A stretch of 64,000 bases of DNA from Anaeromyxobacter soli (lineage in GTDB: Bacteria; Myxococcota; Myxococcia; Myxococcales; Anaeromyxobacteraceae), in assembly GCF_022808855.1 (NCBI RefSeq), contig NZ_JAKZLF010000024.1, positions 1 to 64,000 of the forward strand, in the 5' to 3' direction. Positions within the stretch are counted from its first letter, which is position 1; each line of letters opens with the position of its first letter. Below are positions 1 to 64,000 of this stretch, one piece after another. The translations under genes and the position numbers were made by a program. Below the pieces are notes generated by a model that worked only from the letters and a program-made list of their open reading frames with translations, made no database searches and was not told where the DNA came from.

Positions 1-1815
1 GGGCCTCGCCGCGGCGGCGGGCGGGGGCCTCGGCGCGGCGGGACGCGGGGAGGCCGGCGCGGACCTCCTCGCCACGGCCGGGCGCGGCGGCTCCGGCGGC
101 GCTGCGCGCACCGGCGGCCGCGGCTCGTCGTCGACGACCTCGTCCGCCTCGGCGGAGGCGAGCGCCGCTGCCTCGGCGAGCGCGTCCCCGGCGGCGTCGA
201 GGTCGCTCTCGGGCACCTCGATCTCGATGCCGACGTGCACCTCGCGCGCGGGCGCGGGACCGACCGGCTCGTCCTCGACGATCTCCTCGCTCTCGTGGTC
301 CGCCGCGGCGAGCGCGAGCGCGTCGTCCTCGGGCGAGGGGACGAGCTCGTCGGGCTCGATCGGCTCGAGCTCCAACTCCTCGCCGCCGCCCAGGACCGCG
401 TTTAGCTCCTCGAGCTCCGGGAGCTCGGGCGCGAGCTCGCGCAGGCGCGCCACCGCCTCCTCTGCGCGGTCGTGCCGACCGCGCGCGAGGTGGGCGCGCG
501 CGGCGCGGACGCCCGCGGCGGCCGCCTCGTCGCGCCGGTCCGCCGCGGCGTGGACGTCGCGGGCGCGCTCGTGCGCCTCGGGGCAGTCCGGGTCGAGCGC
601 GAGCACCTTGCGCACGTGATCGAGCGCCTTGTCGTGCAGCCCGTACTTCACGTAAACGTCGGTCTCGGTGAGGAGCTTCGCGACCCCGCTCCCGGCCCCC
701 CCCGGCGGCGGCACGGCCGCGGCGGGCGGAGGAGGCGGCGCGATGACCGACGGCGACGGCGCCGGGCTGCGCACCCCGGGCGGCGGTACGGCGAAGGACG
801 GGGCGGGCGGCGGCGCGCGGCCCGGCACGGGCGGAGGCGTGAACGTCGGGCCGAAGGCGAGCGGCGTCGCCGCCGGGTGACCCGGGGCCGCCGGGCGCGC
901 CGGGGCCGCTCGCGACGGCGCGCCGGCGCCGAGCGCCGCAGCCGCGTCCGGATCGCCCGGGGCGAGCTCCTGGACCTTGCGCCAGGCGGCGCGGGCCTCT
1001 CCCGCATGGCCGCGCTCCTCGTGGACGCGCGCGAGCTCCTTGTAGACCGAGATCGTCTTCGAGGTCTGACCGAGATCGCGAAACGCCTGGGCGAGGAGCT
1101 GCAGCGTCTCGACGTCCTTCGCGTCCACCTTGAAGCAGAGCTGGAGCTTGGCGAGGGCGCGCTTCGTGTCGCCCTTGCCGAGGTAGACGTGCGCGAGCTC
1201 GCGGATGAGCGCGTGATCGTCCGGCGTGAGCACCGCGATCCGCTCGGCGACCTTGAGGTACTCGTCGGCGCGGCCGTTCCGCTTCAGGTAGGCGGCGGCG
1301 CGGCGGAAGCACTCCAGGGCCGCCGCCGGCTGGCCCGCGCGCGCCTGCATCTCGCCGAGCTTGATCGACGAGGCGATGTTGTCCGGGTCGAGCTCCACCA
1401 TGCGGCGGAGGACGTCGGTGAGCCGGGCGAGGTCGCCCGCCTTCTCGTGGGCGGCCGCGACGGTCTGGAGCTGGCCCATCGCGTCGCTCATGAGCCCGAG
1501 TTGCTGGTAGAGCGCGGCGAGCCGCTCGTTGGCCCGGACGTCGTCCGGGTCGAGCTTCACGATCTGCTTGTAGACGGCGACCGACTTGAGGAAGAAGCCC
1601 TGCTCGGCGTAGGTCTCGGCGACCTTCTGGAACGCGGCGGCGGCGGCCTTGTCGTCGCCCTTCTTCTGGTGGAGCTCGCCGACCTTGAGGAGGATGCGGA
1701 CGTCCTTCGCGTCCTCCGCGAGGATCTTCTCGTAGCTCTTGATCGCCTTGTCGTACGCCCCCTTCTGAACGAGCTTCGTCGCCTCGGCGATGATCTTGTT
1801 CTTGTCGACAGCCAT
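1..1815 (-). CDS. TPR-repeat protein, 3' end outside the window
   Basis: The reading frame runs leftward from an ATG at 1815 (MAVDKNKIIAEATKLVQ) for 605 codons and leaves the window without a stop, so the C-terminus is missing. Residues 1-300 are successive tetratricopeptide repeats (for example DKAIKSYEKILAEDAKD and KALDHVRKVLALDPD). A Pro/Ala-rich linker of about 60 residues follows, then more TPRs and an acidic Glu/Asp-rich tail. No signal peptide or membrane segment is visible, so it is probably a cytoplasmic scaffold. TPR proteins bind other proteins; the partner cannot be told from sequence. It lies downstream of accC but seems to have its own promoter at 1906-1934. Long arginine-rich plus-strand frames over this stretch are shadows. 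Confidence 0.85.
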   Translation of the reverse strand, partial: MAVDKNKIIAEATKLVQKGAYDKAIKSYEKILAEDAKDVRILLKVGELHQKKGDDKAAAAAFQKVAETYAEQGFFLKSVAVYKQIVKLDPDDVRANERLAALYQQLGLMSDAMGQLQTVAAAHEKAGDLARLTDVLRRMVELDPDNIASSIKLGEMQARAGQPAAALECFRRAAAYLKRNGRADEYLKVAERIAVLTPDDHALIRELAHVYLGKGDTKRALAKLQLCFKVDAKDVETLQLLAQAFRDLGQTSKTISVYKELARVHEERGHAGEARAAWRKVQELAPGDPDAAAALGAGAPSRAAPARPAAPGHPAATPLAFGPTFTPPPVPGRAPPPAPSFAVPPPGVRSPAPSPSVIAPPPPPAAAVPPPGGAGSGVAKLLTETDVYVKYGLHDKALDHVRKVLALDPDCPEAHERARDVHAAADRRDEAAAAGVRAARAHLARGRHDRAEEAVARLRELAPELPELEELNAVLGGGEELELEPIEPDELVPSPEDDALALAAADHESEEIVEDEPVGPAPAREVHVGIEIEVPESDLDAAGDALAEAAALASAEADEVVDDEPRPPVRAAPPEPPRPAVARRSAPASPRPAAPRPPPAAAARP

Positions 1816-1905
1816 CGGGCCGAGGGATCTCGCTGCGCTGGGGGGGCCCCGGGCATGTGCGCACGGGCGCACCGGCGCCAGCGGAAGGGCCCAGGGGCGG
1901 CGTCG

Positions 1906-1934
1906 AGCGTAATGGAAGGTCCGGGGGCGGTCAA
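1906..1934 (-). promoter_or_regulatory. candidate sigma-70 promoter for the TPR gene
   Basis: On the minus strand TTGACC (1934-1929) is followed after 17 bases by TACGCT (1911-1906). This would start transcription about 85 bases before the ATG at 1815. It lies in the 207-base gap between accC and the TPR gene. Confidence 0.4.
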
Positions 1935-2022
1935 GGAGCCACCCCCGCGAACCTACATAGGAATTCGGGTGTTGGAGCGGCCGCGGAGGCGCCCTGCGCG
2001 GGCGCGCTCCGGAGCCGTGAGC

Positions 2023-3402
2023 CTACCCCGCCGCCGAGGTCTTCGGCGCCTCGACGGGCGCGGGCGGGTTCAGGATCTGATCGACGATGCGGGTGTCGTA
2101 CTGACCGCCCGCGAAGCCGGCGTGCGCGAGGACGCGCTTGTGAAAGGGGATGTTCGTCTTGATCCCCTCGATCACGTACTCGTGCAGCGCCCGCGCCGCC
2201 CGCTGCAGGGCGATCTCGCGCGTCGCGCCGGTGATGACGAGCTTGGCGACGAGCGAGTCGTAGTAGGGCTGCACCTTGTACTGCTCGTACGCCATGGTGT
2301 CGACGCGCACGCCGTAGCCGCCGGGCTGGTGATAGCCCGTGATCTTGCCGGGCGAGGGCGCGAAGGTGACCGGGTCCTCGGCGTTCACGCGGAACTCGAT
2401 CGCGTGGGCGTGCGGCACGACCGACTCCTGGGTGCGCTCGAGCGGCTCGCCCGCGGCGAGGCGGATCTGCTCGCGCAGGAGGTCGAGCCCGTAGACCTGC
2501 TCCGTCACCGGGTGCTCGACCTGGATGCGCGTGTTCATCTCCATGAAGTAGTAGCGGCCCTTCTCGTCCATGAGGAACTCGATGGTCCCCACGTTGTTGT
2601 AGCCGATGCGCCGCATGGCCGAGAGCGCCACCTCGCCCATCTCGCGGCGGAGCGCGGGCGTGACGGCGGGCGACGGCGCCTCCTCGATCATCTTCTGGTG
2701 CCGCCGCTGGACCGAGCACTCGCGCTCGCCGAGGTGGATCACGTGGCCGTGCTCGTCGGCGACGATCTGGAGCTCGATGTGGCGCGGCTCCTCGACGTAG
2801 CGCTCGAGGTACATCGAGCCGTCGCCGAACGCGGCCAGCGCCTCGTTGCTCGCGGTGTCGAAGAGCTGGCGGATCTGGCCGCGGTCGCGGCAGATCTTCA
2901 TGCCGCGCCCGCCGCCGCCGGCGGCCGCCTTGAGGATGACCGGGTAGCCGACCTCCTCGGCGATCCGCTCGGCCTCCTCGGAGTCCTTGAGCTTCCCGCG
3001 CGCGCCGGGCAGGAGCGGGAGCCCGGCCTGCTCGGCCGCCTCGCGCGCCGCCACCTTGTTGCCCATCAGCCGGATCATCTCCGGCCGCGGGCCGATGAAC
3101 TTGAGGTTCATCCCGGTGACCATCTCCGCGAACTCGGCGTTCTCGGAGAGGAAGCCGTACCCGGGGTGAATGGCGTCGGCGCCGGTGACGTCGGCGGCCG
3201 ACAGGAGCGCCCGGACGTTGAGGTAGCTGTCCCGGGACTGCGGCGGCCCGATGCAGATGGCCTCGTCGGCGAAGCGGACGTGGAGCGACTCGGCGTCGGC
3301 GGTCGAGTGGACCGCGACGGTGGCGACGCCGAGCTCGCGGCAGGCGCGGATCACCCGGAGGGCGATCTCGCCCCGGTTCGCGACGAGGACCTTCTTGAAC
3401 AT
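2023..3402 (-). CDS. accC: biotin carboxylase subunit of acetyl-CoA carboxylase
   Basis: AccC carboxylates the biotin on AccB using ATP and bicarbonate, the first half-reaction of malonyl-CoA synthesis for fatty acids. The 459-residue protein starts MFKKVLVANRGEIALRVIRA, the canonical N-terminus, and carries the ATP-grasp glycine-rich loop KAAAGGGGRGMK and the active-site region EMNTRIQVEHPVTE. It is about 10 residues longer than usual because of a Pro/Ala-rich C-terminal tail. The gene is 21 bases downstream of accB and follows efp, a common bacterial arrangement (efp-accB-accC). The pyruvate or propionyl-CoA carboxylase biotin carboxylase is an alternative, but the adjacent accB makes AccC far more likely. 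Confidence 0.96.
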   Translation of the reverse strand: MFKKVLVANRGEIALRVIRACRELGVATVAVHSTADAESLHVRFADEAICIGPPQSRDSYLNVRALLSAADVTGADAIHPGYGFLSENAEFAEMVTGMNLKFIGPRPEMIRLMGNKVAAREAAEQAGLPLLPGARGKLKDSEEAERIAEEVGYPVILKAAAGGGGRGMKICRDRGQIRQLFDTASNEALAAFGDGSMYLERYVEEPRHIELQIVADEHGHVIHLGERECSVQRRHQKMIEEAPSPAVTPALRREMGEVALSAMRRIGYNNVGTIEFLMDEKGRYYFMEMNTRIQVEHPVTEQVYGLDLLREQIRLAAGEPLERTQESVVPHAHAIEFRVNAEDPVTFAPSPGKITGYHQPGGYGVRVDTMAYEQYKVQPYYDSLVAKLVITGATREIALQRAARALHEYVIEGIKTNIPFHKRVLAHAGFAGGQYDTRIVDQILNPPAPVEAPKTSAAG

Positions 3403-3423
3403 TCGGTGTGCTCCCGCGGGGGA

Positions 3424-3978
3424 CTACCCCGGGACGATACGGAAGAGCTGCTCGCCGAACTCCACCGGCGTGGCGTTCTGGACGAGGATCTCGGCGACGG
3501 TGCCGTCGATCTCGGCCTCGATCTCGTTCATGAGCTTCATCGCCTCGACGATGCAGAGCGTCTGGCCCTTCTTGACCTTCTGCCCCACGTCGACGAACGG
3601 CGGCGAGTCCGGCGACGGCGCGCGGTAGAACGTGCCGACGAACGGCGAGCTCACGATCGTGCCGGGCTTGTCGCTCTTCACCTCCGCCTTGGCCGCAGGC
3701 GCGGGGGCGGCGGCAGGCGCCGGCACGGGCGCCGCCACGGGCGCGGCGTGGACGGCCGGCGCGGCGTGGAGCGCGACCGGCGCGGGCGCGGCGAGCGCGC
3801 CGCGGCGGATGACGACCTTCTCCGGCCCCCGCTGCCAGGCGATGTGCGTGACGTCGCTCTTCTCGACGAGCTGCACGAGCTTCTTCACGTCCTCCATGGA
3901 GAAGCCCTGCCCCGCGCCGTTCTCCGGGGTGCGCGCGGGCTCCTGCGAGGGCTGCTGCTTCAGCGGGCGGGTCGCCAT
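3424..3978 (-). CDS. accB: biotin carboxyl carrier protein of acetyl-CoA carboxylase
   Basis: AccB carries biotin between the biotin carboxylase (AccC) and the carboxyltransferase. The 184-residue protein has an N-terminal helical region ([21 protein letters not shown]), an Ala/Pro-rich swinging linker at about residues 60-105, and a C-terminal biotinyl domain with the lysine motif [16 protein letters not shown], in which the lysine between the two methionines is biotinylated. The segment [19 protein letters not shown] is typical of bacterial AccB. It lies between efp (36 bases upstream) and accC and is probably co-transcribed with both. Confidence 0.96.
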
Positions 3979-4014
3979 CGAGTGGATCTCCTTCGGTTCG
4001 GGACGGTGGGGCGG

Positions 4015-4587
4015 CTAGCCGGCGACGCGGGTCAGGTACTCGCCGGTGCGGGTGTCGATGCGGAGGAGCTCGCCCTCGTTGATGAAGAGCGGCACGTTCA
4101 CGACGTAGCCGGTCTCGAGGGTCGCGGGCTTCGTGGCGCCGGACACCGTGTCGCCGCGGATGCCCGGATCGCACTTCACCACCTTGAGGTCCATCGCGTT
4201 CGGCAGCGTGACGCCGATCGCCTTCCCGTTGAAGAACAGGATGTGCGTGGTGGTGTTGTCCTTGATGAAGTTCTTCGCCTCTCCCATCTGCTCCTCGGTG
4301 AGGAACGTCTGGTCGTAGGTCTTGTTGTCCATGAAGTTGAAGTGGTCGCCCTCCCGATAGAGGTACTGCATCTCCTTCTCCTCGATGTCGGGCTTGCCCA
4401 CCACGTCGCCGGACTTGAACGTCTTCTCGATCGTCCGCCCGGTGATGAGGTTCTTGATGCGCGTCCGCACGAACGCCGAGCCCTTCCCCGGCTTCACGTG
4501 CTGGAACTCGATGATCTCCCAGGGCTCGCGATCGATCTCGATCTTGAGGCCGCGGCGGAACGCCGAGGTGTCGAGCGTGTCGGCCAT
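4015..4587 (-). CDS. efp: translation elongation factor P
   Basis: EF-P binds between the P and E sites of the ribosome and relieves stalling at polyproline stretches, which fits a proteome with many Pro-rich linkers such as this one. At 190 residues it has the standard length and three-domain fold: a KOW-like N-terminal domain with the exposed loop KPGKGSAF, whose lysine is the usual modification site, then OB-fold domains ending in TRTGEYLTRVAG. No modification enzyme (EpmA/B or EarP) is encoded in the window. An AAGGAG ribosome-binding site precedes the ATG. Confidence 0.96.
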   Translation of the reverse strand: MADTLDTSAFRRGLKIEIDREPWEIIEFQHVKPGKGSAFVRTRIKNLITGRTIEKTFKSGDVVGKPDIEEKEMQYLYREGDHFNFMDNKTYDQTFLTEEQMGEAKNFIKDNTTTHILFFNGKAIGVTLPNAMDLKVVKCDPGIRGDTVSGATKPATLETGYVVNVPLFINEGELLRIDTRTGEYLTRVAG

Positions 4588-4630
4588 TGCTGTGTCGCTC
4601 CTTCGAAAGTCCGATGTGAAAGATGATCCG

Positions 4631-4654
4631 CCCCGCTGCGCTCCGGCAGCGGGG
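4631..4654 (-). terminator. hairpin between the Roadblock gene and efp
   Basis: CCCCGCTGC (4631-4639) pairs perfectly with GCAGCGGGG (4646-4654) across a 6-base loop. It lies just after the Roadblock stop on the minus strand and before efp. It lacks a U-tract, so it could be a weak terminator or an efp leader structure. Confidence 0.35.
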
Positions 4655-4686
4655 GCTGCCTGTTCCGACGGTCGGCCGCCCGTCCG

Positions 4687-5049
4687 CTAGAGCTCTTCCT
4701 CGAGCTTCGGCGCGGTCACGCGGAGCAGGTAGCGCGCCTTCCCGAGGTTCCCGCCGGGCGTGAGCGCCACGACCATGAAGTACTCCGGGGAGACCTGGCG
4801 GGCCACGGCGACGAGCCGGTCCGTCGAGATCGCCACCTCCGCGACGCCGCCCGCCTCGTGCGCCTCGGCCGCCTCCCGCGCGCCGCGGAGGACGCCCGAG
4901 TACTCGACGAGCAGCGACCGCACGTCAGCGACGTCGCCCAGACCGGTGAGGTGCGTGTCGACCTCGATGCCGTCCATGCCCATGAGCGAGCACGCGACGG
5001 CTCCGTCGACGCTCCGGCAGACCTGCTCGAGATGGGCGCGGAAGCTCAT
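4687..5049 (-). CDS. Roadblock/LC7-domain protein
   Basis: A 120-residue single-domain protein of the Roadblock/LC7 (MglB-like) fold, recognisable from VDGAVACSLMGMDGIEVDTHL at the start, a central amphipathic helix (RSLLVEYSGVLRGAREAAEA) and the late strand EYFMVVALTPGGNLGKARYLLR. Family members dimerise and often act as GTPase-activating or scaffold proteins for small Ras-like GTPases such as MglA. No GTPase gene is adjacent; efp is 99 bases downstream. A promoter candidate lies at 5114-5143. The fold is well supported, but the GTPase partner and process are unknown, and it should not be called MglB without comparison. Confidence 0.85.
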   Translation of the reverse strand: MSFRAHLEQVCRSVDGAVACSLMGMDGIEVDTHLTGLGDVADVRSLLVEYSGVLRGAREAAEAHEAGGVAEVAISTDRLVAVARQVSPEYFMVVALTPGGNLGKARYLLRVTAPKLEEEL

Positions 5050-5113
5050 GTGCGAAGGCTCCGCCGGCCAAAAACCTCCGTCATTACGAGCACGGACACG
5101 CGGAGCGGGCTCG

Positions 5114-5143
5114 TACTTAGCCCGCCCGCGCGCTCAACGTCAA
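5114..5143 (-). promoter_or_regulatory. candidate sigma-70 promoter for the Roadblock gene
   Basis: On the minus strand TTGACG (5143-5138) and TAAGTA (5119-5114) are separated by 18 bases. The predicted leader is about 58 bases. An inverted repeat GCGTTC/GAACGC (5144-5160), just upstream, lies after the stop of the preceding lipoprotein gene and might end its transcript. Confidence 0.45.
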
Positions 5144-5166
5144 GCGTTCGGCCGGAACGCGGCGCG

Positions 5167-5781
5167 TCAAGGCGTGGTGGTGGTGGTGGTCGGCGCCGCG
5201 CACGCGACGCCGAGCGGCACCTGCCCCACGGTGCCGCCGCAGGTGCCGACCACCGTCTCGCCCGTCGGGCACTGCGGCGGGCCGACGGGCCCCACGATGA
5301 TCGGGGTCTCGTACGCGGCGGTCTCGAAGGTCGACTGGTCCGCGAACCGCCCCTTGAGCTTCAGCTTCGCGACGAGCTGACCGGCCACGAGCGGCGGCTG
5401 GAGCAAGAGCCCCACGACGGTGCTGCCGTCCGCGGGGATCATCGCCTGGGTGTGTCCCGCCGAAGTCCCGCTCGCGGCGCCGTCGTACTCGACCTCGTAC
5501 TCCGTCACGTAGGCGTCGTTCGTGTTGAGCCGGCCTGCGGACAGGTCCGTGTTGTCCGGCAGCTGGTTGTTGACCTGCATGTACACGGAGAGCGTCGCCG
5601 TGAGGCTCGGGTCGATGCGCAGCGGCCCCATGTGCACCATCGTGCAGGTCGACTCGAAGACGCAGTCGGCGCCGGAGGCGTCGGGCGGGGCGCAGATGGC
5701 GAACGGCTGGATCGACGCGGCGTTGTCGGCGCAGGCGAGCGCGAGCGACGCGAGGGCGAGGGCCGCGAGTCTCGTCTTCAT
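5167..5781 (-). CDS. predicted lipoprotein at the end of the pil operon
   Basis: A 204-residue exported protein starting MKTRLAALALASLALACADN; the hydrophobic stretch followed by Cys17 suggests a lipoprotein, although the residues before the Cys depart from the usual L-A-G/A-C box. The ATG at 5781 was chosen because the frame upstream (to 6525) runs inside pilQ. The body contains beta-rich segments and several cysteines (CAPPDASGADCVFESTCTM). It ends in six threonines encoded by tandem ACC codons. It lies 8 bases after pilQ, so it is probably translated with the pilus genes. I do not recognise the family; a pilotin or surface-fibre role for PilQ is only a guess from position. Confidence 0.8.
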   Translation of the reverse strand: MKTRLAALALASLALACADNAASIQPFAICAPPDASGADCVFESTCTMVHMGPLRIDPSLTATLSVYMQVNNQLPDNTDLSAGRLNTNDAYVTEYEVEYDGAASGTSAGHTQAMIPADGSTVVGLLLQPPLVAGQLVAKLKLKGRFADQSTFETAAYETPIIVGPVGPPQCPTGETVVGTCGGTVGQVPLGVACAAPTTTTTTP

Positions 5782-5789
5782 GGCAGCTC

Positions 5790-8495
<2,706 letters not shown>

Positions 8496-8500
8496 GGGTG

Positions 8501-9037
8501 CTACTCCTCGAGGTTCATCGCCGCCTCGCGCGGGAGGCGGATGACGGTCTGGGTCCGGTCACGGGTCCCATCGGCGCGGATCGCCCACTCGGTGACGACC
8601 ACCTCGCCCGAGCGGACGGCGGCGACGGTACCCCCGTTCTTCCCGATGCACACGCCGCGGCGAAGCGTGTAGCCGACGCCGTTCGGCGCCTGCACCATGG
8701 CCACGGGGTTCTCGAGCCCGGTCACGACGGCGACGAGCTTCAGCTGCTCGATCTCGAACTTGCCGAGGGGGGTGGCGCAGCGGGTGGCGAGCTCACCGCC
8801 CTGCTTGGAGAGCTCCGTGAGGTAGCTGCGGAACGGATCGCGCTTGCCGACCGACGAGTACGACCACTCGGGCGCCTTCACCGGCGCCTTGGAGGTAGCG
8901 GCGGCGGGCGCCGCCGGCTGGGGAGCCGCGGCAGCGGTGGCGCCCGGCGCGGGCGGCGGCCGCTGGGCCGGCTTCGGGGAGCTCCCGCAGGCCACCGCCA
9001 GGCCGAGCAGCACGAGGAGCGCGAGACGCGGGCTCAT
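8501..9037 (-). CDS. pilP: type IV pilus inner-membrane lipoprotein
   Basis: PilP links the PilN/PilO periplasmic complex to the secretin PilQ. The 178-residue protein has a lipoprotein signal (MSPRLALLVLLGLAVACGSS), a Pro/Ala-rich linker, and a C-terminal beta-domain (GKRDPFRSYLTEL, VGYTLRRGVCIGKNGGTVAAV) typical of PilP. The ATG at 9037 overlaps the pilO stop by one base (TGATG); an in-frame GTG at 9040 directly before it is an alternative. The gene is 5 bases upstream of pilQ. Confidence 0.94.
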   Translation of the reverse strand: MSPRLALLVLLGLAVACGSSPKPAQRPPPAPGATAAAAPQPAAPAAATSKAPVKAPEWSYSSVGKRDPFRSYLTELSKQGGELATRCATPLGKFEIEQLKLVAVVTGLENPVAMVQAPNGVGYTLRRGVCIGKNGGTVAAVRSGEVVVTEWAIRADGTRDRTQTVIRLPREAAMNLEE

Positions 9038-9660
9038 CACTTCGCTCCTCCGGCGCCGGCGCCAGGCGCTTGCGTCTCGACGAACATGAACGCCGTCGCG
9101 AGGAACCTGGCGCTCAGGACGACCTTGCCGTTCACGTCCTTCGGGGCGTCGAGCGAGATGTCGTTCACGTTCACGATCCGGCGCATCCGCCCGAGCGCGT
9201 CGAAGAACGTCGCGATCTCGTGGAAGTTGCCGGTGACCGTCATGGGGATGGGCAGGCGGGCGTAGAAGCGATCGCGGACGGGCGCCTGCGGCTCGATCGT
9301 GCCGATCTCCAGCCCCGACTTCCGCGCGCGGTCCTGGAACAGGAGCAGGAGCTCGTCGACCTTCTTCTCCTCGGGGAGCTCCGCGAGCGCCTCGCGGAGC
9401 TGCTGCTCGAGGAGCTCCTTCTCGCGGCGGAACTGGTTCAGGTTGTTCGCGATGGCGGTCTTCTCGGTGAACTCACGGTCGAGCTGCGCCTGCTCGCGCC
9501 CGGCGCGCACGATCCGCTCGTTCAGCTCCGAGATGGACGGACCGAAGGTCATGGAGAGCACGAAGTAGTTGAGGACGGTGAGCAGGGAGACGACGAGGCC
9601 GACCACCGCTACCTTGGTGCGGACGGGCTCCTTCGCGATTCGCTCGATGAGCTGGTCCAT
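9037..9660 (-). CDS. pilO: type IV pilus alignment-complex protein PilO
   Basis: PilO is a bitopic inner-membrane protein that dimerises with PilN and connects the cytoplasmic platform to PilP/PilQ. At 207 residues it shows a short cytoplasmic segment, one membrane helix (TKVAVVGLVVSLLTVLNYFVL, about 15-35), a coiled coil (about 45-105, rich in E, R and L) and a periplasmic ferredoxin-like domain (FYARLPIPMTVTGNFHEIATFF). A Gly/Ala-rich tail closes the protein. It follows pilN by 7 bases. Confidence 0.95.
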   Translation of the reverse strand: MDQLIERIAKEPVRTKVAVVGLVVSLLTVLNYFVLSMTFGPSISELNERIVRAGREQAQLDREFTEKTAIANNLNQFRREKELLEQQLREALAELPEEKKVDELLLLFQDRARKSGLEIGTIEPQAPVRDRFYARLPIPMTVTGNFHEIATFFDALGRMRRIVNVNDISLDAPKDVNGKVVLSARFLATAFMFVETQAPGAGAGGAK

Positions 9661-9667
9661 GGCGCCT

Positions 9668-10249
9668 CTAGCCCCCCTGACGCGCGCCGGCGGCCGGCGC
9701 CGGACGGACGGCGTACGCGACGTTGGCGGTCATCATGAAGTCCACGACCCGGAACCCGTTCTCCACCTTCGACGCCGTCTTCTTGAGCTCGATCTCGCGG
9801 AACTGCGTCGAGCCCTTGAGCGCCGCCATGAGCTCCGAGACGTCGTCGATCGTCGCGGCCGTGCCCTCCAGCGTCACCGCCCCGCCCTTCTCCTCCAGCC
9901 TCCACAGCCAGAGCCGCTTCGGCGTGAGCGTGGCGAGCTCGTCGAGCATCTTCACCGGACCGGTGCGGGCGGTCTTGAGCTGGGCGAGGACTTCCAGCTT
10001 CTCCCGAAGCTCCGCCTGCTGCGCCTTGATGTCCTTCACCTCGCCGATGATGCGGTCGAGCTGCGCGATCTCGCCGCGCGTGCGGGCGATGGCGGCCTTC
10101 TTCGCGGCGAGCTCGCTCGCGCGCGAGGCCGCCCAGAGATAGTTGAGGACGACGCCCAGCACGAGCACGAGCGCGAACAGGAGGAGCTGCTGCTTGCCCG
10201 CCTCCTTCTTCTTCGAGACGCGGGCGGGGAGGAGGTTGATGCGGACCAT
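9668..10249 (-). CDS. pilN: type IV pilus alignment-complex protein PilN
   Basis: PilN spans the inner membrane and anchors the actin-like protein PilM through its cytoplasmic N-terminus. The 193-residue product starts MVRINLLPARVSKKKE, carrying the conserved INLLP motif that docks into PilM. One membrane helix follows (QLLLFALVLVLGVVLNYLW), then a coiled coil and a periplasmic domain (LDELATLTPKRLWLWRLEEK). It begins 2 bases after pilM ends, so translation is probably coupled. Confidence 0.96.
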   Translation of the reverse strand: MVRINLLPARVSKKKEAGKQQLLLFALVLVLGVVLNYLWAASRASELAAKKAAIARTRGEIAQLDRIIGEVKDIKAQQAELREKLEVLAQLKTARTGPVKMLDELATLTPKRLWLWRLEEKGGAVTLEGTAATIDDVSELMAALKGSTQFREIELKKTASKVENGFRVVDFMMTANVAYAVRPAPAAGARQGG

Positions 10250-10251
10250 GG

Positions 10252-11307
10252 CTACTTGTCCCCCGCGCTGCGCAGGGCGAGCCCGACCCCGACCGCCGCC
10301 GACGGCGCCGCGGCGAGGAGCACGCCCGCGTCGAACTTCCGGTTGTCGACGTCCACGTTCTTGAACGGGTTCAGGAGCTCGACGTGCACGCCGGCCCGCG
10401 CCTCGAGCACCTTCTGGAGCGCCGGGATCCGGGCGGTGCCGCCCGAGACGAAGACCCGCCCGATGCGCGCGTCACCCGAGGTGGAGGCGAAGAAGTCGAG
10501 CGAGCGCTGGATCTCACCGCCCATCTGCTCGGCGACGGCCTGGATCACCCGCTCGACCTCCTGCGGGACCACGGCGTCGGTCTCACCCTGCCCGCCGACC
10601 TTGAGGGCCTCGGCCTCGTCGTAGGAGATGTTGAGCTGCTTCTGGATCTCCTCGGTGAAGGCGTTCCCGCCCATGGTGATGTCGCGGGTGAAGGTCGTCG
10701 CGCCGCCGGAGAGGATGTTGATGTTGGAGACGGCCGCGCCGACGTTGATGAGGACCACCGTCTGGCCGTCGAGGTCGTAGTTCGCCTCGAACGCGTTCTG
10801 CACCGCGAACGCGTCCACGTCGACGACGGTGGCCGTGAGCCCGGCCTCCGCGCAGACCGACGTGTAGTCGTTGATCATGTCCTTCTTCGCGGCGACCAGC
10901 AGGACGTCCATCTGCCCGGCGGCGTTCGCCTCGGGCGAGAGGATCTGGGTGTCGATGTTCACGTCCTTCACGTCGAAGGGGATGTACTGCTCCGCCTCCC
11001 ACTGGATGGACTCGTCGAGCTCCTCCTGCGTCATCCGCGGCATCGAGATCTTCTTGATGATCACGGAGTGGCCGCCGATGCCGATGGCGACCTCCTTCGT
11101 CTTCACCTTGTGCTGCGCGACGAGCTCCTGGATCGCCGAGACGATCGCGCCCGAGTTCATGAGCGCGCCGTCCACGATCGCCTCGGGCGGCAGCGGCGCG
11201 GTCCCGAACGCCTGCAGCGCGTACCCGCCCTTCTTCTCCTTGAGCTGGACGAGCTTGACGCCGGACGAGCCGATGTCGAGGCCGACGGCGAGCTTCCTCT
11301 TCGCCAT
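10252..11307 (-). CDS. pilM: actin-like type IV pilus assembly protein
   Basis: PilM is an ATP-binding, actin-fold cytoplasmic protein that forms a ring under the pilus base and binds PilN. The 351-residue protein shows the phosphate-1 motif VGLDIGSSGVKLVQLKE, the conserved SMPRMTQEELDESIQWEAEQYIPF region, and a second nucleotide-binding loop (RVFVSGGTARIPALQKVLE). Length and motifs match the family. It heads the pilMNOPQ block; the XRE regulator lies 55 bases upstream on the same strand. Confidence 0.97.
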   Translation of the reverse strand: MAKRKLAVGLDIGSSGVKLVQLKEKKGGYALQAFGTAPLPPEAIVDGALMNSGAIVSAIQELVAQHKVKTKEVAIGIGGHSVIIKKISMPRMTQEELDESIQWEAEQYIPFDVKDVNIDTQILSPEANAAGQMDVLLVAAKKDMINDYTSVCAEAGLTATVVDVDAFAVQNAFEANYDLDGQTVVLINVGAAVSNINILSGGATTFTRDITMGGNAFTEEIQKQLNISYDEAEALKVGGQGETDAVVPQEVERVIQAVAEQMGGEIQRSLDFFASTSGDARIGRVFVSGGTARIPALQKVLEARAGVHVELLNPFKNVDVDNRKFDAGVLLAAAPSAAVGVGLALRSAGDK

Positions 11308-11362
11308 GGCGGTTCCCTTCAGGCGACGGCCGGGCGGCGCCCGGCGTCCAGTTGACGGTAGG

Positions 11363-11620
11363 TCACGCGCGCCCTCCGCGGCCGCGTGCGAAGACCTTGA
11401 AGCGATCGGAGGGCGTGAGGCCCAGGGCGAAGATGATCTTGCGCTGCGTGTCCATGCGGCAGTCGAGGCCGCTCTCGATGCGGGCGACCGTCAGCGGCGA
11501 CACCCCGGCCTTGCGCGCGAGCTCCGCCTTCGTGAGGAGCTGCTCCTCGCGCAGCCGCCGGACGTTGTTCACGGCGCGCCGGTGCGCGTCGTTCCGCTGT
11601 CTGGACGGTCGGGCAGGCAT
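11363..11620 (-). CDS. small XRE-type helix-turn-helix regulator
   Basis: An 85-residue protein made almost entirely of a Cro/CI-type HTH: VRRLREEQLLTKAELARKAG followed by the recognition helix region SPLTVARIESGLDCRMDTQR. It lies 55 bases upstream of pilM on the same strand, suggesting autoregulation or control of pilMNOPQ. An AT-rich inverted repeat about 100 bases upstream (11717-11741) is a possible operator. The DNA-binding fold is clear; the target and signal are inferred. Confidence 0.85.
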   Translation of the reverse strand: MPARPSRQRNDAHRRAVNNVRRLREEQLLTKAELARKAGVSPLTVARIESGLDCRMDTQRKIIFALGLTPSDRFKVFARGRGGRA

Positions 11621-11716
11621 GCGAGCGCACGCTAAGCCAAGGCCGATGAAGGGATCAAGAAAGCGACCTGTGCGCGAGTCGGCAGGTGTGGGGAAACGAC
11701 GCGTCGTCGAGATCGA

Positions 11717-11741
11717 GTGATATCTAATTGATAGTTTTCAC
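11717..11741. promoter_or_regulatory. AT-rich inverted repeat upstream of the XRE regulator
   Basis: The sequence GTGA-TATC-TAATT-GATA-GTTT-TCAC has nested inverted arms (TATC/GATA inside GTGA/TCAC, offset by four bases). It stands out as an AT-rich island between pilR2 and the XRE gene. It could be an operator or an upstream promoter element; I found no convincing -35/-10 pair here. Confidence 0.4.
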
Positions 11742-11846
11742 TCTGGGTCGGTGGAGAGAGCTTGACGGGTGGAGGGAATGGAGGGCCGCGCCCAGCGCGC
11801 GGGGGACCTCGAGCTCGACCCCGCCCGCGAGCCAGCGCGAGCGAGG

Positions 11847-13226
<1,380 letters not shown>

Positions 13227-13265
13227 TCTAGCACGCGCCTCCGCTCCGCTCCGCGCCGCGCCCCG

Positions 13266-14414
13266 TCAGCCGGCGGCGCCGTCCCGCGGCGCGCGCCGCA
13301 GGCGGAGGACCACGCGCGCGCCGCCGCCCGGCGCGTTACCCGCGCGGATCTCACCCCCGAGCGCCTCGACGATGCCGCGGCAGATGGCGAGGCCGAGCCC
13401 GGTCCCCTCCCCCGCCGGCTTCGTCGTGAAGAAGGGCTCGAAGACGCGCGCCAGATCCGCCGCGGCGAACCCGGGGCCGCCGTCCTCGACGGCGAGCTCG
13501 ACGGCCGGGCCGTCCTCGCGCGCGCTCACCCGCACCGCGCCCGCGCCCCCCGTCGCGTCGCCGGCGTTGAGGAGCAGGTTCAGGAGCACCTGCGCGAGCC
13601 GCTGCTCGTCCGCGAGCACGGCGGGGAGGTCCTCCGGGATCGCCTCGGTCACGTCCACGGCGCGGAAGCGCGCCTGCGCCCGCGCGAGCCGGAGCGCGGC
13701 GTCGAGCGGGCCGCGCACGTTCACGGGCCGCACCTCCGGCGCGCTCGGCCGCGCGAGGTCCAGGAGGTCCCGGACGAGCCGGTCGATCCGCGCCGTCTCG
13801 GCGGCGATCCGCTCGGCGAACTCCGCCGCCTGCGCGAGCGCCGCGGGGCGGCCGTCCCGGAGCCGCGCGCGCGCGAGCTCCGCGTACCCGGAGATCGCGC
13901 CGAGGGGGTTTCCGACCTCGTGGGCGATGCCGGAGGCGAGCTGGCCGGCCGTCGCGAGCCGCTCGGCGCGCACGAGCGACTCCCGCGCGTCGACGAGGGC
14001 GCCGTTCGCGCGCTCGAGCTCGGCCACCTTCTCGGCGAGGCGGAGCCGCTCCTCGACGAGCGCTCCGGCGAGCCGCTCGAACGCGACCGCCGCCCCCGCG
14101 ACGCCCCGGCCGGCGGGTGCGGCGGGCTCGCCGGTGGGGGCGAGCAGCGGCAGCGCCTCCGCGTGCGCACCCGCCCCGAGCCGCTCCGCCGCCTCGAGGA
14201 GGCGGTCCACGGGGCGCGCGACGGCACGGAACAGGAGCGCCGCCCCGAGCGCGACGCCGGCGCAGGCGCCCGCGACGACGACGAGCGCGAGCGCCCTGGG
14301 CGTGAGCGCGCCGCGGGCGGCGAGCGGGAGCCCCGCGGCGAGGACCACCGCGGCCACGGCCGCGCCCGCCGCGGCGAGATCGAGCAGGAGGACGGGGCGG
14401 ACTCCCGGACGCAT
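13266..14414 (-). CDS. pilS2: sensor histidine kinase, PilS2-type
   Basis: A 382-residue membrane kinase that presumably phosphorylates the regulator encoded next to it. Two membrane helices (VLLLDLAAAGAAVAAVVLAA and ALALVVVAGACAGVALGAAL) are separated by a very short loop. A HAMP-like segment, a coiled coil, a HisKA dimerisation helix with the phospho-His (LASGIAHEVGNPLGAISGY) and an HATPase domain (N-box LNLLLNAGDATGG, G2 box GTGLGLAICRGIVEALGG) follow. There is almost no periplasmic sensor region, so it probably senses membrane or cytoplasmic cues. The ATG at 14414, two bases after pilD, was preferred because the upstream frame is inside pilD. Confidence 0.88.
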   Translation of the reverse strand: MRPGVRPVLLLDLAAAGAAVAAVVLAAGLPLAARGALTPRALALVVVAGACAGVALGAALLFRAVARPVDRLLEAAERLGAGAHAEALPLLAPTGEPAAPAGRGVAGAAVAFERLAGALVEERLRLAEKVAELERANGALVDARESLVRAERLATAGQLASGIAHEVGNPLGAISGYAELARARLRDGRPAALAQAAEFAERIAAETARIDRLVRDLLDLARPSAPEVRPVNVRGPLDAALRLARAQARFRAVDVTEAIPEDLPAVLADEQRLAQVLLNLLLNAGDATGGAGAVRVSAREDGPAVELAVEDGGPGFAAADLARVFEPFFTTKPAGEGTGLGLAICRGIVEALGGEIRAGNAPGGGARVVLRLRRAPRDGAAG

Positions 14415-14416
14415 GC

Positions 14417-15424
14417 TCAGCGGAACGCGCCGAGGGCGGGGAACGCGCGCGCGAGGAGCTCCGCCCCGTAGAGCCACTCGATGGCCCCGAGCGCGAGGAA
14501 GGGGCCGAAGGGGACCGCGTTCTTCGGAGGGACCCAGTCCTCGTCGGCGGCCGGGTGCTCCGGCGGCGCGGGGGTGTCCTCCGTCGGCCCTGCGGACGTC
14601 TCCGGCGCGGCATCGGCCGGCGGCGTCTCGAGCCTTGCCGCCGTCTCGCCAGCGGGCACCTCGATCTCGGCGGGAGCGGACGCGGCAGGGCCCTCGGCCG
14701 GAGCAGCCTCGGTGCCCGCACGCGGCGGCCGCTCCCCGGTCTCGCCCTTGCCGAGCAGCACGAGCGCTATCCCGACGGCGCTCCCCTGGACGGACGCGAG
14801 GAGCACCACCGGCAGAAGCGCCCCGAGCCCGAGCCACGCGCCCAGCCCGCCGAGGAGCCAGACGTCGCCGAACCCGAGCGCCTCCTTCTTCAGGATCTTC
14901 TCCCCACCCCACGAGAGCGCCGCGAACGCGCCCCAGCCGACGCCCGCGCCCCAGAGCGACGACGCCAGCGACGGCGCGGCGCTCCAGCCGAGCGCGGAGG
15001 CGACGATTCCGGCGCCGAGGAGCGGCCAGGTGATGACGTGCGGCAGGAGCCAGGTGTCGAGGTCGATGAAGGCGAGCGCGACGAGCGCGAGGACGAGCGC
15101 GAGCTCCGCGCCCGCCGCCGGCGCGATCCCATGCCGGCGCCAGGCCAGGTAGCCCGCGGCGGCGCCGAGGAGCTCGACGAGCGGGTACCGGATCGAGATC
15201 GGCAGCGCGCACCTGCGGCAGCGGCCGCGCAGCAGGAGCCAGGAGACGACCGGGACGTTGTCGTACCAGGCGATGGGCTCCCCGCACCGCGGGCACCGCG
15301 ATCGGGGCCGGACGACGGAGAGGCCCGCCGGGACCCGCGCGATGACGACGTTCAGGAAGCTCCCGAAGAGCGCCCCGACGAGCGTGAACCACGCCGCGAC
15401 GAGGGCGTCCACCGGCCCGCTCAT
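14417..15424 (-). CDS. pilD: prepilin leader peptidase / N-methyltransferase
   Basis: PilD cleaves the short leader of prepilins at the Gly-Phe junction and methylates the new N-terminus. The 335-residue membrane protein has the N-terminal domain GALFGSFLNVVIARVPAG, two zinc-binding CxxC pairs (CPRCGEPIAWYDNVP, CRRCALPISIRYP) and both catalytic aspartate motifs (FIDLDTWLLP and GFGD). Between the penultimate and last helices there is a Pro/Ala/Glu-rich acidic insert of about 75 residues (226-300), unusual for the family. The final helix carries the conserved AVPFGPFLALGA. The ATG at 15424 is the start that fits the family N-terminus. Clients in the window are PilA and four minor pilins. Confidence 0.94.
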   Translation of the reverse strand: MSGPVDALVAAWFTLVGALFGSFLNVVIARVPAGLSVVRPRSRCPRCGEPIAWYDNVPVVSWLLLRGRCRRCALPISIRYPLVELLGAAAGYLAWRRHGIAPAAGAELALVLALVALAFIDLDTWLLPHVITWPLLGAGIVASALGWSAAPSLASSLWGAGVGWGAFAALSWGGEKILKKEALGFGDVWLLGGLGAWLGLGALLPVVLLASVQGSAVGIALVLLGKGETGERPPRAGTEAAPAEGPAASAPAEIEVPAGETAARLETPPADAAPETSAGPTEDTPAPPEHPAADEDWVPPKNAVPFGPFLALGAIEWLYGAELLARAFPALGAFR

Positions 15425-15458
15425 CCGCGCCTCCCGCGGCGATGCTCGACCCTTCGGC

Positions 15459-17675
15459 TCATGTCCGTGGCAGGTCGCCGAGCGCGATGGTCGCGCCGGT
15501 CCGGACCGCGTCCTCGGGGAGCTCGAACTCGACGGGCCGGCCGCCGTTCGAGGAGACGGTCCACCGCGCCTCGGACCGGAGGCCGGGCCGCAGCATGCCG
15601 CTCGGGAAGGGCAAGACGAGGGTCCACGCTCCGTCACGCCCGGCGTCCGTCCAGGCCTTGTAGGTGTGGGCGCGGCGGTTCTCGGTGAAGCGGAGCTCCG
15701 CGATGACGCGCGCCCCGGCGGCGGCCGTACCGCTGACGGCTGCGCCACGGACGCGCTCGTACGTCCAGAGGAAGGGCAGCGGGAAGGCGATGCCGTTCAC
15801 GATGGCGGAGGAGGCGTAGCGCGGCATGAGGTGCGGCAGGTGCGGCACGTCCCAGCCCGGCACGGCCGAGCCCGCGATGAGCAGCGGCGACAGCGGGGCT
15901 GACCTCATGTAGCTCGCGTTCAGCGCCCCCCGCGCGAACGCGTTCGCGTCACCGGCGCCGGAGATCTCGCTTCCGGCGGTGGCGGCGCCCGCCACGACGG
16001 CGCCGATGCGGTTCCTCACCATGTACGCGTCGAGGTCGCCCGGGGTTCCCTTGAAGATGTCCACCGCGTTCCAGAAGGCTCGCTCGTCCAAATACGACCC
16101 GAAGCCGTTCACGACGACGGGCACGTCCGCCTGGACCTCGAGCTGGTGGCCGAAGGTCCAGTTGGACAGGACTCCACGGTCCGGCGAGGAGAGCGGCAGA
16201 TCGCGGAGGTTGAACGCGGCCTCGAGGATGGGCTCGGGCTTCACGCGCGGCGCGAGCTGGACGAGGAGCCGGGTGGGTGGATCCGCGACGAAGAAGACGA
16301 GCAGCAGCAAGGAAGGAACTGCGCTCGCGCGCAGCCACGGCCAGCGCCGGCCGAGCTGCCGGCACGTCGCCGTCACCGCGAGCCCCGTCGTGACCGCGAC
16401 GAACGGCACCGCGACGCGGCTGAAGCGGGTCTGGAGGAGCGAGAGCGCCGCGAGCGCGGCGGTGAAGTACAGCAGCGCCGCGATGCGCGGGCGCTTTCCG
16501 AGGCGCACCGCCACCACGAGCGACGCCAGCGGCAGGAAGAACCCGGCCCACCCGAGCGACCAGTACGACTGCATCCAGCGCGTCTCGTCCGTCGGCAGGC
16601 GCCCGAAGAGCGGCTTGAACTCGGCGACCGTGGCGAGCCACGGGTCCCGCCGGAACAGCCAACCCTGGACCCCGCTCGCCACCTCGAGGAGCGCGCCTCG
16701 CTGGAACGCGACGACGACGGCGACGGCGGACCCGAGGGCCGCGGCGGCGGCGACGAGGCGGGCTCGCCGCCGGCCGGGCTCGGCAGCCGCGATCCACGCC
16801 CACGCGCAGAGCCCGAGGCCGGCGGCGCCGAGGAGCGCGGGCTGGAGGAGCGACGGGAACTTGAAGCTGACGAGGTGACCGTGGTCCAGGACGGCGGGGA
16901 TCGAGAGCAGCGCGGAGAGCGCGCCGGCCGCCAGGAGGGCGGGACCGCCCGAGCCGACGATCCCGCCGTCCTTCCTGGCGGCCCACGCGAGCGGCAGCGT
17001 CGCGAGGGCGACGTAGATCGGGGAGCCGCTGAACACCCAGACGGCCAGCGCCGCCACGATCGCGCCCTCGAGCTCGAACCAGGCGCGGGCCGGCGGCACG
17101 ACGCCCCGGCGAACGGGCACGCGCGCGAGCGCCCACGTCGCGAGGAGCGTCATCGCGAGGGCCTCCACGACGTGGTGGTCGATGCGCCCCAGGCGCGAGT
17201 GCACGACCGCCTCCGGAAGCAGCGCCGCGGCGACGCCCGCGGCGAGCGCGGCGCTCTTCCACGAAGGGCCGGGCGCGACGCGCCTGGCGAGCCGCACCGT
17301 GGCCCACACGGTGAGGAGCCCCAGGAGCACGGGCCAGAGCGCGACGGCGATCCGGGTCCGAGCAGGGTCCGCTCCTCCCGCCGCGAGCGCGAACGCGGCC
17401 GCGGAGAGGTCGAACCCGTCCGCCCAGGGGCAGAAGCCACCCTCCGGCCAGTTCATGAGCGGATCGAAGTGCGGGACGCGCGGGAAGCGCTTCACCGTCT
17501 CGAGCACGCGGTGGAGGTGGTACGAGGAGTCGCCGTCGATCTGCGGCGCGAGCTCTCCCCGCCCGAGCACGGCGGGGAAGTTCGCGACGCGCGCCCACGC
17601 GGCGAGGAGGAGGATCGCGACGAGCGCCGCGAGCCCCGGCGCGGCGCCCCGCAGCCTCGAAGGATTCCAGCTCAT
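15459..17675 (-). CDS. STT3-like oligosaccharyltransferase (GT-C membrane glycosyltransferase)
   Basis: A 738-residue protein with about a dozen membrane helices and a soluble C-terminal region. It has the hallmarks of the STT3/PglB/AglB family: an acidic first-loop motif [13 protein letters not shown] (Asp47, Asp49), a second acidic motif [14 protein letters not shown] (Asp166), and a C-terminal motif NWTFGHQLE (505-513) in the place of WWDYG. STT3 enzymes move a lipid-linked glycan onto asparagine of exported proteins. Its start overlaps the pilH stop (ATGA) and pilD follows by 34 bases, so a pilin or pilus-tip substrate is likely by context. An O-linking pilin glycosylase or another GT-C enzyme is the alternative. 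No glycan-assembly genes are adjacent. Confidence 0.8.
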
Positions 17676-18625
17676 GCGACGGCGCGGGCCGCGCCGCTCT
17701 CCGGGCGCGCCTCGGAGGACTCACCGAGCCTGCGGAGGAAGAAGTCCTCGAGCGTCTCGCGGTGGCGGGTGAGCGAGACGAGCCTGCTGCCGGAGCCGAC
17801 GAGGCCGCGCACCGCGGCGTCCGCGGCCTGCTCGTCGTCGAACGCGACGGTGACCCGCGGCCCGTCGCACGCGACGATGCGCCCTCGCGAGAGGTGCTCG
17901 GACCCGCCGCAGAGCTCGACCGTCAGCTCGACGCTCCGGACGCGCGGCGAGAGCAGCTCGCCGATGCGGCCCACGTCGCGCAAACGGCCCCGCATGATCA
18001 CGCCGACCCGATCGCAGAGGGCCTCCACGTCGGGCAGGATGTGCGTCGAGAAGAAGACCGTCTTGCCCGCCCGCTTCAGCTCGAGGATCAGGTCGCGGAC
18101 CTCCTTGCGCCCCACGGGGTCGAGCCCGCTCATCGGCTCGTCCAGGATGACGAGCGCTGGATCGGCGACCAGCGCCTGCGCGATCCCGAGCCGCTGCTGC
18201 ATGCCCTTCGAGTACTTCCGGATCTGCCGGTCGGCGGCGCTCGAGAGCCCCACGAGCTCGAGCAGCTCGTCGCAGCGGCGGGGCGCCAGCGGGCGCGGCA
18301 CCTCCGAGAGCGCCGCGAACAGCCGGAGCGCCTCGCGGCCCGTCAGGAACTCGTGGTACGCGGGGTGCTCGGGGAGATAGCCGATCCGCTTCTTCGAGGC
18401 GTTGCTGGGGATCGGCGCGTCGAAGATGGAGGCCTCGCCCGCGGTCGGGTAGATGAGCCCCATCAGCATCTTGATGGTGGTCGTCTTGCCCGCGCCGTTC
18501 GGCCCCACGAAGCCGAAGATCTCGCCCTCGTGCACCTCGAGGCTGACATCCTCGACCGCCCGCACCTTCCTTCGCCTGAAGCCGACCTCGAACGTCTTCG
18601 ACAGGCCCTGGGTCCGCAGGATCAT
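17672..18625 (-). CDS. pilH: ABC transporter ATP-binding protein PilH
   Basis: The 317-residue ATPase has Walker [17 protein letters not shown], signature [16 protein letters not shown], Walker [15 protein letters not shown], and a C-terminal extension of about 90 residues typical of CcmA/NatA-like exporters. In M. xanthus PilG, PilH and PilI form an ABC system needed for pilus assembly; here pilG and pilI are encoded together on the other strand across the pilA promoter region. The ATG at 18625 lacks a clear Shine-Dalgarno sequence, and a promoter candidate sits almost on top of it (18634-18662). The pil assignment rests on locus context. Confidence 0.87.
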
Positions 18626-18633
18626 TCGAGCGC

Positions 18634-18662
18634 ATCTTCAGACGCACCCGGCACGCTGTCAA
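18634..18662 (-). promoter_or_regulatory. candidate sigma-70 promoter for pilH, possibly leaderless
   Basis: TTGACA (18662-18657) and GAAGAT (18639-18634) are separated by 17 bases. The predicted start is only about two bases before the pilH ATG at 18625, and no ribosome-binding site is visible there. Confidence 0.4.
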
Positions 18663-18785
18663 AGCGCGGGCGGTCGGAACGGCTGACGAGAATCGTCACC
18701 TGTTCCGACCCGGACCGACCGAACGCGGCAGGGGACGCCGGAGGCCGTCCTCGTGTTTCGGAGGGGTTGGAGAGGCCGTGGCCCC

Positions 18786-18801
18786 TGGCATCCCGCTCGC
18801 A
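18786..18801 (+). promoter_or_regulatory. candidate sigma-54 (-24/-12) promoter of pilA
   Basis: TGGCATCCCGCTCGCA has the invariant GG and GC dinucleotides separated by exactly ten bases, as in the consensus TGGCACG-N4-TTGCA, with one mismatch in the -12 TTGC. The start would be near 18812, giving a leader of about 90 bases before the pilA ATG. PilR-type activators are encoded on both sides. Confidence 0.55.
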
Positions 18802-18902
18802 GAGGGCTGCCGCATGAGAACCGGGCGCCGGCTGTCGACACGCGGCGTCCCACAGCAGCGTCGGCGCGTCCACCTGGTCGCCCGGCTCATCCAGGAGGTC
18901 AC

Positions 18903-19460
18903 ATGAAGAAGACGAAGGGCTTCACCCTCATCGAGCTCATGATCGTCGTCGCGATCATCGGCATCCTCGCCGCCATCGCCATCCCGAACTTCCTGCGCTA
19001 CCAGCTCCGCTCGAAGGCGAGCGAGCGCAAGATGAACGTCGAGGCGATCTTCAAGGCGCAGGAGGCCGGGCGTCAGCGCGAGGGTGGCGTGTACAAGAGC
19101 CTCGGGGCCACGCCGGCCAGCGGCACGGTCGGTGCCACGAAGATCGTGTGGCAGACCACGGATTACGCCGCCGCGTCGGGCCTCGACTGGGTGGTGCAGG
19201 GTTCCACCTACGGCAAGTACGCGGCGAACCAGACCGCGAACGTCGCCGTCTCCATCTGCGGCTGGACGGACATCGACAACGACGGCGTGCTCGCCGGCGA
19301 TGCCCTGTGGCAGCCGCAGATCCGGGGGAACGGAGCGCTGGGCCAGGCGCCTCCGGACGCGCCGTGCACCGTCGATTTCACGGGCCACGTCGCTGCCTTC
19401 ACGTTCGGCACGGACGCGCCGGGCCAGGTGACCGGGCTCTCGGGCGAGTCGGTCTTCTAG
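18903..19460 (+). CDS. pilA: major type IV pilin
   Basis: PilA is the structural subunit of the pilus fibre. The 185-residue prepilin has a six-residue leader MKKTKG, then the processing site and hydrophobic helix [20 protein letters not shown] with Glu5. The helix continues through [20 protein letters not shown] into a globular domain. Two cysteines (in SICGWTD and APCTVDF) could form the C-terminal disulfide loop. The start is fixed by a strong AGGAGG at 18893-18898 and the class III leader; an earlier in-frame start (18753) would precede the promoter. It has a sigma-54 promoter candidate and is followed by a strong terminator at 19500-19540. The mature subunit (179 residues) is much larger than the short Geobacter pilin. 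Confidence 0.96.
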
Positions 19461-19499
19461 ACACGACTTCGCGGGCCGACCGCCCGCGAGGTATCCTGC

Positions 19500-19540
19500 G
19501 CGGCACCGCCCGGCCTCCGGGCGGTGCCGCTCTTCGTTTT
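19500..19540 (+). terminator. rho-independent terminator after pilA
   Basis: A perfect 14-base-pair GC-rich stem (19500-19513 with 19517-19530), a CCT loop, then TCTTCGTTTT. It lies 40 bases after pilA and just before pilG, so it probably allows abundant pilA message and lower pilG-pilI read-through. Confidence 0.8.
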
Positions 19541-19550
19541 CGGTGCCCCG

Positions 19551-20444
19551 ATGAAGCGCCTCCACGCCTCCGTGCTCGTCCCGGCCGCCCTCCTCATCGT
19601 GCTCGCGTTCGCGCTGGCGGGCGCTGCGACGCAGGTGTTCCGGATGCAGGAGGCGCAGCGCTTCGACATCCGGTACCTGCCCGCGAGCCGGCCGCTGCAA
19701 GCGCTCTCCCCGGCCGTGCAGCTCAGCGTCGCCAACTACTGGTGGCTCCAGACGGTCCAGTACCTGGGCGATCAGGCGCTGCGGCGCGGCTCGTTCGAGC
19801 AGGTCTTCCCGCTCGTCGATCTCGTCACCGACCTCGATCCGGGCCACGGGTACGCGTACCAGACCGGCGGGCTCGCGCTCTCCTCCGCGCTGCGACTCGA
19901 GGAGTCCGACGCGATCCTGAAGAAGGGCATGCAGCGCGGTCCGGGCTGGTGGTCGTACCCGTTCTACATCGCCTTCAACGACTTCTATTACCGCGGCGAC
20001 TACGCCTCGGCGGCGCGCTGGGCGGAGATCGCGGCGCGGACCCCCGGCGCCTCGACCCGGATCGCGGCCCTCGCGCTCGCCCTCAACGTGAAGAGCGGCG
20101 CTCCGGAGCACGCGGTGCGCTTCATCGAGGAGATGCTCGCGTCGGCGACGGACGAGGGGCTGCGCGCCGGTCTCGAGGAGCAGTACCGCTCCGCCCGGCT
20201 GCAGCACGGGTTCGCGGTCCTGGACGCGGCCGTGGAGCGCTTCCGGACCGCTCGCGGACACGACCCGGCGCGCCTCGAGGACCTCCTCGCTGCGGGCTTA
20301 CTGGAGCGCGTCCCGGAGGAGCCGTTCGGCGGCGCGTACGTGTGGCGCGACGGCGCCGTTCACTCCACGGGGCGCGACGTCCGGGTCGAGCCCGCCGAGC
20401 CGGGCCGGCTGCGCCGCCCCGTGCCGTACAAGGAAGCACGATGA
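19551..20444 (+). CDS. pilG: pilus assembly protein PilG
   Basis: A 297-residue protein with one N-terminal membrane helix or uncleaved signal (LVPAALLIVLAFALAGAATQVF) and a periplasmic region with helical-repeat character (VANYWWLQTVQYLGDQALRR, LVTDLDPGHGYAYQTGGLAL). In M. xanthus PilG belongs to the PilGHI system required for pilus assembly. The ATG at 19551 was chosen over a GTG at 19524 because the latter lies inside the terminator stem. The gene overlaps pilI by four bases. The name rests on context (pilA upstream, ABC permease downstream) and on resemblance to myxobacterial PilG. Confidence 0.83.
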   Translation: MKRLHASVLVPAALLIVLAFALAGAATQVFRMQEAQRFDIRYLPASRPLQALSPAVQLSVANYWWLQTVQYLGDQALRRGSFEQVFPLVDLVTDLDPGHGYAYQTGGLALSSALRLEESDAILKKGMQRGPGWWSYPFYIAFNDFYYRGDYASAARWAEIAARTPGASTRIAALALALNVKSGAPEHAVRFIEEMLASATDEGLRAGLEEQYRSARLQHGFAVLDAAVERFRTARGHDPARLEDLLAAGLLERVPEEPFGGAYVWRDGAVHSTGRDVRVEPAEPGRLRRPVPYKEAR

Positions 20445-21202
20445 CCAAGGTCCTCCTCCTCTCGTGGGTGACGCTCCGCGAGGCGCTGCGGCAGAAGCTC
20501 GCGGTCAACCTGCTCGTGTTCGCGCTGCTGCTCATCGCGGCCTCGATCACGCTCTCCGAGCTCACCTACGGCGAGCAGCACCGCATCATCTCCGACCTCG
20601 CGCTCACCTCGGCGCAGCTGTTCGGCACGCTCATCGCCGTGTTCCTCGGCGCGGGGCTGGTCGCCGGGGACGTGCAGCGGCGCACGATCTACCCCATCGT
20701 CGCGAAGCCCGTCGGGCGGTGGCAGTACCTGCTCGGCCGGTACGCGGGGCTCGTCCTGACCCTGTGGCTCAACCTGCTCGTCATGGCCCTCGCGAGCGGG
20801 GGCGTGCTCGCGCTCTACACGGGCGGGCTCGCCTTCCTCTCGAAGACCCCGCTCGTCGCCGCCTTCGTCGGCATCGCTGCCCAGCTCGCCATCGTGGCCG
20901 CGATCGCGACCGTCTTCTCGAGCATGACCAATGCGACGCTCGCCGCGATCTTCACGCTCGCGCTCGCGCTCGCCGGCCACTTCTCCCGCGACGTGTTCGT
21001 CTTCTACAAGGAGCGGCAGCTCGTCCGGTGGGTCGCGTACGTCATCCCGAATCTCGGCGCGCTCGACTTCAAGGTCCAGGTCGTCTACCAGACCGCCATC
21101 CCCGCGGCCCGCGTCGCCTGGCCGCTCGCCTACGCCGCGCTGTACGTCGCGTGCGCCCTGGCGCTCGCCTCCGCGTCGTTCGCGCGGCGCGACTTCCGAT
21201 GA
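20441..21202 (+). CDS. pilI: ABC transporter permease PilI
   Basis: A 253-residue permease with about six membrane helices (for example LAVNLLVFALLLIAASITLS and LAAIFTLALALAGHF), of the NosY/ABC-2 type. The segment VAGDVQRRTIYPIVAKPVGRWQYLLGR is typical of this family. It starts inside the pilG stop codon (ATGA). Its ATPase partner is most likely PilH, encoded 2 kb away on the opposite strand. Together they would form the ABC module required for type IV pili in myxobacteria; the substrate is unknown. Confidence 0.85.
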   Translation: MTKVLLLSWVTLREALRQKLAVNLLVFALLLIAASITLSELTYGEQHRIISDLALTSAQLFGTLIAVFLGAGLVAGDVQRRTIYPIVAKPVGRWQYLLGRYAGLVLTLWLNLLVMALASGGVLALYTGGLAFLSKTPLVAAFVGIAAQLAIVAAIATVFSSMTNATLAAIFTLALALAGHFSRDVFVFYKERQLVRWVAYVIPNLGALDFKVQVVYQTAIPAARVAWPLAYAALYVACALALASASFARRDFR

Positions 21203-21500
21203 TCTCGCGGCAGCCGCGAGGGTTGGCCCTGCGCGCCAGTCGGTCCATTCAAGTACCGAACCCCCGGGCTGCTGCTGGGCGCGTCGCTCGCCGCCGCGCT
21301 CGCGGCAGGGTTGCTCCTGTGGGAAGCGGCGCGCCGCAGGTCGGCGCTCCGCCCACATGCAAACTTTAGCGACCGCTGCAACGAGTAGCGTCGCCGCCGG
21401 CCATCCGTACCTCGGCCTGCGGGCAAGAGCGCGGCGTCTCTAGGAATCTCGAGGAGTCGACGCCCCAGTCGTGGGCCCGCGGCTTGCTTGGCGTGAGCCC
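21203..21500 (+). other. 298-base gap between pilI and the minor pilins
   Basis: No supported gene. A perfect seven-base-pair hairpin (CTCGCGG/CCGCGAG, 21204-21220) follows the pilI stop directly and may be a weak terminator; it has no T-run. The pilI frame reopens for 61 codons (21203-21388) and encodes one membrane-helix-like stretch (PGLLLGASLAAALAAGLLLW), but it has no plausible start codon or ribosome-binding site. The promoter of the minor-pilin operon is presumably here, but I could not place it. Confidence 0.5.
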
Positions 21501-22139
21501 ATGCGCCGGAGCCGCGGGTTCACGCTCATCGAGCTGATGGTGGTCGTCGCCATCGTGGGGATCCTCGCCGCCATGGGGATGGTCGTGTACCGGATGGCCC
21601 AGCGGAACGCGAACCTGGGCAGCGCGACGTTCGAGCTCGCCATGAAGCTCTCGGGGCTCAAGGCGCAGGCCATCTCGGACCAGAAGGACTACCTCCTGGT
21701 CCTCGTCGACGGCACGGATCCGGCGGCTTGCGGTGCGCTCGCCCGCGCCACCTGCACGCGCTACTTCATCCTGCGCGACCCGAACGCCTCCTGGACGCTC
21801 GCCGCGTTCTCTGCGGCGAGCTCCGCCACGAACGCGGAGTACGTCGACGAGGTCGCGATGCCGGCCGGCGTTCGCCTCGACCCGAGCGCCACGGGCGCGC
21901 CGCCCGCTCCGTTCGCGGCCATCCCCCTGTTCGATGCGGACCTGACCGCGACCGTCTCCAGCAAGAGGCGCTTCGCCTTCCGCTTCGCTCGCGACGGGAG
22001 CGTGTCCGCCGAGGGTGCGTCCGGGAAGCCGGGCTACGCCTTCGCGCTCACGACCGAGACCGACTCCCCCGCGGCCGACCGGCGAGGCATGGTCGTCGCG
22101 TTCCCCGCCGGCATCGTCCGCACCTTCGCCCTGAACTAG
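21501..22139 (+). CDS. minor pilin, GspH/FimU type
   Basis: A 212-residue prepilin-like protein with leader MRRSRG and the class III helix FTLIELMVVVAIVGILAAMG (Glu5 present), followed by a beta-rich C-terminal domain. It opens a five-gene operon with PilV-, PilW-, PilX- and PilY1-like genes, matching the fimU-pilVWXY1 priming complexes of other bacteria, where FimU links the tip complex to the PilA fibre. The ATG at 21501 gives a normal leader; an earlier frame start at 21471 would add ten residues. It would be cleaved by PilD. Confidence 0.88.
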   Translation: MRRSRGFTLIELMVVVAIVGILAAMGMVVYRMAQRNANLGSATFELAMKLSGLKAQAISDQKDYLLVLVDGTDPAACGALARATCTRYFILRDPNASWTLAAFSAASSATNAEYVDEVAMPAGVRLDPSATGAPPAPFAAIPLFDADLTATVSSKRRFAFRFARDGSVSAEGASGKPGYAFALTTETDSPAADRRGMVVAFPAGIVRTFALN

Positions 22140-22150
22140 GAGCCGCCTCC

Positions 22151-22747
22151 ATGCAGAGCCGCGCAAACGAGCGCCGTCCGCCGCCGCGGCGCGAGGCTGG
22201 GTTCACGCTCCTCGAGGTGATGATCGCGCTCGTCGTCCTGACCATCGGGCTGCTCGGGATGATGCAGATGCAGATCATGGGGATCACCTCCAACCAGGGC
22301 GCGCGGGTGCAGACGACCGCGTCGCAGCTCGCGACCGAGCTCGCCGGCGCGCTGGAGGCGCTGCCGTTCGACGACTCGCAGAGCCGACTCTCCGGACCCG
22401 CCGCCACCGCGACGCCGCCGGCGGGGTTCGGGCGGCTGCTCGAGGCCGGCACCGGCGGGAGCAACGTGCATACGTGGGACGACTCCACCAACACGGTCCC
22501 GGGCGCTCGCCTCGACGCCGCACTGGAGTCGGATCCGCTCGACCCAGGCAAGCCGCTGTATCGCCGACGCTGGACCGTCTGGAACTACTCGGCTGAAGGC
22601 ACCGCGAGCGGCGCCTCCGCGAGCAAGGTGATCGCCGTGTCGGTCATCTACCACGAGCGCGGGAACGGCACTCCGCGCGAGGTGGTGGTCCTCTCGCAGC
22701 GCTCGAACGCTGGGCTCGCCCTCTCCTACGCCGCGGCGTACCGATGA
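22151..22747 (+). CDS. pilV: minor pilin, PilV type
   Basis: A 198-residue prepilin-like protein. The leader is rather long (17 residues, rich in Arg and Pro, ending REAG), then the helix FTLLEVMIALVVLTIGLLGM with Glu5. The LEVMIALVVLTIGLLG signature is typical of PilV/GspI-like minor pilins. It follows the FimU-like gene by 11 bases and overlaps the PilW-like gene by four (ATGA). A tip-complex role is inferred from operon structure. Confidence 0.87.
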   Translation: MQSRANERRPPPRREAGFTLLEVMIALVVLTIGLLGMMQMQIMGITSNQGARVQTTASQLATELAGALEALPFDDSQSRLSGPAATATPPAGFGRLLEAGTGGSNVHTWDDSTNTVPGARLDAALESDPLDPGKPLYRRRWTVWNYSAEGTASGASASKVIAVSVIYHERGNGTPREVVVLSQRSNAGLALSYAAAYR

Positions 22748-24003
22748 CCTCCATGCGCTCCCGCCCCTCCCCACGCGGCGTCACGCTGGTCGAGCTCCTC
22801 ATCGCGATGGCGGTGTCCGCCATCGTGCTCGTCGGGATCGTGGCCGTCGTGCAGGCGCAGCAGCAGGCCTACACCGACGGGCACCGCGTCCGCGCGGCAC
22901 AGTCGTCAGCGCGGAGCGCGCTCCTGTTCCTGGAGCAGAAGCTGCCCCTCGCCGGCTACGGAATGGCGCCGTCCCTCGCGCTGGACCTCGACCGGTACAC
23001 CTCCGGCCCGTGCCCCGCCCTGCTGCAGGTCTCCGGCGCGTGCAAGCGGGACCGGACCGACGACTCGGACGAGCTCGTCTTCTACGCGCGAAATCCCTCC
23101 TACTGGATCCCGCCCACCGGGGTGGGGACGGCGGCGGGACACGCCTGGACGCTCACGACCTCGGGCGTCACGACCGCGGTGGCGAACATCCAGGCCCGCG
23201 ACGGCGACGTCTTCCGCAAGGGCCGGATCCTGCAGGCGGTCTGCGAAGGGGCGAGCCAGTACGCTTACTTCACGGTGAGCACGACCACGCCTGCGCCCGC
23301 CGGTGGCGGTGCCGTCGCGGTCCCGCTCGAGGCGGCGGTCAGCGGCGATCCCTTCAAGCGCCAGGACGCGGCCACCGACGACTGCTTCGAGACCGGCACG
23401 GCGCGGGTCTTCGAGATCGACCGCTACCGCCTGCACGTTCGCCCGGTGACCGTCGGCACGCAGACCGATCCGTTCCTGGTCCTCGATCGCGGCGTGGACT
23501 CGGCCGGGAGCACCGCCGTCGACGAGGCGGACGAGGAGTTCGTCGCGGAGGGCATCGAGTCGATCCAGGTCGCATACGTGCTCGCGAACGGCTCCGTCGT
23601 CGGCGCGACCTCGGGAACGGCGATCACGCTCACCGCAGGCGCGCCCGGGTCGGCCTCCAGCTCGAACGCGCTCACGACCCTGCAGTTCCCCGGGGCGGCC
23701 CCCGAACCCGACGAGAGCATGTACTCGCCGACGAGCTGGTACCGCTACCTCATGAACCCCCCGGATCCGGCGCGCCTGACGGACCATCAGGCCAACATCC
23801 GCGCGGTGCGCATCGCGATCGTCGCGCGCTCTCCGGAGCCCGATCCGAACGACAGGGGCACGCCCCCCATCCTGCGGCTCAACCAGTCCGCGGTGCCGAG
23901 CTGGGCGGGCGCCGTCGGCGTCCAGGACGGGTACGAGCGCGTCGCGTTCGAGGCCACCATCCCCCTCCCCAACATGCTCTCGCAGGGCATGGTGTTCTTC
24001 TAG
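22744..24003 (+). CDS. pilW: minor pilin, PilW type
   Basis: A 419-residue prepilin-like protein with a 12-residue leader (MTSMRSRPSPRG) and the helix VTLVELLIAMAVSAIVLVGI, Glu5 present. It continues with YTDGHRVRAAQSSARSALLFLEQ, the usual PilW/GspJ pattern, and a large beta-rich domain. Its length and the PSPRGVTLVEL leader fit PilW. Start and stop overlap or nearly touch the neighbours, so it is co-translated with the PilV- and PilX-like proteins. Confidence 0.87.
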   Translation: MTSMRSRPSPRGVTLVELLIAMAVSAIVLVGIVAVVQAQQQAYTDGHRVRAAQSSARSALLFLEQKLPLAGYGMAPSLALDLDRYTSGPCPALLQVSGACKRDRTDDSDELVFYARNPSYWIPPTGVGTAAGHAWTLTTSGVTTAVANIQARDGDVFRKGRILQAVCEGASQYAYFTVSTTTPAPAGGGAVAVPLEAAVSGDPFKRQDAATDDCFETGTARVFEIDRYRLHVRPVTVGTQTDPFLVLDRGVDSAGSTAVDEADEEFVAEGIESIQVAYVLANGSVVGATSGTAITLTAGAPGSASSSNALTTLQFPGAAPEPDESMYSPTSWYRYLMNPPDPARLTDHQANIRAVRIAIVARSPEPDPNDRGTPPILRLNQSAVPSWAGAVGVQDGYERVAFEATIPLPNMLSQGMVFF

Positions 24004-24013
24004 GAACGCCTCC

Positions 24014-24517
24014 ATGAGACCTCGCGCGGCACCCCGCGGCAGCACCCTCGTCATCGCGCTCATCATGCTCGCGGTGCTCTCCGTCATCGGCGCCGCCGCC
24101 GTCCTCCTGTCCTCGCAGGAGCGCCAGAACGCCTCGGCCAAGTCCCGTGTGGACGCGCTCGCGGCCTGCGCGCAGGCGGCCCGGGCGAAGATCTGGGCGG
24201 AGATCGCGCGCTACGGCCCCCGCTACCTCTCGAGCGACGACCTGCTCACCACGCCGCTCGAGATCTCGGGCATCGGCAAGCTCCAGGCGCCCGCGCACTA
24301 CGGGTCCACCGAGGCCATGAAGGTGAACGACGTGGTGCTCGCCGTCGAGAAGGCGGTCAGCGACGGCGCCCCCACGCCCGTCGTGGACCTCACGAACCGC
24401 ACCGCGTCCCCCGACGCGCTCACCTCCGGCCGCGCCTACCGCGTCGTGGCGCGGTGCACCGACGCGCAGAACCGCGAGCTCGAGGTCGAGTTCGCGATGC
24501 GGTTCGCCCTGTTCTAG
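24014..24517 (+). CDS. pilX: minor pilin, PilX type
   Basis: A 167-residue prepilin-like protein: leader MRPRAAPRG, then STLVIALIMLAVLSVIGAAAV. The residue at mature position 5 is Ile rather than Glu. Lack of Glu5 is characteristic of PilX/GspK-type pilins, which cap the initiation complex. The gene sits 10 bases after the PilW-like gene and 15 bases before the PilY1-like gene. Confidence 0.85.
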   Translation: MRPRAAPRGSTLVIALIMLAVLSVIGAAAVLLSSQERQNASAKSRVDALAACAQAARAKIWAEIARYGPRYLSSDDLLTTPLEISGIGKLQAPAHYGSTEAMKVNDVVLAVEKAVSDGAPTPVVDLTNRTASPDALTSGRAYRVVARCTDAQNRELEVEFAMRFALF

Positions 24518-24532
24518 CTCGAGGCTCCGCGC

Positions 24533-27500
24533 ATGCTCTCCTCACGACGAAACGCGCTCCGATTCGCCGCCGCCGCGGCGGCGGCCGCCCTCCTGCTCCC
24601 CGCCGCGGACGCGCCGGCCGAGACCTGCTTCACCCCCGCGGCCGCTCGTGGGCTCGTCGCGACGAGCTACACGGACACGGCCCTCAACGGCGCCGACCCG
24701 GAGGACGCGACCTTCTTCACGAGCGCCGGCGGCGTCCCGAACATCTTCATCCTGCTCGGCAACCCGACCTCGATGCGGCGCCTGCCGCCGAACGGCCCCT
24801 CGTCGTACCCCGGGACGCGTCCGCCTCTCGTGAACCCGCTCGACGCGATCCCCACGCTGAGGCCCTTCGACGCGGACTGCGATCTGATGGCGGGCTGCCC
24901 GGTGATGGGGTGCGGGGACGATCCCGTGTCTGCGGCTTACCTGGGCGACGGCTCTCTCCTCAACTGGCTGCGAGAGCGCTCGTTCCAGTCCCCCTGCGGC
25001 CAGGTCGCGACCGCGGGCGCCGCCGGCACCTACAGCGCGTCCATCGACTACGCCGCCGAGGGAAAGGCGTGCCCCTACTACTCCCAGGGAACCAACGCCA
25101 CCGTCCCAGCCTTCGACTCGAGCCATCCGGGCGGCTACGATCCCGACTTCTACTGCGGGAGCAACGGCGACACCGTCGCGTGCGGCGCCCGGACGAACTT
25201 CTTCGACAAGGACCTCGTCTACCACGACACCGTCGTCGAGACGCCCGCCGGACTGCCGGTCAACGCGAACGACGGCTGGACCGCCCAGAGCGTCAACCCG
25301 GCGGCGCGCAAGAGCGGCACCATCCTCGCCATCGACAACTTCTGCACCAGCACCTACGGCAACGCGGATCAGGGCGCGGTGCCCAAGGCGAGCATCTGCG
25401 CCTCGTGCCTGCGGACGCGCGGCTTCTTCCTCGACGGGAGGCAGTTCCGGACCACGGTGGACGGCGTCGCGAACGTCACCTATCCCTCGATCTACTTCCT
25501 GGGGAACTGGCTCAACTTCTACCCGCCCAAGTTCCTCGTGGCGCGCAAGATCATCAAGGACGTGGTGAAGGACAAGGCGAACGTGCGCATGGGCCTCGCG
25601 CACTTCGGCGACACCGGCGCGGACCACACCTCCGGCGAGTGGATGTCGCTCATGCCGAGATGCGATCAGCCGGACTCGAACTGGACGGCCTCGCGCAGCA
25701 CCTACATCAACGAGATCAACTCGTTCCACTTCAACAAGGGCGCCCCGCTCGCGCGCGCGCTGCTCGACCTCGGGCAGTACTACCACACGCCCGAGCTGCC
25801 CTGGTTCGACCTCGGCACGACCTGGAACGCCAACACCGGCACCACCGGGAGCGGCGCGTCCACCAACCAGCAGTCGATCTGCTACGCGTGCCAGGCGAGC
25901 TCCGTCATCGTCATGCTGGACCGCGCGCCCGCCTCGACCGAGGGCAACGCGCTGCCCGCGGGGAGCGTCGACGCGACCGCAGCCGAGACCCAGTACGCCG
26001 GCGCGACGACGACGGGCGTCGTCCCGGACACCACCGGCGCGACCGGGATCCCCACCTCGCTCTGTACCGACTGCGCCAAGTTCCCCGCCGACAAGGATTG
26101 GCTCAACAACCCGATCCGCGTCGCGTGGTACCTGCACAACTTCGATCTCCGTCGAAACAACGAGAGCACCGAGGACTGCGCCGCCATGGGCGGCAAGCAG
26201 GTCCTCGACGTGTACACGCTCGGCCTCGGCGCCATCGACGACGGCGCGACCATGCTCCAGTCCGTCGCGAGAATGGGCGGCGGCGCCTACGAGGCGGCGA
26301 ACGACGCCCCGACGCTCAAGCAGGCGCTCGAGAACATGTTCCTCACCATCAGCGAGCGCTCCACGTCCTTCAGCGTGGCGACGGTCTCCACCCTGCAGAC
26401 GACCTCGGGCCAGTCGGTGATCGTGCCGCGCTTCGAGCCCGGCGCGCCCAGCGATCGGCTCTGGCAGGGCCACCTCCTCCGCTACGAGCTCTACAGCGAG
26501 TTCATCAACGCCTGCCAGGAGACGGCGGACGGGACCGGCGCGGGCGACCTCGACTGCGACGGCAAGTGCCTGAGCGTCTTCCTCAAGGACAAGGACGGCG
26601 ACTTCATCCAGGAGGACGGCACGGGCGCCTTCCGCAAGAACGACCCGCCGGACGCGGCGCCCTGCTACCAGGCCTCGGCGTGCGTGGCGAAGGGCGGGAC
26701 GTGCGCCGTCGCGGGCACGGCCGCCGCCGCCGAGTACTGGGACGCCCAGAAGGCGATGCGGGCACCGAGCTGGCTGACGGACCGTCGCGTCTACACCGTC
26801 GTGGACGACGCCGGCCCGACCGGCGCCACGCCCGACGGCAAGGTCGACGCCTACGACACGGTGTTCCGACTCCTGCCCACCGACGCCGTCGCGACGAAGC
26901 TCCTGCCCTACCTCGCGCTCGAGGGCGGCGTCTGCACCCAGCTCGCCCTGAAGCTCGGCGCGGCCGGCGACGCCCTCACCGCGAACGCCGTCTCCGCGTC
27001 GCGCCTCTTCTGCGCGAAGACGCTCATCCGCTACGTGCTGGGTGCGGACGTCTTCAACGAGAACGAGGCGAAGCCCGAGCAGGGGCTCTGGCCGAAGGCC
27101 GCCGACGACGCGGGGCAGAACACGCTGCCGAATCGGTTCCTCATGCTCGGCGACATCTTCCACTCCGCGCCCGTGGTCGTGGATCCGCCCCTCCCGCCCG
27201 ACGGCATCCTGTGCCCGAACGGCCTCCACAACCAGTGCCTCACCTCGCTCTGGGGAACGCCCGTCCCGGATCTCTCCAGCACGGAGGACGCCTACGCTGG
27301 GTACGCGAAGAGCGACACGTACAAGAACCGCCGCAAGGTCGTGGTCGTGGGCGCGAACGACGGGCTCTTGCACGCGTTCGACGGCGGTGCCTGGATCGCG
27401 GACCTGAACGATCCCACGACGACCGGAATCGACGAGTCGAAGCCTCCCTTCAACGGCTACTACACGCGCGGCACCGGGGCGGAGCTGTGGGCGCTCCTCC

Positions 27501-29533
27501 CGCCGGACATGCTGCCGAAGGTCGGGCTCCTGCTCCAGGGGCACCAGCTGTTCGTGGACGGCTCGCCCATGGTGCGCGACGTCTGGGTGGACGGCACGGA
27601 GAACGCCCTCGGCTCCGCCTCGGCCCTCAAGGACGGCAAGAAGGGCAAGGCGGAGTTCCACACGGTCGCCGTGGTCGCCGAGCGGCGCGGCGGGACGCAC
27701 TACTTCGGCCTCGACCTGACGGACGCGACCAAGCTCCCGTCCGAGACGGGTCACCAGGCGCCGAAGTTCCTGTGGATCTATCCCCAGCCCACCGACAGGG
27801 AGTCGCTCTCGTTCGGCGCCACCTACGCGGACTTCCTGCCCGTCGGGCCGCCCATCGGCCCCGTGCGCATCAAGTCCGACTCGACCTCGAACGCGCTGTT
27901 CGGGACCCTGCCGCAGTCGACGCTGACCATGTCCGTCCCGGGCGCGACGACGGGGACGTCCACCGCCGTCCCGTATCACGAGCGCTGGGTGGCGCTCCTC
28001 TCTGGCGGCTTCGATCCCCAGTTCGTCCGCGGCCGCGGCGTGCACATGGTGGACGTCTGGACGGGCGACGAGCTCTTCGACTTCAGCCTCCCCACCCAGC
28101 AGGAGAGCCCCGCCCCCGCGACGGACGATCCGCGCTGGAAGCTCCGCGCGCCGGTGCCGGCCACGGCCGCCATGATCGTGTGGGGCAAGAGCGCCCGCCG
28201 TCTGGAGTCCTCGCCCAACGACGGCTACTTCGACACGGCCACCTTCGGAGACGCCGCCGGCCAGCTGTGGGTGCTCCGCTTCAGCGATCCGGGCGAGCTC
28301 GACGCGACCACGAAGAAGGTGACGAACTGGTACGGCGCGCGCGCCTTCGAGCTGGAGGGTTGCGCGGGCCAGCCGTTCTTCTACATCACCGCGAACGCCG
28401 CCATCCCCGGGGGCATCCTGCGCACGTTCGCGGGCACGGGCGATCGCTACAACCTGCTCGACCGGTTCGGCGGCACCTGCGGCCCGGACAACGTCCGGGC
28501 CTGCGTGCAGCGCGGGTGCACCGTCACGATCGCGGACGCCACGAACTCCATCTGGTCGACCGGGCTCGGCAAGGAGTCCGGAGCCGCGACCCTGAACGCG
28601 TGCACGGCGTCCGGCGCCCTGTCCTCCACGCGCAGCCAGACCGAGCCGAGCGCCACGGCGTGCACGCTCTCCGCCCAGGCGAAGGTCTCGATCGACTGCA
28701 CGGGCGCGAACGACACCGAGAAGAACGTCACCGTCGCCTGCTCCGACTCGGCGGCCGGGCTCTCGTGCACCCGCTCCGGCACGAACGGCCTCTTGCTCAA
28801 CCTGGGCGACTCCACCTCCCCGATCCAGCGGGACAACTGGTTCATCTCCGCGCGCGTCTTCGGGGACGACAACCTGCGCCCGGTGTTCCGCACCGCCGCC
28901 GAGGCGAAGACCTACGACACGAACCGGCTGAAGCTGACGGGCTCGGGCGACACCGCGACGCCGCTCGTGCTGATCGACGGGAACGACACCGCCGGCCCCT
29001 TCGCGTCCGCCACCGACGCGGGCTGGGCGCTCCACTACAACCACGACGGCACGATGACCGCCGACGACCACACCTACCCCGTCTCCCGGTACGACGAGCG
29101 CACCTCGTCGACGACGGCCCTGTTCCGCTGGCTCTCCTGGAACACGATCCAGACCGCGTCGCAGGCCGGCGTGACGCGCAAAACCGGGTCGAGCTGTCAG
29201 GTCGCGCAGTGCACCGCGGTGAACCGGCGCGTCGCGTACCACTACATCGTCGATCCGGTGAGGGGGAGCCCGGTCCTCGACGAGGGCGGCACCGCCGTGT
29301 TCGCCCGGGCGCAGAACACGCTCGTGCCGACGATGGGCGATCAGGCGACGGTGTTCGTGAACCAGAAGGGACAGGTGCAGGTCGGGCTCACGGCGGTGAA
29401 CCCGGAGAAGGGCGCGTCCAACGTCTCGACGGCGGTGAGCCGCGATCCGGTCCCGAGCTACGGCGTGATCCAGGTCTCGAAGGGTCTGCACGACTGCCGC
29501 CACAACCCGAGCGCGCCGAACACCTGCAAGTGA
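24533..29533 (+). CDS. pilY1: PilY1-like pilus tip adhesin
   Basis: A 1666-residue exported protein with an Ala-rich signal peptide (cleavage near ADAPAE). Residues about 60-620 resemble a von Willebrand factor A region with a degenerate metal site (ILLGNPTSMRRLPP); FGDTGADHTSGEWMSLMPRC and DVYTLGLGAIDDGATM belong to the same fold. The C-terminal half is a PilY1/PilC beta-propeller (VVVVGANDGLLHAFDGG, ELWALLPPDMLPKVGLLLQG). An acidic loop DGDFIQEDGTG could bind calcium. Cysteines are numerous throughout. PilY1 proteins sit at the pilus tip with the minor pilins and mediate adhesion and surface sensing. Large frames in other phases across this gene are shadows. Confidence 0.92.
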   Translation: MLSSRRNALRFAAAAAAAALLLPAADAPAETCFTPAAARGLVATSYTDTALNGADPEDATFFTSAGGVPNIFILLGNPTSMRRLPPNGPSSYPGTRPPLVNPLDAIPTLRPFDADCDLMAGCPVMGCGDDPVSAAYLGDGSLLNWLRERSFQSPCGQVATAGAAGTYSASIDYAAEGKACPYYSQGTNATVPAFDSSHPGGYDPDFYCGSNGDTVACGARTNFFDKDLVYHDTVVETPAGLPVNANDGWTAQSVNPAARKSGTILAIDNFCTSTYGNADQGAVPKASICASCLRTRGFFLDGRQFRTTVDGVANVTYPSIYFLGNWLNFYPPKFLVARKIIKDVVKDKANVRMGLAHFGDTGADHTSGEWMSLMPRCDQPDSNWTASRSTYINEINSFHFNKGAPLARALLDLGQYYHTPELPWFDLGTTWNANTGTTGSGASTNQQSICYACQASSVIVMLDRAPASTEGNALPAGSVDATAAETQYAGATTTGVVPDTTGATGIPTSLCTDCAKFPADKDWLNNPIRVAWYLHNFDLRRNNESTEDCAAMGGKQVLDVYTLGLGAIDDGATMLQSVARMGGGAYEAANDAPTLKQALENMFLTISERSTSFSVATVSTLQTTSGQSVIVPRFEPGAPSDRLWQGHLLRYELYSEFINACQETADGTGAGDLDCDGKCLSVFLKDKDGDFIQEDGTGAFRKNDPPDAAPCYQASACVAKGGTCAVAGTAAAAEYWDAQKAMRAPSWLTDRRVYTVVDDAGPTGATPDGKVDAYDTVFRLLPTDAVATKLLPYLALEGGVCTQLALKLGAAGDALTANAVSASRLFCAKTLIRYVLGADVFNENEAKPEQGLWPKAADDAGQNTLPNRFLMLGDIFHSAPVVVDPPLPPDGILCPNGLHNQCLTSLWGTPVPDLSSTEDAYAGYAKSDTYKNRRKVVVVGANDGLLHAFDGGAWIADLNDPTTTGIDESKPPFNGYYTRGTGAELWALLPPDMLPKVGLLLQGHQLFVDGSPMVRDVWVDGTENALGSASALKDGKKGKAEFHTVAVVAERRGGTHYFGLDLTDATKLPSETGHQAPKFLWIYPQPTDRESLSFGATYADFLPVGPPIGPVRIKSDSTSNALFGTLPQSTLTMSVPGATTGTSTAVPYHERWVALLSGGFDPQFVRGRGVHMVDVWTGDELFDFSLPTQQESPAPATDDPRWKLRAPVPATAAMIVWGKSARRLESSPNDGYFDTATFGDAAGQLWVLRFSDPGELDATTKKVTNWYGARAFELEGCAGQPFFYITANAAIPGGILRTFAGTGDRYNLLDRFGGTCGPDNVRACVQRGCTVTIADATNSIWSTGLGKESGAATLNACTASGALSSTRSQTEPSATACTLSAQAKVSIDCTGANDTEKNVTVACSDSAAGLSCTRSGTNGLLLNLGDSTSPIQRDNWFISARVFGDDNLRPVFRTAAEAKTYDTNRLKLTGSGDTATPLVLIDGNDTAGPFASATDAGWALHYNHDGTMTADDHTYPVSRYDERTSSTTALFRWLSWNTIQTASQAGVTRKTGSSCQVAQCTAVNRRVAYHYIVDPVRGSPVLDEGGTAVFARAQNTLVPTMGDQATVFVNQKGQVQVGLTAVNPEKGASNVSTAVSRDPVPSYGVIQVSKGLHDCRHNPSAPNTCK

Positions 29534-29558
29534 GCCGCGGCGAGTCGGGGCGGCGCCC

Positions 29559-30932
<1,374 letters not shown>

Positions 30933-30940
30933 GGCGCATC

Positions 30941-32590
30941 CTAACCCGGGGCGCCTGCGCCGCCCGCGTCCGCGCCCTCGCGCGGGAGCAGGACCACGAA
31001 GCGCGTCCCACGCCCAGGAGACGAGTCCACCGTCACGCTGCCGCGGTGCGCGTCGACGACGCGCTGGACGGTGGGGAGCCCGAGGCCGGTGCCGTTCCGC
31101 TTGGTGGTGAAGAACGGGAGGAAGATGCGGGGCAGGTCGGCGGCGGGGATCCCCGGGCCATCGTCCTCGACCACGAGGCGCGCGCCCTTCACGTCGGGCC
31201 CGCAGGCGACGCGCACGCGCCCGGCCCCGCCCTCGCGCGCGGCGGCCGCCTGGGCGGCGTTCACGAGGAGGTTCCAGAACACCTGGCGCGTCTGGTCCGG
31301 GTCGCAGGCGACCGTCACGGGCGAGAGGTCCTGCTCGACGGTCACGCGAGCGGCGGTCGGATCGTTCGCGAACACCCGCAGCGCCTCGTCGAGGACGACG
31401 GAGAGGTCGGTCCGGACGCGCCGGAGCGGCGCCGGGCGGGTGTACTCGAGCAGGTCGTTCACGAGCCCGTCGAGCCGCGCCGCCTCCCGGAGCACGATGT
31501 CCATGAGCCGGCGCTCGTCGGGCGGGAGCGCCGCGTTCGTCTGCAGGAGCTCCAGGGAGCCGCTCATCGCGGCGAGGGGGTTGCGGAGCTCGTGGGCGAG
31601 CCCGGCCGCCACCCGGCCCAGGTCCGCGAGCCGGCGGCTGCGCTGGACGGCGTTCTCCATCTCCCGGAGGGCGGTGAGGTCCTGGAAGATCACCGCGCTG
31701 CCGATCGCGGCGGCCGCCGGGCCGCGCAGCGGGAACGCCGAGTACCCGAGCCGGAGGGGCCGCCCGGAGGGGCCCGTCCACTCGACCTCGCCGCGCGGCG
31801 TCGCCTCGCGGAAGGCGCCGAACCGCTCGGTCGCGGGCCGCCCGCGCACCTCCTCGAGGCGGAGGCCCGTGAGCAGCTCCCCGGCCGGATTCAGGTAGGT
31901 GACCTTGCCGGCGAGGTCGAGCGTCATGAGCCCGCTCGTGAGCGACGCCACGATGGACTCGTGGAGCGCGGTGATCTCGGCGAGGGCCCCCTCCTGCGCG
32001 ACGATCCGCTCGCCCGCCGAGCGGAGCTGCTCGGCGAGGTAGGAGGAGAGGAACGCGACCGCCACGAACGAGGCGGCGTGGACGAGGAGCGTGATGCGCG
32101 AGACGTCCGCGCCGTGCGGGTCGACCCGGAGCGCCACGGTGAGGTAGGCGGGGACCGCCAGCGCGGCCGCGAAGAGCGCGCCGCGCCGGAAGAGCAGGAT
32201 CGCGCCGTTCACGACGCCGATCGAGAAGATCACGACGAAGACCGACGCGGAGTACCCGGTCACCGCGACGACCGCGGTCGCGACCAGCACGTCGAGGACC
32301 ACCTGCGCGTAGGCGAGCGAGGTCAGGCCCCGGCCGGCCCGGAGCGCGAGCGCGGTGGCGAGCGCGACGAGGTACGTCGCCGCCACGACCGCGTAGAGAG
32401 GCAGGAGGTCCCGCTCGATGACGGGGCCGAGCTCGAGGTTCACGACGATGGTGCCGGCGAGGAGCACCGTCACCGTGACGACGCGGAACAGCGTCAGCCA
32501 GCCGAGCTTCCGGCGAAGCCCGTCGCGAGGCGCGGCGGCCGGCGGCTCCGCCGCGGGCTCCGTGGCGAGGGCGGCGGCGGTCGGCTCCAC
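30941..32590 (-). CDS. pilS: membrane sensor histidine kinase PilS
   Basis: The 549-residue kinase has about six membrane helices (residues 30-190), a PAS domain (SLTSGLMTLDLAGKVTYLNPAG), a HisKA helix with the phospho-His (VAAGLAHELRNPLAAMSGSL) and an HATPase domain (FWNLLVNAAQAA, EDDGPGIPAADLPRIFLPFFTTK, GTGLGLPTVQR). In other bacteria six-helix PilS senses PilA in the membrane and controls PilR. It starts with GTG, 9 bases after pilC, and the pair lies beside pilB, pilT and pilC. Confidence 0.93.
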   Translation of the reverse strand: MEPTAAALATEPAAEPPAAAPRDGLRRKLGWLTLFRVVTVTVLLAGTIVVNLELGPVIERDLLPLYAVVAATYLVALATALALRAGRGLTSLAYAQVVLDVLVATAVVAVTGYSASVFVVIFSIGVVNGAILLFRRGALFAAALAVPAYLTVALRVDPHGADVSRITLLVHAASFVAVAFLSSYLAEQLRSAGERIVAQEGALAEITALHESIVASLTSGLMTLDLAGKVTYLNPAGELLTGLRLEEVRGRPATERFGAFREATPRGEVEWTGPSGRPLRLGYSAFPLRGPAAAAIGSAVIFQDLTALREMENAVQRSRRLADLGRVAAGLAHELRNPLAAMSGSLELLQTNAALPPDERRLMDIVLREAARLDGLVNDLLEYTRPAPLRRVRTDLSVVLDEALRVFANDPTAARVTVEQDLSPVTVACDPDQTRQVFWNLLVNAAQAAAAREGGAGRVRVACGPDVKGARLVVEDDGPGIPAADLPRIFLPFFTTKRNGTGLGLPTVQRVVDAHRGSVTVDSSPGRGTRFVVLLPREGADAGGAGAPG

Positions 32591-32599
32591 GGCGCCCCG

Positions 32600-33859
32600 C
32601 TACTTGATGTTGCCGGCGATGCTGAAGATGGGGAGGTACATGGCGACGAGGAACCCGCCGACCATCCCGCCCAGGAACACCATCATGACCGGCTCGATCA
32701 TGGCGGTGAGGCCAGCGACGGCCACGTCGACCTCGTCGTCGTAGAAGTCGGCGATCTTGTTCAGCATGGCGTCCATGGCGCCCGTCGCCTCGCCGACGCC
32801 GATCATCTGCACGACCATCGGCGGGAAGACCTTCGTCTCGGCGAGCGGGCCGGCGATGTTCTTGCCCTCCGAGATCTTCGCGCGGACGTACATGATGCCC
32901 TTCTCGATGATCTTGTTGCCGGCGGAGCGGGCGACGATCTGGAGGGCGTCGAGGATGGGCACGCCGGACGAGAGCATCGTCCCGAGCGTCCGGGTGAACC
33001 GGGCGACCGCCACCTTGCGCACGAGCGACCCGAACAGCGGCATCTTGAGCACGAACGCGTGCCACTTCTCGACGCCGCGCGGGTTGCTCGTGAACACCTT
33101 GAAGGCGATCACGATCGCGATGGGGACCGCGACGTACCAGTACCAGTTGTCGCGCAGGCCATGCGACAGGTCGATGAGGAACTGCGTCGGCGCCGGCATC
33201 GCGCCGCCGAAGTCCTTGAACATCTTCTCGAAGGTCGGGGTGACGAAGGCGAGCAGCACGACCGTCACGCCCACGCCGACGGTGAGGACGATGGACGGGT
33301 AGACCATCGCGCCCTTCACGCGCCGCTTCAGCTTCTCGTTCTTCTCGATGTACGCGCCGAGCCGCTGGAGGATGGTGTCGAGGATGCCGCCGATCTCGCC
33401 GGCGCGCACGAGCTGGACGAAGAGCTCGTCGAAGGCCTTGGGGTGCTCGGCGAGCGCGTCGGCGAAGGTGGAGCCCGACTCCACGCGGACCTTGACCGCC
33501 GTGAGGACCTTCCTGAACGCCGGGTTGTCAGCCTGGGTGGCGAGGATGTCGAGGGCCTGCACGAGCGGGAGGCCTGCGTCGATCATCACCGAGAACTGCC
33601 GGGTGAAGACCAGGATGTCCTTCGTCCCGACGCTCGGGCCGAGGCCCGGGATGACGAGGTCCTTCGGCTTCCTGCGGACCCGCGTCGGCTCGAGGCCCGT
33701 CTGGCGGAGGCGCGCCTCGACCGCCGACGCGTCGGCGGCCTCCATCTCGCCGGACTTCACCTCGCCCTGCTTGGTCTTCGCCGACCACTTCCAGACCGGC
33801 ACCTGCTTGGGCGCAGGCGCGGCCTTCGTCTTCGCGTTCGCGGCTGCGGCCTGTGCCAT
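32600..33859 (-). CDS. pilC: type IV pilus inner-membrane platform protein
   Basis: PilC is the polytopic platform on which PilB and PilT act. The 419-residue protein shows the duplicated T2SSF domains with motifs FTRQFSVMIDAGLPLVQALDIL and FTRTLGTMLSSGVPILDALQIV, and three membrane regions (about 215-235, 250-270 and 385-410). The N-terminal WKWSAKTKQGEVKSGEMEA is characteristic. It is 61 bases downstream of pilT. Confidence 0.96.
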   Translation of the reverse strand: MAQAAAANAKTKAAPAPKQVPVWKWSAKTKQGEVKSGEMEAADASAVEARLRQTGLEPTRVRRKPKDLVIPGLGPSVGTKDILVFTRQFSVMIDAGLPLVQALDILATQADNPAFRKVLTAVKVRVESGSTFADALAEHPKAFDELFVQLVRAGEIGGILDTILQRLGAYIEKNEKLKRRVKGAMVYPSIVLTVGVGVTVVLLAFVTPTFEKMFKDFGGAMPAPTQFLIDLSHGLRDNWYWYVAVPIAIVIAFKVFTSNPRGVEKWHAFVLKMPLFGSLVRKVAVARFTRTLGTMLSSGVPILDALQIVARSAGNKIIEKGIMYVRAKISEGKNIAGPLAETKVFPPMVVQMIGVGEATGAMDAMLNKIADFYDDEVDVAVAGLTAMIEPVMMVFLGGMVGGFLVAMYLPIFSIAGNIK

Positions 33860-33920
33860 GAGCTCCTCGCGGGGTGCGGGCCGATCCTAGCCGAGGGTCG
33901 CCCGCGGGTCGAAATCGTGG

Positions 33921-35018
33921 TCAGCGCGCCGGCGGCGGGGGCGGGCGCATCCCGGCGCCGCTCGCGAGCAGGTTCTTCAGCTCCTCGGGATCCGAGGACC
34001 GGCCCATCGCCTCCTCGAGCGTGATGAGCCGCCTCGCGAACGCCAGCGCGAGGCTCTGGTTGAAGGTCTGCATGCCGAACTTGGTCTGGCCGACCTGCAT
34101 CTGCGAGTACACCTGGTGGATCTTGTCCTCGCGGATGAGGTTCCGGATGGCGGGGTTCGGGACCATCACCTCGATGATGAGCGCGCGCCCCGGGCCGCCC
34201 GCGCGGGGCAGGAGGTTCTGCGTGAGCACGCCCTCGAGCACGAACGAGAGCTGCGCGCGGACCTGCGGCTGCTGGTAGGGCGGGAAGACGTCCAGGATGC
34301 GGTTGATCGTCTGGACCGCGCTGTTCGTGTGCAGGGTCGCGAACGCGAGGTGGCCGGTCTCGGAGATGACGAGCGCCGCCTCGATGGTCTCGAGGTCGCG
34401 CATCTCGCCGACGAGCACCACGTCCGGATCCTGGCGCAGGATGTACTTGAGGGCCTTCTTGAACGACTGGGTGTCCGCCCCGACCTCGCGCTGGTTCACC
34501 ACGCAGTTCTTGTGCGGGTGGAGGTACTCGATCGGATCCTCGATGGTGATGATGTGCTCGTGCCGGTCGGTGTTGATCTTGTCGATGATCGACGCGAGCG
34601 TCGTCGACTTGCCGGAGCCGGTCGGGCCGGTCACGAGCACGAGCCCGCGCGGCTTCTTCGCGAGCTCGGCGACGATGGGCGGCAGGCCGAGGTCCTGGAA
34701 GGTGAGGATCTTGAACGGGATCGTGCGGAACGCGCCCGCGACCGCGCCGCGCTGCATGAAGACGTTCGCGCGGAAGCGCGACAGCCCCTTGACGCCGAAC
34801 GACAGGTCGAGCTCGCTCTCCTCCTCGAACTTGTGCTTCTGGGCGTCGGTGAGGATCGAGTAGCAGAGCTGCTTCGTCTCGACGGGCGTGAGCGGCGGCG
34901 TCTTGAGCGGCACGAGCTTGCCGTCGATCCGGAGCTGCGGCGGCGACGCGGTCGTGATGTGGAGGTCGGAGGCCCCCTTCTCGACCATCGCCTTGAGGAG
35001 CTGGTGCAGGTTTGCCAA
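33921..35018 (-). CDS. pilT: pilus retraction ATPase
   Basis: PilT is the hexameric ATPase that powers pilus retraction. The 365-residue protein has Walker A GPTGSGKSTT, the Asp box, a Walker B region (DPDVVLVGEMRDLETIE) and the retraction motif NPAIRNLIRE. Both the family length and MANLHQLLKAMVEKGASDLH suit a TTG start at 35018; no ATG or GTG in frame fits better. It begins 28 bases after pilB. Confidence 0.96.
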   Translation of the reverse strand: MANLHQLLKAMVEKGASDLHITTASPPQLRIDGKLVPLKTPPLTPVETKQLCYSILTDAQKHKFEEESELDLSFGVKGLSRFRANVFMQRGAVAGAFRTIPFKILTFQDLGLPPIVAELAKKPRGLVLVTGPTGSGKSTTLASIIDKINTDRHEHIITIEDPIEYLHPHKNCVVNQREVGADTQSFKKALKYILRQDPDVVLVGEMRDLETIEAALVISETGHLAFATLHTNSAVQTINRILDVFPPYQQPQVRAQLSFVLEGVLTQNLLPRAGGPGRALIIEVMVPNPAIRNLIREDKIHQVYSQMQVGQTKFGMQTFNQSLALAFARRLITLEEAMGRSSDPEELKNLLASGAGMRPPPPPAR

Positions 35019-35046
35019 GTCTTCGTTCGCCTTCGTGCCTTCGGGG

Positions 35047-36753
<1,707 letters not shown>

Positions 36754-36804
36754 GCGTGAAGATCCCTCGGGGTGGAGCGCGCGAGAAGGCCGTGAAGCTC
36801 CGCG

Positions 36805-36834
36805 AACTTAGCAGGCAGCTCGGCGAGGGGTCAA
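36805..36834 (-). promoter_or_regulatory. candidate sigma-70 promoter of pilBTCSR (extended -10)
   Basis: TTGACC (36834-36829) and TAAGTT (36810-36805) are separated by 18 bases; the -10 is preceded by TGC (extended -10). The predicted leader is about 45 bases. Confidence 0.5.
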
Positions 36835-36887
36835 GGAAGCGGCTACCGTAAGTACGCGATTCGAGAGGGTAAATCACGGAGCCCGGC

Positions 36888-37856
36888 CTACATGGGCGCC
36901 TTGTCCAGGACCTCTCTCGCGCGCTCCGCGTCCTCGGCGATCTGGGCCCGGAGCGCCTCCACGGACGGGAAACGCCGCTCGTCCCGCAGCCGCGCGACGA
37001 AGGCGAGGCGGATCCGCTCCCCGTAGAGGTCCCGGCCGACGAAGTCGAACAGGTGGGCCTCCGCGGTCACCGCCGCGCTCGCCTCGACGGTAGGCTTCAC
37101 GCCCACGTTGCACACGCCCGCGTGGACCACCGCGCCCTCGAGCCCGCGCGGCCCCGGCTGCCCGCCCACCCAGGCGCGGACGGCGTACACGCCGTTCGCG
37201 GGGAGGAGCCCGGCCGTCTCGACGTTGGCGGTCGCGAAGCCGAAGCCGCGCCCCCGGCCCGCCCCGCGCACCACGACGCCGTCCACGTCGTGCGGACGGG
37301 TGAGGAGCAGGGCGGCCGCCTCGACGTTCCCCTCGAGGAGGAACTCGCGGACCTTGGTCGACGAGACGACGAGGCCGTCCACCGTGACCGGCTCGACGAC
37401 GTGCAGCCGGATGCCGTGCGGGGCGAGCAGCGCGCGCAGGGTCTCCACCCGCGCGCGCTCGTGTCCCGCCGTGAAGTCGTAGCCGACGACCACGTCCGCG
37501 CAGCCGAGCGCGCCCGCCAGGTCCCGGGAGACGAACGCCTCCGCCGACGTCGCGGCGTAGGCGAGATCGAACGGCTGGAGGATCGTGGCGTCCGCGCCGG
37601 CGGCGGCGAGCAGCTCGAGCTTGCGCGGCAGCTGCACGAGGAGCGGCGGCGCGAGCTTCGGCCGGAGCACGCGGACGGGGTGGGGCTCGAAGGTGAGGAC
37701 CGCCGCGGCGGCGCCGCGGCCGCGGGCGAGCTCGCCGGCGAGCGCGAGGAGCCGCTGGTGCCCGAGGTGGACGCCGTCGAAGTTGCCGACCGCGACGGCG
37801 GAGCCGCGGAGGCGCCCCGCGGCGCGGGCCTCGTCGAGCGAGCGGTACACGTCCAT
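36888..37856 (-). CDS. ribF: bifunctional riboflavin kinase / FAD synthetase
   Basis: RibF converts riboflavin to FMN and then FAD. The 322-residue protein has the N-terminal nucleotidyltransferase motif VGNFDGVHLGHQRLL and TFEPHPVRVLRP. The C-terminal flavokinase domain shows GRGRGFGFATANV, GVYAVRAWVG and FVGRDLYGERIRLAFVARLR. The length is standard for bacterial RibF. It is 110 bases downstream of cdd on the same strand and 134 bases upstream of pilB. Confidence 0.96.
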   Translation of the reverse strand: MDVYRSLDEARAAGRLRGSAVAVGNFDGVHLGHQRLLALAGELARGRGAAAAVLTFEPHPVRVLRPKLAPPLLVQLPRKLELLAAAGADATILQPFDLAYAATSAEAFVSRDLAGALGCADVVVGYDFTAGHERARVETLRALLAPHGIRLHVVEPVTVDGLVVSSTKVREFLLEGNVEAAALLLTRPHDVDGVVVRGAGRGRGFGFATANVETAGLLPANGVYAVRAWVGGQPGPRGLEGAVVHAGVCNVGVKPTVEASAAVTAEAHLFDFVGRDLYGERIRLAFVARLRDERRFPSVEALRAQIAEDAERAREVLDKAPM

Positions 37857-37966
37857 CGCGCCCGTTCATAGGGCGCGGGCCGGCCGCCGTCAAACGCACG
37901 GCGCGGTTGCGCGCCGGGGGACGCCCTGGCTGCGGTGCGCGACGTCGGCTCGAGCGAGCAGCGCCC

Positions 37967-38380
37967 TCAGAGGAAGCGCTTCGTGAACGCGCGCGGAAGG
38001 AGCTCGCCGAGCGTCGTGTCGACCGCCCCGCCGCGCGCCCCGACGAGCCTGACGGGCAGCTCGGGCCCGGCGAACTCCGCGAGCGTCTGCAGGCACATCC
38101 CGCAGGGCGGCGTCGGCTCGTCCGTCCCGCTCGCCACGGCGATGGCGTCGATCCGGCGCGCGCCCGCGGCCACCGCGGTGGCGACCGCCACCCGCTCCGC
38201 GCACAGCGTGAGGCCGTAGCTCGCGTTCTCGACGTTGCACCCGGCGTGAACCGCGTCGCCGGCGCGCACCGCCGCCCCCACCCGGAAGCTCGAGTACGGC
38301 GCGTAGGCGCGCTTGCGCGCGGCGCGGGCGGCGCGGGCGAGCGCGGCCGCGCCGCCGCTCTTTCCGGAGCGCGCGCTCAC
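37967..38380 (-). CDS. cdd: cytidine deaminase
   Basis: Cdd deaminates cytidine and deoxycytidine in pyrimidine salvage. The 137-residue homotetrameric-type enzyme has the catalytic NVENASYGLTLCAERVA (zinc Cys and general-base Glu) and PPCGMCLQTLAEF (two zinc Cys). It starts with a GTG overlapping the stop of the PilZ gene (GTGA), so it is translationally coupled to it. Together with the two nucleoside phosphorylases nearby, it forms a salvage gene group. Confidence 0.95.
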   Translation of the reverse strand: MSARSGKSGGAAALARAARAARKRAYAPYSSFRVGAAVRAGDAVHAGCNVENASYGLTLCAERVAVATAVAAGARRIDAIAVASGTDEPTPPCGMCLQTLAEFAGPELPVRLVGARGGAVDTTLGELLPRAFTKRFL

Positions 38381-38745
38381 TCTTCCTGCAGGAGGCGCGC
38401 GATGGCGAGCTCGGCCGCGAGCGGCATGTCCACGAACTTCACGTGCGCGCCGAAGCGCGGCCCCTCACGCGACACCCGCAGCACCTCGCCGGACGCCTCG
38501 ATCTCCTGCCGCGTCCCGGGGATGAGGAACCGGAGCTGGACGCGGTTCCCCGCGGGTGGGTGGAGCCCGCCGAAGTACACGCCGCCGAGGGCGAGGTTGC
38601 CCTCGTACGGCTCGAACGACCCGCCGAGCGCCGCGTCGCGCACCAGCAGGTGGATCGGGATGCGCCCGCTCTCGCGCCGGTCCGCCTCGGCCTCTTTATC
38701 GGTCGGGTCGGCGGCGTCGCTCTTCGGTGGCAGACGATCGTCCAT
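38377..38745 (-). CDS. PilZ-domain protein (candidate c-di-GMP receptor)
   Basis: A 122-residue single PilZ domain. The first c-di-GMP motif RxxxR is present as RESGR (about residues 24-28), preceded by an acidic disordered N-terminus. The second motif, D/NxSxxG, appears as NLALGG with Ser replaced by Ala, so binding may be weakened. The remainder (EASGEVLRVSREGPRFGAHVKF) fits the barrel. It is translationally coupled to cdd and close to the pil locus; a role in motility is a guess. Confidence 0.85.
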   Translation of the reverse strand: MDDRLPPKSDAADPTDKEAEADRRESGRIPIHLLVRDAALGGSFEPYEGNLALGGVYFGGLHPPAGNRVQLRFLIPGTRQEIEASGEVLRVSREGPRFGAHVKFVDMPLAAELAIARLLQEE

Positions 38746-38764
38746 GCTCGCCCCTCCGGAAGGG

Positions 38765-38794
38765 ACGCTAGCAGCCTGGGGCCACCCTTTTCAA
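38765..38794 (-). promoter_or_regulatory. candidate sigma-70 promoter of the PilZ-cdd unit (extended -10)
   Basis: TTGAAA (38794-38789) and TAGCGT (38770-38765) are separated by 18 bases, with TGC before the -10. The -35 overlaps the stop codon of the purine nucleoside phosphorylase gene. Confidence 0.45.
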
Positions 38795-39639
38795 CGAACC
38801 GCTCTGGGGAGGAACCCTTCCACGACCGCGGCCAGCCGGTCCTTGACGCGGCCGGCGGTCTCCGCGACCTCCTCGTGCGAGAGCGGCTGCCGCGAGAGCC
38901 CCGCGGCGGGGTTCGTCACCACCGAGATCCCGACGACCGGCACGCCCATGTGCCGCGCCGCGATGACCTCGGGCACCGTGGACATCCCGACGAGGTCCGC
39001 GCCGAGCAGGCGCAGCATCCTGATCTCCGCCGGCGTCTCGTAGGACGGGCCCGGCATGCAGGCGTAGACGCCGCGGCGGAGCGGAACGCCGCGCTCGGCG
39101 GCGGCCTCGTCGAGCAGCGCCCCGAGGCGCGCGTCGTACGCCTCCGACAGATCGGGGAAGCGCGGACCGAGCCGCTCGTCGTTCTCGCCCACGAGCGGGT
39201 TCATGCCGGAGAGGTTCAGGTGATCGACCATCCGGACGAGCTCGCCCGGGGCGTACGCGGGGTTCACGCCGCCCGCCGCGTTCGTCACGAGGAGCAGCTT
39301 CACCGGCATCGCGCAGAGCACCCGCGCCCCGAAGGCGACGTCCGCCGCGCTCCAGCCTTCGTAGCCGTGCACCCGCCCCTGCATCGCGGCGACGGCGACC
39401 CGCCCTCCCGGCGCGGCGAGCTCGCCGACGACCAGGCGCCCCGCGTGCCCCGGGACGCGCGAGACCGGGAACGACGGGATCTCCTCGTAGGGGATCGACA
39501 CCGCCCGCTCGAGCCGGTCGACGAAGTCCCCGAGGCCCGAGCCGAGCACGAGCCCGGCCGCGGGCGCGAGGTCCGTCTTCCCCCGGATCCAGGCGAGGGC
39601 GTAGGAGAGGCGCGTGGAGAGATCGGCGCGGTGGGTCAT
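38791..39639 (-). CDS. punA: purine nucleoside phosphorylase
   Basis: The enzyme cleaves inosine and guanosine with phosphate, releasing base and ribose-1-phosphate. The 282-residue protein is of the trimeric PNP class: phosphate loop LVLGSGLGDFVDRL, FPVSRVPGHAGRLVVG, and the signature GPSYETPAEIRMLRLLGADLVGMST leading to VVGISVVTNPAAG. It lies 72 bases downstream of the pyrimidine phosphorylase gene, probably one transcript. The specific substrate (inosine/guanosine or MTA) is not certain, but the SVVTN motif favours PNP. Confidence 0.92.
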   Translation of the reverse strand: MTHRADLSTRLSYALAWIRGKTDLAPAAGLVLGSGLGDFVDRLERAVSIPYEEIPSFPVSRVPGHAGRLVVGELAAPGGRVAVAAMQGRVHGYEGWSAADVAFGARVLCAMPVKLLLVTNAAGGVNPAYAPGELVRMVDHLNLSGMNPLVGENDERLGPRFPDLSEAYDARLGALLDEAAAERGVPLRRGVYACMPGPSYETPAEIRMLRLLGADLVGMSTVPEVIAARHMGVPVVGISVVTNPAAGLSRQPLSHEEVAETAGRVKDRLAAVVEGFLPRAVR

Positions 39640-39663
39640 GGCTCGCCCCTGTTCGCGCGCCCC

Positions 39664-39682
39664 GGCGGGCCCGCTTCGCTCG
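39664..39682. repeat. short intergenic repeat, copy 1
   Basis: GGCGGGCCCGCTTCGCTCG in the gap between the two nucleoside phosphorylase genes. Near-identical copies are at 58164-58182 and 58451-58469. Confidence 0.4.
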
Positions 39683-39711
39683 TTGGCTGCTCTCGGGTCA
39701 TGGTCGGCCGC

Positions 39712-41016
39712 CTACAATCGCTCGAGGACGATCGGCCGCGCCGCGGGCGCGGCGGGGCCGATCCGGTAGGCGCCCGCGATGCGCCTCGCGATCCGCTCGC
39801 GGGCCTCGCTGCGCTCGCCCGCGTGCACCGTGCAGAGCGGCTCGCCCCGCTCGACGCGATCGCCGAGCTTCTTCGCGACCACGATCCCGACCGCCGGGTC
39901 CACCCGGTCCTCGACGCGCGCGCGGCCCGCCCCGAGCGCCACCGCGGCGAGGCCGAGCGCCTCCGCGTCGATCTCCGTGACGAAGCCGGCCTCGGGCGCG
40001 GCGACGTCGTAGCGCGCCGGCGCGCGCGGCAGCCGGCCGGGATCGCGGAGCACCGCCGCGTCGCCCCCCTGGGCGCGGACGATCTGCTCGAGCTTCGCGA
40101 GGCCGCTCCCGTCGGCGATGGCCGCCTCGACCCGCGCCCGCGCGGCGGCGAGGCCGGGCGCGGCGTCGCCGAGGACCAGCATCTCCGCGGTGAGCTCGAC
40201 GGTGACCTCGCGCAGGTCCGGCGGCCCTCCGCCCGACAGGAGCGCCAGCGTCTCCTCGACCTCGAGCGCGTTCCCGATCGCCCGGCCGAGCGGCTCGTCC
40301 ATGCGCGTGAGGAGCGCCGAGACGCGCTTGCCCATGCCGCGGCCGATCCCGGCGAGGGTCCGCGCGAGCGCGCGCGCGTCCTCGGGCCGCTTCATGAAGG
40401 CGCCCGAGCCGACCTTCACGTCGAGGACGAGCGCGTCGATCCCCTCGGCGAGCTTCTTCGACATGATGGACGCGGCGATGAGCGGGATCGACTCGACCGT
40501 CGCGGTGACGTCGCGGAGCGCGTAGAGCTTCCGGTCCGCCGGCGCGAGCCGCTCGGTCTGGCCGACGAGGCAGGCGCCGACGTCGCGGACCAGCGCGCGG
40601 AACGTCTCGACCGGCAGGTCCACCCGGAAGCCCGGGATCGCCTCGAGCTTGTCGAGCGTGCCGCCGGTGTGGCCGAGGCCGCGCCCGGAGATCATCGGCA
40701 CCTTGACGCCGCAGGCGGCGGCGAGCGGCGCGAGGGCGAGGGAGACCTTGTCCCCCACCCCTCCCGTGGAGTGCTTGTCGACCTTCGCGCCCGGCACGTC
40801 GGAGAGGTCGAGCACGTCGCCGGAACGGAGCATCGCCTCGGTGAGCGCGCGGACCTCGCCCTCGTCCATGCCGCGGAAGAACACCGCCATGCAGAAGGCG
40901 GCCATCTGGTAGTCGGGGATCTCGCCGCGCGTGAAGCCGTCGACGAGCGCGGCGATCGCGTCCGGCGGGATGGCCCCTCCGTCGCGCTTGCGGTGGATGA
41001 TCTCGTACGCGCGCAC
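39712..41016 (-). CDS. deoA: thymidine / pyrimidine-nucleoside phosphorylase
   Basis: Phosphorolysis of thymidine (and possibly uridine) in salvage. The 434-residue protein has the family motif DKHSTGGVGDKVSLALAPL, SGRGLGHTGGTLDKLEAIPG and the late VGSGAFMKRPEDARALA. I chose the GTG at 41016 (VRAYEIIHRKRDGG) because it matches the usual family N-terminus and follows GGGAGGG; a GTG at 41037 would add seven residues. DeoA and the Pdp type cannot be separated by eye. Confidence 0.93.
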   Translation of the reverse strand: MRAYEIIHRKRDGGAIPPDAIAALVDGFTRGEIPDYQMAAFCMAVFFRGMDEGEVRALTEAMLRSGDVLDLSDVPGAKVDKHSTGGVGDKVSLALAPLAAACGVKVPMISGRGLGHTGGTLDKLEAIPGFRVDLPVETFRALVRDVGACLVGQTERLAPADRKLYALRDVTATVESIPLIAASIMSKKLAEGIDALVLDVKVGSGAFMKRPEDARALARTLAGIGRGMGKRVSALLTRMDEPLGRAIGNALEVEETLALLSGGGPPDLREVTVELTAEMLVLGDAAPGLAAARARVEAAIADGSGLAKLEQIVRAQGGDAAVLRDPGRLPRAPARYDVAAPEAGFVTEIDAEALGLAAVALGAGRARVEDRVDPAVGIVVAKKLGDRVERGEPLCTVHAGERSEARERIARRIAGAYRIGPAAPAARPIVLERL

Positions 41017-41119
41017 GCAGCCCTCCCGGAGCCTCACGCCGCCTCGGCCCGCCCGCGCCCACCCCGCGGGTGCGGACCGCCGGCCCGTTCGCCGCCCCTC
41101 GACGCCGTCCGCTGCCGCC

Positions 41120-41866
41120 TCAGGCGAGCCGCTCCATCAGCTCGTCGTCGATCTCGAAGTTGGCGTGGACGTTCTGGACGTCCTCGAGGTCCTCCAGCAT
41201 GTCCACGAGCTTCAGCATGGAGCGCGCCTTGTCCGGGTCCGTGATCCGCAGCGTCTCCCGGGGGACGAAGGTGAGCCGCCTCGCGCCGAGCGGGAGCTTC
41301 TTCTCGAGCGCCGCGGCGACGCCGTGCAGGTCGTTCGGGAGCGTGCGCACCTCGAACCCCTCCGCGCCGAGGCTCACGACGTCCTCGGCCCCCGCCTCGA
41401 TCGCCGCCTCCGTGACCTCGTCCTCGGTCGGGCCGGGCTTCACCTCGACGACCCCGCGCCGGTCGAAGTTCCACGCCACCGCGCCCTCGGCGGCGAGGTT
41501 CCCGCCGCCCTTCGCGAGGGAGGAGCGGACGTCACCGGCGGTCCGGTTGCGGTTGTCGGTGAGGCACTCGACGATCATCGCCACCCCGCCCGGCCCGTAC
41601 CCCTCGTAGACGACCTCCTCGTAGGAGACGCCCTCGAGCTCGCCCGTGCCCTTCTTCACCGCGCGGGTGACGTTCTCCTGCGGCATGTTCGCCTCCTTGG
41701 CCGCGTCGATCGCGGCGCGGAGGCGCGGGTTGCCGGCGGGGTCCCCGCCGCCCATTCGCGCGGCGACGGTGATCTCCTTGATGACCTTCGAGAAGAGCTT
41801 GCCCTTGGCCGCCCCTTGCGCCTCCTTGTGGCGCTTGATCTTGGACCATCGGTTGTGGCCGGACAT
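41120..41866 (-). CDS. yebC: YebC/PmpR-TACO1 family protein
   Basis: A 248-residue protein with the hallmark start MSGHNRWSKIKRHKEAQGAAK and the conserved GPGGVAMIVECLTDNRNRTA. The family has been described as a transcriptional regulator, and more recently as a ribosome-associated factor that helps at polyproline stretches, a role overlapping EF-P. The ATG at 41866 gives the canonical N-terminus; the longer frame to 41947 has no support. A promoter candidate lies 50-75 bases upstream. Confidence 0.95.
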   Translation of the reverse strand: MSGHNRWSKIKRHKEAQGAAKGKLFSKVIKEITVAARMGGGDPAGNPRLRAAIDAAKEANMPQENVTRAVKKGTGELEGVSYEEVVYEGYGPGGVAMIVECLTDNRNRTAGDVRSSLAKGGGNLAAEGAVAWNFDRRGVVEVKPGPTEDEVTEAAIEAGAEDVVSLGAEGFEVRTLPNDLHGVAAALEKKLPLGARRLTFVPRETLRITDPDKARSMLKLVDMLEDLEDVQNVHANFEIDDELMERLA

Positions 41867-41913
41867 GGCGGCGTTCCTCTCGGCGGCCGCGACCCCGGGC
41901 GGCCCCTCGTCCC

Positions 41914-41943
41914 GAGGTAGCACGCGCTCCCCCGGATCTTCAA
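41914..41943 (-). promoter_or_regulatory. candidate sigma-70 promoter of yebC (extended -10)
   Basis: TTGAAG (41943-41938) and TACCTC (41919-41914) are separated by 18 bases, with TGC before the -10. The leader would be about 40 bases. Confidence 0.5.
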
Positions 41944-41983
41944 GCAATCGTGGGGAGTTCTAAGGCGCCGCGGGCAACCGCGC

Positions 41984-42367
41984 CTACCACAGGATCGAGT
42001 CCACCATCTCGTCGACCATGTCGCCGAGCCGGTCGATGCCGTGCGACTTGGAGAGGAACCCGTCGGCGCCCACCTGCTCGGAGATCTCCGCGAGCTCGTC
42101 GTCGCCCTTCGAGCTGAAGAGGATGATGGGGATCTTCTCGGTGTGGAAGTCCTGCTTCAGGACGCGGACGATGTCCTTGCCGGAGATGTCCGGCATCATG
42201 AGATCGGTGAGGATGATCTCCGGCTGGAAGCCGTCGAGCTGCGCCTGGAACTCGAGCAGGTTCGAGGCGATCGCGACCTTGTAGCCGCGGTCCTCGAGCA
42301 CGGCCTTCTCCATCTCGAGCGTGATCGTCGAGTCGTCGAGGAGCAGGATCCGCTTCTTCTCGGCCAT
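41984..42367 (-). CDS. single-domain response regulator at the end of the frz operon
   Basis: A 127-residue CheY-like receiver with no output domain: acidic pocket LLLDDSTITLEMEKA, phospho-Asp in IILTDLMMPDISG, Thr/Ser and Lys positions in ILFSSKGDDE and GFLSKSHG. It is eight bases downstream of frzF on the same strand and so is probably a target of the FrzE kinase. The M. xanthus frz operon as I recall it does not end with such a gene, so its role is inferred only from position. Confidence 0.9.
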   Translation of the reverse strand: MAEKKRILLLDDSTITLEMEKAVLEDRGYKVAIASNLLEFQAQLDGFQPEIILTDLMMPDISGKDIVRVLKQDFHTEKIPIILFSSKGDDELAEISEQVGADGFLSKSHGIDRLGDMVDEMVDSILW

Positions 42368-42375
42368 CGTTCTCC

Positions 42376-43875
42376 TCACAGCGCGGCGAGGGCGTAGTGC
42401 GCGGCCCGGACGAAGGCGGCGCCGTCCTCGGGGACGTCCGGATAGTAGCCCAGGAAGGCCTGACGCTTCCCATCCGGCCGGCGGGCGTGCGCGGCGAGCG
42501 CGTTCCGGTAGGCGAGCCGCGCGCGGTCGGGATCGCGCTGCGCCTCGCGGCAGCGCCCGAGCCAGTAATGCGCGAGCGCGAGGTCGGGGTCGAGGAACAG
42601 CGCCCGCGAGAGCTCGAGGGCGGCGCCGTCGGTCTCGCCCTCCTCGAGCAGGTGGATCCCGAAGAAGAGGTGCGCCTCGGCGCTGAGCGGCTCGAGCTGG
42701 AGCGCGGCCACGTAGCACTCGCGCGCCCGGTCGGTCTGCCGGAGGATGCCGTACAGGTTCGCCAGCGTGAGCCGCACCGCGAGGTCCTCGCCGCCCTTCT
42801 CGAGGAGCCGCTCGAGCAGCTCGCGCGCGGCGCCGAAGCGGCCGTCGGCGAACAGCGCCACCGCGGCGTCGAGGTACTCCTGGGGCGCGAGCGGCGGCTG
42901 CGGCGCCGGGATGGGCGCCGGGGTGGGGAGGCGCGGGGGCGCCGCCGGGGGCAGCGACACGTGGCGCACGAGCGGCGGCGCGGACGGCACCGGGACGACG
43001 GGGCGAACCGGGCGCGGGGCCGGGAGCGGCGTCGTGCGCGGCGTCTCCGGGCGCCGGTAGAGGAACGCCCCGGCGACCTCCGTGAGCTCGAAGCCCTCGA
43101 AGATGCGGAAGAGCGACTCGGAGTAGCCGAGGAACAGGTAGCCGCCCGGCGTGAGCGCGTGGAGGAACTGCGTGAGCACGTGCTGCGTCGTGGGCGTGTC
43201 GAAGTAGATGATGACGTTGCGGCAGAAGATGACGTCCCACCCGCCCTCGGGCCGCGGCATGGTGCCCGAGACCAGGTTGTGCGGACGGATCGCGGTGATG
43301 AACCGCCTGAGGCTCGCGCGCACGTGGTGGCGATCCCCGTCGGCGTCGAAGTGGCGCTCGCGGAGCGGCTGGGGGATCTCGCGCGCGCGCCGGGCGTCGT
43401 ACGCGCCGCGCGCGGCCTGCGCGACCGCCTCCGGGTTCACGTCGGTGGCGAGGAGCTCGAGGTGCTCGGGCTCCGCCCCGGCGCCCTCCGCGGTCATCGC
43501 GATCGAGTACGGCTCCTCCCCGGTGGCGCAGCCGGCCGACCAGATCGCGACGCGCCGGCCGCCGCCGCGCGCGCGCGCGACGAGGCCGGGGAGCAGCGCC
43601 TCGAGCGCGCGGAACTGGCGCTCGTCGCGGAAGAAGCTCGTCTTGCCGACCGTGACGAGCGGGAGCAGCCGCCGGAGCTCCTCGTCGCCGCCGTCCTGCG
43701 AGCGCAGGAGGCCGACGTACGCGCGCCCGTCCGGTGCGTTGGGCCCGAGCTCCTCCAGCCGGGCGCCGAGGGCGAGGCGCAGCGCCGAGTGACCGTCCGG
43801 GCGCACGTGCAGGCCCACCCGCTCCTTGAGGAGCGCGGCGAGCTGCGTCAGGTCGTCCGGCGTGATCGGCCTCAC
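42376..43875 (-). CDS. frzF: chemoreceptor methyltransferase with TPR repeats, FrzF-like
   Basis: The enzyme methylates glutamates of the FrzCD receptor. The 499-residue protein has a CheR domain (about 1-270) with the SAM motif WSAGCATGEEPYSIAM, TSFFRDERQF and WDVIFCRNVIIYFD. A Pro-rich linker (about 275-325) and C-terminal TPRs (YLDAAVALFADGRFGAAREL, ALQLEPLSAEAHLFFG) follow. CheR plus TPR is the FrzF arrangement, in which the TPR controls methylation. It starts with a GTG overlapping the frzG stop (GTGA). Confidence 0.92.
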   Translation of the reverse strand: MRPITPDDLTQLAALLKERVGLHVRPDGHSALRLALGARLEELGPNAPDGRAYVGLLRSQDGGDEELRRLLPLVTVGKTSFFRDERQFRALEALLPGLVARARGGGRRVAIWSAGCATGEEPYSIAMTAEGAGAEPEHLELLATDVNPEAVAQAARGAYDARRAREIPQPLRERHFDADGDRHHVRASLRRFITAIRPHNLVSGTMPRPEGGWDVIFCRNVIIYFDTPTTQHVLTQFLHALTPGGYLFLGYSESLFRIFEGFELTEVAGAFLYRRPETPRTTPLPAPRPVRPVVPVPSAPPLVRHVSLPPAAPPRLPTPAPIPAPQPPLAPQEYLDAAVALFADGRFGAARELLERLLEKGGEDLAVRLTLANLYGILRQTDRARECYVAALQLEPLSAEAHLFFGIHLLEEGETDGAALELSRALFLDPDLALAHYWLGRCREAQRDPDRARLAYRNALAAHARRPDGKRQAFLGYYPDVPEDGAAFVRAAHYALAAL

Positions 43876-44894
43876 CGGGTCAGCTCCTGGAGCGCGCGGG
43901 GGATCGCCTCGATCGGGAGCACGCGATCGACGGCCCCGAGCTCGATGGCCGCGCGCGGCATCCCGAACACCGCGCTCGTCGCCTCGTCCTGCGCGATCGT
44001 CGGCCCGCCGGCCGCGCGGATGGCGCGCAGCCCCTCGGCGCCGTCGCGGCCCATGCCGGTGAGGATCACGCCGCAGGCGCGCGCGCCGTGCTGCCGCGCC
44101 GCCGAGAGGAAGAGCGGCGTCACCGACGGCTTGAAGGTCTCGACCGGCGGCGAGTCCGAGAGCCGCACCGCGCCGTCGGCGACGACGAGGTGACGGCCGG
44201 AGGGGGCGAGGACGATCCGGCCCGGCGCGAGGACGTCGCCGTCCCGCGCCTCCCGCACGTCGAGCCGGGTCTCCGCGGCGAGCCAGGCCGCGAGCCCCTC
44301 GGTGAACCCGTCGGCGATGTGCTGCACGATCGCGACCGGGGCCGGGAAGACCGGCGCGAGCCCGCGCAGGAGGGACACGAGCGCGCGCGGGCCGCCGAGC
44401 GAGGCGCCGATGACGACGAGCTCCACGCCCGCGCTCCGCCGGGGCGGCGGCTCGCCCTCGGTGCGCAGCCCGCGCAGGTGGCGGATCACCTTCACGCCGG
44501 CGAGGAGCCTGAGGCGCGAGCGGAGCTGCCGCCCGTACGTCTCGAGGTCGGTCGTCGCGTGCGGCTTCTCGAGGATGTCGAGCGCGCCGAGCGAGAGCGC
44601 GCGGAACCCGACCGCCTCGGCGGGGTTGCCGGTGAGGACCAGGATCGGGGTGGGCGTCTCGGCCATGATCCGCGCGATGCCCGCGTAGCCGTCGGCCTCG
44701 GGCATGTTGAGGTCCATGGTGATGACGTCGGGCCGGTGCTGCCGCGCGAGCGCGGCGGCGGCGTGTCCGTCGGCCGCGACGGCGACCACCTCGAACCCCG
44801 GGCCGTCCGCGACCACCCCGGCGAGGAGCTCGCGGAACAGGGCGGAGTCGTCCGCGACGAGGACGCGGACCTGCCGCGCCTGTGGAGGCGTCAC
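43872..44894 (-). CDS. frzG: chemoreceptor methylesterase, FrzG-like (CheB)
   Basis: CheB-type enzymes demethylate or deamidate receptors. The 340-residue protein has a receiver (VLVADDSALFRELLAGVV, phospho-Asp in VITMDLNMPEADG) and a methylesterase domain with the catalytic triad segments VIGASLGGPRALVSL (Ser), AIVQHIADGF (His) and [15 protein letters not shown] (Asp). The GTG at 44894 overlaps the frzE stop by four bases. Its place in the frz operon makes FrzCD the likely substrate. Confidence 0.92.
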   Translation of the reverse strand: MTPPQARQVRVLVADDSALFRELLAGVVADGPGFEVVAVAADGHAAAALARQHRPDVITMDLNMPEADGYAGIARIMAETPTPILVLTGNPAEAVGFRALSLGALDILEKPHATTDLETYGRQLRSRLRLLAGVKVIRHLRGLRTEGEPPPRRSAGVELVVIGASLGGPRALVSLLRGLAPVFPAPVAIVQHIADGFTEGLAAWLAAETRLDVREARDGDVLAPGRIVLAPSGRHLVVADGAVRLSDSPPVETFKPSVTPLFLSAARQHGARACGVILTGMGRDGAEGLRAIRAAGGPTIAQDEATSAVFGMPRAAIELGAVDRVLPIEAIPRALQELTR

Positions 44895-47191
44895 GCGCCG
44901 ACCCCGCAGAGCCGCTCGAGCGTGGCGGCGAGGCTCTCGGCCTCGAGCTCGCCCTTGACGATGTACGCGTCGGCGCCGGCGTCCACGCCGCGGCGGCGCT
45001 CCTCGGGCGCGGAGAGCGAGGACATGATGACGATGGGCAGCTTCACGAACCGCGGCGTCGCCTTCACGCGGCGGGTGAGGTCGATGCCGTCGAGCACCGG
45101 CATCTGCACGTCGGTGACGAGGAGCTGGTAGCTGCCGGTCTGCAGCTTCCGCCAGCCGTCCTCTCCGTCCACCGCCTCGTCCACCTCGTGCCCGAGCGAG
45201 CGGAGCAGGGCCGCCTCCGCCTCTCGCGCGATCGCGCTGTCGTCCACGAGGAGCACCCGCAGGCGCCGCCGGTCGCGGCCGCGCGCCAGGGCCGGCGAGG
45301 CGAGCCGGCGGGCCGCGGCCACGATGTCCGGGGTCGAGAGGAGCAGCGCGACGCGCCCGTCCTCCAGCGCGGCGGCGCCGGTGACGAAGCGCATGCCCTT
45401 GAGGAACGCCCCGGGCGCCTTCACCGCCACCTCGCGCTCGCCGTGCAGCCCGTCCACCACCACCGCCGCGCCCTCGCTGCCGTGGTCGACGTACGCCACG
45501 AGCGGCCGCTTCGAGCGCGGGCCGCCGTTGAGCGAGAGGAGGGGCCCGAGCGCGACTACCGGCATGAGCCGCCCGCGGTAGCGCACGGCCCGGATGCCCG
45601 CGACCTCCGTCGCCTCCTTGGGGTCGAGCCGCCCGACGCTGTCCACGTCCACGGCCGGGATCCCGTAGACGTCCTCGTCGATGCGGACGAGGAGGACCTT
45701 CATGAGCGACAGCGACTGCGGCATGCGCAGCGTGAACCGCGTGCGCTTGCCCACCTCGGACTCGACCGTGACCGACCCGCCGAGCGCCGTGACGCGCTTG
45801 CGCACCACGTCGAGCCCCACCCCGCGGCCGCTCGTCTCGCCCGCCTGCTCGCGCGTCGAGAACCCCGCCATGAAGATGAGGTCGAGCGCGTTCCGCGCCG
45901 ACAGGCTCGCCGCCTGCTGCTCGCCGATGATCCCCTTGCGCAGCGCGGAGGCGCGGACCTTCTGCGGGCTGATCCCGCGCCCGTCGTCCTCCACGGTCAC
46001 GGCGAGCAGGTCGCCGTCCACCCGCGCGGAGATGACGATCTTCCCCGCGCGCGGCTTGCCCGCCTGCACTCGCTCGGCAGGCGTCTCGAGCCCGTGATCG
46101 ACGCAGTTGCGGACGAGGTGGACGAGCGGGTCGTTGAGCGAGAGCAGGATGGCCTTGTCGACCCCGGTCTCGCCGCCGCGCACGACGCACTCGACCTCCT
46201 TGCCCTGCTCGCGCGCCATGTCGCGGGCGGCGAGGGGGAAGCCCGCGAGCACGCCGGAGAGCGGGATGAGCCGCGCCTCCCCGATCCGCTCGGCGAGCAT
46301 CCCGAACTGCGCCTGGGAGGAGGAGGCGGCCTCGGTCTGCGCGCGGGCGAAGCGGAACGTGTCCGAGCGGAGGAGGTGGACGTCTCCCTCGATCTGCTCG
46401 ACGAGCCGGGCGGTGCGCGCGTCGCGGAGCCGCTCGGCGAGCGCGATCACCCGGTCCGACAGCCGGCCCCACCGCGCGAACAGCGCGTTGAGGTCGCGGG
46501 AGCGGCGGATGGCCCGCTCTCCCTCGACGAGCACGTCGCCGGCGAGCGCGGCGATCTCGTCCAGCCGGTCGACGTCCACGCGGATCGAGGCGGCCGGCTT
46601 GTCCCCGCGAAGCTCGAGCCGGGCCTCGGGCGACGGCGCCGCGGGCCGCGCCGGCGCGGGCGCCGGGGCGGCCGGGGCCGCGCGCTCGCTCGTGGTCGAG
46701 GTCGTGGTCGAGGTCGTCGCGGTCGCGCTCGAGCTCGCGTGCGAAGGCGACGGCCCGGGCGCGGGCGACGCCGCCACCGTCGAGACCTCCGCAGCGCCCT
46801 CCGGCGCGCCCCGCGGTCCGGCGATGAGCGCGCGCAGGGACTCCGCGAGCTTCCCGGCCGCGTCCCCGCCCTCCGCGGGCGCGTCGAGCATCGGCACGAT
46901 GGCGCCGCACGCCCGGAGGAGCGCGTCGAGCCGCTCGCCGGGGCTGTCCTTGGGGAGCGCCTTGAGCAGGTCCTCCGCCGCGTGCACCACGCTGGAGATG
47001 CCGACGAAGCCCATCATGCGGGCCTCGCCCTTCAGCGTGTGCAGCTCGCGCGCGAGCTCGTCGAGCGCCTCCGGCGTCCCGGCGCCGCGCTCGAGCTCGA
47101 GCAGCGCGCCCGAGATCTTCTCCACCCGGTCCGCGGTGGTCTCGCGGAAGCGGGGGAGGAGCTTCTTGCGGATCTCTTCGGAGACGCCCAT
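44891..47191 (-). CDS. frzE: hybrid chemotaxis kinase, FrzE-like (CheA-CheY fusion)
   Basis: The kinase of the Frz pathway. The 766-residue protein has an N-terminal HPt domain (LARELHTLKGEARMMGF, His51) and an Ala/Pro-rich linker. Dimerisation and HATPase regions (LVHLVRNCVDHGLETPAER, VTVEDDGRGISPQKV, SGRGVGLDVVRKRV), a CheW-like domain (SLMKVLLVRIDEDVYGIPAV) and a C-terminal receiver (VLLVDDSAIAREAEAALL, LLVTDVQMPVLDGID) follow. The CheA-receiver fusion matches M. xanthus FrzE, in which the receiver modulates the kinase. It is downstream of frzCD by 38 bases and coupled to frzG. Confidence 0.94.
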   Translation of the reverse strand: MGVSEEIRKKLLPRFRETTADRVEKISGALLELERGAGTPEALDELARELHTLKGEARMMGFVGISSVVHAAEDLLKALPKDSPGERLDALLRACGAIVPMLDAPAEGGDAAGKLAESLRALIAGPRGAPEGAAEVSTVAASPAPGPSPSHASSSATATTSTTTSTTSERAAPAAPAPAPARPAAPSPEARLELRGDKPAASIRVDVDRLDEIAALAGDVLVEGERAIRRSRDLNALFARWGRLSDRVIALAERLRDARTARLVEQIEGDVHLLRSDTFRFARAQTEAASSSQAQFGMLAERIGEARLIPLSGVLAGFPLAARDMAREQGKEVECVVRGGETGVDKAILLSLNDPLVHLVRNCVDHGLETPAERVQAGKPRAGKIVISARVDGDLLAVTVEDDGRGISPQKVRASALRKGIIGEQQAASLSARNALDLIFMAGFSTREQAGETSGRGVGLDVVRKRVTALGGSVTVESEVGKRTRFTLRMPQSLSLMKVLLVRIDEDVYGIPAVDVDSVGRLDPKEATEVAGIRAVRYRGRLMPVVALGPLLSLNGGPRSKRPLVAYVDHGSEGAAVVVDGLHGEREVAVKAPGAFLKGMRFVTGAAALEDGRVALLLSTPDIVAAARRLASPALARGRDRRRLRVLLVDDSAIAREAEAALLRSLGHEVDEAVDGEDGWRKLQTGSYQLLVTDVQMPVLDGIDLTRRVKATPRFVKLPIVIMSSLSAPEERRRGVDAGADAYIVKGELEAESLAATLERLCGVGA

Positions 47192-47229
47192 GCGCGGCTC
47201 GCGGCGTGCCTTTCCCTGAGCGGCCCGGG

Positions 47230-48501
47230 CTACTCCACCTTGAAGCGCTTCACGAGCTCTGCGAGGCGCTCGGCGAGCTTCGTGAGCTCGGAGGCCGCGC
47301 CGGTCGCCTGCTTCGACCCGGCCTGCGCCTGGCGAGTGACCTCCTCGATCTCCGACATCGACTGCACGACCTGCTCGGTCGCCGTGCGCTGCTGCTGCGT
47401 CGCGAGGTGGATCACGCGGGCGGCGTCGCTCGTCTCCTGGATGCCGGAGAGGATGCCCGAGACGCTCGCCATGGCGTTGCCGCCGAGCTTCTCGCCCTCG
47501 GAGGCCTCGCGCTTGTTCCCGTCGGACGCCTCCTTGGCGGCGTGCGTCGCCTCGCGGATCTCCGTGATGAGGTTCTTGATCTCCTTCGTCGACTCGAGGA
47601 CGTTCTCGGCGAGGCGGCGCATCTCGGCGGCCACGATGGAGAACCCGCGACCCGCCTCGCCCGCCTTGGCCCCCTCGAGGGCGGCGTTCAGGGCGAGGAG
47701 GTCCGAGCGGTCCGCGATCTCGTCGATGACCTCGACGACCGTGCCGATGCGCTCGACCCGCTTGGAGAGCTTCGCGATCGCGTCGTCCACCTCGACGGCG
47801 TTGTGGCGGACCTTCTCCATCGAGCCCATGAACGCCTTGATGGCGCCCTCGCCCTGCTTCGCGCCGGAGAGGGTCTGCTCGGCGATCGCGGCCACCATCT
47901 GCGCGTTCTCGGCGATCTGGTGCGAGGCGCCCTTCAGCTCCTCCATCGTCGCGGTCGTCTCGTGGATGGCCGACGCCTGCGCGCTCGTCGAGGACTCGTT
48001 CTGCGTCGCCGCCGCGAGCACCTCCGCGGAGCTGGTCGACAGCTGCATCGCCGCCTCGCGCGTCTCGGTGACGAACTTCTTCAGCGTCTCCATCACCTGG
48101 CCGATGCCGGCGATGAGCGGCGTGAGCGCGGAGTCGGTCGAGCCGGCGCGGAGCGAGCCCGAGAGGTCGCCCTGGATGACGAGGCGGATCATCGCCTCGA
48201 TGGCCTCGTCGATGCCGGCCGTCACGATCTGCACGCGCTGGTGCGCCTGGCGAAGGTCCTCGACGACCGCGCTCGCGGCCCCGTTCACCGCCTCGGCGAT
48301 GGCGCGCAGGCCGGGATCGTCGATCGCCCCGGCGTCCACGCGGCCGTCGTAGTTCCCCTCGGCGAAGCCGCGGAGGACCACGGCGATGCGGGCGGCGTCG
48401 GCGCCGACGACGGTGTTCCGCCTCTTCGCCGCCGCCGCGCGCGGCGCGGCCGCGCGGGCCTTCGGCTTCTGCTGGACGTCGAACGGATCGCGGGTGCTCA
48501 T
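47230..48501 (-). CDS. frzCD: cytoplasmic methyl-accepting receptor, FrzCD-like
   Basis: FrzCD is the soluble receptor of the Frz pathway. The 423-residue protein has no membrane helix. The N-terminal Ala/Arg-rich region (about 1-30) resembles the FrzCD tail that interacts with the nucleoid. The signalling helices run from about residue 140 to the end: AIHETTATMEELKGASHQIA, the hairpin tip IADRSDLLALNAALEGAKAG, and the C-terminal RTATEQVVQSMSEIEEVTRQ. Both length and long identical-looking stretches match M. xanthus FrzCD, so this is one of the most secure calls in the cluster. Confidence 0.95.
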   Translation of the reverse strand: MSTRDPFDVQQKPKARAAAPRAAAAKRRNTVVGADAARIAVVLRGFAEGNYDGRVDAGAIDDPGLRAIAEAVNGAASAVVEDLRQAHQRVQIVTAGIDEAIEAMIRLVIQGDLSGSLRAGSTDSALTPLIAGIGQVMETLKKFVTETREAAMQLSTSSAEVLAAATQNESSTSAQASAIHETTATMEELKGASHQIAENAQMVAAIAEQTLSGAKQGEGAIKAFMGSMEKVRHNAVEVDDAIAKLSKRVERIGTVVEVIDEIADRSDLLALNAALEGAKAGEAGRGFSIVAAEMRRLAENVLESTKEIKNLITEIREATHAAKEASDGNKREASEGEKLGGNAMASVSGILSGIQETSDAARVIHLATQQQRTATEQVVQSMSEIEEVTRQAQAGSKQATGAASELTKLAERLAELVKRFKVE

Positions 48502-48520
48502 GGCTGCTCCGGGGGAGGCG

Positions 48521-48913
48521 TCACACGGGCGCGGCGGAGGTGGCGTGCTCGCGGACGAGGGTGGGGAGGTCGACGAGGAGGACGGGGTCGCCGTCGAGGA
48601 GCACGAAGCCCGTGACGGCGCCGGAGGTGAGGCAGGCGGCGGCGAAGGCGGGGAGCGGCTGCACCTGCACCTCCGGCACGCTCCGGGTGCCGATCACCTG
48701 ATCGACCACCAGGGTCCGCTCCACGGCCTCGTCGTGGCTCGCGACGACGATGCCGCGCGTGCAGGCGCGCGGCGCGCCGAGCGCCGTCTCGAGGACGAGG
48801 TCCTCCGCGGGCACGTCCCGCACGCTGCCGATGCGGATGGCGTCGTGCACGACCGCCGCGAAGGTGCGCGGGCCGACCTGGAACAGGACGAGCTCGCTCG
48901 TCGGGCCGGTCAC
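48521..48913 (-). CDS. frzB: divergent CheW-like protein, FrzB-like
   Basis: A 130-residue CheW-fold protein. The first strands (ELVLFQVGPRTFAAVVHDAI) and last ones (TGFVLLDGDPVLLVDLPTLV) are recognisable, but the middle lacks the usual RG-x-V-x-PV-x-DL segment that binds the kinase. M. xanthus FrzB is similarly degenerate and lies at the same place between frzA and frzCD; there it is thought to bind the receptor but not the kinase. The GTG start overlaps the frzA stop (GTGA). Confidence 0.8.
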   Translation of the reverse strand: MTGPTSELVLFQVGPRTFAAVVHDAIRIGSVRDVPAEDLVLETALGAPRACTRGIVVASHDEAVERTLVVDQVIGTRSVPEVQVQPLPAFAAACLTSGAVTGFVLLDGDPVLLVDLPTLVREHATSAAPV

Positions 48914-49419
48914 GCCGCGGCGCTCCCCGCTGGCACGGCGCGCGCCCGGGCGGTCTCGACGAGGCGCGGCAGATCGAGGATCGCGATGGCGCCCGCGCGG
49001 TCGCGGCCGACGGCGGAGAGGAACTCGGCGACGCCGCTCGACTCGGCCGGCGGCGGCTCGAGCTGGCGGCGCGGGATCGCGACGAGCCCCTCGACCGAGT
49101 CGCTCACCACCGCCACCTTCCACGGGCCGCAATGGACGATCGCGGCGCGCGTGCTCGGGCGGAGCGACACCGACCCCTGGCCGACGAGCTGGGCGATGTC
49201 GAGCACCGGCAGGACCTCGCCGCGGTGGGTGAACACGCCGGGGAGGAAGGCCGGCGCGGCCGGGAGCCGCGTGAGCGGACCGAGGCGGACCACCTCGGTG
49301 ACGAGCGGGGCCTCGAACGCGTAGCGGCCGCCGAGGAGCCTCAGGCAGAAGAACCATGCCTCCGGCGCGGACGCCTGGGCGCCGGACTCGGGTTGCTGCG
49401 CTTCCTTCGGCTCGGCCAT
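48910..49419 (-). CDS. frzA: CheW-type coupling protein, FrzA-like
   Basis: A 169-residue CheW homologue that should couple FrzCD to FrzE. It has an extended Gln/Ala-rich N-terminus, then FFCLRLLGGRYAFEAPLVTEVV and the full-length signature PGVFTHRGEVLPVLDIAQLV. It is the first gene of the operon, divergent from frzZ. I prefer the ATG at 49419 over a TTG at 49458, which would place the start upstream of the promoter candidate. Confidence 0.88.
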   Translation of the reverse strand: MAEPKEAQQPESGAQASAPEAWFFCLRLLGGRYAFEAPLVTEVVRLGPLTRLPAAPAFLPGVFTHRGEVLPVLDIAQLVGQGSVSLRPSTRAAIVHCGPWKVAVVSDSVEGLVAIPRRQLEPPPAESSGVAEFLSAVGRDRAGAIAILDLPRLVETARARAVPAGSAAA

Positions 49420-49428
49420 CGGGCGCGG

Positions 49429-49458
49429 ATTATCCGCGAGCCCGGGACGACCGGGCAA
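49429..49458 (-). promoter_or_regulatory. candidate sigma-70 promoter of the frz operon
   Basis: TTGCCC (49458-49453) and GATAAT (49434-49429) are separated by 18 bases. Transcription would begin about three bases before the frzA ATG, so the message could be leaderless. Confidence 0.4.
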
Positions 49459-49464
49459 GATCGG

Positions 49465-49473
49465 TGCTATTTT
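49465..49473 (+). promoter_or_regulatory. candidate extended -10 promoter of frzZ
   Basis: TGC-TATTTT is an extended -10 element 23 bases before the frzZ GTG. There is no clear -35, as expected for an extended -10. A GGGAGAGGGG ribosome-binding site (49482-49491) lies between it and the start. Confidence 0.4.
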
Positions 49474-49481
49474 GATTCACC

Positions 49482-49491
49482 GGGAGAGGGG
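49482..49491 (+). promoter_or_regulatory. ribosome-binding site that fixes the frzZ start
   Basis: GGGAGAGGGG ends four bases before the GTG at 49496. It rules out the in-frame TTG at 49472, which would have no ribosome-binding site. Confidence 0.6.
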
Positions 49492-49495
49492 CGAC

Positions 49496-50188
49496 GTGAA
49501 GGTCCTCATCTGCTGCGAGAGCGAGATCGTCCTACATGTGACCGGCATGGCCCTCGAGGCCGCCGGGCACCAGGTGGTGCTCGAGCGCGAGCCGCACGCG
49601 CTCGTCGCCGAGGCGGGAAACGCCGCGGCGCTGCTCGTCGACGCGGTGCGCGCGAAGCAGGCGCCGCCGCTCCTGCGCGACCGGGGCTTCCGCGGGCGCG
49701 CCCTGCTCGTCGGCGACGGGACGCCGGAGGAGCTCGCGCAGAAGGCCGCGGAGCTGAAGCTCGACGGCGCCGTCCCGTCCTCCCCGCCGGAGGACCTGCC
49801 GCGCCGCTTCACCGCCGCGCTCGAGGCGCGCCGCCGCGTGCTCATCGTGGACGACTCCGAGATCGTCGCGCGTCTGCTGAAGGAGGAGCTCGAGGCCAAG
49901 GGCTTCGAGATCCAGTACGCGCCGGACGCCGAGAAGGCGACCTCGATCATCCTGAAGCGCCAGACCCGGCCCGACCTCATCCTCCTCGACATCAACATGC
50001 CGAAGGTGGACGGCGCGCAGTTCTGCCGCTTCGTGAAGAAGAACGAGATGTTCCGCTCGATCAAGGTCGTCTTCTGCTCGGGCGAGGACAAGCAGAAGGT
50101 CGAGAAGCTCGTGACCGAGTGCGGCGCCGACGGCTACCTCCTGAAGGACGAGCTCCTCGGGAAGTGGATCGTCGACAACGCCCGCTGA
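49496..50188 (+). CDS. frzZ: dual-receiver response regulator, FrzZ-like
   Basis: FrzZ is the output of the M. xanthus Frz pathway, with two receiver domains and divergent from frzA as here. The 230-residue protein has an N-terminal receiver that lacks the acidic pair (ICCESE instead of VDDS) and the conserved Lys (PSSP), though Asp49 sits near the phosphorylation position. The C-terminal receiver (from about residue 114) is complete: RVLIVDDSEIVARLL, ILLDINMPKVDG, GYLLKDEL. The first domain may therefore be inactive. The GTG at 49496 follows a strong GGGAGAGGGG. Confidence 0.88.
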   Translation: MKVLICCESEIVLHVTGMALEAAGHQVVLEREPHALVAEAGNAAALLVDAVRAKQAPPLLRDRGFRGRALLVGDGTPEELAQKAAELKLDGAVPSSPPEDLPRRFTAALEARRRVLIVDDSEIVARLLKEELEAKGFEIQYAPDAEKATSIILKRQTRPDLILLDINMPKVDGAQFCRFVKKNEMFRSIKVVFCSGEDKQKVEKLVTECGADGYLLKDELLGKWIVDNAR

Positions 50189-50207
50189 CCCGGGCCCCGG
50201 CTCCGGC

Positions 50208-51143
50208 TCACTCGCCGGGCGTCCCCTCCCCCTCGGCGCAGGCCAGGTTCTCCGCGACGTCCGGCCCGTCCACGTCGACGCGGACCGCCGCCGCGGGGCA
50301 GAGCGGCGCCGCCCCGCCCGCGCCGAACGTGGAGGCGACCGCGCCGGAGGGATCGAGGAGCAGGAGCTCCGGCGGCCGCTCGTTGGCGATCCCGCCGAGG
50401 AGCGCGGTCGCTCCGCAGGCGAGCACGGGCGTCCCGGGGGGCAGCGCGTACCGCCCGTCGTACGCGCCACCCGCGACGAGCGCGATCGCGCCCGGCGGGA
50501 GCGCGTCCTCGAGCCGCGCGCTCACCACGCACGAGGACAGCGCCCCGGTCGCCGAGCGCTTCGCGAGGCGCCAGCCGAGGAGATCGAGCACGCCCTCCCC
50601 GCGGTTCGCGATCTCCACGTACTCGCCGCCCGCCTCGGGCGTCGCCGCGTCCGCCCTCACCTCGGTGACGACCGGCCGCGGCGGCGGACCGGCCGCGCGC
50701 GCCGTCTCGAAGGCCCCCACGGACGGCCGGCGGCGGCCCTCGACGTCCAGCACCGGCCGTCCGTCCGCGGCGTGCACGCGCGACGACAGCACGAGCACGT
50801 AAGGGGCGAGCGCGCGCAGCGGCGCGCCGGGCGTGAGCATCGCCCGACGCCCTCCGTCGGCGAGCGCGACCGCCGCCGGGACGCGCGAGGCGAGCGCCGC
50901 GGCGCCCGCGTCCGACTCGACGGCCTCGAGCGCCTCGCGCAGGTCGGCTGCGGGGACGAGCGCGAGCCGTTCGCCGTCGAGGATGCCCTCGGGCGCGATG
51001 GGCGCGGTGAAGCGGATCTCCGCCACGACCGCCTCCGGGGCGACGCCCGGGCCCTCGGGCGCGACGCTCTCCACGCGCACGAACGGGGCGGGCTCGGGGA
51101 GGCCGCAGGCGGCGGCGAGCAGCAGGATGGCGGCGCGCCTCAC
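50208..51143 (-). CDS. predicted lipoprotein with a lamin-tail domain
   Basis: A 311-residue exported protein with a very short lipoprotein-like signal (VRRAAILLLAAACGLPEP). Residues about 25-175 resemble bacterial Ig-like (SbsA-type) domains, with IRFTAPIAPEGILDGERLAL and APYVLVLSSRVHAADG. A lamin-tail domain follows, with VVTEVRADAATPEAGGEYVEI and LLGWRLAKRS. Such domains occur on bacterial cell-surface proteins; the role is unknown. The GTG start overlaps the stop of the upstream gene (GTGA). It converges on frzZ with a 19-base gap. Confidence 0.75.
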   Translation of the reverse strand: MRRAAILLLAAACGLPEPAPFVRVESVAPEGPGVAPEAVVAEIRFTAPIAPEGILDGERLALVPAADLREALEAVESDAGAAALASRVPAAVALADGGRRAMLTPGAPLRALAPYVLVLSSRVHAADGRPVLDVEGRRRPSVGAFETARAAGPPPRPVVTEVRADAATPEAGGEYVEIANRGEGVLDLLGWRLAKRSATGALSSCVVSARLEDALPPGAIALVAGGAYDGRYALPPGTPVLACGATALLGGIANERPPELLLLDPSGAVASTFGAGGAAPLCPAAAVRVDVDGPDVAENLACAEGEGTPGE

Positions 51144-51784
51144 GGCCGCCCCCGCACGCCGCGGGCGCCGGCGATCGCCGCGAGCTCGGCGCCGAGGCGA
51201 TCGATCTCGAGCTCGGCCTGCGCGCGCGCGAGCGCGCTGCCGGGCGGGTCGAGGAGCAGCGAGAGCCGGAGGCGCTGCCGCTCGTAGTAGAGGGTGGTGG
51301 CGCGCTTCACCGCCTCCGCCCGGGCGCGGGCGCGGGCCGTCGCCTCCGCGGCAGCGGCGACCTCGCCCGTCGCGGCGACGAGGCCGCCCAGGTCCCACGT
51401 CGCGCGGAGCGTGACGGCGAAGCCCGGCGCGAGCCGCAGGTAGTCCACCTCGCCCGAGCCCTGCAGGCCGACGACGCGGTGACTGCGCTCGTCGCGCTGG
51501 TACTCGGCGGTCAGGCGCGGCAGCAGCGCGGCGAGGCGTGCACGCCGGGCGAAGCCCACGGCGCCGGGCGCCTCGGAGTCCGCCGCCTGCGCGGCGGCGG
51601 CCTGCACCTCCGCGATGGCGGGCTCTCCCGAGGAGAGGACCGCGAGCGCCCGGAGCGCCTCGGCGTCGGCCGCGGCCGCAGCGTCGGCGGGGCCCGCGCG
51701 CGCGGGCGCGGGATCGAGGGTGGAGGGGGCACGCGGGGTTGCCGCGACGAGCGCGGCGGCGACGGCGAGGGAGATCGGGGTCAT
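51140..51784 (-). CDS. exported protein of unknown function
   Basis: A 214-residue protein with a signal peptide (MTPISLAVAAALVAATPRAP), very Ala-rich and probably largely helical. Two long helical stretches are suggested: ALRALAVLSSGEPAIAEVQA and VAAAAEATARARARAEAV. The stretch YLRLAPGFAVTLRATWDLGG between them could be a beta-hairpin of an outer-membrane barrel; that is a faint resemblance to TolC-like proteins. I do not recognise a family. It is translationally coupled to the lamin-tail lipoprotein, suggesting a joint envelope role. Confidence 0.65.
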   Translation of the reverse strand: MTPISLAVAAALVAATPRAPSTLDPAPARAGPADAAAAADAEALRALAVLSSGEPAIAEVQAAAAQAADSEAPGAVGFARRARLAALLPRLTAEYQRDERSHRVVGLQGSGEVDYLRLAPGFAVTLRATWDLGGLVAATGEVAAAAEATARARARAEAVKRATTLYYERQRLRLSLLLDPPGSALARAQAELEIDRLGAELAAIAGARGVRGRP

Positions 51785-51929
51785 GCGGTGCGCCCGAGCA
51801 GGGTCCGCGCCGGGGCATCTCAGCGTGATCCTGGGCTGTTTGCGTCCGCAGCACGTCCGCGCTCCGTCCGACGGTCTCCCGCGCGCCCGCCGCCCCCCAT
51901 GCCGCGGCGGAGCGCCCCGGGCTCCCCCT

Positions 51930-51960
51930 ACCCGGGGCTCGGGACACCCCGAGCCCGGGT
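51930..51960. repeat. long inverted repeat / hairpin
   Basis: Arms 51930-51943 and 51948-51960 pair over 13 positions with one bulged G and an ACAC loop. No T-run follows on either strand, so it is not a standard terminator; it may be a regulatory hairpin or a binding site. Confidence 0.5.
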
Positions 51961-52141
51961 CCTCCGGCTGTCGCACGTGGGCGAGACGTCGCGCCCCGTT
52001 CACGGTACGTCGATATCGTGCGCTCGGCTCGGCGGCGCGCGCGCAGGCGGGCGCGGATCCTCGGGAAAAGGGCTGGCCAGCGCGGCGGGCCCTGGGCGGC
52101 GCCGGTGGCGAGCGCGTACGCGTCGCACCCACCCTGCGCAG

Positions 52142-52157
52142 TGGTGCCGCGCTTGCA
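52142..52157 (+). promoter_or_regulatory. candidate sigma-54 promoter of the second chemosensory operon
   Basis: TGGTGCCGCGCTTGCA has GG and GC separated by ten bases and a perfect TTGCA -12 element. Transcription would start near 52168, about 28 bases before the ATG at 52196, and a GAGGAGG ribosome-binding site lies between. Confidence 0.4.
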
Positions 52158-52195
52158 CCTCGGCGGGTGCTCGCAGCTCCGAGGAGGCCGCCGTG

Positions 52196-52567
52196 ATGGA
52201 CCGGAAGAAGATCCTGCTCGTCGACGACTCGTCCACGGTGCTCCTCATGGAGCGGATGATCCTGTCGAAGGACGCCTACGACGTCGTCACCGCCAAGGAC
52301 GGCGCGGAGGGCGTGGAGAAGGCGATCTCGGAGCGCCCGGACCTCATCCTGATGGACGTGGTGATGCCGCGCATGGACGGCTTCGAGGCCTGCCGGAAGC
52401 TGCGCCAGCAGCCCGACACGCGCGAGATCCCGGTCATCATGGTCACGACGCGCGGCGAGCTCGCGAGCGTCGAGTCCGGCTACGCGAGCGGCTGCAACGA
52501 CTACGTCACGAAGCCCATCAACGGCCTCGAGCTGCTCGCCAAGGTGCGCAGCTGCCTCGGGCAGTAG
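52196..52567 (+). CDS. single-domain response regulator (CheY/PilG-like)
   Basis: A 123-residue receiver: acidic pocket ILLVDDSSTVLLMERMIL, phospho-Asp in ILMDVVMPRMDGFEAC, Thr in MVTTRGELASVES and Lys in YVTKPINGLELL. There is no output domain. It heads the second chemosensory operon and is the likely phosphorylation target of the CheA at 53896-55584. The ATG at 52196 follows GAGGAGG at 52181-52187. Confidence 0.93.
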   Translation: MDRKKILLVDDSSTVLLMERMILSKDAYDVVTAKDGAEGVEKAISERPDLILMDVVMPRMDGFEACRKLRQQPDTREIPVIMVTTRGELASVESGYASGCNDYVTKPINGLELLAKVRSCLGQ

Positions 52568-52578
52568 CGAGCGACGCC

Positions 52579-53361
52579 ATGGCCGATCCGCGCGACCGGA
52601 CCCCTCCCCCGCCGCCCGCCGCCGCGGGCCAGGACCTCCAGAAGATGAGCGAGCGCCTGCGCGAGGTGATCACCTCGCTCCGCTCCGAGCAGCAGCGGCT
52701 CGCCTCCGAGGCGACGACGCCCGTGCCCGGTCGGGGTGCGCCCTCCGACCCGGGCGAGCACGAGCGGCGGCGGCTCACGAGCGAGCTCGCGCTGGCGCAC
52801 GAGGCCATCGCGCACGCGAACGCGGAGCGCGACCGGCTCCGCGCACGGGTGGAGGAGCTCGAGGCCGAGCAGCGGAGGCTCTCCGACGACTACGTCGCCG
52901 CGCAGGAGCGCACCACCGAGCTCGCGCAGCTCTTCGTCGCGCTGGAGCGGCTGCACGGCGGCCGCTCGCGCGCGGACGTCGTCGCCGCGGTGCAGGAGAT
53001 CGTCATCAACGTGGTGGGGTCGGAGGAGCTCGCGCTCTTCGAGCGGCGCGGCGACTCGCTCGATCTGCTGAAGGCGTTCGGGGTGGACCCCGGGCCGATC
53101 CACACCGTCGCGGTCGGCGAGGGGATCATCGGCCGGGCCGCTTCGTCCGGCGCCACGTGGATCGCGGGCCGCGATCCCGCCCCCGAGCCCTGCGATCCGG
53201 AGCTCTCCGCCTGCATCCCGCTGCGCGCCGGGGACGCGACCGTCGGCGCGCTCGCCATCTGGCGGCTCCTCGGCCACAAGCCGATCCTCGACGAGCAGGA
53301 CCACGCCGTGTTCGACCTCCTCTCCACGCACGCCGGGCTCGCGCTCGCGCTGCGCGCCTGA
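52579..53361 (+). CDS. coiled-coil GAF-domain protein
   Basis: A 260-residue cytoplasmic protein: a Pro-rich N-terminus, a long coiled coil (about 20-120, LREVITSLRSEQQRLASEA and RVEELEAEQRRLSDDYVA), then a GAF-like sensor domain (FVALERLHGGRSRADVVAAV, VAVGEGIIGRAASSGATWIA, ACIPLRAGDATVGALAIWRL). It lies between a receiver gene and cheD. With no receptor encoded in the operon, it may feed a cytoplasmic signal into the Che pathway; that is inference from position. Confidence 0.85.
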   Translation: MADPRDRTPPPPPAAAGQDLQKMSERLREVITSLRSEQQRLASEATTPVPGRGAPSDPGEHERRRLTSELALAHEAIAHANAERDRLRARVEELEAEQRRLSDDYVAAQERTTELAQLFVALERLHGGRSRADVVAAVQEIVINVVGSEELALFERRGDSLDLLKAFGVDPGPIHTVAVGEGIIGRAASSGATWIAGRDPAPEPCDPELSACIPLRAGDATVGALAIWRLLGHKPILDEQDHAVFDLLSTHAGLALALRA

Positions 53362-53374
53362 GGCCGCGAGGCGC

Positions 53375-53881
53375 GTGACCGCTCGCACCGCCACCCTCCC
53401 CGAGCGGCCGAACGCCGCCGCGCCCGACCTCGCCGGCCGCGCCCAGGTCTACCTGCACGCCGGCCAGCTCGCGACCGCCGCCACGCGCACGGCCATCACC
53501 ACCGTGCTCGGCTCGTGCGTGGCGGTGTGCCTGCACGATCCCGCGAGCGGGGTCGGCGGCATGAACCACTTCCTCCTGCCGCACCCGGTGGGGCGCGAGC
53601 GCTCGGTCCGCTTCGGCAACGTCGCGGTGCCCGAGCTCGTGGACGCGGTCGTCCGGGCCGGGGCGGCGCGCGCCGCGCTCGTCGCGAAGGTGTTCGGCGG
53701 CGCGAGCGTCATCGGCGCGTTCCGCGGCTCCCGCAACCTCGGCGAGGAGAACGTCGAGCTCGCCCTGCGCCTCCTCGGGGAGGCCCGCATCCCGGTGCTC
53801 GACCAGGACGTCGGCGGCGCGCGGGGTCGCAAGCTGATCTTCTTCGCGGACGAGGGCACCGCCTGGGTGCGGCAGCTGTGA
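53375..53881 (+). CDS. cheD: chemoreceptor glutamine deamidase CheD
   Basis: CheD deamidates receptor glutamines and can interact with CheY-type partners. The 168-residue protein carries the catalytic Cys in TTVLGSCVAVCLHDP and His in GGMNHFLLPHP, with the family segment AKVFGGASVIGAF. The start is a GTG 13 bases after the GAF-protein gene. Confidence 0.93.
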   Translation: MTARTATLPERPNAAAPDLAGRAQVYLHAGQLATAATRTAITTVLGSCVAVCLHDPASGVGGMNHFLLPHPVGRERSVRFGNVAVPELVDAVVRAGAARAALVAKVFGGASVIGAFRGSRNLGEENVELALRLLGEARIPVLDQDVGGARGRKLIFFADEGTAWVRQL

Positions 53882-53895
53882 ACGGCGGAGGCGAC

Positions 53896-55584
53896 ATGGA
53901 CGAACTCGGCATCGATCGCGAGCTGCTCGTGCAGACGTTCCTCGCGGAGGCGGAGGAGACGTTCGGGCGCATGGAGCAGGCGCTCGTCGCCCTCGAGGCA
54001 CGGCCCGGCGACGAGGCCATCCTGCACGCGCTCTTCCGGGACGCGCACACCGTGAAGGGCGGGGCCGCGCTCGTCGGCTTCGACGGCGTCCGCGAGCTCG
54101 CGCACGACCTCGAGGACGTGCTCGAGCGGCTCCGAGGGCGGAGCCTCGGCGTCACCGACGCGCTCGTCACGCTCCTCCTCCGCTCCGTCGACGTGCTCCG
54201 CGGGTCGGTCGCGGCGGCCGCCGCGGGCGCGCGGGAGGAGCCCGCCGCCGCGCTCGCGTTCCGGCGCCGACTCGCCGCCGCCGCGCAGGCCGCCGGGTCC
54301 GCCCCCGGCGCGGGCGAGCCCGGGGCGTCCTCCTCGCCGGCCGGAGGCCACGCCGGCCCCGGCGACGCGTACGAGCCCGCCGGGCCTGCCCACGCGAGCG
54401 CGCGCACGCTGCGCGTGGACGTGACGAAGCTCGACCGCATGCTCGACCTGTCGGGCGAGATCGCCATCGCCCGCGGCAGGCTCACGGATCTCCTCGAGCA
54501 GCGCGCCGGCGCCGGGGCCGAGCAGCTCCTCGAGGCGCACCGCGAGGCGGACCGGCTGTACCAGGACCTGCAGGAGCTCATCACGAAGGCCCGGATGGTG
54601 CCGATCGGGCCGACCTTCCACCCGCACGCCCGGACCGTCCGCGACGCCGCGGCCGCCCTCGGGAAGCGCGCGCGCCTCGTCGTCGAGGGTGAGGACGTCG
54701 AGGTGGACACCGCGGTCATCGAGCACATCCGCGACCCGCTCACGCACATGGTCCGCAACGCCCTCGACCACGGCATCGAGCCGCCCGACGTCCGGCGCGC
54801 GCGCGGCAAGGCTCCCATCGGGACCGTGGTGCTGCGCGCCTTCCACGAGGCGGGGAGCATGGTGATCCAGGTCTCGGACGACGGGGCCGGCCTCGACCGC
54901 GCGCGCATCGCGGCGCGGGCGGTCGCGCAGGGGCTCGCGCCGGACGCGGCGCGCGTCACGGACGAGGAGGCGGGACGGCTCGTGTTCGAGCCGGGCTTCT
55001 CCACCGCCGACGCGGTCACCGAGCTCTCGGGCCGCGGGGTCGGCATGGACGTCGTGCGCAGGAACGTCGAGGCGCTGCGAGGCTCGGTCGCGATCCGGAG
55101 CGTCCCGGGCGCTGGCACGGAGATCACGATCCGCGTCCCGCTCACGCTCGCCATCATCCAGGGCTTCAAGGTGGGCGTCGCCGCGGAGACCTTCATCCTG
55201 CCGCTCGACGCGGTCGTGGAGTGCCTCGAGCTGCCCACGGAGGAGTGCGCGGCGTCCGCGCCCTGCGGGATCCTGAACGTGCGGGGCGCCCCGCTGCCGT
55301 ACCTGCGCCTGCGGGACCACTTCGGCCTCGGCGGCGCGCGCCCCGGGCGCGAGAACGTGGTGGTGGTCCGGCATGGGGCGCACACGGCCGGCGTCACCGT
55401 GGACGCGCTGCACGGTGAGTCCTCCACGGTGGTGAAGCCGCTCGGCCGGATGTTCGGCGGAGTGCCCGGCATCTCGGGCTCGTCCATCCTCGGCAACGGC
55501 CGGGTGGCGCTCATCCTCGACGTCGGCGGGCTCCTGCGGGAGACCCTGCGGCGCGCGGCCACGGCAGAGGCGAATGCGGCGTGA
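53896..55584 (+). CDS. cheA: chemotaxis histidine kinase CheA
   Basis: The 562-residue kinase has an HPt domain (ALFRDAHTVKGGAALVGF), an Ala/Pro-rich linker, dimerisation and HATPase domains (RMLDLSGEIAIARGRLTDLL, MVRNALDHGIEPPDVRRARG, VSDDGAGLDRARI, SGRGVGMDVVRRNV), and a CheW-like C-terminal domain (IIQGFKVGVAAETFILPLDA). Unlike FrzE it has no receiver. The ATG at 53896, 14 bases after cheD, gives the normal HPt start. The adjacent cheW, cheR, cheB and receiver genes are its partners. Confidence 0.95.
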   Translation: MDELGIDRELLVQTFLAEAEETFGRMEQALVALEARPGDEAILHALFRDAHTVKGGAALVGFDGVRELAHDLEDVLERLRGRSLGVTDALVTLLLRSVDVLRGSVAAAAAGAREEPAAALAFRRRLAAAAQAAGSAPGAGEPGASSSPAGGHAGPGDAYEPAGPAHASARTLRVDVTKLDRMLDLSGEIAIARGRLTDLLEQRAGAGAEQLLEAHREADRLYQDLQELITKARMVPIGPTFHPHARTVRDAAAALGKRARLVVEGEDVEVDTAVIEHIRDPLTHMVRNALDHGIEPPDVRRARGKAPIGTVVLRAFHEAGSMVIQVSDDGAGLDRARIAARAVAQGLAPDAARVTDEEAGRLVFEPGFSTADAVTELSGRGVGMDVVRRNVEALRGSVAIRSVPGAGTEITIRVPLTLAIIQGFKVGVAAETFILPLDAVVECLELPTEECAASAPCGILNVRGAPLPYLRLRDHFGLGGARPGRENVVVVRHGAHTAGVTVDALHGESSTVVKPLGRMFGGVPGISGSSILGNGRVALILDVGGLLRETLRRAATAEANAA

Positions 55585-55624
55585 AAGGACGGGGGCGCAA
55601 CCTCGTCATGACTGGGAGCCCGAT

Positions 55625-56179
55625 ATGACACAGGCGACGGAAGCGGACGATCGCGCGCAGTACCTCTCCTTCTCCCTCGCGGGCGGCGAGTACGGCGTCG
55701 GCATCCTCAAGGTGAAGGAGATCCTCCAGTACGAGACGGTCACGCGCGTGCCGTCCACCCCGCGCTCCGTGCGCGGCGTCATCAACCTGCGCGGCCAGGT
55801 CGTCGCGGTCGTCGATCTCGCCGCCAAGTTCGGGCTGCCGGAGACGGAGGTCTCCCGCCTCACCTGCATCCTCATCGTCGAGGCGCGGCTCGACGGCCAG
55901 GACACGGTCGTGGGCGTCATGGCGGACGCGGTGCAGGAGGTCATCGAGCTCGGGCCCGCGGACGTCGAGCCGGCCCCGCCCTTCGGCACGGCGGTGAAGG
56001 TCGACTTCCTCCTCGGCATGGGGAAGGTCGGCAAGCGCTTCGTGCTGCTGCTCGACCTCGACCGCGTCATCTCGGCCGACGAGAAGGAGTTCGCGCGCGA
56101 CGCCGCCACCGGCGCGCTCGAGGCCGCGCTCGAGGCCGCTCCGGAGGCTCCGGCCGGCGACGCGGTCGAGGCCGCGTAG
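55625..56179 (+). CDS. cheW: chemotaxis coupling protein CheW
   Basis: A 184-residue CheW linking receptor and CheA. The signature segments are [20 protein letters not shown] and [20 protein letters not shown], followed by the intact late strands ([15 protein letters not shown]). An Ala/Glu-rich tail of about 25 residues is unusual for CheW. The ATG at 55625 was chosen because it gives the typical short CheW N-terminus; the frame start at 55574 overlaps cheA. Confidence 0.94.
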
Positions 56180-56185
56180 GCGCGC

Positions 56186-57097
56186 GTGACGGTGCACGCG
56201 GAGCGGCGGGCGCGACAGGTGGCCGGCGCGGGGAGCGTCCCCGCCGTCGTGGCGCCGGCCGTGAGCGCCGTGACGGACGGCGAGTTCGAGCTGTTCCAGC
56301 GCCTCATCCACGCCGAGGCCGGGATCTGGCTCGCGCCGGTGAAGAAGGCCCTCCTCGTGGGCCGGCTCGCCCGGCGGCTGCGGGAGCTCGGCCTCACGAG
56401 CTACCACGCCTACTACGAGCGCGTCCGCGGGGACGCGGCCGAGAAGGTGCGGATGCTCGACGCGATCTGCACGAACGAGACGCACTTCTTCCGCGAGCCC
56501 CGCCACTTCGAGTTCCTGCGAGAACAGGTGTTCCCCGCGCTGCGCGAGGAGGCCGAGGCGGGCCGGCGCGCGCGGCGGATCCGGGTGTGGAGCGCGGCGT
56601 GCTCGAGCGGCGAGGAGCCCTACTCGCTCGCGATGTCGCTCCTCGACGCGTTCCCCTCCGGCTGGGAGCTCGAGATCCTCGCGACCGACCTCTCCACCCG
56701 GATCCTCGACCGCGCCCGCGCCGCGGTGTGGCCGATCGACAAGGCGAGCGAGATCCCCGAGGCCTACCTCAAGGCCTACATGCTCCGCGGGGTCGGCAGC
56801 CAGGAGGGGCTCATGAAGGCGGGGCCCGAGATCCGCGCGCGGGTGCGCTTCGACCGGGTGAACCTGAACGGCGACGCCTGGCCCGACGCGCGCTTCGACC
56901 TCGTGTTCTGCCGGAACGTCCTCATCTACTTCGAGCGCAAGGCGAAGGAGCGCGTGGTCGAGCGGCTCATCGACCGGCTCGAGCCGGGCGGGCACCTCTT
57001 CCTCGGGCACGCGGAGAGCCTCGGCGGGCTCACCACCCGCGCGCGGGCCGCCATGCCCACCGTGTACACGCTGCCGCCTCCGGCGCGGAGCGCCTGA
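56186..57097 (+). CDS. cheR: chemoreceptor methyltransferase CheR
   Basis: A 303-residue SAM-dependent glutamate methyltransferase: N-terminal helical domain ([20 protein letters not shown]), [16 protein letters not shown], the SAM motif [16 protein letters not shown] and [19 protein letters not shown]. It has no TPR extension, unlike the FrzF-like protein. It starts with a GTG six bases after cheW, and its stop overlaps the cheB start (TGATG). Confidence 0.95.
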
Positions 57098-58161
57098 TGC
57101 CCGCCCGCGTCCTCGTGGTCGACGACTCCGCCGTGGTGCGGCTGGCGCTCACGCAGATCCTCGGCCGCGCGGGGCTCACGGTCGCCACGGCGCACGACCC
57201 GCTCATCGCCATGGAGAAGATGCGCCGGGAGCGCCCGGACGCGATCGTCCTCGACATCGAGATGCCGCGGATGGACGGGCTCACCTTCCTGCGCAAGGTG
57301 ATGGCCGAGGATCCCGTCCCGGTGGTGGTCTGCTCCGGCCTCGCCGGCCCGGGCACCGAGATCGCGCTGCGCGCGCTGGAGGAGGGCGCGGTCGACCTCG
57401 TGGCGAAGCCGCGCCTGGGGGTGAAGGGGTTCCTCGAGGACTCGGCCGTGCGCCTCGTGCAGGTCGTCCGCGCCGCCGTGCTCGCGCGCGTCCCCCGCCG
57501 GACGGCCGGCTCGCGCCCGGGGATCAAGCTCTCCGCCGACGCGGTGCTCCCGGCCCGCCCGGCGGCCCGCGGCGCGGCCGAGCGCGTCGTGGTCATCGGC
57601 GCGTCCACCGGCGGGACCGAGGCGCTCCGCCAGATCCTCGAGGCGCTGCCCGCGGACGCCCCGGGCATCGCCATCGTCCAGCACATGCCCGAGGTGTTCA
57701 CCGCGCAGTTCGCGGCGCGCCTCGATCGGAGCTGCCGCGTGGAGGTGAAGGAGGCCGCGCACGGCGACCGGCTCGGTCCGGGCCGGGCGCTCGTCGCCCC
57801 CGGCAACCGGCACCTGGCGCTCCGGCGTTCGGGCGCGCAGTACGTCGTCCACGTCCTCGACGGTCCCCCCGTGTCGCTGCACCGGCCGAGCGTGAACGTC
57901 CTGTTCCGCTCCGCGGCCCAGGCGGCGGGCGGGAATGCGGCCGGCGTGATCCTCACCGGCATGGGCGACGACGGCGCGGAGGGCCTCGCCGAGCTCCGCG
58001 CCGCCGGCGCGCGCACCTTCGCGCAGGACGAGGCGAGCTGCGTGGTGTTCGGCATGCCGAAGGAGGCGATCGCGCGAGGCGCGGTCGAGCAGGTCCTCCC
58101 GCTCCCGCGCATCGCGCCCGCCCTGCTGGAGTGGTGGCGGGCGCCGCCGCGGCGCGGCTGA
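57097..58161 (+). CDS. cheB: chemoreceptor methylesterase CheB
   Basis: A 354-residue receiver-methylesterase: [18 protein letters not shown], phospho-Asp in [12 protein letters not shown], then catalytic segments [15 protein letters not shown] (Ser), [14 protein letters not shown] (His) and [14 protein letters not shown] (Asp). It is the last gene of the second chemosensory operon, coupled to cheR by a one-base overlap, and converges on iscX across a hairpin at 58179-58208. Confidence 0.95.
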
Positions 58162-58163
58162 GG

Positions 58164-58182
58164 GCCGGGCTCGCTTTGCTCG
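58164..58182. repeat. short intergenic repeat, copy 2
   Basis: GCCGGGCTCGCTTTGCTCG, close to the copies at 39664-39682 and 58451-58469; it lies after cheB. Confidence 0.35.
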
Positions 58183-58208
58183 CCGGTCCGCGCCTCACGA
58201 CCGGCGAG
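58179..58208. terminator. hairpin between convergent cheB and iscX
   Basis: CTCGCCGGT (58179-58187) pairs perfectly with ACCGGCGAG (58200-58208) across a 12-base loop. It could end both operons; no T-run is present. Confidence 0.4.
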
Positions 58209-58214
58209 GGTCCG

Positions 58215-58412
58215 TCAGTCCTCGACCTCGTCGAGCCAGGCCATCTGGATGGCCTCGAGGACCTTCTCGTTCGACTTCTCCGGATCGTCCGCGAAGCCGG
58301 GGAGCTCGCGCACCCAGCGGTGCAGGTCGGTGAAGCGGACGGAGAGCGGCGCCACGCCGGGGTGCGTCTCGGCGAGGGCGATGGCGATGTCGCGCACGTC
58401 GGTCCATCTCAT
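58215..58412 (-). CDS. iscX: IscX-family protein
   Basis: A 65-residue acidic protein: WTDVRDIAIALAETHPGVAP, RFTDLHRWVRELPGFADDP and EAIQMAWLDEVED are the family signatures. IscX binds IscS and may donate iron or tune cluster assembly. It is the last gene of the ISC operon, 85 bases after fdx. Confidence 0.95.
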   Translation of the reverse strand: MRWTDVRDIAIALAETHPGVAPLSVRFTDLHRWVRELPGFADDPEKSNEKVLEAIQMAWLDEVED

Positions 58413-58450
58413 CGGTGACTCCTGTTCTGACGGGGACTGCGCCCCCGGCC

Positions 58451-58469
58451 GGCGGGCTCGCTTCGCTCG
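58451..58469. repeat. short intergenic repeat, copy 3
   Basis: GGCGGGCTCGCTTCGCTCG between fdx and iscX. It differs from the copy at 39664-39682 by one base. Confidence 0.4.
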
Positions 58470-58497
58470 CCGAGCGTTCGTGTGGAGAACGGGTCCG

Positions 58498-58803
58498 TCA
58501 GGAGGCGATCCGGTTCCCGGGGATCCGCACGACCACGTCCTCGTCCGAGACGCAGGCCTGGCAGCCGAGCCGCGAGCTCGGCTGGAGCCCGGCGGCCTCG
58601 TTCAGCTTGTCGTCCTCGCGATCCTCGATCTCGGAGAGCGAGTCGAGCCCCGCCTCGATCCAGACGTGGCAGGTGGTGCAGGCCGCGACGCCGCCGCAGT
58701 TGTGGGGGAGCTCGACCCCGGCCTGCTCGGCGGCCTCCAGGATCGACGAGCCGCGGCGGACCTCCGCGCTCTTTCCCTCGGGCAGGAAGGTGACCTTCGG
58801 CAT
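58498..58803 (-). CDS. fdx: ISC-type [2Fe-2S] ferredoxin
   Basis: A 101-residue adrenodoxin-like ferredoxin that supplies electrons to cluster assembly. The cluster ligands are in HNCGGVAACTTCHVW and RLGCQACV (Cys-x5-Cys-x2-Cys and a distal Cys). The length is typical of ISC ferredoxins. It is five bases after hscA. Confidence 0.96.
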   Translation of the reverse strand: MPKVTFLPEGKSAEVRRGSSILEAAEQAGVELPHNCGGVAACTTCHVWIEAGLDSLSEIEDREDDKLNEAAGLQPSSRLGCQACVSDEDVVVRIPGNRIAS

Positions 58804-58808
58804 GCGCG

Positions 58809-60695
58809 CTACGCCCCCTCGTCCTCGAGATCGCCGTCCTTGGAGCCGGTCGCGCGCGGGTGCTCGACGATGCTCTCGGCGAACTCCTGCACGCGGTGGC
58901 CGGCCATCGCCTGGCGGATGTGCTTGTCCATCCGCCGCTCGGCGAACGCCTTCGAGGCGGCGTCCACCGACTCGATCCACGCCTTGATCGCGAGGTAGTC
59001 CGGGCCGGCCATGGCGTCCCGCAGCCCGCGCATGCGCTCCTCGATCGGCGCCCGCTCGGCGTCGGTGAGCAGCCCGCCGTCGAGCTCGAAGGCGGACTCG
59101 AGCGAGCCGAGGATCCGGTCGCCCTCCACGCGCCACTCGACGAGGAAGCGCTGGGTCACGTCCTCCTCGGCGTGCTCGATGCTCTCGACGAGCATCTGCT
59201 CGACCTCCTCCTCCGTGAGGCCGTAGGTCGCCTTCACCTGGATCTTCTGCTCGATGCCGGTCGTGAGCTCGCGCGCCGAGACCTGGAGGATCCCGTCCGC
59301 GTCCACGGCGTAGGTGATCTCGACGCGCGCGATCCCCGCCGGCATGGGGGGGATGCCCTTCAGCGTGAAGCGCGCGAGGGAGCGGCAGTCGCGGGCGAGC
59401 TCGCGCTCGCCCTGCACGACGTGCACGACCATCCCGGTCTGGCCGTCGGCGTAGGTCGTGAACTGCTGGGTGGCGCTCGCCGGGATGGTCGAGTTCCGCA
59501 TGATGATCTTCTCGACGACCCCGCCCATCATCTCGACGCCGAGCGACAGCGGGATGACGTCGAGCAGGAGCAGGTCCTCGCGCCCGCCGCGGTCGAGCGC
59601 GTCGGCCTGCACCGCGGCGCCGAGCGCGACCACCGTGTCGGGGTCGAGGTCCGTGAGCGGCTCCTGCCCGAAGATCCGCCGCACGTGGCGGCGCACGAGC
59701 GGCGTCCGCGTCGCGCCGCCGACGAGGACCACCCCGTCCACCTTCGCGACGTTCGCGTCGCGCAGCGCCGCCTCGCACGGTCCGGTCGTGCGATCCACCA
59801 CCGGCTGGATGAGCGCCTCCAGCTCGGCGCGGGTGAGCCGCGCCCGCAGGCGGTGGCCCTCGGGGAGCTCCACGTCCGCCTCGACCACCTCGTGCGCGGT
59901 CAGCTCCTCGCGGATCTTCTGCGCCGCGGCCACCGCCCCGCGCAGCACGGCCGGCGACGGCGCGCCGTTCGGGGGCGTGAGCCCGTCCTCCATGAGCCTC
60001 CGCGCCACGAGCCGGTCGAAGTCGTCGCCGCCGAGGTGCGTGTCGCCCACGGTGGAGAGCACCTCGAAGACCCCGGCGTCGAGCCGCAGGATCGACACGT
60101 CGAACGTGCCGCCGCCGAGGTCGTACACGGCGAAGATGCCCTGCGAGCGCTTGTCGAGCCCGTACGCGAGGGCCGCCGCGGTGGGCTCGTTGAGGAGCCG
60201 GAGCACGTCGAGGCCGGCGAGCCGCCCGGCGTCCTTGGTCGCCTGGCGCTGCGCGTCGTCGAAGTAGGCGGGGACGGTGATGACGCAGCCGCCCGGCGCG
60301 CCGCCGAGCGCCTCCGCGGCGCCCCGCTTCAGGACGCGGAGGATCTCGGCGGAGACCTCGATCGGCGTGACGGCGCGCGTGCCGCCGTTCAGGACGAGCC
60401 GCACGACCGCCCCGGACTCGTCGAAGCGGTAGATGCCGCGGTCCTCGGGGCGGATGTCCCCGGGGCCGCGGCCCATGAAGCGCTTCACCGAGAGGATGGT
60501 GTCGAGCGGCCGCTCCGGCGCCCGGCGCTTCGCGCCCGCGCCGACCTCCGGGTCGCCGCCCGCGTCGTAGTACACCGCCGAGGGGAGGAGCCGGCTCCCG
60601 CCGTCCACCTCCAGCACCTGCGGGCGGTTCCGCTCGTCCACGTGGGCGACGAGCGAGTTCGTCGTGCCGAGATCGATCCCGATCGCGCGCGGCAT
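58809..60695 (-). CDS. hscA: Hsp70-type chaperone for Fe-S cluster assembly
   Basis: HscA moves clusters from IscU to acceptors with HscB. The 628-residue protein has the Hsp70 ATPase motifs [31 protein letters not shown] and [17 protein letters not shown], a substrate domain, and a C-terminal lid ending in an acidic tail (GDLEDEGA). The context (iscA-hscB-hscA-fdx) distinguishes it from DnaK. It starts with ATG at 60695, eight bases after hscB. Confidence 0.95.
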
Positions 60696-60703
60696 GTGGC
60701 TCC

Positions 60704-61327
60704 TCAGGGTCCGGCGGCGGCGGCGCCGCGTTCGGCGTCCGCCACGATGTTGTCGTAGTACCGCGCGCGGGAGAGGCGCCGCGCGATCTCCACCGGCAGC
60801 TCCGAGAACCAGTGGTCGTCCTCGAACATGCCTCCGACCTCCGCCTCGATCCCTTCGAGCCGGGAGCGCGCCGCGCGCGCGATGCGCCGCAGGGCCTCCC
60901 CGTCGCCGTCGGAGAGCGCGAGGGCGAGCGCCTCCCGCCACTCCAGCTGCTCCTCCAGGAACTCGGGGTCGGTGAAGGTCCGCCCCTCGGAGAACACGTC
61001 CGTCCCGGCGAGCTTCAGGAGGTAGGCGGCGCGGAGCCGCCAGTCCTTCAGGTAGCGGAAGGCGTCGTTGAGGCGGGTGGCGCGCTCCAGGGAGAGCCGC
61101 CGCTCCCGCGGTTCGGCGCGCGCGAACCGATCCGGGTGGAGCACGCGGGAGAGCTCGCGGAAGCGCCGCTCGAGGTCGGCCCGGTCGAGCGCGAACTCGC
61201 GCGGGAGGCCGAGGAGCGAGAAGTAGTCCTCGGTGCGCGCGACCGGCTGGATCTTGCGGCAACGCGGGCAGAAGAGCGTCCCGCTCTCCAGCTCCAGCTC
61301 GCAGCTCCAGCAGGTCGGGTGGCGCAT
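60704..61327 (-). CDS. hscB: J-domain co-chaperone HscB with N-terminal zinc site
   Basis: A 207-residue co-chaperone. A tetracysteine motif precedes the J-domain (CWSC and CPRC, about residues 6-26), as in eukaryotic HSC20 and unlike E. coli HscB. The J-domain shows [15 protein letters not shown] and the HPD in [11 protein letters not shown]. The C-terminal domain ([37 protein letters not shown]) binds IscU. The ATG at 61327 fits the family; a duplicated segment just upstream creates a five-codon frame (see findings). Confidence 0.92.
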
Positions 61328-61346
61328 CTCAGATCGGGTGGCGCAT
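61315..61346 (-). repeat. 13-base direct repeat over the hscB start
   Basis: TCGGGTGGCGCAT occurs at 61315-61327 and 61334-61346 (period 19). On the minus strand each copy begins with ATGCGCCACCCG; the upstream one reads M-R-H-P-I-stop, the second is the hscB start. Confidence 0.75.
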
Positions 61347-61419
61347 GCTCTCGAAAAGAGCATTCCCGCTCGCCCGGGGAGATCCCGGCGCCGAGCGGGA
61401 ACGCACTAGCACGTATCGA

Positions 61420-61752
61420 CTAGATCGTGAACGACTCGCCGCAGCCGCAGGCGCTCTTCACGTTGGGGTTTCTGAACACGAAGCCGCTCTGCATCAGCGT
61501 CTGCTGCCAGTCCACCACCGTGCCCGCGAGGAACACGGCGCTCTTCGGGTCGACGAAGAGCCGCGCGCCGTCCCGCTCGATCACCTGATCGTGCTTGGCG
61601 GGCTCGGCGGCCCAGTCGATGACGTAGGAGAGGCCCGAGCAGCCGCCCCCCTTCACGCCCAGGCGAAGGCCGCCGTTGGGCGTCCCCTTCTCCGCCGAGA
61701 GGGCGCGGATCCGCACCGCCGCCTTCTCGCTCAGGTCGATGTTCCCCGCCAT
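61420..61752 (-). CDS. iscA: A-type iron-sulfur carrier
   Basis: A 110-residue A-type carrier with the three conserved cysteines: GGGCSGLSYVIDWA and SACGCGESF. The C-terminal pair is fully conserved. It lies 15 bases after iscU, and a 92-base gap separates it from hscB. Confidence 0.95.
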   Translation of the reverse strand: MAGNIDLSEKAAVRIRALSAEKGTPNGGLRLGVKGGGCSGLSYVIDWAAEPAKHDQVIERDGARLFVDPKSAVFLAGTVVDWQQTLMQSGFVFRNPNVKSACGCGESFTI

Positions 61753-61767
61753 CCTTCGCGCCTCCCC

Positions 61768-62229
61768 TCAGATCCCGGACTTCAGCACGCCGCGCTCGAG
61801 CAGCGCCGCGCGATCGCCCTGGACCGTGTCAGCCTTCACCGTCGGGTCGAGGCCGTGCTTCTTCTGCCAGTCGGCGACGGCCGCCTTGATGGCGTCCTCC
61901 GCGAGGACCGAGCAGTGGATCTTCACCGGCGGCAGGTTGAGCTCGTTCGCCACGTCGGTGTTCTTGATGGTCAGCGCCTCGTCGACGGTCTTGCCCTTCA
62001 CCCACTCGGTCACGAGCGAGGAGGACGCGATCGCCGATCCGCAGCCGAACGTCTTGAACTTCGCGTCCTCGATGACGCCGTCGCCGTTCACCCTGATCTG
62101 CAGCTTCATCACGTCCCCGCAGGCCGGGGCGCCGACGAGCCCGGTCCCGACGTCCGGGTCGCCCTTGTCGAGCGAGCCGACGTTGCGGGGGTTCTCGTAG
62201 TGATCGAGGAGCTTTTCCGAGTACGACAT
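61768..62229 (-). CDS. iscU: iron-sulfur cluster scaffold protein
   Basis: The scaffold on which IscS sulfur and iron are assembled. The 153-residue protein has cysteines in GAPACGDVMKL, FKTFGCGSAIASS and KIHCSVLAEDAI, and the HscA-binding LPPVK. A C-terminal extension of about 25 residues (GLDPTVKADTVQGDRAALLE) exceeds the usual 128-residue enterobacterial form. It follows iscS by 13 bases. Confidence 0.96.
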   Translation of the reverse strand: MSYSEKLLDHYENPRNVGSLDKGDPDVGTGLVGAPACGDVMKLQIRVNGDGVIEDAKFKTFGCGSAIASSSLVTEWVKGKTVDEALTIKNTDVANELNLPPVKIHCSVLAEDAIKAAVADWQKKHGLDPTVKADTVQGDRAALLERGVLKSGI

Positions 62230-62242
62230 CTTCGTTCCTTCG

Positions 62243-63457
62243 CTAGTGGGGGTTCGCCCACTCGATCTGAGACAGGTCGACCCCGTCCTTCACCATCTCG
62301 TAGAGCGGCGACATCTCGCGGAGCTTCTTGACCTTCGCGACCACGAGGCGGACGACGTGGTCCACCTCCTCCTCGGTCGTGAACCTCCCGAGGCCGAAGC
62401 GGATCGAGGAGTGCGCGAGGTCCTCCGAGATGCCCATCGCGCGCAGCACGTACGACGGCTCGAGCGACGCGCTCGTGCAGGCCGACCCGGACGACACGGC
62501 CACGTCCTTGATGGCCATCATCAGCGCCTCGCCCTCGACGTAGGCGAAGCTGACGTTCAGGTTGCCCGGGACGCGGTGCGCGAGGCTGCCGTTCACGGTC
62601 AGGAGATCGAGGCCCGCCTGGAGGCCCTTGCGGAGCCGCTCGCGGAGCGCCAGCACCCGCGCCGCCTCGGCGGCGCCCTCGAGCCGCGCGAGCTCGGCGG
62701 CCTTGCCCATCCCCACGATGCCGGGCACGTTCAGCGTGCCGGAGCGGAACCCGCGCTCGTGGCCGCCGCCGTCCATCTGCGCCGTGAGCCGCACGCGCGG
62801 CTTGCGCCGGACGTACAGCGCGCCCATGCCCTTCGGCCCGTACATCTTGTGCGCGGAGATCGAGGCGAGGTCCACGTTCGCCTGCTCCACGTCGAACGGG
62901 ACCTTCCCGACGCCCTGCACCGCGTCGCAGTGGAAGAGCACGCCCGCCGCGCGCGTGATCCGCCCGATCTCCTCGATGGGGTGGAGGACGCCGGTCTCGT
63001 TGTTGGCGTGCATGATCGAGACGAGGGTCGTGTCCTTCCGCAGCGCCGCCTTCAGCCGGGCGGGATCGAGCCGTCCGTCCTTCTCGACGTCGAGGAAGGT
63101 CACCTCGAAGCCCTGCCGCTCGAGCGCGTGCATCGAGTCGAGCACCGCCTTGTGCTCGGTCTTGCAGGTGACGAGGTGCTTGCCCTTCGACTGGTAGAAC
63201 TGCGCGACGCCCTTCACCGCGAGGTTGTCGGACTCGGTCGCGCCGCTCGTCCAGACGATCTCCTTGGCGGAGGCGCCGATGAGCTTCGCCACCTCCTCGC
63301 GCGCTGCCTCGACCGCCTCCTCGGCGTGCCAGCCGAACACGTGGCTCTTGGAGGCCGCGTTTCCGAACTGCTCGGAGAAGTACGGGAGCATCGCCTCGAG
63401 CACCCGGCGATCGACCGGGGTCGTGGCGTGATAATCCATGTAGATGGGAATCTTCAT
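62243..63457 (-). CDS. iscS: cysteine desulfurase
   Basis: IscS releases sulfur from cysteine using PLP. The 404-residue protein starts [20 protein letters not shown] and has the PLP lysine in [20 protein letters not shown] and the persulfide cysteine in [20 protein letters not shown]. The length matches group I enzymes. It is the first gene of the operon, with a good promoter at 63520-63547. No iscR precedes it; the upstream gene is a divergent membrane protein. Confidence 0.97.
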
Positions 63458-63519
63458 CGCACCCGAGGGCTCTTAAGCTTCAGGGAACGCTAACGCCCGG
63501 ACGTCGACGGGCGGGGTCG

Positions 63520-63547
63520 AGTATAAGGAAATCAGCCACCCGGTCAA
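63520..63547 (-). promoter_or_regulatory. sigma-70 promoter of the isc operon
   Basis: TTGACC (63547-63542) and TATACT (63525-63520) are separated by 16 bases, an unusually good match for this GC-rich genome. The leader would be about 55 bases. Confidence 0.65.
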
Positions 63548-63610
63548 GCGTGCACCGCAAGCAAGCATCGGGCGACACAGCGGAATTTCGTTACCGTTCC
63601 CAAGGGACAC

Positions 63611-64000
63611 ATGCGCCTTCCGACCCGGATCCTCCTCGCAGCGCTGACCTTCGCGGCGGTCGCGTGGCTGCCTGAGCTGGTCGGCCTGGGCCCGACCGGG
63701 TCCCAGAGCGACCTCCAGCTCGGCACCCTGCTCGCCGAGGGCTCGATCGTCGCGTTCGCCGTCGCCTTCGTGGGGGGCGTCGCGACGAGCCTCACCCCCT
63801 GTGTGTACCCGCTCATCCCGATCACCGTCTCCATCTTCGGCGCCCGCAAGGCCGGCACCCGCTCCGAGGCGATGGCGCTCTCCGGGCTGTACGTCCTCGG
63901 GATCGCCGCGATGTACTCCGCGCTCGGCGTGGGCGCGGCGCTCACCGGCAAGGCGTTCGGGAGCGTGATGCAGAACCCGTGGGTGATCGGGCTCGTCGCG
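63611..64000 (+). CDS. DsbD/CcdA-like membrane protein, 3' end outside the window
   Basis: The frame opens with an ATG at 63611 and continues to the window edge (130 codons, no stop). After a hydrophobic N-terminal segment (LLAALTFAAVAWL), VATSLTPCVYPLIPITVSIF carries the conserved Cys-Pro region of the DsbD/CcdA membrane electron carrier; a second helix follows (LYVLGIAAMYSALGVGAAL). These proteins pass reducing power across the membrane to periplasmic thioredoxin-like partners. Whether a C-terminal thioredoxin domain exists cannot be seen. An AAGGGA precedes the start by three bases. Confidence 0.85.
   Translation, partial: MRLPTRILLAALTFAAVAWLPELVGLGPTGSQSDLQLGTLLAEGSIVAFAVAFVGGVATSLTPCVYPLIPITVSIFGARKAGTRSEAMALSGLYVLGIAAMYSALGVGAALTGKAFGSVMQNPWVIGLVA

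Follow-up and report, generated by a model that had tools for sequence, protein, structure and literature searches.

We think it probable that the only PilY1 found in Anaeromyxobacter soli is a pilus-tip protein that has kept the vWA module of its N-terminal half and vacated the metal site (MIDAS) within that module. Residues of the site have changed, two congeners have lost the Asp and the Thr as well, the gene stands in a minor-pilin operon under purifying selection, and changes at the same site recur elsewhere in PilY1; the pocket would hold no metal, and the tip would grip in another way. Throughout, the window is the whole 64,000-nucleotide stretch of DNA that was analysed.

A pilY1 gene behind the minor pilins

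PilY1 proteins stand at the tip of type IVa pili and prime their assembly. In the window, pilY1 lies 3′ of, and is encoded together with, four minor pilins: two N-methylated ones, assigned to the FimU and PilV types from N_methyl plus position, and a PilW and a PilX recognized by Pfam. Further pil genes lie on either side:

5793–11307, minus strand: pilQ, pilO, pilN and pilM (Pfam Secretin, PilO, PilN and PilM_2; the frame between pilQ and pilO lay outside the scan)
21471–22139, plus strand: minor pilin of the FimU/FimT type (Pfam N_methyl, E = 4.2e-10; FimU/FimT name from position)
22136–22747, plus strand: minor pilin of the PilV type (Pfam N_methyl, E = 8.3e-09; PilV name from position)
22744–24003, plus strand: minor pilin PilW (Pfam PilW, E = 1.8e-08)
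24014–24517, plus strand: minor pilin PilX (Pfam PilX_N, E = 4.6e-06)
24533–29533, plus strand: pilY1, pilus-tip adhesin/priming protein of 1666 aa (open frame; family-profile match to 3HX6)
24533–24619, plus strand: signal-peptide-like start, residues 1–29 (by eye from the translation)
24710–26452, plus strand: vWA-type domain containing a long insert, residues 60–640 (alignment to MIDAS-intact PilY1 relatives)
27086–28402, plus strand: beta-propeller region, residues 852–1290 (3HX6 homology via the family profile)
35047–36753, minus strand: pilB extension ATPase (Pfam T2SSE, E = 3.2e-141, plus MshEN)

The window also holds pilT, pilC, pilS and pilR (by eye from the list of open reading frames). 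The protein encoded at 24533–29533 is a type IVa pilus PilY1, and its gene belongs to a pil/minor-pilin cluster of Anaeromyxobacter. A sequence-only reading of this DNA had proposed a PilY1-like adhesin here, which the open reading frame, the minor-pilin cluster and a family-level match bear out: a profile of window PilY1 and 30 relatives matched the propeller structure of Pseudomonas aeruginosa PilY1 (3HX6) with E = 5.5e-18, and 25 of the 31 profile members, window PilY1 not being one of them, matched PF05567 (E ≤ 0.1). The same reading had called the propeller intact. At the level of the family, sequence comparison indicates that a PilY1 beta-propeller is present; for window PilY1 alone, the score against Pfam T4P_PilY1 was 8.3 bits, below the cut-off of 28.1, and its calcium loop (see below) lacks two of the four consensus ligand positions.

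The frame contains no stops. Two other long frames are open across it, one of 1713 aa (24454–29595, plus strand, other frame) and one of 1653 aa (24542–29503, minus strand), probably an effect of high G+C. When the genome was searched with the PilY1 protein, and also with the 31-sequence profile, one match only was found; a PF05567 search gave no match in this genome or in 14 control genomes and is uninformative on copy number. A scan of viral contigs found no PilY1 relatives. Named Anaeromyxobacter contigs with pilY1 were those of A. oryzisoli SG63 and A. sp. PSR-1.

The available text of a 2026 study (PMC13190605) describes a PilY1 clade 1.7 that resembles window PilY1 in its genus, in the position of pilY1 inside the major pil cluster and in its great length, and reports a single pilY1 locus in five of six Anaeromyxobacter genomes, as we found one here. 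Judged from genus, window PilY1 would fall in clade 1.7. The PilY1.3 protein of Myxococcus xanthus is likewise composed of an N-terminal vWA domain and a C-terminal propeller, has minor-pilin neighbours and is cysteine-rich. By analogy with M. xanthus, the likeliest position of window PilY1 is at the type IVa pilus tip, on FimU, PilV, PilW and PilX, where its propeller would prime pilus assembly.

Three of five metal-site positions have changed

A canonical MIDAS uses the first Asp, the first Ser and the Thr, directly or through water. The corresponding features of window PilY1 are as follows:

24758–24772, plus strand: degenerate first MIDAS loop GNPTS, residues 76–80, DxSxS in intact relatives (alignment)
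25742–25744, plus strand: A404, replacing the loop-2 MIDAS Thr (alignment)
25919–25924, plus strand: D463 kept, with R464 next to it where intact relatives have DG (alignment)

In the first loop (ILLGNPTSM, residues 73–81), GNPTS aligns to DTSGS of three close congeners within shared sequence (PNIFILLGNPTSMRRLPPNGP versus PNIMFLLDTSGSMQRLPPDGP); D76 has become G and S78 has become P, while S80 is kept. The second loop has lost its Thr (GAPLA versus GGTPLA or SGTPLA), and the third keeps its Asp (D463), but LDRAP replaces TDGEP. Three of the five site positions are therefore altered (D76, S78 and T404) and S80 and D463 remain, giving GNPTS, A404 and D463 in place of the vWA-with-MIDAS pattern DxSxS…T…D. 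A DxS/TxS/T motif occurs in window PilY1 at residues 913, 960, 1335 and 1505 only, and none was found in the N-terminal domain. The earlier description of a degenerate MIDAS without the first Asp and a Ser was correct for the first loop and incomplete for the site, since it left the Thr-to-Ala change in loop 2 and the change in loop 3 unmentioned.

We compared these residues among nine Anaeromyxobacter genomes including that of the window, as the sequence-only reading had suggested; PilY1 was matched in eight of them, and the remaining one has a completeness of 66%. The three loops read:

Window PilY1: GNPTS / APLA / LDRAP
Two close MIDAS-less congeners: GNATS / APLA / VDRAP and GNSTS / VPLA / VDRAP
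A. oryzisoli: GTADS / SPLS / TDGQP
Three close congeners (L005–L007): DTSGS / TPLA / TDGEP
A fourth, divergent intact congener (L038): DNSGS / TPLG / TDGEP

Four congeners thus retain DxSxS..T..D, two have the Asp and Thr losses of window PilY1, and A. oryzisoli has part of the loss. Because one congener keeps S78 (GNSTS), all that the whole MIDAS-less trio shares is loss of the Asp and of the Thr. The sequences allow, without establishing, a single loss in the trio and A. oryzisoli together: a tree uniting the four in one clade is not rejected (p-AU 0.10 for the N-terminal part and 0.41 for the C-terminal part). Unlike our comparison, PMC13190605, in its accessible sections, describes neither aligned changes in three loops nor a split within the genus.

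Published relatives differ from window PilY1 at this site. M. xanthus PilY1.3 has two DxSxS motifs according to the part of PMC11046646 at hand, whereas the N-terminal part of window PilY1 has none; the P. aeruginosa MIDAS is called ‘perfectly conserved’ in the passages seen from Webster 2022 (PMC8806160); and the MIDAS of Kingella PilC1 is reported as essential (as cited in excerpts of PMC12607626 and PMC12607857), while that of window PilY1 is degenerate.

The N-terminal domain

The N-terminal domain of window PilY1 is clearly homologous to that of its MIDAS-intact relatives by alignment. Direct matches to vWA domains were few: Pfam VWA did not match window PilY1 alone up to E = 10, PF00092 was matched by 3 of the 31 profile members (E ≤ 0.1), and the 31-sequence family profile matched a VWFA chain with E = 0.0092. 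A profile of the MIDAS-less trio gave no signal (E = 0.31) against three vWA proteins encoded in this genome; the MIDAS-intact subset did match them (E = 4.5e-5), but over only 18 columns around DxSxS, so the comparison counts for little. Structures predicted from a three-sequence alignment had a mean pLDDT of 28.2 for residues 31–645 and 27.2 for residues 600–1666. A model of a clade 1.7 PilY1 from A. dehalogenans lies within an RMSD of 3 of a model of M. xanthus PilY1.3 (PMC13190605, partial text), which supports a vWA-type N terminus for clade 1.7. For window PilY1 we infer from homology a vWA fold whose pocket would be empty.

In M. xanthus, deletion of the PilY1.3 vWA domain phenocopies the null mutant, and pili are lost if PilY1.1 is absent too (PMC9109919, from the portion available); the domain can therefore matter apart from ligand binding.

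Purifying selection on the altered gene

We estimated dN/dS pairwise by the Nei-Gojobori method over residues 31–1666, residues 290–620 and the propeller. The MIDAS-less trio, which has an overall identity of 73–78%, gave 0.30–0.38, 0.31–0.49 and 0.24–0.29, respectively; two MIDAS-intact pairs gave 0.09–0.12, 0.15–0.21 and 0.06–0.08; and A. oryzisoli against a MIDAS-intact congener gave 0.66, 0.67 and 0.43. Window pilY1 is open and under purifying selection, and the domain is constrained. Outside the intact pairs the ratios are higher, which could come from deeper divergence or from a degree of relaxation.

That the vWA domain is decaying without function, on a pilus no longer needing tip adhesion, seems very improbable to us. 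The MIDAS-less congeners exceed the two intact pairs in overall dN/dS, as would suit such decay, but the ratio stays well below 1, and residues 290–620 evolve at 1.1–1.9 times the propeller value in the trio versus about 2.6 times in the intact pairs. Moreover, all 40 cysteines are conserved at this level of identity and the frame is free of stops. A retained domain with a vacated site is the reading we prefer, and the earlier proposal that metal-dependent binding is probably lost remains the best account of the changes at three of five site positions, their partial sharing by two congeners and the selection on the gene.

Recurrent change of the site across Myxococcota

We surveyed 76 usable Myxococcota PilY1 sequences including that of the window, a partial sample mostly from the order Myxococcales. 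Some listed loci were left out, and at the thresholds used 31 of 97 genomes in one search and 83 of 156 in another gave no match, so some PilY1 types are missing from it. The site is intact in 45 of the 76 and altered at one or more of the five positions in 31 (window included). A first propeller tree of 60 rows had 8 label changes; its 29 altered labels include a wrong one, given to L047 owing to a gap. A 59-row tree had 6 changes. On corrected 57-row trees (25 altered) the label changed 6 times for either part, N-terminal or propeller; branches with good support require no fewer than 3 of these changes in the first and 5 in the second. Shuffled labels need about 19 changes, and none of 500 shuffles was as low as the observed 6; site states are therefore clade-structured and change is recurrent, with loss and gain indistinguishable.

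Whole clades are altered (GNNxS with ERSIGE, YPxxxS with NPxAE, and MNRRR), as are more recent groups (L097/L100, L110/L112 and the window clade). One sequence, L093 (G115:C124:74450-79500), groups with the GNNxS clade by its N-terminal domain (SH-aLRT 99) and with a MIDAS-intact clade by its propeller (96), likely the outcome of an exchange of tip domains among PilY1 lineages. Another Myxococcales relative of PilY1 (G079:C2:7306679-7311160) carries one in-frame TAG and is possibly a pseudogene. An equation of the YPxxxS clade with M. xanthus PilY1.1/1.2 was dropped, the matches of the clade member that was tried being at 27–31% and over part of the propeller only. It matched three of four Myxococcaceae-type genomes, the three being of one genus (taken as Myxococcus), and gave no match in the fourth genome, which is of another genus.

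MIDAS presence is reported to vary among myxobacterial PilY1 and to be spread over multiple lineages in PMC13190605, where, by the portion of its methods at hand, DxSxS was sought manually; the distribution given there is scattered, whereas changes in our aligned data are clade-structured. A literature search joining PilY1, MIDAS and ‘degenerate’ found no paper.

Among 30 non-redundant altered rows, D463 is kept in 28, S80 in 22 and D76 in 4. Such persistence of D463 and S80 would be odd for a dead pocket and speaks for a rebuilt site in which a cation is still bound, by S80 and D463 joined with acidic or hydroxyl groups of further residues. We regard this as improbable for window PilY1, in which the first Asp, the first Ser and the Thr are gone and none of the three loops has gained an acid, R464 following D463 instead.

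Basic residues in the altered loops

Lys or Arg occurs within the three loops in 25 of the 31 altered versus 1 of the 45 intact sequences. The excess was 1.53 per sequence against 0.40 in random column sets and was reached in 1 of 2000 draws, taken from columns of the same region that are rarely Lys or Arg in intact sequences and with rows that are not independent. Counted as events on the tree, there were 19 changes in 16 site columns versus a random mean of 8.7, a value reached by 58 of 5000 draws.

A basic side chain may have replaced the metal and paired with the retained Asp, giving a metal-independent binding or locking site; candidates are R464 or K/R402 in the window clade, R404 in the GNN clade and Arg or Lys in other clades. 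Both counts favour this, as do L097 and L100, which have lost D463 and carry no Lys or Arg in their loops. However, the test was post hoc and only 5 of 9 hand-grouped altered groups show the residues, which is possible by drift alone, and the excess is for these reasons a hint. We hold such a replacement to be an unlikely, though credible, alternative to a simply vacated site, and a general form of it, in which PilY1 tips repeatedly swapped a divalent cation for a basic side chain paired with the third-loop Asp, to be a shade more doubtful.

An incomplete calcium loop in the propeller

Alignment to the 3HX6 loop placed one further site:

28208–28234, plus strand: incomplete propeller calcium loop SSPNDGYFD, residues 1226–1234

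The two close congeners have ASPNEGYFD and SSPNQGYFD. The P. aeruginosa propeller is homologous to that of the window family, but its loop is complete (D-x-N-x-D…D in 3HX6), and window PilY1 departs from the pattern Dx[DN]xD…D. Only 6 of the 76 sequences have the full pattern, all in the YPxxxS clade (L010, L014, L021, L036, L046 and L096), so it does not define the wider PilY1 family. That clade is the sole one with a complete calcium loop, yet it is without a MIDAS; three of its members (L010, L014 and L036) have RGD directly after the third-loop Asp-Gly. Clade 1.7 resembles window PilY1 in being without consensus calcium motifs, and most of its proteins lack all three predicted ones (PMC13190605, in the text available), by which report the missing motifs were already known.

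Cysteines and a distant DsbD-like gene

Window PilY1 contains 40 Cys (2.44% of the mature protein), all kept in both close MIDAS-less congeners; at 29 of the 40 positions, half or more of the sequences with a residue there have Cys. One pair precedes the third metal loop:

25880–25891, plus strand: CxxC (C450 and C453; of the 76 sequences, that of the window among them, all have C450 and 70 have C453)

The dozens of cysteines noted in the sequence-only reading are literally there, yet a content it called very high is ordinary for the family, with a median of 2.19% over the 76 sequences (window included; range 1.70–4.13) and 20 of them above window PilY1. Clade 1.7, which includes Anaeromyxobacter, was moreover already described as the most cysteine-rich PilY1, with a median of 41 Cys against our 40 (PMC13190605, from the part seen), and high cysteine is thus not peculiar to this protein.

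A downstream DsbD-like gene had been put forward, as a speculation, as serving PilY1 disulfides. The gene exists (DsbD_TM match at contig positions 63752–64369, starting in the window and extending beyond its end), but about 34 kb from pilY1, beside IscS- and HscB-type genes and IscU- and HscA-like frames (the latter two by eye) and outside the pil cluster; a second DsbD_TM match lies on another contig. At this distance no link between DsbD and PilY1 is supported, and we rejected it. Nearby, a frame opposite the HscA/DnaK-like frame (58860–60758, plus strand) matches Pfam NAD-GH with E = 5e-145, and that family looks as if it was built from antisense translations.

Discussion

We propose that the N-terminal vWA-type domain of window PilY1 is retained as a folded, disulfide-rich tip module with an emptied metal site, which should have ended any binding by way of a metal-bridged acidic group. 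Changing the MIDAS of Kingella kingae PilC1 to AxAxA is reported to have abolished adhesion and twitching (as cited in excerpts of PMC12607626 and PMC12607857), and loss of the MIDAS in a sole PilY1 should thus be costly unless compensated. The tip would then have to grip by another surface, such as the long insert that separates the first strand from the remainder of the domain.

If a basic side chain has indeed taken the place of the cation, an integrin-like, metal-gated adhesin would have become a metal-independent one, and window PilY1, which is also without the consensus calcium ligands of the propeller, would be a pilus tip without either metal. A vWA annotation in PilY1 is not equivalent to metal-dependent adhesion. 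A genus with MIDAS-keeping and MIDAS-losing species, and one PilY1 found per genome, amounts to a natural experiment on the metal site, and the contrast within Anaeromyxobacter could separate the role of the domain in assembly from its metal-dependent grip.
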